DNA from: Actinomycetota bacterium
Lineage (GTDB): Bacteria > Actinomycetota > Thermoleophilia > Gaiellales > F1-60-MAGs149
Direction: 5' to 3'
Assembly (NCBI GenBank): GCA_009885805.1
Contig: VFJZ01000086.1
Span: 1-32,317, forward strand
Length of the DNA: 32,317 bases
Shown here: positions 1 through 32,317 of the stretch, in pieces
Layout of the letters: each line of letters begins with the position of its first letter
How positions within the stretch are numbered: position 1 is the stretch's first letter
Translations under genes and position numbers: made by a program
The notes under the pieces: generated by a model
Told to the model about the DNA's origin: nothing
Seen by the model: the letters and a program-made list of their open reading frames with translations, nothing else
Database searches by the model: none

Positions 1-664
1 CGCCGTCGGTGTCGAACCCGTTCATCACCATGACGAGCTCACGGGCCGGTGGCCGCGGCTGCGGTGGATCGATGATGAAGGCGCCGTACAGGCCCTTGTG
101 GATGTGCTTCTTCAGCGGCGCCGTGTGGCAGTGGTACAGGTGCATCCCGGCAGGCCGGGCCGGGAACTCGTACGTGAACGTCGCGCCCGGGGAGACCACC
201 TCGAAGACGCCGTCCATGTTCGCGGGGTGCGTGCCGTGGAAGTGGATCGTGTGCGGATGCTGCGATGCGTTCGAGAAGTGGACGCGGAGCAGGTCGCCCT
301 CGGTCGCACGGACGACCGGGCCGGGGACGGTGCCGTTGTAGGTCCAGGCCGGGAAGAACACGCCCGGCGCGATCTCCAGCTCGCGCTCCTCGGTCACGAT
401 CGAGTACTCCCGCACGCGTCCGGGCGACGCGGGCAGCGCCGGCGGCGGGTACAGCAGCGCGTCGAGATCGTTCGGGCCACCGACCGCGGGTGCGTGCTCG
501 TGCGCCATCATCGCGTGTAGCGATGCTTGCTCATGGACCGCGGCGCCGCTGTCGTCGGTGGTGGTGCCACCGAGCGCGGGCGCCACCGTCCGGGCCAGCA
601 AACCAGCCCCGGCCACCGCTCCGACTCCGGTCAGGAGTCCGCGCCGTGTGACATGTTTAGGCAC
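1..664 (-). CDS. Tat-exported multicopper oxidase, N-terminal part (cut by window edge)
   Basis: The reading frame enters from the window edge, so only about the first 221 residues are visible. The N-terminus has a twin-arginine signal (TRRGLLTGVGAVAGAGLLA) followed by a low-complexity linker, so export in folded form is expected. The visible cupredoxin domain has the copper ligands of the multicopper oxidase family: HPHTIHFHG with downstream HPANMDG, then HLYHCH and a KKHIHKGLYG tail. Family members oxidise metals, phenols or nitrogen species; a two-domain laccase, a ferroxidase or a NirK-like enzyme all remain possible because the C-terminal cupredoxin is missing. The GTG start is the only one in frame between an upstream TAA (674-676) and the Tat motif. 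TAAGGT lies exactly six bases before it, so translation is probably leaderless. A DtxR-like palindrome covers the start (separate entry). The preceding VanW gene ends only 29 bases upstream. Confidence 0.85.
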   Translation of the reverse strand, partial: MPKHVTRRGLLTGVGAVAGAGLLARTVAPALGGTTTDDSGAAVHEQASLHAMMAHEHAPAVGGPNDLDALLYPPPALPASPGRVREYSIVTEERELEIAPGVFFPAWTYNGTVPGPVVRATEGDLLRVHFSNASQHPHTIHFHGTHPANMDGVFEVVSPGATFTYEFPARPAGMHLYHCHTAPLKKHIHKGLYGAFIIDPPQPRPPARELVMVMNGFDTDG

Positions 665-671
665 GCCTAAA
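656..671. promoter_or_regulatory. DtxR/IdeR/MntR-like palindromic operator over the oxidase start codon
   Basis: A perfect 16-base inverted repeat has arms TTTAGGC and GCCTAAA separated by two bases. The TTAGG...CCTAA arms are the hallmark of boxes bound by metal-dependent DtxR-family repressors, although the spacing differs from the 19-bp IdeR consensus. The GTG start codon of the oxidase lies inside the repeat and the predicted -10 hexamer abuts it. A bound repressor would therefore block the transcription start. Metal regulation of the oxidase is inferred; no DtxR-family gene is in this window. Confidence 0.6.
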
Positions 672-676
672 CCTTA
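671..676 (-). promoter_or_regulatory. -10 hexamer (TAAGGT), leaderless start of the oxidase
   Basis: TAAGGT fits TAnnnT and is separated by exactly six bases from the GTG start. The same geometry recurs at several other starts in the window. No good -35 is visible. Confidence 0.55.
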
Positions 677-693
677 GCAGAAGGTGCCCGCGG

Positions 694-2514
694 CTACCCG
701 GACGTGGTCGCGGCGCCGTCCGTGACCGTCGTCTCGTTGGTGGTCGTGCCGGTGCCGGTGCTCGTCGTCGTCGGCGGCTCCTCCTCCTCGGGCGGCCCTT
801 CCTCGACGATCCGGTCCTGCGGCTCGTAGGTCGCCTCGAAGCGCTCGTCGCGGGCGAGGACATCACCGCGGAACACCTTGCGCCAGTAGACGATCGCGAA
901 CCCGTCCGGCCCCGCCTTCTGCAGGACCTTCTCCTCGCCGGGCGCGAGTTCGTCGCTCTCGACCCGGCGCTCGCCCGGCGGCTTGATGTCCGTCGGCGCC
1001 TCCTCGCCGTACTCGACGCGACGATCGAGCGAGCGGGAGAACATCCGCACGGTGATCTGACTTGAACCGGCCTCGACGAGCAGCACGAGCGGGGCGTCGA
1101 AGTCGTTCGTGAACACGAGCTCCGGACCACCCCACGACACCGTCGCCTCGCGGCCGCGCGGATAGCGCGAGATCCAGAACTGGTGCGGTGTGTGCGCGTC
1201 GAGGCGCAGCCCGGCCATGAACGCGGCATTGAAGAGGGTCGTCGCGACCTGCGAGACGCCGCCACCGACCGCGTCCTTCAGCTCGCCATCGGCGATCTGC
1301 GGTGCCAGGACATAGCCGGCCTCGACGGTCCGCGGTCCGAGCGCGGCGTTGAGGGAGAACGTCTCGAACGGCTGCAGGATCCTGCCGTCCAGCACCTCGG
1401 CCGCGCGCTCGATGTTCGTCACGCGCGGTTCGCCGGGCGCGTACGGCGTCGTGAACGAGCCGACGAGGTCGGTGGCTCGCAGCGCCTTCGCATCGGCGGT
1501 GCTGAACGCGGGCGCGTCGTCGATGATCGCCACTGGCACACGGCGCAGTGCCGGCTCGCGCGCGAGCGTCGTCCGCAGGGCGTCGGCGTCGATGCTTCGG
1601 CCGACCCGCGACTCGGTGATGGCGATCGCGCCGTCGGGCCCGACCGCGAAGCGGGCATTTCGCGCCTCGCTCTCCGCCGCCCCGAACAGCCGGCGGAGCT
1701 CGTCCCGGATCGGCGGGCGGGTCAGGCGCAGCTGCACCGCCCCGCCTGCGGTCTCGAAGTCGAGCGCCGCAGCGAGCGCGGCGCGGCGGATACGGTAGGA
1801 CCGCCCGGCGAGAATGAGGTCGTGCGGCGTCTCGAGCAGCGTGTCGGCGGCGGCGATCGCGGCGCGGGCGGACGCGTCGTCCGCGGCCGGGCGGACGCGT
1901 TTCAGCGGCAGCTCGATCGTCCCGTTCAGACTCAGGAGATCGCGGATGGCGGCACCGAGCGCCTGCCGGTCGATCTGGACGCCACCGCGACCCCGCACCA
2001 GCCGCAGCTCGCCCGACGCCGTCACGTGGACGCCGGCCGGCACCGGTCGGATCTCGAACCGCCGCCGCGCCGTGCGCAGGGCAATCGGGAGTGCCGCCCG
2101 ATCGAAGCGGAAGAGCAGCGGCAGCGAGCGCCGCTCGCCGATGCCGAGGCGGAGCCTGATGCGATCCACGAGCGTCAGGTCGCGCGCCCGCCGCAACGCG
2201 TCTGCGGTATCGGGGGCGAGCTTGATGCGTCGAAGCGACAGTCGTGTTCGGCCGGTTCCCGACGTCAGGACCAGGCCGCGGCTGATCGCGTCGCGTCCGA
2301 CACGGGCGAGCGCAGCCGCCGCCTCGGCCTCTCCCACGCCGCCAACCTCGACGCCGGCGACCGTGACGTCGGGCGGCAGGCGATCGTCGTAGGGCCGGCC
2401 CAACGCGGCCGCTGCGGCCGCCAGGAACGCGACCACGGCCACGGCCACGCCGAGCAGTCGCCAACGGCGCGACCGCGGCCGGTTCCGTCGCCTCGCATCA
2501 GCACCCGTCGCCAC
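694..2514 (-). CDS. VanW-domain protein with peptidoglycan-binding-like repeats
   Basis: This 606-residue protein begins with a short arginine-rich tail and one membrane segment (about residues 19-39), so it is probably membrane-anchored with its bulk outside. Residues about 45-340 look like tandem PG_binding_4-type repeats (for example PPDVTVAGVEVGGVGEAEA). The VanW domain follows at about 350-490, with the conserved GGGVSQVATTLFNAAFMAGL stretch and a SYP-like ISRYPRGREATVSWG segment. The C-terminus is a Pro/Glu/Thr-rich low-complexity tail. VanW proteins are common in Gram-positive cell envelopes, and their biochemical role is not settled. The GTG start is chosen because TACCAT sits six bases upstream, as at other leaderless starts here, and because it precedes the membrane segment sensibly. 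No link to vancomycin resistance is implied. Confidence 0.9.
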   Translation of the reverse strand: MATGADARRRNRPRSRRWRLLGVAVAVVAFLAAAAAALGRPYDDRLPPDVTVAGVEVGGVGEAEAAAALARVGRDAISRGLVLTSGTGRTRLSLRRIKLAPDTADALRRARDLTLVDRIRLRLGIGERRSLPLLFRFDRAALPIALRTARRRFEIRPVPAGVHVTASGELRLVRGRGGVQIDRQALGAAIRDLLSLNGTIELPLKRVRPAADDASARAAIAAADTLLETPHDLILAGRSYRIRRAALAAALDFETAGGAVQLRLTRPPIRDELRRLFGAAESEARNARFAVGPDGAIAITESRVGRSIDADALRTTLAREPALRRVPVAIIDDAPAFSTADAKALRATDLVGSFTTPYAPGEPRVTNIERAAEVLDGRILQPFETFSLNAALGPRTVEAGYVLAPQIADGELKDAVGGGVSQVATTLFNAAFMAGLRLDAHTPHQFWISRYPRGREATVSWGGPELVFTNDFDAPLVLLVEAGSSQITVRMFSRSLDRRVEYGEEAPTDIKPPGERRVESDELAPGEEKVLQKAGPDGFAIVYWRKVFRGDVLARDERFEATYEPQDRIVEEGPPEEEEPPTTTSTGTGTTTNETTVTDGAATTSG

Positions 2515-2520
2515 GGCGGC

Positions 2521-2526
2521 ATGGTA
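2521..2526 (-). promoter_or_regulatory. -10 hexamer (TACCAT) of the VanW gene
   Basis: TACCAT is followed by GCCGCC and then the GTG start, giving the TAnnnT-N6-start layout of a leaderless promoter. It lies in the 29-bp gap behind the PilZ gene, so the VanW gene could be transcribed separately from its upstream neighbour. Confidence 0.45.
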
Positions 2527-2543
2527 CGCAGCGCCGGGACGCG

Positions 2544-2912
2544 TCAGGCAGTCAGCGGCGGCGGCGCCGGCTCGCGCGAGGCGCGACGCGCGATCTCGTC
2601 CTGCAGGCGGCGCTGATCGGCCGCGGATCCACCGACGAACTCGGCCGCCACCTCGTGCGAGGTGTTCGACAGTGTCCGCGTGCGAATGACGCGCGCGTCG
2701 AACATCAGGGGCGGCTCTGCCGGATCGAGTTGGAGCCCGACGCGGAGCGGCGTCGACGGCTCCATGTAGCGATCGAGCAGGAGGAGGATGCCGCCGGCCG
2801 AGAAGTTCAGGGTGAGGCCATCGGCGGGACCTTCAGCGACCTGCTCGACGCTTGCGACGAGGTTGTCGTCGACGCGCACGAACCGACGCCGCTCGGAGCC
2901 GCGGCGACTCAT
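2544..2912 (-). CDS. Single-domain PilZ protein (c-di-GMP receptor)
   Basis: The protein is 122 residues from the ATG. The two PilZ ligand motifs are visible: an arginine cluster near the N-terminus (RRGSERRRFVRV, giving RxxxR) and NFSAGG (the [D/N]xSxxG motif), followed by beta-rich sequence and a short helical tail (AADQRRLQDEIARRAS). PilZ domains bind cyclic di-GMP and commonly tune motility, which fits the flagellar genes upstream on the same strand. A longer frame from a TTG at 2960 exists, but its start lies inside a hairpin downstream of the sigma-factor gene. The ATG at 2912 has an AGGAG eight bases ahead and places the RxxxR motif at the expected position, so the shorter form is preferred. 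It lacks a YcgR-N-like partner domain. Confidence 0.85.
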   Translation of the reverse strand: MSRRGSERRRFVRVDDNLVASVEQVAEGPADGLTLNFSAGGILLLLDRYMEPSTPLRVGLQLDPAEPPLMFDARVIRTRTLSNTSHEVAAEFVGGSAADQRRLQDEIARRASREPAPPPLTA

Positions 2913-2915
2913 GCC

Positions 2916-2939
2916 GTGCGCTCCTGCGGAGCATCGCAC
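2916..2939 (-). promoter_or_regulatory. Hairpin enclosing the PilZ Shine-Dalgarno
   Basis: In the mRNA, GTGCG pairs with CGCAC and CTCC pairs with GGAG around a three-base loop, with a three-base bulge. The AGGAG that would serve the PilZ ATG lies in the stem. This could limit ribosome access. The pairing is read from the sequence; the regulatory role is a guess. Confidence 0.35.
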
Positions 2940-2952
2940 GGCCTTCGCCACC

Positions 2953-2991
2953 GCACGCAAGGGTCTCCGCTTCGCTCCGACCGTTGCGTGC
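2953..2991 (-). terminator. Hairpin after the sigma-factor gene
   Basis: GCACGCAA and TTGCGTGC form a perfect 8-bp outer stem, with GGTC/GACC pairing further in. It begins seven bases after the sigma-factor stop codon on the minus strand. There is no T-run after it, so termination, if any, would be of the U-less high-GC kind. Confidence 0.4.
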
Positions 2992-2997
2992 TCACCG

Positions 2998-3969
2998 TCA
3001 GTCCTCGCGCCGCAGGTAGTCGCGCAGGCCGGGCTTCATGACCTCGATCTCCCGCAGCGCACGTCCCTCGACCTGCCGGACGCGCTCGCGGGTGACGCCG
3101 AGCCGTGCTCCGACCTCTTCGAGCGTGCAGGGCTTGGAGCCGTCAAGCCCGTAGCGGAGCTCGAGGACATCGCGCATCCGCCCCTGCAGGGCATCCAACG
3201 CCCCACGCAGCTCCTCGAGCTTCATCTGCTCGGCGACGACGATCTCCGGGCGATCCGCGTTGCGGTCCTCGACGAGGTCGGAGAACTGCGAGTCCCCCTC
3301 GCCGACCGGCGTCTCCAGGGAGACCGGATCGTCGAGCAGCTGCCGGAGCGCGATGACGCGGGCGACGGGCAGGCCGATCACCGCTGCGACCTCATCGGCC
3401 GACGGGTCGCGGCCAAGCGTCTGCACGAGCTGGCGATCGATGCGATGCAACTTCTTCAGCACGTCGACGACGTGGACGGGCAGCCGAATCGTGCGGCCCT
3501 GGTCGGCGATCGCTCGGGAGATCGCCTGGCGGATCCACCAGGTCGCGTACGTCGAGAGCTTGAAGCCCTTCCGGTGGTCGAACTTCTCGACGGCCCGAAT
3601 CAGGCCGAGGTTGCCCTCCTGGATCAGGTCGAGCAGCGGCACGCCAGATGACGAGTACGCCTTCGCGATCGAGATCACGAGCCGCAGGTTGCACTCGATC
3701 AGACGCGCCTTCGCGCGCATGTCGCCAGCGTCCTTGCGCCGCGCGAGCAACGACTCTTCCTGGGCCGTGAGGAGACGCCCGTTGCCGATCTGCCGCACGT
3801 AGGTGCGGAGCAGGTCGACCTCCTCGGACGCAGGTACCGCATCGGACTCGTCCGCTTCGACGGCGGCTGGATCGTCCAGCTCGGGCTCGGCGACGACGAG
3901 GGCGAGGCGCGGGCGGGCCCCGGCCTCCTCGTCGTCGGTCTGCGGCTGAATCGGCTCTACGGCGCTCAT
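2998..3969 (-). CDS. RNA polymerase sigma-70 family factor (group 1/2, RpoD-like)
   Basis: This 323-residue factor has an acidic, poorly conserved N-terminus (about 1-50), then region 1.2 ([13 protein letters not shown]), region 2 with the core-binding and -10-reading segment ([49 protein letters not shown]), region 3, and region 4 with a clear helix-turn-helix ([20 protein letters not shown]). Region 2.4 is of the primary-sigma type, so it should read TAnnnT-like -10 boxes. It is not a FliA-type factor. It is shorter than typical RpoD and lacks a long region 1.1, so it could be the housekeeping factor or a group 2 paralogue. Two promoter candidates stand in front of it, one sigma-70-like and one sigma-28-like. 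It lies between the flhF tail genes and PilZ. Confidence 0.93.
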
Positions 3970-3979
3970 CGTGGTACCC

Positions 3980-4006
3980 GCATCGGCCGATATCGCAAAA
4001 CCTTGA
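3980..4006 (-). promoter_or_regulatory. Sigma-28 (flagellar)-like promoter before the sigma-factor gene
   Basis: TCAAGGTT, 11 bases, then GCCGATGC matches the flagellar sigma pattern TAAAGTTT-N11-GCCGATAA. The -10 ends only ten bases before the ATG, so a transcript from it would have almost no leader. A second TCAAGG copy occurs about 14 bases further upstream. Confidence 0.55.
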
Positions 4007-4081
4007 GCGTTTGCCCTTGACTTTCTTCGCGTCCTGAGTAGCGCATGTCGTAACGATTCGGCGGGAATCTACTCAATTCTA

Positions 4082-4109
4082 TGTATATCGTACGGAGTGA
4101 AGGGCTCAA
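4082..4109 (-). promoter_or_regulatory. Sigma-70-type promoter before the sigma-factor gene
   Basis: TTGAGC (4104-4109) and TATACA (4082-4087) are 16 bases apart on the minus strand, in an unusually AT-rich patch. The -35 overlaps the stop codon of the preceding gene. Transcription from here would give a leader of about 105 bases running through the sigma-28-like site. Confidence 0.5.
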
Positions 4110-4711
4110 ATCTCCACCGTCACCAGTGCTTCGCTGGCTCGGACGCGACCGACGGCGAGGGTCGCGCGTCGCGGCTTGCGTCCCGAGGCGGTCCGGATCA
4201 CGAGGGTGTCGCCGTCCATGGCGACCGATGCGATCGCGCCGCCGGGCACGCGCTCGAAGATGCCGACCAGTTGCAGGTCGGCGGGCATGCGGAGCCGACT
4301 CGCCCTGAACAGGGCCAGCAGGTGGTCGCGCAGCGCATCGGCCGGAATCACAGCGGGTGGTGTCGCTTCCCGGCGCAGGAGCTGGAGCGATTCCGGCCGT
4401 GCCTTACGTGGCTTGCTTGGCTCGAGCCGCACGGGCGGCGACTGCACCGTCGGGCGCGGGATGCGGACAGTCGGTGCCCGCTCCGCGAACAGCGTCGTCG
4501 CGAGATCGACGCCGACGACGTCGACACTGGCCCAGATGTCGGGCTCCTCGATCACGATCGCGTCGCCGTCGTCGTCCAGGTCGACGACGTCGACCATGGT
4601 GATCGGCAGTCCGTCGACGATCGCGACGGGCGGCGGCTCGACGAGGGCGGTCCCGACCCCGATCGTCAGCGTCACGGACTCGACGGTGACGTCCGGCGTC
4701 CGGCGGATCAT
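4106..4711 (-). CDS. Uncharacterised protein, last gene of the flhF tail
   Basis: The 201-residue product is not recognised. It has no signal peptide or membrane segment. The N-terminal half is acidic and rich in Val/Asp (VDVVDLDDDGDAIVIEEPD), the middle (about 78-112) is a Pro/Arg-rich linker, and the C-terminal part (about 120-201) looks like a small alpha/beta domain ending in beta strands. The ATG overlaps the stop of the preceding gene by four bases (ATGA), so translation is probably coupled and the gene belongs to the flhB-flhA-flhF transcript. A flagellar or surface role is possible by context only. Confidence 0.75.
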   Translation of the reverse strand: MIRRTPDVTVESVTLTIGVGTALVEPPPVAIVDGLPITMVDVVDLDDDGDAIVIEEPDIWASVDVVGVDLATTLFAERAPTVRIPRPTVQSPPVRLEPSKPRKARPESLQLLRREATPPAVIPADALRDHLLALFRASRLRMPADLQLVGIFERVPGGAIASVAMDGDTLVIRTASGRKPRRATLAVGRVRASEALVTVEI

Positions 4712-5244
4712 GCGGCGGCCGAGACGTCGCCGGCGGCGATCAGTGCCAGCCCGGCTCGCACGCGCTCCATCGGCTCGAACAGGTCCATCGTCTCCGCGGC
4801 TCCGTGCAGGGCGCGTCCGATCTCGGGGTACAGGTGCGGCTGGGCGGCGGTCACGAGCCGCAGCGGCGCCTCGTCGGCGCGAAGCTGGAGCAGAAACCCC
4901 GGCGCCGCACCGGCGAATGGCTCGACGACGCCAGGCGCCCCGATCGGATCGACGCCGGACTCCTCGAGGTGCGCAAGTGGGAAGCGCGCGTCGCCGACGA
5001 GCGAGGGTTCGGAGACGAGGACGACGGGAACGTCGTGCTCGACGCCCACCACGAGGCGCTGCGTGATGACGACCGTGCGCAGATAGCGATCGAGCGCATT
5101 GCCGTAGAGGGCGCGCTGGAGCTTGGTCGGCCGCACCGGCAGGGTGTGCCTGAACTCGACTGGCAACCCGTACTCGTCCGCGACGAGCACACCGCCCAGG
5201 TAGCCGAAGGGATCGCCACCGGTCACCGCCAGGTAGCCGATCAC
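4708..5244 (-). CDS. Conserved uncharacterised protein with PVEFRHTLPVRPTKLQ signature
   Basis: This 178-residue soluble protein starts with a compact beta-rich segment (MIGYLAVTGGDPFGYLGGVLVADEYGL...) followed by PVEFRHTLPVRPTKLQRALYG. That motif gives the impression of a widespread uncharacterised family, but I cannot name it. No catalytic motif, signal peptide or membrane segment is evident. The gene overlaps both neighbours by four bases (ATGA junctions), placing it firmly in the operon behind flhF. It may form a functional unit with the adjacent 96- and 201-residue proteins. The function is unknown. Confidence 0.75.
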   Translation of the reverse strand: MIGYLAVTGGDPFGYLGGVLVADEYGLPVEFRHTLPVRPTKLQRALYGNALDRYLRTVVITQRLVVGVEHDVPVVLVSEPSLVGDARFPLAHLEESGVDPIGAPGVVEPFAGAAPGFLLQLRADEAPLRLVTAAQPHLYPEIGRALHGAAETMDLFEPMERVRAGLALIAAGDVSAAA

Positions 5245-5531
5245 GCGGTCACGTCCAGCAGGTGTCCGTCATCGTCGTCGGTAGGCTCGTCGTCGTAGTG
5301 CTCGTCCGGGCGGTCGCCGGGCTGGCGCCCTTCCCGCTGACGCGGTCCCATGCCCTCGACCCGCTCGGCCCGCTGCACCTGTTCGGCGCGGCGCTCCGCG
5401 AGGCGCTGCAGTTCAGCTGCCACCTGGTCGTTGCCGGCCCGCTCGGCGCCGGCCTGGGCCGAGCGGGCGCGGGCGAGCAGATCGCCCTGCGAGACGAGGT
5501 TGGGGATGCCGATCGGGGGGACGTTGGACAT
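5241..5531 (-). CDS. Small coiled-coil protein behind flhF
   Basis: The 96-residue product has a short N-terminal segment (MSNVPPIGIPNLVSQGDLL), an Ala/Glu/Arg-rich helix likely to form a coiled coil (about 20-60), and a highly acidic, disordered C-terminus (DEHYDDEPTDDDDGHLLDVTA). It resembles no family I can name. Its stop overlaps the next ATG by four bases, and it starts 13 bases after the previous gene, so it is co-transcribed with flhBAF. The composition would suit an adaptor or small partner protein, but this is inference. Confidence 0.7.
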   Translation of the reverse strand: MSNVPPIGIPNLVSQGDLLARARSAQAGAERAGNDQVAAELQRLAERRAEQVQRAERVEGMGPRQREGRQPGDRPDEHYDDEPTDDDDGHLLDVTA

Positions 5532-5544
5532 TCCTCAGTCCCGC

Positions 5545-5913
5545 TCACTTGCGGCCCGGCGGTAGCGCCGGGGCGCGCAGCGCCTCTTCAAGCGACGGCG
5601 GCAACGGCATGCCGGTTGCCTGCAGTTGCAGCGCGACCTTGCGCTTCGCCTCGACGAGCCGCTGGTCGTACTCGGCGCGCTGCTCCACAACGTTCGCCTT
5701 GATGCCCTCACGGACGAGGAACAGCGCCAGGAACCAGGCGCAGGGAAGGACGAGCAGGGAGCCGAGCAGGCCGTGCATGATCGAGTCGGAGATCGCGCCG
5801 CCGGCCCGGTACGTCGCCACGAAGCCGACGGCGAAGCCGAGCAGCGCGCCGACCGCCTTGATCGGCGAGACGATCGCGGCAATCGCCGTCGGCGTGTCGA
5901 TTGTGTCGGCCAT
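5545..5913 (-). CDS. Small two-helix membrane protein behind flhF
   Basis: This 122-residue protein has two predicted membrane segments (about 20-40 with VGALLGFAVGFVATY, and 48-68 with GLLGSLLVLPCAWFLALFLV). A charged amphipathic cytoplasmic helix follows (VEQRAEYDQRLVEAKRKVALQLQ), then a Pro-rich end. It starts seven bases after the flhF stop. In many flagellates this position is taken by flhG/fleN, a MinD-type ATPase. Here there is no ATPase, and this membrane protein begins a run of four uncharacterised genes. A role in flagellar placement or in the export apparatus is conceivable but unproven. Confidence 0.75.
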   Translation of the reverse strand: MADTIDTPTAIAAIVSPIKAVGALLGFAVGFVATYRAGGAISDSIMHGLLGSLLVLPCAWFLALFLVREGIKANVVEQRAEYDQRLVEAKRKVALQLQATGMPLPPSLEEALRAPALPPGRK

Positions 5914-5920
5914 CCCTCAC

Positions 5921-7249
5921 CTACTTCGGCAGAATCCGCTCCGCGATCGATACCCCGTCGGCAACGCGCAGGTCGCCGGGGACGCGCGGGCCACTCGCGA
6001 GGTACGAGAGCGGCAGGTCGTAGACCGTCGCCAGGCCGTACAGCGGGCCGGCGAACCGGGCCTCGTCCGTCTTCGACACGAGTAGGCGATTGGCGCCGAC
6101 ACGCGCGAGCCGCGACAGCGTCGCCGCGATCTCGCGGTCGGCCGTGCCGAGCGGGACGACGGCATGGGTCTCGTGCGGTGTCGCCGCGTCGAGCAGCGTG
6201 CGGAGCATCGCCGCGCCGGGCTCGTCGCCGATCGCGATGCCTGGCGTGTCGATCAGCACCGCGTCCCGTGCGTGGAGGCGCTCGACGGCGCGGTGCATCT
6301 CGGTCGCGGTCGTCACGCGGAGGACGTCGGCACCGGCCATGTACGCAAGCGCGCGGTCGGCCTCCGATCCAGCGGCGGCGCCGAGGCGAGGCAGGACCGG
6401 GTGCGCCGCGTCGTCCCGCCGGCTCGCAACGACGATGCCAACCGTGAGGCCGGAGTCGGTCAGGCCGACGGCGAGGTTGGCGATGGCGGTCGTCTTGCCG
6501 GCGCCGGAGCCGCCGACGACGGCGATCCGTCGGGCACTGCCGTCAGGCTCGTAACCCTGCTCGACCCTGATGCGATCGGCGATGCGGGCGCGCACGAGGT
6601 CACGCAGCCGTCCGCCGCCGAACGGCTCGACATGGTGCTGGACTGCGCGGACGAGCGACTCGGCGGCGTCCAGGGCGATACCCGAGCGCTCGAGTTCGAG
6701 GACGAGATCCTCCGCCTCGTCGTCCAGCGGCGCTCGCTCGAGCGGCTGCGGCGCGATGCGGACGCGGCCCCGCGGCGTCCGGGTCGCCGTGATGCGCGCC
6801 GGCTCGAAACGGCGCTGATCGTTGGTATACGCGGCGTCGGCGGCCGCGCGCGAACTGGCCGGCGTGACGGGCTCGTCCGCCGCCTCCTCGCGCTCGACCT
6901 GGGCGCGGAGCGCATCCGAGAACGTGGCGCGCAGCAGCGCGTCCCGGCTCTCGCTGTCGTGGGCGTCGACGGTGGCGCGCGACGGCGCCGCGGTCGTCGG
7001 CGTCGTGTTCCGGGTCGGGGCCGGAGCGGGAGTGGGTCGCGCTGGTGAAGCCGGTGCCGGCGCGAAATCGGCTGCGCCCATGCTGCCGTCACCCGCCAGC
7101 ACCTCGACGCCGGTGCGGGCGAAGAACCCTCCGACACCGCCCGAGCGGATCGGACGCTGCTTGAGGATGACGGCGTCGGGGCCGAGCTCCTCGCGGATGC
7201 GCGGGACGATCTCGGTCAGGCTCTTGCCCGCATACGTCTTCATCTTCAT
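5921..7249 (-). CDS. flhF: Flagellar biosynthesis GTPase FlhF
   Basis: FlhF is an SRP-type GTPase that sets flagellum position and number. The 442-residue form begins MKMKTYAGKSLTEIVPRIRE, the typical FlhF B-domain start. A poorly conserved Pro/Ala-rich linker (about 60-170), the N domain and the G domain follow, with P-loop GGSGAGKTT (246-254), DTPG (334-337), SKTDE as the guanine-specificity motif (392-396) and the C-terminal SGPRVPGDL region. A longer open frame upstream is excluded because it would run inside flhA in another frame. The ATG overlaps the flhA stop by four bases. The gene is third in flhB-flhA-flhF. No flhG follows. Confidence 0.95.
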   Translation of the reverse strand: MKMKTYAGKSLTEIVPRIREELGPDAVILKQRPIRSGGVGGFFARTGVEVLAGDGSMGAADFAPAPASPARPTPAPAPTRNTTPTTAAPSRATVDAHDSESRDALLRATFSDALRAQVEREEAADEPVTPASSRAAADAAYTNDQRRFEPARITATRTPRGRVRIAPQPLERAPLDDEAEDLVLELERSGIALDAAESLVRAVQHHVEPFGGGRLRDLVRARIADRIRVEQGYEPDGSARRIAVVGGSGAGKTTAIANLAVGLTDSGLTVGIVVASRRDDAAHPVLPRLGAAAGSEADRALAYMAGADVLRVTTATEMHRAVERLHARDAVLIDTPGIAIGDEPGAAMLRTLLDAATPHETHAVVPLGTADREIAATLSRLARVGANRLLVSKTDEARFAGPLYGLATVYDLPLSYLASGPRVPGDLRVADGVSIAERILPK

Positions 7250-9372
7250 GCGATGCTCCCTTCGGTAGCGAGTTCGACGGTCCCGACGGCATCGACGTGC
7301 GTGCTGGGCAGGATCTCGTTGTACGACAGGACGGCCGTGCGCGGCAGGGCGTGGGCCGCGAGCGCGCGGATGTGGCGCCGCACCTTCGGGCTGCAGACGA
7401 CCGCTGCCCGATGGCCACTCTCGGCGGCGGCCTCGACGGCATCGCGCAGCGCGCGGACGATCGCCTCGGCCCGACCGGGGTCGAGACCCAGATACGAGCC
7501 ATCGGTCGTCTGGATGACGCTGTCGCCGAGCTCCGACTCCAGGGACGGTTCGAGCACGACCGCGGCGAGCGTGCCGAAGGGATCGACGGCCGCCTGCGTC
7601 AGCTGGCGCGCGAGTGCCTGGCGACAGTACTCGGTGAGGAGCGCCGGGTCTTTCGTCAGCCGCGCGCGGTCGCCGAGCGTCTCCAGGATCGTGACGAGGT
7701 CGCGCACCGAGACGCCCTCGGCGAGCAGCAGCTGGAGAACGCGATGCACCTCGGCGACGCTGCACGCGTCGGGGACGAGTTCGTCGACGACAGCGGGGAA
7801 ACGCTCACGCAGGTGATCGAGCAGCGTCCGTGCGTCCTGCCGCGACAGCAGCTCCGCGGCGTGGGAGCGAACCGTCTCCGTGAGGTGGGTGATCACGACC
7901 GAGGCGTGGTCGACGACGGTGTAGCCGCCGGCCTCGGCCTGCTCGCGGGCGCCGTTCGGCACCCACAGCGCCGGCAGTCCGAACGCAGGCTCGACCGTCG
8001 CTTCGCCGGTCAGGCTCGGATCGGCATCACCGGGATTCATCGCCAGCAGGCAGCCGGCCGCGAGTTCGCCGCGGGCCACCTCTGACCCCTTGATCCGCAC
8101 CGCGTACGAGTGCGATGCGAGCTGGACGTTGTCGCGGATCCTGATCGGCTGCAGCACGAGCCCGAGCTCGGTCGCCATCTGCTTCCGGACGAGGCCGACG
8201 CGCTTCAGCAGCTCGCCGCCTTCCGCCTCGTCGACGAGCGGGATCAGGCCGTAGCCGATCTCGAGCTCGAGCGTGTCGAGCGACAGTGACTTGGTGACGG
8301 CGTCGGCCGGCGGCGGCAGCGCTTTGAGCGTCTCCTCCTCCTCCAGCGCGACCGCGTTGGCGGCGAGGTCGCGTTGGCGCTGACGCAGGCCGTAGGCGAG
8401 CGAGCCGACGATCACGGCGAGGAGGATGAACGGCACCTTCGGCAGCCCCGGCACGAGGCCGAGCGCGAGCAGGACGGTGGCGGCGATGAACAGCGGCTTC
8501 GGGTTGCGCAGCATCTGCGCCGCCATGTCCGAGCCGAGGTTCGAGTTCGCGTCGGTTGCCGCCCGGGTGACGATGATGCCGGTCGCGGTCGAGATCAACA
8601 GCGCCGGAATCTGCGCGGCGAGGCCGTCGCCGATCGACAGCAGGGAGAACGTCGTGACGGCGTCGCCGAAGCTCCGCCCCTGCTGCGCGACGCCGATCGC
8701 GATGCCGGCGAGCAGGTTGATGGCGACGATCACGATGCCGGCGATGGCGTCGCCCTTGACGAACTTCGAGGCACCGTCCATCGACCCGTAGAAGTCGGCC
8801 TCGCGCTGGATCTTGTCGCGACGGATGCGTGCCTCTTCGTCCGTGATCTGGCCGGCGTTGAGGTCGGCGTCGATCGCCATCTGCTTGCCTGGCATGGCGT
8901 CGAGCGTGAAGCGGGCGGCGACCTCGGCGACGCGGCCGGCGCCGTTCGTGATGACGACGAACTGCACGACCACGATGATCAGGAACACGACGAGGCCGAC
9001 GACCACGTTGCCGCCGACCACGAATGAGCCGAACGCGTGGATCACCGAGCCGGCGTCACCGTGCAGCAGGATCAGCCGCGTCACGGAGATGTTGATCGCG
9101 AGCCGGAACAGCGTCGTGAACAGCAGCAGCGACGGGAACACGCTCAGGTCGAGCGCGTCCTGCGTGTACATCGCGAGCAGCACGACCGTCAGGGCGATCG
9201 CGAGATTGACCGTGATCAGGATGTCGAGCAGCATCGCCGGCAACGGCAGCACCATCATCACGACCACCAGCACGACGCAGACCGCGACGCCGAGGTCGGC
9301 GTGCTTCAGCACCTGCCCGATCAGCCCGCCGCCAGGCGACTCGACCCGTCGGGGTCCGACCGCGACCGCCAT
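7246..9372 (-). CDS. flhA: Flagellar type III export protein FlhA
   Basis: FlhA is the large export-gate subunit of the flagellar type III secretion apparatus. At 708 residues it has the normal length. Roughly eight membrane helices occupy residues 20-325, and the conserved cytoplasmic loop between them is visible (RFTLDAMPGKQMAIDADLNAGQI, RIRRDKIQREADFYGSMDGASKFVKGDAIAG, given here in part). A C-terminal cytosolic domain (about 360-705) serves chaperone-substrate docking. It lies three bases after flhB and overlaps flhF by four bases, so the three are co-transcribed. The GTG start is the first in frame, giving MAVAVGPRRVESPGGG ahead of the first helix. Confidence 0.97.
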   Translation of the reverse strand: MAVAVGPRRVESPGGGLIGQVLKHADLGVAVCVVLVVVMMVLPLPAMLLDILITVNLAIALTVVLLAMYTQDALDLSVFPSLLLFTTLFRLAINISVTRLILLHGDAGSVIHAFGSFVVGGNVVVGLVVFLIIVVVQFVVITNGAGRVAEVAARFTLDAMPGKQMAIDADLNAGQITDEEARIRRDKIQREADFYGSMDGASKFVKGDAIAGIVIVAINLLAGIAIGVAQQGRSFGDAVTTFSLLSIGDGLAAQIPALLISTATGIIVTRAATDANSNLGSDMAAQMLRNPKPLFIAATVLLALGLVPGLPKVPFILLAVIVGSLAYGLRQRQRDLAANAVALEEEETLKALPPPADAVTKSLSLDTLELEIGYGLIPLVDEAEGGELLKRVGLVRKQMATELGLVLQPIRIRDNVQLASHSYAVRIKGSEVARGELAAGCLLAMNPGDADPSLTGEATVEPAFGLPALWVPNGAREQAEAGGYTVVDHASVVITHLTETVRSHAAELLSRQDARTLLDHLRERFPAVVDELVPDACSVAEVHRVLQLLLAEGVSVRDLVTILETLGDRARLTKDPALLTEYCRQALARQLTQAAVDPFGTLAAVVLEPSLESELGDSVIQTTDGSYLGLDPGRAEAIVRALRDAVEAAAESGHRAAVVCSPKVRRHIRALAAHALPRTAVLSYNEILPSTHVDAVGTVELATEGSIA

Positions 9373-9375
9373 CGA

Positions 9376-10437
9376 TCAGGCCCAACTCAGGCGTCGGCGG
9401 GACGTGCGATAGACGAACGCGAGCACCTCGGCGACGGCCGCGAAGTACGACGCCGGGATCTCCTGGTCGACCTCGACCTCGGCGTAGAGCGAGCGCGCCA
9501 GCGGGGCGTTCTCGACGATCGCGATGTCGTGCTCAGCGGCGATCTCGCGGATGCGCAGCGCGATCAGGTCCTGACCCTTCGCCAGGACCTTCGGCGCCAT
9601 CACGTCCTGGCCGTAGCGGAGCGCGACGGCGAAGTGGGTCGGGTTCGTGATGATCACGTCGGCCGACGGCACCTGCGCCAGCATCCGCTGCCGCGACATC
9701 TGCGCGGCGCGCCGACGGATGGCGCCCTTGATCTCGGGAGCGACGTCCTGCTGGCGCGCCTCCTCCTTGACGTCCTGCTTCGACATCTTCAGCGAGCGCT
9801 CGTGCTGCCAGCGCTGGAAGATGACGTCGCCGATCGCGAGCGGCACGAGCACGGCGAGGATGAAGAACGCGAGCTTGATCATGAGGCCACCGGTGTAGCC
9901 CGCGATCGCAGCCGGCGGCAGGTCCGAGAGGCGCGCGAGCCGATCGATCTCGGGCCACAGGACCAGTACGGCGACGACGCTGACCGTGGCGACCTTGAGG
10001 AGCGACTTGGCGAGTTCCATGAACGCCTGGGGGCCGACGAGGCGCTTCAGGCCGCTGAACGGCGACACCTTCTTGAAGTCCGGCTTGATCGCGCCGAGCG
10101 TCAGACCCGGCTTGTTCTGGATCACGTTCGCGACCAGACCGGCCACGGCTGCGGCGGCCAGGACCGGCGCCAGGATGACGCCCGTCGCCATGGCGAAGTG
10201 GGTTCCCAGTCCGCCGATCGTCTCCGGCGTGATGCCCGGCGCGGCGACCCGTGTCAGCGTCTCGCTGAGCAGTTCGCGCATCCCTCCGAACATCATCGGT
10301 CCGGTGATCGCGAGCGCCCCGGTGGTGGCGAGCAGAACGGTCGTCGAGTTGACCTCGGGCGACCGCGCCACCTGACCCTTCTTGCGGGCCTCGTTGCGCT
10401 TCTTGGGAGTTGCCTTCTCAGTGCGTTCGCCGGCCAT
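9376..10437 (-). CDS. flhB: Flagellar type III export protein FlhB
   Basis: FlhB is the export-switch protein. It has 353 residues, with the typical N-terminus ([20 protein letters not shown]), four membrane helices, and a cytoplasmic domain with the self-cleavage motif NPTH at 265-268. Cleavage between Asn and Pro changes export from rod/hook to filament substrates. The start is an ATG with AAGAGG six bases ahead. A leader of about 67 bases separates it from a sigma-28-like promoter and contains an AGGA-loop hairpin. It is the first gene of the flhB-flhA-flhF operon. Confidence 0.97.
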
Positions 10438-10456
10438 ATAGCCTCTTCTTCGCGGT

Positions 10457-10469
10457 GGTCATCCTGACC
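10457..10469 (-). promoter_or_regulatory. AGGA-loop hairpin in the flhB leader (CsrA-site-like)
   Basis: The RNA reads GGTC-AGGAT-GACC: a perfect 4-bp stem (a fifth A-T pair is possible) with AGGA exposed in the loop, 19 bases before the flhB ATG. This is the form preferred by the translational repressor CsrA (ANGGA in a hairpin loop). The fliP leader has a matching hairpin. No csrA is in this window, so binding is inferred. Confidence 0.45.
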
Positions 10470-10510
10470 CCGTACCGGCGCTCGCACTCCCTTGCGGGCG
10501 TCCGAACCTG

Positions 10511-10538
10511 GTATCGGCACAAGGTCTTTATGACTTGA
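10511..10538 (-). promoter_or_regulatory. Sigma-28-like promoter of the flhB-flhA-flhF operon
   Basis: TCAAG (with TCAA at 10535-10538) and GCCGATAC (10511-10518) lie 16 bases apart, measured from TCAA to GCCGAT. That is one base more than the usual flagellar-sigma spacing. The AT-rich spacer stands out in this GC-rich region. The predicted transcript starts near 10504. Confidence 0.55.
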
Positions 10539-10586
10539 AGATAGGAAACGGCGGGGCGCTCCGCGTGCCCCGAACGGGGGGTTCGC

Positions 10587-10656
10587 TGTCGCATTCGTGC
10601 CAGGCACCTTCGCGACACGCGGAGCTGTCGCGAAGGTGCCTGGCACGAATGCGACA
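10587..10656. repeat. 31-bp perfect inverted repeat with GGTGCCTGGCAC core
   Basis: Two 31-base arms (10587-10617 and 10626-10656) are perfect reverse complements around an eight-base loop, a very stable cruciform or RNA hairpin. Each arm holds its own small palindrome, GTGCCAGGCAC. A direct repeat of CACGAATGCGAC (10644-10655, 10657-10668) extends the right side. It lies between the end of the acetyltransferase gene and the flhB promoter. Its core resembles the palindrome at 16022-16062, which suggests a dispersed palindromic repeat that could also act as a terminator. Confidence 0.8.
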
Positions 10657-10678
10657 CACGAATGCGACGCCGGTGCGA

Positions 10679-10691
10679 CACCCGCCGGGTG
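10679..10691 (-). terminator. Small hairpin after the Eis-like gene
   Basis: CACCCG and CGGGTG pair around a single base, nine bases after the acetyltransferase stop on the minus strand. It is short and lacks a T-run. Together with the larger inverted repeat next to it, it may end the fliPQR transcript. Confidence 0.35.
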
Positions 10692-10700
10692 ACCTCCCGA

Positions 10701-11753
10701 TCAGAACTCGAGCGGCGACCAGGGCGCGCGGTCGCTCACCCAGTCGAGCGCGACGCCCGGCGCGATTCGCCCCGCGTCCACGAGCTCGCCCGGTGCGGCG
10801 GCGCCGAGCAGCAGGTTCGCGAAGGTCTCGTCGTCGACGCCGGGATCCTCGAGCCCGCGTGCCGCGCACAGCTGCTCCCGGTCGAGCGGGTTCAGCCAGA
10901 GGCCGTCGCTCACGTGGCTGACGTCGACGCGTCGCGGCTCACGGAGCAGGTGCGGCAGCGGCTCGTCGGCCGCTCGTGCCTCAGCCACGACCTCGCTGAC
11001 GTTTGCCATGCCGAGCAGGTAGCGCCACAGCGCGGCGTACGCGGCCGGTGTCGTAGCGATGAGCTCGGCCACCGTCAGGACGTCGTCGCGATGCCCTCGC
11101 GTGTAGCGGCGTTCGAACGTGTAGAGCGCGTAGCCGTCGTCGCACGCGACCATGAAGCCCTTGTGGTCATCGAGGAGCCAGCGCGCGTCAGCGTCGAGAC
11201 GATCCGTGAAGCCCGACCGCTCGCGGCGACACCGCTCCCAGACGGCCTGGTAGTGCTCGATCGCGCCCTTCGGCTCGACGAGGCGTAGGGGCACGGGCGC
11301 GGGCGCGTCGTCGCGGAACCGCGCGTGCGCGGTCGCAACCGTGATGCGCGCGCGCCGCGTTGCGACGCCGTACCCGAACGGGCGGTAGAACCCTGAGACC
11401 ACGGAGTGCAGGAGCGACGCGGCGAGGCCCTCGGTTCGGCACGTGGCCAGGTGCTCCTCGACAAGGGCCCGCATGACGCCCCGGCGCCGGTGCGTCGGCA
11501 GAACGGCGACCCACGTCAGCCCGCGGCACGGCACCGTGACGCCGGGGCGGACCGTTAGTTCGAACGGCTGATCGAGCGCCGTCCCGACGATCTGCCCGTC
11601 CTCGTACGCACCGGTGAGACGGTACAGCGGTTCCGCGAGGACCGCCGCGACCTCTCGGCGCCGCTCGGGTGTCTCGACCCGGCCGAAGCCCGTCGAGTGC
11701 GCGACGAAGAACGCCTCGTGCTCGTCGGCCTCGACGGCGCGTACCTCGATCAC
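10701..11753 (-). CDS. Eis-like GNAT N-acetyltransferase
   Basis: The 350-residue product follows the Eis plan: an N-terminal GNAT domain with acetyl-CoA signature LPTHRRRGVMRALVEEHL (about 105-120), a second degenerate GNAT domain (FYRPFGYGVATRRARI...), and a C-terminal SCP2-like domain (NPLDREQLCAARG). It ends in ...PLEF; in Eis enzymes the C-terminal carboxylate of a terminal aromatic residue takes part in catalysis. Eis enzymes acetylate amines, including aminoglycosides and peptides, but the substrate here is unknown. A longer frame runs upstream, but the GTG at 11753 overlaps the stop of the 64-residue gene by four bases (GTGA) and gives the proper N-terminus VIEVRAVEADE. It is the last gene of the fliP-fliQ-fliR transcript, an unexpected place for an acetyltransferase. 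Confidence 0.88.
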   Translation of the reverse strand: MIEVRAVEADEHEAFFVAHSTGFGRVETPERRREVAAVLAEPLYRLTGAYEDGQIVGTALDQPFELTVRPGVTVPCRGLTWVAVLPTHRRRGVMRALVEEHLATCRTEGLAASLLHSVVSGFYRPFGYGVATRRARITVATAHARFRDDAPAPVPLRLVEPKGAIEHYQAVWERCRRERSGFTDRLDADARWLLDDHKGFMVACDDGYALYTFERRYTRGHRDDVLTVAELIATTPAAYAALWRYLLGMANVSEVVAEARAADEPLPHLLREPRRVDVSHVSDGLWLNPLDREQLCAARGLEDPGVDDETFANLLLGAAAPGELVDAGRIAPGVALDWVSDRAPWSPLEF

Positions 11754-11944
11754 ACGGCCGAGTCTACCCGCACCGCGTACGGCTGCTCGGCGGAGAGGAA
11801 GCCGAAGAAGAGGCGCCCCTCGCCGCCGCAGGTGTGCTCGGAGCGGATGCGCCAGCCACCACGCCCGTCGGGCTCCGCGCGAATCTCGAGCGGAGGCTCG
11901 CGCACGAGGTCGGCGTCCAACCGCAGCCAGGGCGATTCGTTCAT
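11750..11944 (-). CDS. 64-residue orphan between fliR and the Eis-like gene
   Basis: This small soluble protein has no recognised domain. It is predicted as mostly beta structure (LEIRAEPDGRGGWRIRSEHTCGGEGRLFFGFL), with one Cys and no signal peptide. Its reality is supported by four-base overlaps on both sides: ATGA with the fliR stop and GTGA with the Eis-like start. Such coupling is rarely accidental. It may be a partner of the acetyltransferase or a remnant carried in the operon. Confidence 0.6.
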   Translation of the reverse strand: MNESPWLRLDADLVREPPLEIRAEPDGRGGWRIRSEHTCGGEGRLFFGFLSAEQPYAVRVDSAV

Positions 11945-12723
11945 CCTGCACCTCCAAGGAGCATCCGGAACATGTCGGCGAGTCCGTCACGCAGTGCATC
12001 GCCGATCGAGGTCACGAGCAGCGGTACCGTCATCAGCATCAGCAGGAACATCGCCGTGATCTTGCCCGGGAGTTCGATCCCGAAGATGTTCATCTGGGGC
12101 GCGATCCGGGCGAGGAAGCCGATCGCCGCATCCGTCACGAGCAGCGTCACGATCACGGGTGCCGCCACCTGCAGCCCGACCGAGAACAGCCCGCCGATCG
12201 AGGCGACGATCGCTCCCGACAGGACGGCCCACTCCGGCATCTCGGTCACCGGCACGATCTCGAACGACCGGACGACCCCGGCGATCAGCAGATCCGGGCC
12301 GCCGATCGTGACGAAGACGGCGCTGGCGAGCAGCGAGTAGAACTGCCCGATGACGGAGATCTGCGTGTTCTGCAGCGGATCGACGACGTTCGCGAACGCG
12401 AAGCCGACCGTCAGGTCGATCAGGCCGCCGGCGAACGCTACGGCGGCGAAGGCGAGCGAGACGCTGAAGGCGATCGCGACGCCGACGAGGACTTCCTTGA
12501 CCGCCAGCACGGCGATCTCGGCGACGCCGGGCGGGATGTCACGACCGCCCGCCGCGAGGGGGAGCGCGGCGAGCGTGACGCCGATCGCCAGTAGGAGCTT
12601 CGCGCGCACCGGGATCATTCGCGAAGAGAAGACGGGCGACATCAGGAACAGGCCCGAGACGCGGGCCAGCGTGAGCGCGAAGGCGGGCGCGCCGTTCCCC
12701 TGGAAGGAGGTGACGATCTCCAT
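11941..12723 (-). CDS. fliR: Flagellar export-gate protein FliR
   Basis: FliR is an integral subunit of the FliPQR core of the flagellar export gate. It has 260 residues and about six hydrophobic helices. Recognisable segments are the N-terminal LTLARVSGLFLMSPVFSSRMIPVRAK (quoted in part), FAGGLIDLTVGFAFANVVDP and the C-terminal QMNIFGIELPGKI. It starts four bases after fliQ and overlaps the next small gene by four bases. The order fliP-fliQ-fliR is the standard one. Confidence 0.96.
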   Translation of the reverse strand: MEIVTSFQGNGAPAFALTLARVSGLFLMSPVFSSRMIPVRAKLLLAIGVTLAALPLAAGGRDIPPGVAEIAVLAVKEVLVGVAIAFSVSLAFAAVAFAGGLIDLTVGFAFANVVDPLQNTQISVIGQFYSLLASAVFVTIGGPDLLIAGVVRSFEIVPVTEMPEWAVLSGAIVASIGGLFSVGLQVAAPVIVTLLVTDAAIGFLARIAPQMNIFGIELPGKITAMFLLMLMTVPLLVTSIGDALRDGLADMFRMLLGGAG

Positions 12724-12727
12724 CGTG

Positions 12728-13006
12728 CTACCTGAGCGACACGGTCATGTTGGGGATCTCGGCGTACAGCTGCGTCGTGAACGCGAGCAGCACGTTCAAC
12801 ATCCATGGCCCTGCGACGAGCATGATCACGCCGACCGCGACGACCTTCGGCACGAAGGTCAGCGTCATCTCCTGCACCTGCGTGACGGCCTGCAGCACCG
12901 AGATCACCAGCCCGACGCCCAGACCGGCCACCAGCGTCGGCAGCGCGAGCTTCAGGGTCACGATCAGGACCTGCGACAGCAGCCCCTGGAGGAAGGTCTG
13001 GGTCAT
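12728..13006 (-). CDS. fliQ: Flagellar export-gate protein FliQ
   Basis: This 92-residue protein has the two membrane helices typical of FliQ (LIVTLKLALPTLVAGLGVGL and VVAVGVIMLVAGPWMLNVLL), joined by the conserved QAVTQVQEMTLTFVPK loop. The length is normal for the family (about 90). The ATG overlaps the fliP stop by four bases and the gene ends four bases before fliR, so the three are one transcript. Confidence 0.96.
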   Translation of the reverse strand: MTQTFLQGLLSQVLIVTLKLALPTLVAGLGVGLVISVLQAVTQVQEMTLTFVPKVVAVGVIMLVAGPWMLNVLLAFTTQLYAEIPNMTVSLR

Positions 13007-13779
13007 AAGTGGAACCCCGCGACGAGGTTCTGGGCGAGGAGTGACCAGCCGTCGACGAGGACGAACAGGAGCAGCTTGAACGGCAACGAGATCATTGCCG
13101 GCGGCAGCATCATCATGCCCATCGACATCAGGGTGGAGGCGACGACCATGTCGATGATCAGGAACGGCAGGTAGATCAGGAAGCCGATCTCGAACGCCGT
13201 CTTGACCTCCGAGATCATGAAGGCGGGGATCAGCGTCGTCAGCTTCAGGTCATCCGCAGTCTTCGGCGCCTCCTGCCGCGACAGCTTCACGAACATGGCC
13301 AGCTCGGACTTCCCCGTCTGCTTCAGCATGAAGCTCCGCAGCGGCGCCTCGGCGTTCGAGATCGCCGTCGTCGCGTCGACCTTCTTCTCGAGGTAGGGCT
13401 GCAACGCCTCGTCGTTGATCGTCGAGAACGTCGGGCCCATCACGAAGATGGTGAGGAAGAGCGCAAACCCGACCAGGACCTGGTTCGGCGGGATCGAGGG
13501 AGTACCGAGGGCGCTGCGCAGGAATCCGAGCACGATCAGGATGCGCGTGAACCCGGTCATCATGATCAACAGCGACGGGCCGAGCGTGATCAGCGTGAAG
13601 AGCGCGAGGATCGACAGGTTCGTGCCCGGGTCCTGGCTGTTTCCGGGGAGCGGCACCTGCAGTGCCGGGTCGGCACCGCCGGGCGGCAACGGGTCGGCGC
13701 CATGCGCTACAGCCGCCGCGACGGCGAGCAGCGCGACGGCGAGGGCGAGCGGTCGGAGGGCGAGAAGGAGACGGCGCAT
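13003..13779 (-). CDS. fliP: Flagellar export-gate protein FliP
   Basis: FliP builds the core of the export gate together with FliQ and FliR. The 258-residue precursor has a cleavable signal peptide (MRRLLLALRPLALAVALLA), a short periplasmic part and membrane helices with the family signature: MMTGFTRILIVLGFLRSALG, PPNQVLVGFALFLTIFVMGP and IPAFMISEVKTAFEIGFLIY. No fliO precedes it. No good Shine-Dalgarno lies just before the ATG; the only AGGA there is held in the hairpin described separately. A sigma-28-like promoter is about 60 bases upstream. It is the first gene of fliP-fliQ-fliR-orphan-eis-like. Confidence 0.96.
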   Translation of the reverse strand: MRRLLLALRPLALAVALLAVAAAVAHGADPLPPGGADPALQVPLPGNSQDPGTNLSILALFTLITLGPSLLIMMTGFTRILIVLGFLRSALGTPSIPPNQVLVGFALFLTIFVMGPTFSTINDEALQPYLEKKVDATTAISNAEAPLRSFMLKQTGKSELAMFVKLSRQEAPKTADDLKLTTLIPAFMISEVKTAFEIGFLIYLPFLIIDMVVASTLMSMGMMMLPPAMISLPFKLLLFVLVDGWSLLAQNLVAGFHL

Positions 13780-13792
13780 GAAGGTGCGTTCG

Positions 13793-13805
13793 GGCCGTCC
13801 TGACC
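13793..13805 (-). promoter_or_regulatory. AGGA-loop hairpin in the fliP leader (CsrA-site-like)
   Basis: The RNA reads GGTC-AGGAC-GGCC, with one G-U pair and room for a fifth pair (GGGTC/GGCCC). AGGA is in the loop, 13 bases before the fliP ATG. It shares the nine bases GGGTCAGGA with the flhB leader hairpin. Binding by CsrA or a similar protein is inferred. Confidence 0.45.
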
Positions 13806-13841
13806 CTCTTACAAGACAGCGTCATGCTGCTTTCAAATGAT

Positions 13842-13868
13842 ATATCGGTGCTTTCTGCGTCACCTTGA
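13842..13868 (-). promoter_or_regulatory. Sigma-28-like promoter of the fliP operon
   Basis: TCAAGGTG, 11 bases, then ACCGATAT fits the flagellar sigma pattern, with only the first base of the -10 off consensus. It lies in an AT-rich gap between divergent genes, with the predicted start near 13835. Confidence 0.55.
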
Positions 13869-13958
13869 ACCCTCATCTCCAGCAGCGCCGACTAGACCGC
13901 CGCCGCCAGATCTGATATCTACGCACCTGGGAAACTTCGATGGAGGGGAGGGTCCGCC

Positions 13959-15497
13959 TTGGCGGCCACCGACAACGACACGCGAGATCTCGCGCAGTTC
14001 GGGTACAAGCAGGAGCTCGACCGCTCGCTCGGCTCGTTCTCGAGCTTCGCGGCGGGATTCTCGTATCTCTCGATCCTGACGGGCATGTTCCAGACGTCGT
14101 TCCTCGGCTTCCTCTTTGCCGGGCCGGCGTTCATCTGGGCCTGGATCTTCGTCTTCTTCGGACAGCTGATGGTTGCGCTGCAGTTCGCGGAGTTGGCGGC
14201 GCACTTCCCGATCGCTGGCTCCGTCTACCAGTGGTCGAAGCAGGTCGCCTCGAAGGCGGTCGCGTGGCACGTCGGCTGGTTCTACGTCTGCTGCCAGATC
14301 GTCACCGTGCCGGCCGTCGCGCTGGCCTACCAGGTGATCTTGCCGCAGATCTCGGCCGACTTCCAGATCGTCGACCTGGAGTCCGACGGCGGCTTCCTGA
14401 CCGACGCGGGCGTCGCCAAGAACGCCGTCCTCCTCGGCTTCGTCCTGATCGCGTTCACGACGATCATCAACGTGATCGGCGTGCGGCTGATGGCGACGAT
14501 CAACAACGTCGGCGTGGCGGCCGAGCTGATCACCGCGGTAGCGGTCACCATTCTGCTCGTGACGCAGGTCACGCGCGGGCCCGGCGACGTGCTCGGCGAG
14601 ACGTTCGGCACCGGTGCCGGCCATGACTGGGGCTACTTCGGCGCGCTCATCATCGGCGCCTATATGGGCCTCTACGTCATGTACGGCTTCGATACGGCCG
14701 GCGCTCTCGCCGAGGAGACCACCGATCCCCGCAAGATCGCACCACCGTCGATCCTGCGGGCGCTGTACGCATCCGGGATCATGGGCTTCCTGATGATCCT
14801 GTTCGGGACGATGGCGATCTCGGACGAGGGCTTCAACGCCGACACCCTCGGTGCGGGCGGCCTGACGGCGATCACGATCGACGTCTTCGGCTCCACGTTC
14901 GGGAAGATCATCCTCGTGCTGGTGGTCGTTGCGATCACGGTCTGCTGCCTCGCGATCCACGCCGCCGCCGTGCGGATGATCTTCGCGATGGCACGCGACA
15001 ACAACCTGCCGGGCTCCGCCACGTTGGCGAAGATCTCGGAGACGGCAAGGGTGCCGCGGTTCCCCGCGGTCCTCGTCGGCGTGCTCGCGATGCTGATCCT
15101 GCTGTTCAACATCATCAACCCGAGGGCCTTCACGATCATCATCTCGTGCGGGATCATCTTCATGTACTGCGCGTACATCGGGACGACGGTGCCGCTGCTG
15201 AAGAAGCGTCTGGCCGGCTGGCCCGGCGAGGCCGGTGCAGGTAAGGGCTACTTCAAGCTCGGCAAGTGGGCCGTGATCACGAACGTGCTGGCGATCGCCT
15301 ACGGCGCCTCGATGATCGTCAACCTCGCCTGGCCGCGGGTCGATTTCTACGGCCCGCTGTGGTACCAGAAGTGGGGCGTGGCGGGTGCAACCGTCGGGAT
15401 CCTGGTGATCGGGCTGGTGCTCTACCACGGCTACCAGAAGAACCAGTTCGGCGTGCTCGAGGACCACCGCGCCGAGACGGGCGCTGCGGCCGACTGA
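13959..15497 (+). CDS. APC-family amino acid/polyamine permease
   Basis: The 512-residue protein has about 12 hydrophobic helices, beginning after an N-terminal cytoplasmic tail (DNDTRDLAQFGYKQELDRSL) typical of the AAT/ACT branch of APC transporters (FSSFAAGFSYLSILTG). YMGLYVMYGFDTAGALAEE matches the conserved TM6 substrate region. The substrate cannot be told from sequence. The start is a TTG with a strong GGAGGGGAGGG seven bases ahead; no ATG/GTG fits better before the tail. A strong hairpin terminator follows. The other APC permease in the window (16067-17653) also starts with TTG and GCGG after a similar purine-rich site. Confidence 0.9.
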   Translation: MAATDNDTRDLAQFGYKQELDRSLGSFSSFAAGFSYLSILTGMFQTSFLGFLFAGPAFIWAWIFVFFGQLMVALQFAELAAHFPIAGSVYQWSKQVASKAVAWHVGWFYVCCQIVTVPAVALAYQVILPQISADFQIVDLESDGGFLTDAGVAKNAVLLGFVLIAFTTIINVIGVRLMATINNVGVAAELITAVAVTILLVTQVTRGPGDVLGETFGTGAGHDWGYFGALIIGAYMGLYVMYGFDTAGALAEETTDPRKIAPPSILRALYASGIMGFLMILFGTMAISDEGFNADTLGAGGLTAITIDVFGSTFGKIILVLVVVAITVCCLAIHAAAVRMIFAMARDNNLPGSATLAKISETARVPRFPAVLVGVLAMLILLFNIINPRAFTIIISCGIIFMYCAYIGTTVPLLKKRLAGWPGEAGAGKGYFKLGKWAVITNVLAIAYGASMIVNLAWPRVDFYGPLWYQKWGVAGATVGILVIGLVLYHGYQKNQFGVLEDHRAETGAAAD

Positions 15498-15511
15498 CCG
15501 TCTGACCGGAC

Positions 15512-15553
15512 ACGGAGGGCGCGGCACGCCACGACGGGTGCCGCGCCCTCTGT
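15512..15553 (+). terminator. Strong hairpin terminator after the permease
   Basis: GAGGGCGCGGCAC (15515-15527) pairs perfectly with GTGCCGCGCCCTC (15538-15550) around a ten-base loop; three further pairs, one of them G-U, extend the stem. It starts about 15 bases after the stop codon. No long T-run follows. Confidence 0.7.
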
Positions 15554-15564
15554 ACGTCCTGGCC

Positions 15565-15570
15565 GATACT
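15565..15570 (+). promoter_or_regulatory. -10-like hexamer (GATACT) of the small membrane protein
   Basis: GATACT, six bases, ATG: the spacing is that of the leaderless starts elsewhere in the window, though the first base departs from TAnnnT. It follows directly after the permease terminator. Confidence 0.4.
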
Positions 15571-15576
15571 GCTGCC

Positions 15577-15936
15577 ATGGCTCCGGCTGCCGACGACTAC
15601 CGCGCACTGGTGCGTCGCGACGTGCGGACGGCCGCCGTCGCGGTCGTCCTCGCAGTCGCCGCGACGGTCGTCACCGCGCTCTGGCTGACCGAGGTCGCGG
15701 GTCGGCCGTGGCGGGGCGCATCGCTCGGCCTCGGCCTGTTCGCGTTCGTGCTGTCCATCGGCGCCTGGGGACGCGGCGACCGTCGCCTCCCGGAGCGCCG
15801 GTTCGTGCTCGGCCCCGGCCTCCTCGCCGTCCCGGCCGTCGCCATGTCGCTGCCGCCGGCGTTCGCGCTCGCCTTCTCGACGATGATCGCGCTCCTTGCC
15901 ACGTGGGCGTGGGCGATCTCGCGGCCGGTACACTGA
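15577..15936 (+). CDS. Small membrane protein
   Basis: The 119-residue product has about three hydrophobic segments (VAVVLAVAATVVTALWL; GLGLFAFVLSIGAW; LLAVPAVAMSLPPAFALAF running into ATWAWAIS) and short charged ends. I recognise no family. A longer frame opens with a GTG inside the terminator hairpin, so the ATG at 15577 is preferred; it also has GATACT six bases before it. tRNA-Pro follows eight bases after its stop. Confidence 0.65.
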   Translation: MAPAADDYRALVRRDVRTAAVAVVLAVAATVVTALWLTEVAGRPWRGASLGLGLFAFVLSIGAWGRGDRRLPERRFVLGPGLLAVPAVAMSLPPAFALAFSTMIALLATWAWAISRPVH

Positions 15937-15943
15937 GCCGTCG

Positions 15944-16017
15944 CGGGGCGTAGCGCAGCCTGGTAGCGCACGCGCTTTGGGAGCGCGAGGCCGTCAGTTC
16001 GAATCTGACCGCCCCGA
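15944..16017 (+). tRNA. tRNA-Pro (anticodon UGG)
   Basis: A complete cloverleaf can be drawn: acceptor arms CGGGGCG and CGCCCCG, D arm GCGC...GCGC, anticodon stem CGCGC/GCGCG with loop TTTGGGA (anticodon TGG at 15978-15980), and T arm GTCAG-TTCGAAT-CTGAC. The discriminator base is A. The 3' CCA is not encoded. Confidence 0.95.
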
Positions 16018-16021
16018 CTGT

Positions 16022-16062
16022 ACGGTGGCGCCAAAGGTGCCGGGCACCTTTGGCGCCACCGT
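16022..16062. repeat. 41-bp perfect palindrome with GGTGCCGGGCACC core
   Basis: Two 20-base arms are exact reverse complements around a single G at 16042. The element fills the gap between tRNA-Pro (plus) and the APC permease (minus), which converge, so it could end both transcripts. The AAGGTGCC(N)GGCACC-like centre resembles the inverted repeat at 10587-10656. Confidence 0.8.
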
Positions 16063-16066
16063 CGGC

Positions 16067-17653
16067 TCAGTCGCCGGCCGCCGCCGGTGCGGCGGAGCCC
16101 ATCAGGGCGTACACCTCCGCGGACGGCTGCTCCTCGCTCGTGTCCTTCATGTGCAAGGCCTTCCCGTGCTGCTTCTGGCCGATCACGAACCCGATGACGC
16201 CGACGACGAGCACGAGGAGACCCGTGAGGATCGCGTGCGGCGCGTAGAACTTCGGGTCGTACGCGAACGGCTCGGCGCTCGTCACCTTGTACATGTAGCC
16301 CGTGTAGTGGATCCAGATGACCCCGAACACGGTGCCGACGAGGTTCAGGGCGAGGCAGACCCAGGCGACCAGGATCCAGATCGGCCCGTGCCTGAGCGGC
16401 CGCGGCCAGTCGGGTCGGTCACGCCGCAGGAGCAGGAAACCGGACAGCGCGAGCACGTGGGCGAGCACGTACCCGATGTTGCCCGCGACGAGCGTGAAGA
16501 ACAGCGTCGGTGCGAGGAATAGCAGCGCGACGTTCAGCACCATGTCGAGCGTCATCGCTCGCGACGGCACGCTGTGGGCGTTGAGGTTATCGAGCTGCCG
16601 GATCGTCAGCCCCTCCCGCGCCATGCCGTACAGGGCCCGGGAGCCGTCCATCGTCGCCGTGTTCATCGAGAGCAGGAGCCCGGCGCAGACGAACAGCACG
16701 AACACGCCGCCGAGGGCCTCCCCAACCGTGGCGTCGAGCGCGGACGTGATGTAGGCGATGAACGTGGTGTCGGCGATCAGGGCATCGACGCCGAGGATGG
16801 CGACGAGGGTCAGCGGCAGGATCAGCGACAGCACGACGTTCAGCGCACCCGTCGACATGAGCGCGAGGCGCGTGTCCTCCTTGGTGTCGACGAACTCCGG
16901 CGCGAACGTCGCCGGTGCTTCCGGTCCGTACGTCGACCAGGCGATCACCCAGAACCAGACGATGATCATCGCAACCTGGTTGAAGCCGCCCGCGGTCAGC
17001 GCCGCCGACTGGTCGTAGAAGAGGACGCTCGCCTCGACGAAGGATCCGCCGAGCGCATGCTGGGAGATGTCGCCGTTCAGCAGCGGCAGGATGGCCAGTG
17101 CGAGGACGGGGATGATCATCATCGCCCCGGTGACGTACGAGAACCAGACCGCCGGGCGCATGCCGCGGATGTTGAACATGAAGCACGAGGCGATGCAGAT
17201 GGCACCGATCACGCGCGGCCACGTGACGTCGATGAACCCGAGTTGCGTGATCAGCGGGTCGGCCAGGGTCTCCGGCCAGAAGCGCGCGAGGAGCAGCGTG
17301 CCGATGATGCCGCCGTAGATCGCGAGCACGGACGACCAGGCGAACCAGTAGCCCATCGTCGCGATCGGACCGGCCAGGGAAAAGTGCTTCTTCCACCCCT
17401 CCTTGGCGTACATCGACAGTCCACCGGACTTGTCCGGGAACATCGCCGCCGGCTCGGCGTAGACGTACGCCTGCAGCGCGCCGACGATGGCCGACGAGAA
17501 CCAGAGGATCGCGGCCCACTTCGGGCCGACGGTGACGACCGAGCCGGCGAGGCCGGCGAGCAGGAAGCCAGGGTTGGCCAGACCGATGATGAAGCCGTCC
17601 CACCAGCGCATCGTCTTCAGCAGACGTGGCTGGTCGATTGCGAGTTCCGCCAA
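16067..17653 (-). CDS. APC-family amino acid permease
   Basis: The protein has 528 residues and about 12-14 hydrophobic helices. It opens WWDGFIIGLANPGFLLAGLA, the equivalent of the APC helix-1 signature, and contains AWSTYGPEAPATFAPEF in the TM6 region and FVCAGLLLSMNTATMDGSRA around TM8. The substrate is unknown. A longer frame exists, but the TTG at 17653, preceded by GGGGAGGGA, gives MAELAIDQPRLLKTMRWWDG and is the best start. It converges on tRNA-Pro across a 41-bp palindrome, and diverges from the zinc-ribbon gene. Confidence 0.9.
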   Translation of the reverse strand: MAELAIDQPRLLKTMRWWDGFIIGLANPGFLLAGLAGSVVTVGPKWAAILWFSSAIVGALQAYVYAEPAAMFPDKSGGLSMYAKEGWKKHFSLAGPIATMGYWFAWSSVLAIYGGIIGTLLLARFWPETLADPLITQLGFIDVTWPRVIGAICIASCFMFNIRGMRPAVWFSYVTGAMMIIPVLALAILPLLNGDISQHALGGSFVEASVLFYDQSAALTAGGFNQVAMIIVWFWVIAWSTYGPEAPATFAPEFVDTKEDTRLALMSTGALNVVLSLILPLTLVAILGVDALIADTTFIAYITSALDATVGEALGGVFVLFVCAGLLLSMNTATMDGSRALYGMAREGLTIRQLDNLNAHSVPSRAMTLDMVLNVALLFLAPTLFFTLVAGNIGYVLAHVLALSGFLLLRRDRPDWPRPLRHGPIWILVAWVCLALNLVGTVFGVIWIHYTGYMYKVTSAEPFAYDPKFYAPHAILTGLLVLVVGVIGFVIGQKQHGKALHMKDTSEEQPSAEVYALMGSAAPAAAGD

Positions 17654-17726
17654 GGCGCTCTCCCTCCCCAGGAAGCAATGAAGCACGGCCTTCTACAGCC
17701 GGTGCGGCGCAATCATCGCCCTCACT

Positions 17727-17742
17727 GCTTGCGAATGCAAGC
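17727..17742. promoter_or_regulatory. Palindrome over a possible permease promoter
   Basis: GCTTGC-GAAT-GCAAGC is a perfect 6-bp inverted repeat in the divergent gap. On the minus strand it contains TTGCAT, followed 17 bases later by GATGAT, a plausible -35/-10 pair for the permease. An operator role is inferred. Confidence 0.35.
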
Positions 17743-17763
17743 CGCGCGGTGGAAGATGCCCGC

Positions 17764-18120
17764 ATGGGGATCCCGATCGTCGTGCGCTGCGAGTGCGGCT
17801 CCGAGGCCCGCGGCAACGCCGGCGACGAGCTGACGTGTCCCGGTTGCGGGCGCACCTACGAGACGGCCGGCGTCGGCTCCGAGCAGCTCCGCGCGGCCGC
17901 CAACGCCGCCGTGCGCCACAAGATCATGACCCGGCTCGGCATCGGCGTCGTCGGCCTGGGGACGATCCTGCCGTTCTTCTGGCTGGGCTACGCGGGCTTC
18001 TTCGTCGGCTTCGCCGTGACGGCGGTGTGCTGGTTCGGCGTCCTCCTGCCCCGCTTCAAGCGGCGCTCGATCGCGCGCATCACGGCCGGCGATACGACGC
18101 GCATCGACGCCGTGCGATGA
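17764..18120 (+). CDS. Zinc-ribbon membrane protein
   Basis: The 118-residue product starts with a small zinc ribbon (CECG near residues 9-12, CPGCG near 26-30) and then has two membrane helices (LGIGVVGLGTILPFFWLGYA; FFVGFAVTAVCWFGVLL) and a basic C-terminus. No specific family is recognised. The ATG at 17764 is chosen because it lies directly before the zinc ribbon; a longer frame would overlap the divergent permease. Its stop overlaps the next ATG (ATGA), so the two are coupled. Confidence 0.7.
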   Translation: MGIPIVVRCECGSEARGNAGDELTCPGCGRTYETAGVGSEQLRAAANAAVRHKIMTRLGIGVVGLGTILPFFWLGYAGFFVGFAVTAVCWFGVLLPRFKRRSIARITAGDTTRIDAVR

Positions 18121-18578
18121 GATCTGCGATCGCCGAGCGCACCGACGCGCCGACGGTGATCGCCGCGTCGACGGCCCGTCCGGTGCTGCTCGTGACGATC
18201 GACGTGCGCTTCGCCGAGGACGCCGTCGCATTCGCGACGGACAGCGCCGCCGCGGCCCACGCACGCCTGTTCGTCGTCGATGTCATCCCCGCGATGCGCG
18301 TGCCGGCACCGGGCAACGTCCGGATGTTCGGCAGCCCCGGGGTCCTGATCGAGCAGCAGGAGATCGCCGCCGCCGCCCGTGCCCGGGGGATCGCCGCGCA
18401 GACCGCGGTCCTCTCGCATCCGCGCCCGCTGCGCGCCGTGCGCGGCGTCCTGGACGAGCACGCGATCGGCGTCCTCGTCTTCGGACCCGACCGACGAAAG
18501 TACGGCCGGCGGCGCTACCAGCGGCACGCTGCGCTGCTGCGGCGGGAAGCACCGTGCCTCGTCTGGCCGCTCGACTAA
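18117..18578 (+). CDS. UspA-like universal stress protein (degenerate nucleotide site)
   Basis: The 153-residue protein has the alpha/beta flow of a universal stress protein: a first strand RPVLLVTIDVRF, a helix, LFVVDVIPAM, a long helix with AAAARARGIAAQTAVL, and a C-terminal GVLVFGPDRRKYGRRRYQRHA ending in CLVWPL. The usual ATP-binding motif G-2x-G-9x-G-S/T is replaced by an Arg-rich segment, so nucleotide binding is doubtful. It is coupled to the zinc-ribbon membrane protein by a four-base overlap. The assignment rests on the fold pattern. Confidence 0.6.
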   Translation: MRSAIAERTDAPTVIAASTARPVLLVTIDVRFAEDAVAFATDSAAAAHARLFVVDVIPAMRVPAPGNVRMFGSPGVLIEQQEIAAAARARGIAAQTAVLSHPRPLRAVRGVLDEHAIGVLVFGPDRRKYGRRRYQRHAALLRREAPCLVWPLD

Positions 18579-18581
18579 CGT
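18576..18581 (+). promoter_or_regulatory. -10 hexamer (TAACGT) of the antitoxin gene
   Basis: TAACGT overlaps the stop codon of the UspA-like gene and is followed by exactly six bases and the antitoxin ATG, so the transcript is probably leaderless. Confidence 0.45.
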
Positions 18582-18587
18582 CCAACG

Positions 18588-18821
18588 ATGGTCGTCGCGA
18601 ACATGCGGGACGCGAAGGCGCACCTCTCGCGACTCGTGGAACGAGCGCTTGCGGGCGAGGATGGCGTCATCTCGCGGCGGGGTCGCCCAGCGGTGCGCCT
18701 TGTTCCGGTCATGTCAGACGCGGTCGAGCGGCGGTTCGGGCTGGCGGCCGGACGCATCTGGATCAGCGACGACTTCGACGCGCCGCGCCCTGACGATCTG
18801 CTGGCCGCGTTCGAGTCGTGA
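18588..18821 (+). CDS. Phd/YefM-type antitoxin
   Basis: The 77-residue protein starts with the family pattern VVANMRDAKAHLSRLVERALAGED, then VISRRGRPAVRLVPV, and ends with a Asp/Pro-rich toxin-binding tail (WISDDFDAPRPDDLLAAFE). Members bind DNA through the N-terminal part and neutralise a VapC or Doc/RelE partner through the C-terminal part. The partner frame directly downstream overlaps by four bases (GTGA) but is broken, so the antitoxin is now an orphan. Confidence 0.85.
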   Translation: MVVANMRDAKAHLSRLVERALAGEDGVISRRGRPAVRLVPVMSDAVERRFGLAAGRIWISDDFDAPRPDDLLAAFES

Positions 18822-19019
18822 GTTCCCTGGCTGACACCCTCGTCGTGCTCTGGATGCCGGCGGAACCAGCACGCGCTCCGTGACGGCGGCATCGCGGCGC
18901 TGCGTGCGACCTTCCTCGACCTCGGCCCGAGACATGCGGCCCTGCTCGACGGCCTGACGCTTGCCACCCGGGAGCACGCCCTGTTCGGCCGCTACGGCGT
19001 CGACGTGCTGGCGGCGTGA
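18818..19019 (+). pseudogene. Decayed VapC (PIN-domain) toxin
   Basis: The frame starts at GTG with VSSLADTLVVLWMPAEP, close to the usual opening (LLDTHVLLWWLAGEP) of VapC toxins paired with Phd-type antitoxins, and stops at 18881-18883. A second frame continues to 19019 with GLTLATREHALFGRYGVDVL, which corresponds to the C-terminal strand and last acidic motif of PIN toxins. The central part, including the DPFDRMLIAQA-type block, is missing. The gene therefore has both an internal deletion and a frame change; no active nuclease is expected. Confidence 0.75.
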
Positions 19020-19049
19020 AAGAAACGGATCAGATCCCTTTCTTTCACG
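19015..19049. repeat. 35-bp imperfect palindrome between convergent genes
   Basis: GTGAAAGAAA and TTTCTTTCAC flank GGATC-A-GATCC, with one mismatched pair (C-C) inside. It overlaps the stop of the toxin remnant and of the HTH gene, which converge here. It could serve as a two-way terminator. It is a different sequence family from the GGTGCC palindromes. Confidence 0.65.
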
Positions 19050-19335
19050 GCAGGTTGCGGTACAGCCGCTCGACCAGTTCCGGCCGCTGCTGCAACGCGT
19101 CCCAGACCGCTCGCATCCGGTAGTCGACGAACGTGTCCGCCGGCACGTCGAGGGCGGCGGCGATCCGCGCGATGACGTCGCGGGCGGGCACCGGGCGGTT
19201 GCCGTGGACGAGGTGGTTGAGATAGCCGGCGGAGAGCTCACTGCGCTTCGCGAGCGCACGGTACGACAGCCCCCGGTCCGTCATCAGCCGCGCGACGGCC
19301 GCGCCGAACGGCAACGCCTCGACGCCGTTCACCAT
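19045..19335 (-). CDS. XRE-family helix-turn-helix protein
   Basis: The 96-residue protein has a Cro/CI-type HTH (about 10-65): FGAAVARLMTDRGLSYRALA, KRSELSAGYLNHLVHGNRP and VPARDVIARIAAALDVPADTF. A short helical tail (RAVWDALQQRPELVERLYRNLP) may dimerise. Its ATG overlaps the proS stop by seven bases, so it is translated from the proS transcript. Its target is unknown; the stop codon lies in the palindrome described separately. Confidence 0.85.
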   Translation of the reverse strand: MVNGVEALPFGAAVARLMTDRGLSYRALAKRSELSAGYLNHLVHGNRPVPARDVIARIAAALDVPADTFVDYRMRAVWDALQQRPELVERLYRNLP

Positions 19336-21035
19336 GCCATCGCCTGGTCGACCAGCGCGCGCAGGTGGGCCGGCGCCGCCGCGAGCGTCAGGGTCTCCCC
19401 CTCCCCCGTCGCCCGGTGCTTCAGCTCGATCACGCCATCGGTCGCGAGCTTCTTCCCGATGGTCAGGCGGAGCGGCACGCCGACCAGTTCAGCGTCGGCG
19501 AACCGGACGCCGGGCGAGAGGTCGCGATCGTCCACCATGACGTCCAGGCCGACGGCTGTCAGTGCGCGCTCGAGGTCGTCCGCAGCGGCGCGGGCGTCGT
19601 CGCCGATCGGGACGATCCAGACGTCGAACGGCGCCAGTGCCTGCGGCCAGACGATGCCGCGATCGTCGGCGAACTGCTCGACCGCCGAGGCGAGGATGCG
19701 CGCCGGGCCGATGCCGTACGACCCCATCCACACCGGTTGCTCGCGGCCCTCCTCGTCGAGGAACAGCGCGCCCATCGCCGCCGAGTACCTGACGCCGAGC
19801 TTGAAGATGTTGCCGACCTCGATCATCGGCTCGATGCGCAGCGTGCCGCCGCAGTGGACGCAGCGCTCGCCATCCTCGGCGTGCCGGATGTCGGCGACGC
19901 GCGCGGCGTAGTCGCGGCCGAGCTCCGCTCCGCGCAGGTGATGGTCGGTCCTGTTCGCGCCGACGACGTAGCCGCCGCGCTCGATCTCGCGGTCGACGAT
20001 CACCTCGCGCACCGCACCGTCGGGGATGCCGACGGCGCCGATCGAGCCCGGGTCGGCGCCGAAGGCAGCCCGGATCTCCTCCGGCGTCGCCGGCCGGTGC
20101 GGCGCGCCGATCGCCTTCGTCAGCTTCAGGTCGTGCAGGCGATGATCGCCGCGGACGACGGCGAGGACGACGCCGCCCTGCTCGTCCGCCGGGACGACGA
20201 TCACCGACTTCGCCGTCAGCGCCTCGTCGATGCCGAGGAAGGCGGCGAGCGCGGCGATCGTGGTGACGCCCGGCGTCGCCACCTCCTCGAGCGGCGCGCC
20301 GGTCGGAGCCTCGGCAGCGCGCGGCACCGCGACGGCCATCTCGACGTTCGCGGCGTAGTCACAGCCGTCGCAGAGGGCGACACGGTCCTCGCCGGCCGGG
20401 GACGGCGCCATGTACTCGTGCGCGCCGGAGCCGCCCATCATCCCGACATCGGACTCGACCTTGTAGAAGCGGATGCCGCTGCGCCGGAAGATACGGTCGT
20501 AGGCCTGCTCGTGCAGCGCGTAGCCGGCGTCGAGGCCGGCGGCGTCGCGGTCGAGCGTGTACGAGTCCTTCATGATGAATTCGCGGGTGCGGAGGACGCC
20601 AGCCTGGGGGCGTGGCTCGTCCCGCTCCTTGATCTGGATGTGGTACCAGATCTGCGGCAGGTCGCGGTAGGAGCGGATCGCCTCGGCGGCGTGCAGGGCG
20701 ATGATCTCCTCGTGGGTCATGCTCAGGACGAGCTCGCGTCCGACCCGGTCCGTCAGCTTGAAGAGCTCCGGGATGGCGTAGCGACCGGTGCGCTTCCAGA
20801 GTTCGGCGGGATGCAGGACCGGCATCAGCATCTCCTGGCCGCCGATGCGGTCGATCTCCTCGCGGATGATCTGCTCGACGCGACGGTGGACGCGCCAGCC
20901 GAGTGGCAGGTAGGAGTAGAGACCCGCACCGATCTGCCGGACGAAACCGGCCCGGACGAGCAACTGGTGCGAGAGCGCCTGCGCATCGGCCGGCGCGTCG
21001 CGCAGCGTCGGCATCAGGAACCGCGTCGCCCGCAT
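19329..21035 (-). CDS. proS: Prolyl-tRNA synthetase (bacterial type)
   Basis: ProRS charges tRNA-Pro. The 568-residue length and the presence of an editing (INS, YbaK-like) insertion at about 225-380 mark the bacterial type. Class II motifs are visible: motif 1 region QIGAGLYSYLPLGWRV, motif 2 HIQIKERDEPRPQAGVLRTREF (in part), and motif 3 in MGSYGIGPARILASAVEQ. The anticodon-binding domain occupies the C-terminus. The start overlaps the lpd stop by one base (TGATG), and a small HTH gene follows. A tRNA-Pro(UGG) gene lies 3.3 kb away, but no regulatory link is visible. Confidence 0.96.
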   Translation of the reverse strand: MRATRFLMPTLRDAPADAQALSHQLLVRAGFVRQIGAGLYSYLPLGWRVHRRVEQIIREEIDRIGGQEMLMPVLHPAELWKRTGRYAIPELFKLTDRVGRELVLSMTHEEIIALHAAEAIRSYRDLPQIWYHIQIKERDEPRPQAGVLRTREFIMKDSYTLDRDAAGLDAGYALHEQAYDRIFRRSGIRFYKVESDVGMMGGSGAHEYMAPSPAGEDRVALCDGCDYAANVEMAVAVPRAAEAPTGAPLEEVATPGVTTIAALAAFLGIDEALTAKSVIVVPADEQGGVVLAVVRGDHRLHDLKLTKAIGAPHRPATPEEIRAAFGADPGSIGAVGIPDGAVREVIVDREIERGGYVVGANRTDHHLRGAELGRDYAARVADIRHAEDGERCVHCGGTLRIEPMIEVGNIFKLGVRYSAAMGALFLDEEGREQPVWMGSYGIGPARILASAVEQFADDRGIVWPQALAPFDVWIVPIGDDARAAADDLERALTAVGLDVMVDDRDLSPGVRFADAELVGVPLRLTIGKKLATDGVIELKHRATGEGETLTLAAAPAHLRALVDQAMAW

Positions 21036-22441
21036 CAGACGGCGGACTTCTTCCGTACGGGTGGGAAGTGGATCGGCCGGCCCAGCGCGACGAGCGCGGC
21101 CTCCTTGACGCCCTCCGCCAGCGTCGGATGGGCGGCGATCGAGTCGCCGATCGCCTCGATCGTCGTCTCGGCGTCGAGGCCGATCACGCCTGCGTTGACG
21201 ATCTCCGTCGCGTTCAGTCCGACGACGACCAGCCCGAGCAGCTCACCGTACGTGGTGGAGTGGATCGTCTTCACGAATCCGGTGCGGTCGCCGAACATCG
21301 CCGCGCGGGCGATGGCCGCGAACGGGAACTGTCCGACGACGACATTCTCGTCGCCGTGCTGCTCGCGCGCCTGCGCCTCGGTCAGGCCGACGGCGGCGAC
21401 TTCCGGGTCGGTGTAGATGCAGCGCGGCACGGCGCCCGAGACCTCGGCCGCGTGGCCGGCGATGTTCTCGGCCGCGACCTCGCCTTCCCGGAACGCGGTG
21501 TGGGCGAGCTGCCAGTAGCCGGCGACATCGCCGACCGCATAGATGTGTGGCACCGACGTGCGCCGGGCGGCGTCGGTGACGATGCCCTTTGTCGTGTGCT
21601 CGACGCCGATCGCCTCCAGCCCGAGGTCCTCGACGTTCGCGCCGCGGCCGGTGGCGACGAGGATCACGTCGCCAGTCACCGAGCGCGTCTCGCCCCCCTG
21701 CTCGAAGTGGAGCGTCATGCCGTCGACGGTCTCCTCGACCCGCGTGCCGCGCGACGACAGGTGCAGCGCGATGCGCGCCTTCTTGAACGCGCGCTCGAGC
21801 GCCGTGACGGCGTCGGCGTCCTCCGCCGCGATCAGGTGATCGAGGAACTCGACAATGGTGACCTCGGAGCCGAGGTGCGAGAAGATCGAGGCGAACTCGC
21901 AGCCGATGACGCCACCACCGATGACGATCAGCCGCTTCGGAATTCCGTCGATCGCGAGCAGGCCGGTCGAGTCGAGGCAGCGTGGATGGTCGATGCCGTC
22001 GATCGGCGGTCGCAGCGGGCGGGAGCCGGTGGCGATGACGGCGTGCTTGAAGGTGACGCTGTCGCCACCCTCGACCTCGATCACGTTCACCGATGCGAAG
22101 CGGCCGCGACCGTTGACGACGGCGGCGCCGTTCGCCTTCAGCAGTCCGCCGACGCCGGCGACGAGGCTGTCGACGATGCCCTGCTTGTTCGCCTGCACCT
22201 GCGCCCAGTCGATCGCGACGCCGGAGACGCGGACGCCGAGTTGGCCAAACGTCGTGTGGGCATCCTTGACCGCGTGGGCGCTCTGCACCCACGCCTTGGT
22301 CGGAATACAGCCGACGTTCAGGCAGGTGCCGCCGAGCGGCCCCTGCTCGATGACGGCGACGGAGAGGCCGAGCTGGCAGGCACGGATCGCGGCGGGGTAG
22401 CCACCAGGGCCGCCGCCGAGAACGGCGACATCGACGTCCAT
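21035..22441 (-). CDS. lpdA: Dihydrolipoyl dehydrogenase (E3)
   Basis: E3 reoxidises the dihydrolipoyl arm of 2-oxoacid dehydrogenase complexes, using FAD and NAD+. The 468-residue protein has the FAD GGGPGGYPAA motif at residues 9-18, the redox disulphide in GGTCLNVGCIPTK, the NAD-binding VIGGGVIGCEFASIFSHLG, the second FAD motif PHIYAVGDVAG and the active-site His-Glu pair in AAHPTLAEGVKEA. A longer frame starts at 22486, but the ATG at 22441 with AAGGAG upstream gives the usual N-terminus. It is apart from the E1/E2 genes (27137-30365) but probably serves that complex. Confidence 0.95.
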   Translation of the reverse strand: MDVDVAVLGGGPGGYPAAIRACQLGLSVAVIEQGPLGGTCLNVGCIPTKAWVQSAHAVKDAHTTFGQLGVRVSGVAIDWAQVQANKQGIVDSLVAGVGGLLKANGAAVVNGRGRFASVNVIEVEGGDSVTFKHAVIATGSRPLRPPIDGIDHPRCLDSTGLLAIDGIPKRLIVIGGGVIGCEFASIFSHLGSEVTIVEFLDHLIAAEDADAVTALERAFKKARIALHLSSRGTRVEETVDGMTLHFEQGGETRSVTGDVILVATGRGANVEDLGLEAIGVEHTTKGIVTDAARRTSVPHIYAVGDVAGYWQLAHTAFREGEVAAENIAGHAAEVSGAVPRCIYTDPEVAAVGLTEAQAREQHGDENVVVGQFPFAAIARAAMFGDRTGFVKTIHSTTYGELLGLVVVGLNATEIVNAGVIGLDAETTIEAIGDSIAAHPTLAEGVKEAALVALGRPIHFPPVRKKSAV

Positions 22442-22474
22442 GAGGTCGCAGTGCTCCTTTGGGAGTGATGTTGC

Positions 22475-22493
22475 GCGCGCGGACAACGCGCGC
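22475..22493 (-). terminator. GC-rich hairpin after the nucleoside phosphorylase gene
   Basis: GCGCGCG and CGCGCGC form a 7-bp stem around a five-base loop, nine bases after the phosphorylase stop on the minus strand and ahead of the lpd start. It has no T-run. Confidence 0.4.
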
Positions 22494-22502
22494 CGCCGGA
22501 GT

Positions 22503-23249
22503 CTAGCCCCGGGCCAGCCGGGCGATCGCCGCCACGAGCGCGAGCGTGGCGGAGGCGCCGTCGGCGGCGCCCTTCTCGAAGTCGCCCTCGACGGTCGCCA
22601 TCACGTTCGTGACGTGCGCGAGGCAGACGACGGGCCGGCAGCGCGCCTCGGCGAAGGCGTAGAGCGCGGCCGCCTCCATCTCGACGCAGGCGATGCCGCG
22701 CGCCTCGGCGGCGGCGATCGCGGCCGCCGTTTCGCGGAACGGCGCATCGGTCGTCCAGGAGGAGCCGCGGAGCACGTCGAGCGGCGCGAGCCGGGCCGCC
22801 AGGGTCGGCGCCAGCGCCGCCCACTCCGCGGGCGGCAGGTAGTGCCCGCTCGTCCCCTCGTCGCGCAGGGCGCGCTCGATCAGGACGAAGTACGGCGGCT
22901 CGCCGAGCGGCACGATCCGCCCGGCCGAGGTGACCGAGACGAGCAGCTCGCAGCCCGACGCGTAGAGCTGCTCCGCGACGAGCACCGCGTACGGCGCACC
23001 GACGGCGCAGGGTACGACGCCGACGCCCGCGTCACTCAGGACCATCTCGCTGTGGTAGCAGGCCCAGGCGGCGTTGCGCACGCCCAGTCCCGTCGCCAGG
23101 AGGTGCCGCGCGACGTCGCCGTCGGGATCCAGCAGGCAGATTGGCGGCACCGGCGTCGCGGGCAGGCAGCGTTGCCGTCGGGCCTCGCGCAGCAGGGCCT
23201 CCGGGCGGAACACGGACGGCGCCGTGTGGTCGCGTGGCAACAGCGGCAC
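22503..23249 (-). CDS. Nucleoside phosphorylase (PNP/UDP family 1)
   Basis: This 248-residue enzyme belongs to the family that splits purine nucleosides or uridine with phosphate. Seen are SVTSAGRIVPLGEPPYFVLIERALRDEG (in part; substrate-loop region) and ARGIACVEMEAAALYAFAEA, the conserved EMEaaaL signature that binds the ribose and base. The final helix carries DGASATLALVAAIARLARG. Whether it prefers uridine, purine nucleosides or another ligand is not clear. The GTG at 23249 is preceded by TAGGAT at six bases, so it is probably leaderless and divergently transcribed from the neighbouring operon. Confidence 0.85.
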   Translation of the reverse strand: MPLLPRDHTAPSVFRPEALLREARRQRCLPATPVPPICLLDPDGDVARHLLATGLGVRNAAWACYHSEMVLSDAGVGVVPCAVGAPYAVLVAEQLYASGCELLVSVTSAGRIVPLGEPPYFVLIERALRDEGTSGHYLPPAEWAALAPTLAARLAPLDVLRGSSWTTDAPFRETAAAIAAAEARGIACVEMEAAALYAFAEARCRPVVCLAHVTNVMATVEGDFEKGAADGASATLALVAAIARLARG

Positions 23250-23255
23250 CGCGGC

Positions 23256-23271
23256 ATCCTACGCGTACAAT
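23256..23271. promoter_or_regulatory. Divergent leaderless promoter pair in a 28-bp gap
   Basis: On the minus strand TAGGAT (23256-23261) is six bases before the phosphorylase GTG; on the plus strand TACAAT (23266-23271) is six bases before the ATG at 23278. The two -10 boxes are four bases apart, back to back, so polymerases must compete and each -35 region lies near or inside the opposite gene. Confidence 0.55.
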
Positions 23272-23277
23272 CCGAGC

Positions 23278-23607
23278 ATGCCGACTCTCGTCGACACCTG
23301 GGACGCCGCAGTCGCGGACGAAGCCGACGACTGGTCGCACGCGACGGTCGAACTGACGCTCGGTGACTCAGAGCGGATGGAGGAGGCGGCGCTGCTGATG
23401 TGCGCGGCCAATCCCTGGCACGGCGAGACGTGGCGCGCGGGCGTGTTGCGCTTTCGCGTCGCCACCAGCCACGGCTATGGCGCCGACGCTGGGCTCGTCC
23501 GCGGCCTGCTCGGTCGGCTCGATGCGACCGGCATCGGCGGTGAGGTGCGGATCGTGTCGTCGCTCGACGCTGTCCTGCCCGTCGCCACGCAGGGACCCAC
23601 CTTCTAG
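23278..23607 (+). CDS. Uncharacterised 109-residue protein
   Basis: This soluble alpha/beta protein shows strand-like segments HATVELTLG, RAGVLRFRVATSHGYG and GEVRIVSSLDAVLPV separated by helices (SERMEEAALLMCAANPW). No known family is recognised. The ATG lies six bases after TACAAT. It is the first of four closely spaced genes on the plus strand; the next starts 12 bases after its stop. Confidence 0.65.
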   Translation: MPTLVDTWDAAVADEADDWSHATVELTLGDSERMEEAALLMCAANPWHGETWRAGVLRFRVATSHGYGADAGLVRGLLGRLDATGIGGEVRIVSSLDAVLPVATQGPTF

Positions 23608-23619
23608 GAGCCGCCGGCG

Positions 23620-24276
23620 ATGTCCTCGTACGTCCGGATCGACGGCGAGGGAGCCGACCTGGTTAGCGCACGCCTGTCGTACCGACGCGCCTCGGCGGGT
23701 GGGCGAGCCGGCTTCGTCATCCACCTCACCGGGCACGGCGGCCGCCACGTCGTCTACGTCGCCGCGTGGGCGCCGGGCGAGACGATCGCCGATCTGTCCG
23801 GCCAGACGATCACGATCCGCGAGCCGGGGCCGGACTGCGCCGCGAACGGGCGGCTGTTCGCGAGCCTGGTGATCCGCTTCGGACGGGTGACGGCGGACCG
23901 CGCGGTCGTCTCGCTCGACGGTGAGGTCGAGGATCTCGACCCGCGCTCGACCGCGCGCGCCAGCTTCGAGGCCGACATCCGCTGCTCCGTCGAGGCGACG
24001 GTCGAACCGGCCCACTGCCTCGCCTGCGCGGCGCCGCTCGCGCCACACGCCACCGATCTCGACGAGTTCGTCGGCGGCACGCGGGTGCGGCTGCGGACGA
24101 CGCACGTGACGTGCCCGGAGCACGAGGGCTTCGCGTCGGAGCCTCGTCACTGTCCGATCTGCGGCGGCACGTACGATGTGTCCGCCGTGCACTCCCTGTC
24201 CGAGGAAGGCGTTCTCGGTTGGACGGCGGACTGCCCGAACGGCCACACCTACTCCGGCCAGCTCGGTGAGGCGTGA
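23620..24276 (+). CDS. Uncharacterised protein with Cys-rich zinc-ribbon C-terminus
   Basis: The 218-residue product has a beta-rich N-terminal domain (about 1-120; FVIHLTGHGGRHVVYVAAW, RAVVSLDGEVEDLD) and a C-terminal part with Cys pairs: CLAC near 133, CPEH near 164, CPIC near 178 and CPNGH near 207. This suggests one or two zinc ribbons. No family is named. AGGAG nine bases before the ATG supports the start. The stop overlaps the following GTG start by four bases (GTGA). Confidence 0.7.
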   Translation: MSSYVRIDGEGADLVSARLSYRRASAGGRAGFVIHLTGHGGRHVVYVAAWAPGETIADLSGQTITIREPGPDCAANGRLFASLVIRFGRVTADRAVVSLDGEVEDLDPRSTARASFEADIRCSVEATVEPAHCLACAAPLAPHATDLDEFVGGTRVRLRTTHVTCPEHEGFASEPRHCPICGGTYDVSAVHSLSEEGVLGWTADCPNGHTYSGQLGEA

Positions 24277-25088
24277 CCGCGTTCGACCCCGTTGTCTACC
24301 TCGACCGCCTCGGACTGCCGTCCACCGCTCCGGCGGTTCGGCTGGTCGGCGGCTACACGAACGCCGTCTGGCGCGTCGGCGACCTCGTCGTCAAGCGCTA
24401 CGACCTGAGCGAACGGCCTGAACTGCTCGGCAACGATCCGCCGGCAGAGGCGCGGGCTCTCGCCGTCCTCGAGTCCCACGGTGTCGCTCCCGAACTCGTC
24501 CACTTCGACCCCGCTGGGCCGTTCCTCGTCTACCGGTTCGTCCACGGCGAGGAGTGGCGGAGCGACGATGTCGCCGCGGTCGCGCGGGCCCTGGCAATCG
24601 TCCACGCCCTCCCCGGCGAGGGGTTCCGGTCGATTCCGGCCGACGGCCCGGAGATCCTCGCCGACGGTGATCGCTTCGCCCGCCTCGCGAGCCGCCGGCC
24701 ACCGGCCGTCCGCTGCGGGCCGTGCGACCGACGCCTCGTCCATCGTGACGCCGGCCCCGGCAACCTGATCGAGGCCAGCCACGGTGTCGTGCTGATCGAC
24801 TGGCAGTGTCCGGGCGCGGGCGACCCGGCGGAGGATCTCGCGGCGTTCCTCTCCCCCGCGTTCCAGATCCTCTACGGCCGCGAGCCGTTGACCACGGCGC
24901 AGGAGACAGACTTCCTCGCGGCCTACCTCGACCGCGCCGTCGTCGAGCGCCTCGAGGCGCTGCGGCCAGCGTACGACTGGCGGATGGCGGCGTACTGCAC
25001 CTGGCGGATCGAGCTCTTCGCCGAGACGCGGCCCGTTGCCAGCGCCCTCTACGAGAGCGCCGTCGCGGCGCTCCTCGAGCGCCTGTGA
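24273..25088 (+). CDS. APH-fold phosphotransferase (aminoglycoside/choline kinase family)
   Basis: The 271-residue kinase has an N-lobe with VGGYTNAVWRVGDLVVKRYD (ATP Lys near 41), a hinge at FLVYRFVHGEEW, the catalytic loop VHRDAGPGNLI (Asp159, Asn164) and the Mg-binding IDWQCPGAGDPAEDL (Asp176). Family members phosphorylate small molecules such as choline, ethanolamine, sugars, homoserine or antibiotics. The operon partner is a TIM-barrel sugar isomerase-like protein, so a sugar or sugar-alcohol substrate is the simplest guess. It overlaps both neighbours by four bases (GTGA). Confidence 0.85.
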   Translation: MTAFDPVVYLDRLGLPSTAPAVRLVGGYTNAVWRVGDLVVKRYDLSERPELLGNDPPAEARALAVLESHGVAPELVHFDPAGPFLVYRFVHGEEWRSDDVAAVARALAIVHALPGEGFRSIPADGPEILADGDRFARLASRRPPAVRCGPCDRRLVHRDAGPGNLIEASHGVVLIDWQCPGAGDPAEDLAAFLSPAFQILYGREPLTTAQETDFLAAYLDRAVVERLEALRPAYDWRMAAYCTWRIELFAETRPVASALYESAVAALLERL

Positions 25089-25990
25089 GGCGGTTCCTGC
25101 AGAGCTACTGCTACCGGCTCCACTACGAGCACGCGCCCGGCTTCGACGTCTTCTCGTTCCTCGATCTCGCCGCCGCCGGTGGCTGGGACGGCGTCTCGAT
25201 CAACATCAACGCACCGGACTATCGTCAGCTCTCGGGTACATCGCTCGCGCACCAGGACGCGGTGCGCGCCTACCTCGACGCGCGCGGTCTCGCCTGCGAT
25301 CTGGAGACGAGCGGCACCGAGCTCGCCCACCTCGAGGAGATCCTCGCCGTCTGCCTGCGCATCGGCGCCGGGCAGCTGCGGACGTACATGCGCCACGCCG
25401 GCTCGGTCGACGAGACGATCGAGCGGACGGTCGCCGACCTGCGCGCCGCGGCGCCGCTGTTCGACGCGGCCGGCGTCCGCCTCCTGCTCGAGAACCACGA
25501 GGACTACACGGGCGCCGAGCTCACCCGCATCCTCGACGCGGTCGACCACTCGGCGGTCGGCGCCCTGTTCGACTACGGCAACTCGATGATGGTCGGTGAG
25601 GAGCCGATCGTCGCGCTGGCGGCGATTCTCCCCCACGTCCGTTCGGCGCACCTGAAGGATCACGCCTGCGTCCTCGGAGACGACGGCGAGCCCTGGGTCC
25701 TCGGCGTGCCGATCGGATCCGGCGTGCTGCCGATCGCGCAGATCACCCAACGGCTGGCGGCGGCCGGCCTCGACCGCGTGATCGTGTCGAGCGTGTGGGG
25801 CTACCGGGCGCCGGTGCGCTCGTGGCGCGGCGGCGCGAAGCCCGGCGAGGGGTCGTTCGTGGTCGAGCAGCCTCCGTTCGATCCGCTGCTGCGCCCATGG
25901 GAGCTGGCAGCGCCGCCGGCCGTCCTGCTCGAACGGGAGACCGAGGCCGTGCGGCTGGCGTCAGCTCACGCCGTCGTCGCTGAGCCATAA
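25085..25990 (+). CDS. Sugar isomerase/epimerase-like TIM-barrel protein (AP endonuclease 2 family)
   Basis: This 301-residue protein has the pattern of xylose-isomerase-like TIM barrels: VRLLLENHEDYTG (metal ligand Glu136, His138), GALFDYGNSM (Asp163), SAHLKDH (His189, Asp192) and a C-terminal strand and helix. Such enzymes isomerise or epimerise sugars and related hydroxy-acids with a divalent metal. The GTG start overlaps the kinase stop by four bases. Its 3' end overlaps the convergent vapC frame by 30 bases. The pairing with an APH-fold kinase suggests consecutive steps on one substrate. Confidence 0.85.
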   Translation: MRRFLQSYCYRLHYEHAPGFDVFSFLDLAAAGGWDGVSININAPDYRQLSGTSLAHQDAVRAYLDARGLACDLETSGTELAHLEEILAVCLRIGAGQLRTYMRHAGSVDETIERTVADLRAAAPLFDAAGVRLLLENHEDYTGAELTRILDAVDHSAVGALFDYGNSMMVGEEPIVALAAILPHVRSAHLKDHACVLGDDGEPWVLGVPIGSGVLPIAQITQRLAAAGLDRVIVSSVWGYRAPVRSWRGGAKPGEGSFVVEQPPFDPLLRPWELAAPPAVLLERETEAVRLASAHAVVAEP

Positions 25991-26395
25991 CGCGGTCTCG
26001 GCGTTGAGGCCGAGACCCGCCCGGAGGATCTCGCGGTCCTCCGTCGCGAGGATGTAGCCGCGATCGAACGCCTCGGCGACGTAGGTCGCGTCGTAGAACG
26101 TCAGCCGGTCCTCGGCAGCGAACCAGGCTGCATCGCGGAGGACGAGCGGATCGGGTCGAAGCACCTCGGCGAGGCGCGGGAGCCCGTCGAGCACCGCGGC
26201 GCAGTGCTCTGGCGTCGTGCCGACGTCGCGCAGGAGGGCATTCCCAACCTCGTACAGGGTCAGGTCGAGCACCGCGAGGCGACAGCGGCCGGCGATGCGC
26301 TCGCGAAGCAGCATCCGGCAGTGGTCGGGCGCCGCGCCCGTCGAGGTGTCGAACCAACGGACGACGACCGAGGCGTCGCAGACGATCGGGATCAA
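25961..26395 (-). CDS. vapC: VapC-type PIN-domain ribonuclease toxin
   Basis: The 144-residue protein keeps all four PIN acidic residues: Asp7 in IVCDASVVVRWF, Glu49 in LTLYEVGNALL, Asp102 in TFYDATYVAEAF and Asp120 in ILATEDREIL. VapC toxins cleave structured RNA such as tRNA or rRNA when free of antitoxin. Its ATG overlaps the vapB stop by four bases. The tail overlaps the convergent isomerase gene by 30 bases. It appears intact, unlike the toxin remnant at 18818. Confidence 0.9.
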   Translation of the reverse strand: MIPIVCDASVVVRWFDTSTGAAPDHCRMLLRERIAGRCRLAVLDLTLYEVGNALLRDVGTTPEHCAAVLDGLPRLAEVLRPDPLVLRDAAWFAAEDRLTFYDATYVAEAFDRGYILATEDREILRAGLGLNAETALWLSDDGVS

Positions 26396-26625
26396 CGGGA
26401 GTCGCGGTCGGCGCGGATCGCCGCGACGGCGTCGATCGGTGCGTAACCCGCCATCGCTGCCCGGCCCCGGGCGAGGAGCGCCTTGAGTTCCTCGCGGGTC
26501 GGCTCCGCGATCTCACGCCGTGCCGCGGCCTGCAGAAGCCCGCTGCGCGTCGTCCCGCGCTCCGCTGCGCGTCGGTCGATCTCCACGAGCAGATCGTCGG
26601 GGATCGACACCATCACCTTGGCCAT
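26392..26625 (-). CDS. vapB: VapB-type ribbon-helix-helix antitoxin
   Basis: The 77-residue protein starts with a ribbon-helix-helix DNA-binding unit (KVMVSIPDDLLVEIDRRAAERG, in part, then TTRSGLLQAAARREI) and ends in a charged tail (ADRDSR) that would wrap the toxin. It precedes vapC with a four-base overlap. TATACT lies six bases before the ATG, within a palindrome that may be its own operator. Confidence 0.9.
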   Translation of the reverse strand: MAKVMVSIPDDLLVEIDRRAAERGTTRSGLLQAAARREIAEPTREELKALLARGRAAMAGYAPIDAVAAIRADRDSR

Positions 26626-26627
26626 GG

Positions 26628-26645
26628 CCGGAGTATATCCTCCGG
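26628..26645. promoter_or_regulatory. vapBC promoter -10 with overlapping palindromic operator
   Basis: CCGGAG and CTCCGG flank a six-base AT-rich centre. On the minus strand the -10 TATACT (26632-26637) lies inside, six bases before the vapB ATG. Autorepression by VapB or VapBC at such sites is normal for these modules. Confidence 0.6.
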
Positions 26646-26657
26646 TACTGCTATTGC

Positions 26658-27113
26658 CTACGCGGCGCCCGTGCGCATGCGATGGATGGTCGCCAGCAGC
26701 TCGGCGGTATCGAGATCGTCGTCACCGTCGAACGCGCCGTGCCGCAGTCGTAGCGCCGCCCAGGCCATCAGGTCGCGCATCGAGATCATGCCGATGATGC
26801 GGCCCTGCTCGACGATCGGCAGGTGCCGGAAATGGCCGTCGACCATCATCGCCATCGCCTCCGGCAGCGTCGTCGACGGCCCCGCGGTGAGGACGTGCGT
26901 CGTCATCCTGTCGGCGACGAGCGCGTCGGCCGCTGCGCCGGCGGACAGGTGCCGCAGCAGGTCGCGCTCGGAGATCATCCCCACCAGGCTGCCGTCGTCG
27001 ATCACGGCGGCGGCGCCCGTGTCGATCTCGATCATCCGCCGCGCCGCGTCGGCGAGCGACGTCTCCGGCGAAACGGTCGCGAACGTCGTTGCCATGATGT
27101 CGGCGAGGTCCAC
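26658..27113 (-). CDS. CBS-domain pair protein
   Basis: The 151-residue protein is made of two CBS domains: residues about 7-60 (TVSPETSLADAARRMIEIDT...GMISERDLLRHL) and about 70-125 (VLTAGPSTTLPEAMAMMVDG...IGMISMRDLMAW). CBS pairs bind adenosine nucleotides or S-adenosylmethionine and act as energy sensors. A stand-alone pair usually works through partners, which are not evident here. The GTG start has TAGGAT six bases upstream. The E2 gene ends 23 bases before it. Confidence 0.88.
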   Translation of the reverse strand: MDLADIMATTFATVSPETSLADAARRMIEIDTGAAAVIDDGSLVGMISERDLLRHLSAGAAADALVADRMTTHVLTAGPSTTLPEAMAMMVDGHFRHLPIVEQGRIIGMISMRDLMAWAALRLRHGAFDGDDDLDTAELLATIHRMRTGAA

Positions 27114-27119
27114 CGGGCA

Positions 27120-27125
27120 ATCCTA
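27120..27125 (-). promoter_or_regulatory. -10 hexamer (TAGGAT) of the CBS gene
   Basis: TAGGAT plus six bases plus GTG, identical in hexamer and spacing to the phosphorylase start at 23249. It lies in the 23-bp gap after the E2 gene. Confidence 0.5.
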
Positions 27126-27136
27126 CGCGATGCGTC

Positions 27137-28303
27137 TCATGCGACCAGGAGGATCGGCGCCTCGAGATACCGGGCCACCGACTGCAGGAACCGCGCGCCG
27201 TCGGCACCCGACGAGGCCCGGTGGTCGACCGAGAGCGTGACCGCCATGATCGGCCGGATCACGACCTCCCCGTCGCGGGGCACGGCGCGCTCCACGGTGG
27301 CGCCGACCGCGAGGATCCCGGGCTCCGGCGGGTTGATGATCGCAGCGAAGTGCGTTACGCCGAGCATGCCGAGGTTCGAGACGCTGAACGTCGCGCCCTC
27401 GAGCTCCGGCTGTTTCAGCTGCCCATCCCGCGCCCGCTGCGCGAGGTCGCGCGTCTCGGCGGCGACCTGGCGGAGTGTCTTCGCCTCGACTCCTCGGACC
27501 ACGGGCACGATCAGCCCGTCCTCGAGTGCCACCGCGACGCCGATGTTCGCGCTCGGATGGTAGTGCAGCTTGCCGTCGATGTACGATCGATGGAACTGCG
27601 GGTGCTCGCGTAGGGCGAGGCCGCAGGCGCGCACGATCAGGTCGTTGACCGAGACCTTCACGCCCTCGGCCGCGAGCGCCTCGTTGAGCTCGCCGCGGAA
27701 CTCCATGGCGCGGCCCATGTCGATCTCGGCCGTCAGGTAGAAGTGCGGAACGGTTGCTTTCGCCTCGGTCATTCGGCGCGCGATCACCTGCTGCATCCGC
27801 GACGGCTCGACGACCTCGGCGTCGGCCGGCGCCATGACGGGCGGTGGCGCCTGCGGGGGAGGCACCGGGAGCACCGGGCGTCCGAGCAGCCGATCGACGT
27901 CGGCGCGGACGATCCGTCCGTCCGGGCCGGTGCCGCGGCCGGCGAGCTGCCGCAGATCGAGGCCCTTCTCCTCCGCGATGCGCCGTGCGACCGGGCTCGC
28001 CTTGAGGGCGGCGGGCAGCGCCGACGATGCGGTCGCCGGCGGCGGCGGCCCGGCGACATCCTCCCCGGCCGCGCCGACGATCGCGATCGGCGCGCCGAGC
28101 TCGGCCACCTCTCCGGCGCCGACGAGGATCTTCAGCAGCACGCCATCGAGGTCGGACTGGTACTCCATCGTCGCCTTGTCGGTCTCGATCTCCGCGACGA
28201 CGTCGCCGGCGTGCACCTCGTCGCCCTCGCGCTTCAGCCAGCGCGCGACGGTGCCGCGCTCCATCGTGTCGGAGAGGCGTGGCATCACCAGCTCCTCGGC
28301 CAT
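27137..28303 (-). CDS. 2-oxoacid dehydrogenase E2 (dihydrolipoamide acyltransferase)
   Basis: The 388-residue E2 has one lipoyl domain (1-78; lipoyl Lys43 in EIETDKATMEY), a Pro/Ala linker, a peripheral-subunit-binding domain (about 101-141; SPVARRIAEEKGLDLRQLAG), a second linker and the catalytic domain (from about 165). The catalytic His361 is in SVDHRASSGADGARFL; the usual DG after DHRxx is SG here, a variation at the residue next to the active site. The start MAEELVMPRLSDTMERG is typical, and overlaps the E1-beta stop by one base. Pyruvate is the likeliest substrate, but branched-chain or acetoin complexes cannot be excluded. Confidence 0.92.
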   Translation of the reverse strand: MAEELVMPRLSDTMERGTVARWLKREGDEVHAGDVVAEIETDKATMEYQSDLDGVLLKILVGAGEVAELGAPIAIVGAAGEDVAGPPPPATASSALPAALKASPVARRIAEEKGLDLRQLAGRGTGPDGRIVRADVDRLLGRPVLPVPPPQAPPPVMAPADAEVVEPSRMQQVIARRMTEAKATVPHFYLTAEIDMGRAMEFRGELNEALAAEGVKVSVNDLIVRACGLALREHPQFHRSYIDGKLHYHPSANIGVAVALEDGLIVPVVRGVEAKTLRQVAAETRDLAQRARDGQLKQPELEGATFSVSNLGMLGVTHFAAIINPPEPGILAVGATVERAVPRDGEVVIRPIMAVTLSVDHRASSGADGARFLQSVARYLEAPILLVA

Positions 28304-29301
28304 CAGAGCACCCCGCAGTCGCGGAGGAGCCCGCGCGCGGCGGCCTCGATCTTGTCCTCGAGCGGCATCGCGGCCATCTCGAGCGGCTTCGCGTACGGCA
28401 TCGGCACCTCCGCGCCTCCCACCCGCTCGACCGGCGCGTCGAGGTCGTCGAAGCAGGCGCGGTGGACGCGCGCCGCCACCTCGGCCCCCACCCCGAACGT
28501 CGACCAGCCCTCCTCGGCGACGAGGCAACGGCCCGTGCGACGGACGGAGTCGACGACGGTGTCAACGTCGAGCGGGCGCAACGAGCGCAGGTCGATCACC
28601 TCGGCCTGCACGCCGAGCTGGGAGAGGCGATCGGCAACGGTCAGGCAGCGGCGCACCGTGTAGGAGTGGGCGACCATCGTCAGATCATCACCCGGCCGGA
28701 CGACGTTCGCACGACCGATCGGCACCAGCCCCTCGTCGCCGTCGTCGTCGGGAATCGGGCCGGTCTGGTTGTAGAGGATCAGGTTCTCCATGAACAGCAC
28801 CGGGTCGTCGTCGCGGATCGCGGTCTTGAGCAGGCCGTAGGCGTCGGCCGGCGACGACGGCGCGACGACCTTGAGGCCGGGGGTGTGCGCGAACATCACC
28901 TCGAGGCTCTGCGAGTGCTGGGCGGTGAGTTGGGCACCGGCACCGCCGGGCGTGCGGATCACCATCGGCACGTTGATCTTGCCACCGAACATCTGCGAAA
29001 TCTTGGCCGCGTGGTTCACGACCATGTCCATCGCGACGAGGATGAAGTTGACCGTCATGATCTCGACGACCGGGCGCAGCCCTAGCATCGCGGCGCCGAT
29101 GCCGGCGCCGACGAATCCCTCCTCCGAGATCGGCGTCTCGCGCACGCGCTTGCCGCCCCACTTCTTCCACAGGCCCGCGGTGACCTTATAGGAGCCCTCG
29201 AAGCGGCCGATCTCCTCGCCCATCAGGAAGACGTTGTCGTCGCGCTCGAGTTCCTCGTCGAGCGCCCGCCGGAGCGCCTCGCGGTAGGTCACGTCCGCCA
29301 A
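28303..29301 (-). CDS. 2-oxoacid dehydrogenase E1 beta subunit
   Basis: This 332-residue thiamine-diphosphate-dependent subunit begins YREALRRALDEELERDDNVF and contains MGEEIGRFEGSYKVTAGL, RVRETPISEEGFVGAGIGAA and the C-terminal transketolase fold (LRSLRPLDVDTVVDSVRRTG). It pairs with E1 alpha to decarboxylate a 2-oxoacid and load the lipoyl arm of E2. Its start lies 13 bases inside the end of the E1-alpha gene, and its stop overlaps E2 by one base, so the three are strongly coupled. Confidence 0.95.
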   Translation of the reverse strand: MADVTYREALRRALDEELERDDNVFLMGEEIGRFEGSYKVTAGLWKKWGGKRVRETPISEEGFVGAGIGAAMLGLRPVVEIMTVNFILVAMDMVVNHAAKISQMFGGKINVPMVIRTPGGAGAQLTAQHSQSLEVMFAHTPGLKVVAPSSPADAYGLLKTAIRDDDPVLFMENLILYNQTGPIPDDDGDEGLVPIGRANVVRPGDDLTMVAHSYTVRRCLTVADRLSQLGVQAEVIDLRSLRPLDVDTVVDSVRRTGRCLVAEEGWSTFGVGAEVAARVHRACFDDLDAPVERVGGAEVPMPYAKPLEMAAMPLEDKIEAAARGLLRDCGVL

Positions 29302-30365
29302 TTGCGCGTCTCCCGTCGCTCGCCGAATGGCGCAGCCGTGTCCATGCGAGCGAACTGCTCGCCGGTGCCCGCGTCGCCGTAGACGTTGTCGTAGAGGTGT
29401 GCGACGTCGGGCGACGGCGCCGACGCCGCCTCCTTGATCGCGTCGGAGACCTGCGTATCCACGTCGCGCCGGAGCACGGCGACGTCATCTGCCGTCAGCA
29501 CGCCGGCCTCGATCGCCCGCGCCGCGAACAGCTCGATCGGGTCGCGTGCCTTCCAGGCGGCGATCTCTTCGGGCGTGCGGTACACCTTCCCGGCGTCGGC
29601 GACCGAGTGGCCACGGAACCGGTACGTGAGCGTTTCGAGCAGCGCCGGACGCCGCTGCTCGCGCGCGATCTGCAGGAGTCGCGACGCCGCTTCGTAGACC
29701 GCGTCGACGTCGTTGCCGTCGACCCGCTCGCCGTGCATCTCGTACGCCGCGGCGCGCTTCCACAACTCGGTCTCGGCCGACGCCATCGCGACGGAGGTAC
29801 CCATGCCGTACTGGTTGTTGATCACCTGGAAGACGATCGGGAGCTTCCACAGCGCGGCGAGGTTGAGCGCCTCGTGGAAGGCGCCGGTGTTCATCGCGCC
29901 GTCGCCGAGCTGGCAGAGCACGACGCCGTCGGCCTCGCGGTAGTCGAGCGCGAGCGCCGCGCCGACGGCGATCGGCAGGTGCCCGCCGACGATGCCCCAG
30001 CCGCCGAGGAAGCGCCGCTCGACGTCGACGAGATGCATCGAACCGCCGTACCCGCCGGCAACGCCCGTCGCCTTGCCGAACAACTCTCCCATCACCGCCG
30101 CGGGATCGGAGCCGACCGCGAGCGCCGTGCCGTGATCACGGTAGGAGCCGAACAGGTAGTCGGCGTCGGTGAGCGGCTCGATCGCGCCGACGTTCGCCGC
30201 CTCCTCGCCGATCGCGAGGTGGCAGTAGCCGCCGATCCGGGCCCGCGTGTACTGCTCCTCGGTCCGCTCCTCGAAGCGGCGAATCAGCACCATCTGCCGG
30301 AGGATGCGGCGCGCCGCCGCGGCGTCGCGGAGCAGCGGCGAGTGCTGTTCGACTGAGCTCGACAT
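29289..30365 (-). CDS. 2-oxoacid dehydrogenase E1 alpha subunit
   Basis: The 358-residue subunit has the thiamine-diphosphate motif from GDGAMNTGAFHEALNLA to VINNQYGM, the helix motif RFEERTEEQYTRARIGGYCH at the N-terminus, and the regulatory loop TYRFRGHSVADAGKVYRTPEE. It is the pyruvate dehydrogenase (acetyl-transferring) or acetoin/branched-chain type with separate alpha and beta chains. It heads the E1-alpha, E1-beta, E2 operon; E3 is at 21035-22441. Confidence 0.95.
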   Translation of the reverse strand: MSSSVEQHSPLLRDAAAARRILRQMVLIRRFEERTEEQYTRARIGGYCHLAIGEEAANVGAIEPLTDADYLFGSYRDHGTALAVGSDPAAVMGELFGKATGVAGGYGGSMHLVDVERRFLGGWGIVGGHLPIAVGAALALDYREADGVVLCQLGDGAMNTGAFHEALNLAALWKLPIVFQVINNQYGMGTSVAMASAETELWKRAAAYEMHGERVDGNDVDAVYEAASRLLQIAREQRRPALLETLTYRFRGHSVADAGKVYRTPEEIAAWKARDPIELFAARAIEAGVLTADDVAVLRRDVDTQVSDAIKEAASAPSPDVAHLYDNVYGDAGTGEQFARMDTAAPFGERRETRNWRT

Positions 30366-30387
30366 CCAGGCGGGGCGTCCCTATCCG

Positions 30388-30396
30388 ACGGTAGCA
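30388..30396 (-). promoter_or_regulatory. Possible extended -10 for the E1/E2 operon
   Basis: TGCTACCGT on the minus strand reads as an extended -10 (TGnTACCGT) about 22 bases before the E1-alpha ATG. No -35 supports it, so confidence is low. Confidence 0.3.
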
Positions 30397-30425
30397 GGTC
30401 AGTGGCTACTGTAGGCTCTCGCGAC

Positions 30426-31292
30426 GTGGCAATACCACGCTGGCGTTCGAGAGCCGAGACGGGGTCGGCGGTCCCCGTCACGGTCGACGGTGCCGGCGCC
30501 CTGCGGCTGCACCTTCACGCCACGGGCGACCGCTGGATCTCCGACGAGATCCGCGCCGGTGTCGGCTTCGAACAGCACGTCGGCCGCGCACTGCGCCTGC
30601 TGACGCCACCGGGCGCGACTCTTCTCGACGTTGGCGCCAACATCGGCTGGTTCACGGTGATCGGCAGCCGGCTGGTGGGCCGACGGGGTGAAGTTATCGC
30701 CTACGAGCCCGAGCCGGAGAACCTGCGCCTTCTCCGAGCCAACATCCGCGCCAACTCCTGTCGCAATGTCGTGCTGCATGCCGCAGCCGCCGGCGCGAGC
30801 GACGGGCGGGCTCTGCTCTGGCGCTCGCCCGACAACGCCGGCGATCATCGGCTCGAGCTCGTCTCGGAGCGGATCGTTTCGGTGGAGGTGGCCGTCCGTC
30901 GGATCGACGACGACGTCGCTGTGCGGACGGGCGTGACCGTCGTGAAGATCGATACCCAGGGGTCGGAGGTCGCCGTACTGCGTGGTATGCAGCGCCTGCT
31001 CAGTGCCGGCGGCGACCTGCGCATCATCGCCGAAATCTGGCCGCACGGGCTCGAGCGGTGCGGTTCCTCCGCGGATGACCTCATCGACCTGCTCTCCAAC
31101 AATGGGCGGCGACTCTGGATCGCCCGTCACGACGGCACGATCACGCCGGCCTCTGTCGACGCCGTCCGCGTCCTCGCACGGACGGAGCTCGCTCCGGATT
31201 CGGAGCGCCACGCGGACATCATCTCGCTGGCGGCTGACGATGTCGTCGCCCACGGCAGCCTGCGAACGGACGCCGCGGGTACCGCGGTCTAG
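30426..31292 (+). CDS. FkbM-family methyltransferase
   Basis: The 288-residue enzyme has a Rossmann SAM-binding core: LLDVGANIGWFTVIGSRLVG (motif I), GEVIAYEPEPENLRLLRANI (acidic ribose-binding loop), and VVKIDTQGSEVAVLRGM, a segment characteristic of the FkbM family, then IIAEIWPHGLERCG. FkbM enzymes O-methylate polyketides, glycans or small acids; the substrate is unknown. GTG codons at 30402 and 30426 are both possible; the second is preferred because TAGGCT lies eight bases ahead and it keeps the leader short. It is divergent from the dehydrogenase operon. Confidence 0.85.
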   Translation: MAIPRWRSRAETGSAVPVTVDGAGALRLHLHATGDRWISDEIRAGVGFEQHVGRALRLLTPPGATLLDVGANIGWFTVIGSRLVGRRGEVIAYEPEPENLRLLRANIRANSCRNVVLHAAAAGASDGRALLWRSPDNAGDHRLELVSERIVSVEVAVRRIDDDVAVRTGVTVVKIDTQGSEVAVLRGMQRLLSAGGDLRIIAEIWPHGLERCGSSADDLIDLLSNNGRRLWIARHDGTITPASVDAVRVLARTELAPDSERHADIISLAADDVVAHGSLRTDAAGTAV

Positions 31293-31535
31293 CGCGAGAT
31301 GCGCCTGCCACGCCGCTCGGCGGACGACGACGCGCAACCAGGCGGGCGTTCGCGTCCCGATCGCCGCCGATGCGTGCGCGGGCGCTGCTCCTACGGGCGT
31401 CGCTCGAAGCGACGACCGATCAGCACCCTCTGCCGGAGGTGGTGGCGTACCGGCGCGGCCTCCTCGCCCCTCGCTGGCGCCAGGAGCGCGGACCACCACC
31501 ACGATCCGGGTCCGAACCGCGAGCGGGCTGACCGG
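31293..31535. other. Intergenic region between convergent genes, with a possible hairpin
   Basis: No convincing gene is seen. A 53-codon open frame (31370-31531, plus) is unsupported. GGTGGTGG (31438-31445) and CCACCACC (31493-31500) could form an outer stem with CTCCT/AGGAG pairing inside, and may end one or both converging transcripts. Confidence 0.35.
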
Positions 31536-32183
31536 CTACGGCTCGACGGTGACCGCCACCGTTGCCAATGGCCGAGGCGGCCAGCCGCCGAACCAGCGTA
31601 CGCCCTCCTGGACGACGTACAGGCCGAGCAGGTAGTCGCCGCTCGCGGCGGGCGCCCGGACCGGTACGCGAAGGGCGACGGTGCGACCCGGTGCCGCATG
31701 CCAGGTCTGCGGTACCCGGACGGGCGGGTCGCCGTCGAAGGCGGCTGCGATGTGAACCGGCCGGGATGGCCCGAGGCCGGCTAACGCGACACGCCCACGA
31801 TTCGCGAGCCGGACGCGGACGAGGCGCTTCGAGCCCGGCCGCAGCACGAGGCGCGTGCGAGAAGGCTCGAGCGCGACGTCGCCGTCCGACTCGGACCGCA
31901 GCGGGTCGTGATGCGTCCGCCAGGGATGCCCGAAGGGCAGGCCGCCCGTCGGCGGCACGAAGTGGCGCCAAGCGCCGCCAGCCTGGAATGCCGCGGCGTC
32001 ACCGCGGCAGACGAGAAAGGCGTTCGTCCCGCTCGAGTCGCAGCCAACCAGCACAAAGCCGTGCCGGCGCGCGAGGCGGACGACTGGGCCGAAGCCCATG
32101 CCGTGCCACACCGTGCCGTCCCACTCCTGCTCCGGTGCGTAGGGCTGGACCCAACGGCTCGGCCAGCCCAGCGAGCCGTTGTA
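31536..32183 (-). pseudogene. 5'-truncated gene fragment (C-terminal part with Ig-like domain)
   Basis: The open frame begins directly after an in-frame TAG (32184-32186) and reads YNGSLGWPSRWVQPYAPEQE, then GFGPVVRLARRHGFVLVGCD, SSGTNAFLVCR, a linker, and an Ig-like beta domain ending in YLLGLYVVQEGVRWFGGWPP. YNGSL...YGF-like followed by LVGCDSSGTNAF recalls the C-terminal half of FkbM/methyltransferase-like proteins; the beta domain resembles tails on bacterial glycan enzymes. Sequence upstream to the window end shows nothing continuing the protein in any frame. A GTG at 32111 would give 191 residues but starts mid-domain. The gene is probably a broken remnant. Bases 32187-32317 hold no supported feature. 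Confidence 0.55.
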
Positions 32184-32317
32184 CTAGTGGTGCGCCACGG
32201 AAATGGCGCGGTGTTCGGAGGCCCCTGGATCGTCCTGCGCGTGAGGGCGACGCGGTCGAAGGGCCGACCGCATCACCATCACGCTCCGGCGACCGACAGC
32301 TGCACCGCAAGCGGCGC

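Follow-up and report, generated by a model that had tools for sequence, protein, structure and literature searches.

We found that an actinobacterial class keeps FlhF without FlhG, and that this FlhF is without the residues on which FlhG would act. FlhG is missing and the GTP-splitting signature of FlhF is lost, and therefore flagella in this class would be placed without the textbook FlhF/FlhG switch. In the window, that is, the whole stretch of 32,317 nucleotides analysed here, flhF is followed by four genes that we call A to D, the first two of which mark a class-wide flagellar operon without FlhG. Our preferred reading, to which we give a probability of roughly 45%, is that this is an FlhG-free flhF operon in which FlhF would be a non-cycling tether, A (with B) its membrane partner, and C-D an accessory.

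Four coupled genes follow flhF

The minus strand of the window carries, in this order, flhB (9376..10437), flhA (7246..9372), flhF (5921..7249), A (5545..5913), B (5241..5531), C (4708..5244) and D (4106..4711), then a gene for an RpoD-like sigma factor with regions 1.2, 2, 3 and 4 (2998..3969), 136 bases behind D, and a gene for a short stand-alone PilZ domain protein (2544..2960). The genome that carries the window, as its contig 78, is 3.56 Mb in size and 95% complete. A preliminary description of the region had reported four coupled reading frames on one strand behind flhF, and ORF coordinates, codon usage and substitution patterns bear it out. The junctions flhF/A/B/C/D are +7, +13, -4 and -4 bases, and a codon-usage gene caller trained on flhA, flhB, fliP, fliR and the sigma factor gene chose exactly A-D. 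Compared with the nearest relative, changes fall mostly at codon position 3, and because dN/dS is below 1 for each gene (0.21/0.58 for A, 0.35/0.83 for B, 0.23/0.93 for C and 0.49/0.91 for D), A-D are real genes that evolve under purifying selection.

None of A, B, C and D scores above the cut-off of any Pfam or NCBIfam model. The A protein (122 aa) has two hydrophobic segments, at 11-29 and 49-67, predicted to be membrane helices as the preliminary description had proposed, and a basic tail; searching PDB sequences with a profile of A brought up no convincing match, and PADLOC none. B (96 aa), for which the earlier label of a coiled-coil protein is a loose one, is a low-complexity, charged protein with an acidic tail ending in LDVTA. 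The string PVEFRHTLPVRPTKLQ, by which C (178 aa) had been characterized, proved to be the core that the C family conserves, for which we found no Pfam family. The family core reads GLPV[DE]FR[YH]TxPVxPTxLQRxLYG, and C agrees with a looser family pattern, GLPV[DE]FRxTxPxxPTxLQxxLYG together with a C-terminal LEPxxRV. D (201 aa), the partner of C, combines a variable N-terminal half with a conserved C-terminal domain of ~75 aa; it had been called acidic, which is a loose label for a protein with 27 acidic and 24 basic residues, nearly balanced overall.

Two neighbouring features may be mentioned. The sigma factor encoded at 2998-3969 may control flagellar genes. Between fliR and flhB, the window (10701-11944) has an ORF for a GNAT/Eis-like acetyltransferase (10701-11753) and another of 64 aa, where the nearest relative has a short ORF only (L048:7142-7363).

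A is kept behind flhF across the class and C-D are optional

Judged by FlhA, 48 of the 249 genomes of the class are flagellated, and the surroundings of flhA were compared at 47 loci using profiles seeded with the window proteins and a gene-order table; genes in the related loci were called by our own script. A was found behind flhF in 37 class loci (37 A genes, window included), either adjoining it or separated from it by one PilZ gene, and the loci without A are mostly those with a contig edge, a divergent flhA or no called flhF. The slot directly behind flhF, in which flhG would be expected, is held in 24 class loci by a gene for a YcgR-like PilZ protein of ~220 aa, with A next, usually followed by a B-like gene, and mostly without C-D. 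A short charged B-like protein usually follows A in the class loci as a whole. C-D were limited to family f1 (G000 and G002, and at another locus in G001), G017 and the readable loci of family f5; most flagellated families of the class do not have them, and in most of the other loci the next genes are flagellins. C-D are thus an optional pair in the FlhG-free flhF operon. Of the proposed linkage of all four genes to flhF in relatives, the part concerning A stands and that concerning B usually does, but that concerning C-D does not.

The nearest relative, G001, which belongs to the same family, has flhB-flhA-flhF-A together on contig 44 and a B-C-D-sigma-PilZ block at another locus with non-flagellar genes upstream. 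Because G001 splits flhF-A from this block, A-D consist of at least two separable pieces. The order C-D-sigma-PilZ is kept in both G001 and G002.

The flhA survey also revealed variation in other flagellar genes. Flagellar export genes vary at L053 and L055: beside the class-type set, G018 has another, divergent one (FlhA ~40% identical), and in G021 the divergent type was found. About eight tandem flagellin-type genes lie behind flhF-PilZ-A in one locus (L075:1-7300), and five in another (L072).

In a sample of 396 genomes of the phylum, A had ten strong matches, all in genomes with flhA (10/10), which supports a tie of A to flagella; two further matches in other families were weak (E about 1e-5) and lay inside long frames. 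A profile grown from the window B collected five members only. The B-like genes behind A end in Phi-D-Phi-x-A and often have a (D)PIxPI-like stretch at the N-terminus, and judging from position and these end motifs the short charged proteins after A probably form one family. Outside the class, G418 has a two-helix protein of 96 aa and a B-like protein behind flhF, and G604 has an A-like gene directly after flhA with no flhF between; sequence profiles did not connect A with the A-like protein of either genome, and the likeness is one of architecture.

FlhG is missing from the class genomes searched

The expected MinD-like FlhG had been noted as missing, and we found it absent from the genome of the window as well as from the ten other flagellated genomes of the class that were searched. 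This absence was assessed with one query at one threshold (E<=1e-8), namely the FlhG of G616, which is encoded behind a canonical flhF. Across 13 genomes, 11 of them from the class, the query matched itself, serving as the control, and the TadZ/CpaE-type ATPases of G001 and G000, the latter inside a tad cluster; it had no match in the nine other class genomes (seven single-contig) or in G418. The seven AAA_31 matches in the genome of the window are ParA types, one TadZ/CpaE, a polysaccharide tyrosine kinase and Mrp/ApbC, and no deviant Walker A ATPase was found behind flhF in class flhF loci. A, B, C and D have no ATPase motif. The DQAxxLR activation helix, present in G616 FlhG as DQAHHLR, was not found in A, B, C, D or the PilZ proteins, the sole match being a sigma factor. 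FlhF and FlhG served as queries in a 2023 survey of flagella in actinobacteria, whose main text mentions FlhG in the methods only (PMC10746217).

FlhF keeps its N-terminus and has lost its catalytic box

In Shewanella, FliG is bound by the N-terminal 44 residues of FlhF and HubP, a polar landmark, by its NG domain, while FlhG stimulates hydrolysis by FlhF via the Gln of its DQAxxLR motif (PMC11236974, PMC12826062). The window FlhF has both the N-terminal B/FliG-interaction region and the NG domain. It scores above the cut-off of PF00448 and matches TIGR03499 with E 5e-29, yet under the curated cut-off (102 vs 174 bits). The SRP-GTPase catalytic I-box DTxR is gone, with no DTYRxxAxEQL sequence, and so is the G3 Arg. 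The canonical residues are present in the FlhF of G616, whose gene adjoins flhG and which was the one sequence used as canonical reference. What is new here, as read from the alignment with this reference, is that the I-box Asp of SRP GTPases is lost from 38 of 38 class FlhF (0/38 retained) while the N-terminus of FliG-binding type is kept. The G3 Arg is retained in 6/38, and the P-loop Lys and G4 Asp are present in 32/38 and 35/38, respectively. Mean pairwise identity among class FlhF is 54% over the first 50 residues vs 32% over the G domain. The FlhF of G418, from another family of the phylum, is also without the I-box, and no FlhG match was found in that genome.

The residue losses suggest that class FlhF probably no longer hydrolyses GTP. 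Having kept the N-terminus of FliG-binding type and lost the catalytic box, FlhF is therefore probably a tether that does not cycle, or that binds GTP only. A change from switch to fixed tether would leave behind this combination, with both the catalytic box and its activator gone.

Distribution and neighbours of C and D

The C family had no counterpart in Pfam or PHROGs scans, no relative in the viral contigs or plasmids searched, and neither C nor D matched in PADLOC. Profile searches of C and D against PDB sequences gave no convincing match: a FliK-like candidate for C (E 0.29) disappeared with a larger profile, and a chaperonin-like one for D (E 0.003) covers its variable low-complexity half. 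An AlphaFold2 model of C from three input sequences has a pLDDT of 38.

Among the 396 genomes of the phylum sample, C had ten credible matches, seven in the class and three outside (G418, G604 and G499). A second group, reached via the AUK107 contig, has C in four of four genomes (G616-G619), again with flhA in all four. Since flhA is also present in the seven class genomes and in G418 and G604, every C genome checked has flhA except G499 (82% complete), where none was seen; presence of these genes in non-flagellated species, which would speak against the preliminary proposal, was thus not observed. Confinement of C-D to flagellar loci did not hold: in another phylum, the pair lies apart from the flagellar genes in G616, its surroundings are non-flagellar in G618 and G619, and G617 has C without D.

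In G418, G604 and G499 the C homologue and the beginning of an SNF2 helicase gene overlap (L113:6687-9733, L112:2-1542 and L114:727-3314, with an Mrr domain in L113). The SNF2 protein of G418 has an Mrr nuclease domain and resembles ZorD/DpdE, and the C-SNF2 pair is possibly an undescribed two-gene defence unit. Directly behind C-D in G618 (L142:8098-8589) lies a gene for a FipA-like protein of 163 aa with an N-terminal hydrophobic stretch. Its matches to DUF2802 and DUF6115 are weak and below the cut-offs, and a count along the sequence shows the three residues that never vary in FipA, G, E and L, at identical spacing. G618 is a distant bacterium, outside the gammaproteobacteria in which FipA was described.

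Weighing the explanations

The operon tail of the window is best read as belonging to an FlhG-free flhF type typical of this actinobacterial class. We hypothesize that FlhF as a tether would bring FliG/FliF to the membrane without GTPase cycling. A would most likely be the membrane partner of FlhF or an assembly cofactor, working in a FipA-like manner without being homologous to FipA, and B, probably disordered, would serve as a linker, its conserved ends possibly docking to FlhF, to A or to the export gate. C-D could be a mobile two-protein accessory that joined the operon in some families. Extending this to the class together with G418, we propose, at a little under even odds, that an inactive FlhF, the loss of FlhG, and a membrane protein with a disordered adaptor as anchor form a common arrangement; with FlhF anchored in this way, the FlhF/FlhG GTPase cycle would be dispensable for flagellar placement. 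Such an arrangement would be a natural separation of FlhF tethering from the GTPase cycle, by which the purpose of the cycle becomes directly testable.

The main rival to the tether is a role of A and B at the flagellar export apparatus rather than in placement, with the closeness to flhF being operon history. In Bacillus subtilis, the small monotopic membrane protein SwrB activates export via FliP (PMC4526659), which provides a precedent, and the place of A in class loci is within or after the flhB-flhA genes. The A-like gene of G604, directly after flhA and without flhF, means that an export-gate role fits there as well. A, however, is predicted to have two helices, unlike the monotopic SwrB, and in the class it follows flhF or flhF-PilZ; we regard this reading as rather unlikely. 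The idea that A-D jointly replace FlhG as a flagellar counter draws on the absence of FlhG and on the close linkage of A-D to flhF. It is highly improbable, since C-D are missing from most FlhG-less class loci, A-D have neither ATPase motif nor activation helix, and FlhF is without the catalytic residues on which such an activator would work. The PilZ gene in the slot of 24 loci and the split block of G001 likewise speak against a single module standing in for flhG.

A further alternative concerns C-D only and is compatible with the preferred reading of an FlhG-free operon with a tethering FlhF. C-D would be either a flagellar accessory of wide and patchy distribution or a passenger pair with a non-flagellar job, in which C could be a general adaptor for D, the SNF2 helicase or others. 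A passenger pair is a real possibility, although we lean against it: the coupling of C to SNF2 proteins in three genomes, the non-flagellar surroundings in G616, G618 and G619, the occurrence of C without D in G617 and the lack of C-D in most flagellated class families all favour it, while the near-constant company of flhA, the position of C-D behind A-B in f1, G017 and the readable f5 loci, and the FipA-like DUF2802/DUF6115-like neighbour in G618 argue against it.

Comparison with known systems

The window operon shares with the FlhF/FlhG positioning switch the order flhB-flhA-flhF and the conserved N-terminal region of FlhF, and differs from it in having no FlhG, in the loss of the FlhF I-box and, usually, of the G3 Arg, and in the A-B tail. 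FipA belongs to the mechanism described for FlhF, FlhG and FipA (PMC11236974, PMC12826062, PMC11620751); it is a partner of FlhF in gammaproteobacteria and has been reported only in genomes with both FlhF and FlhG. A resembles FipA in being a small membrane protein whose gene lies behind flhF and which, within the class, is confined to flagellated genomes, but FipA has a single membrane helix and a cytoplasmic DUF2802 domain whereas A has two hydrophobic segments and no DUF2802 match, and nine class genomes gave no DUF2802 match either. With SwrB, A shares small size and membrane location, and SwrB acts on flagellar assembly; the two, compared by description only, differ in that SwrB is monotopic and acts on export. 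The YcgR-like PilZ proteins of the class stand between flhF and A, whereas the window has a short PilZ gene located after the sigma factor gene. SNF2-Mrr systems of the ZorD/DpdE kind resemble the three loci of the phylum in which SNF2 genes overlap C homologues, with Mrr in G418; they differ in that the window has no such gene and no ZorA/ZorB was seen beside C.
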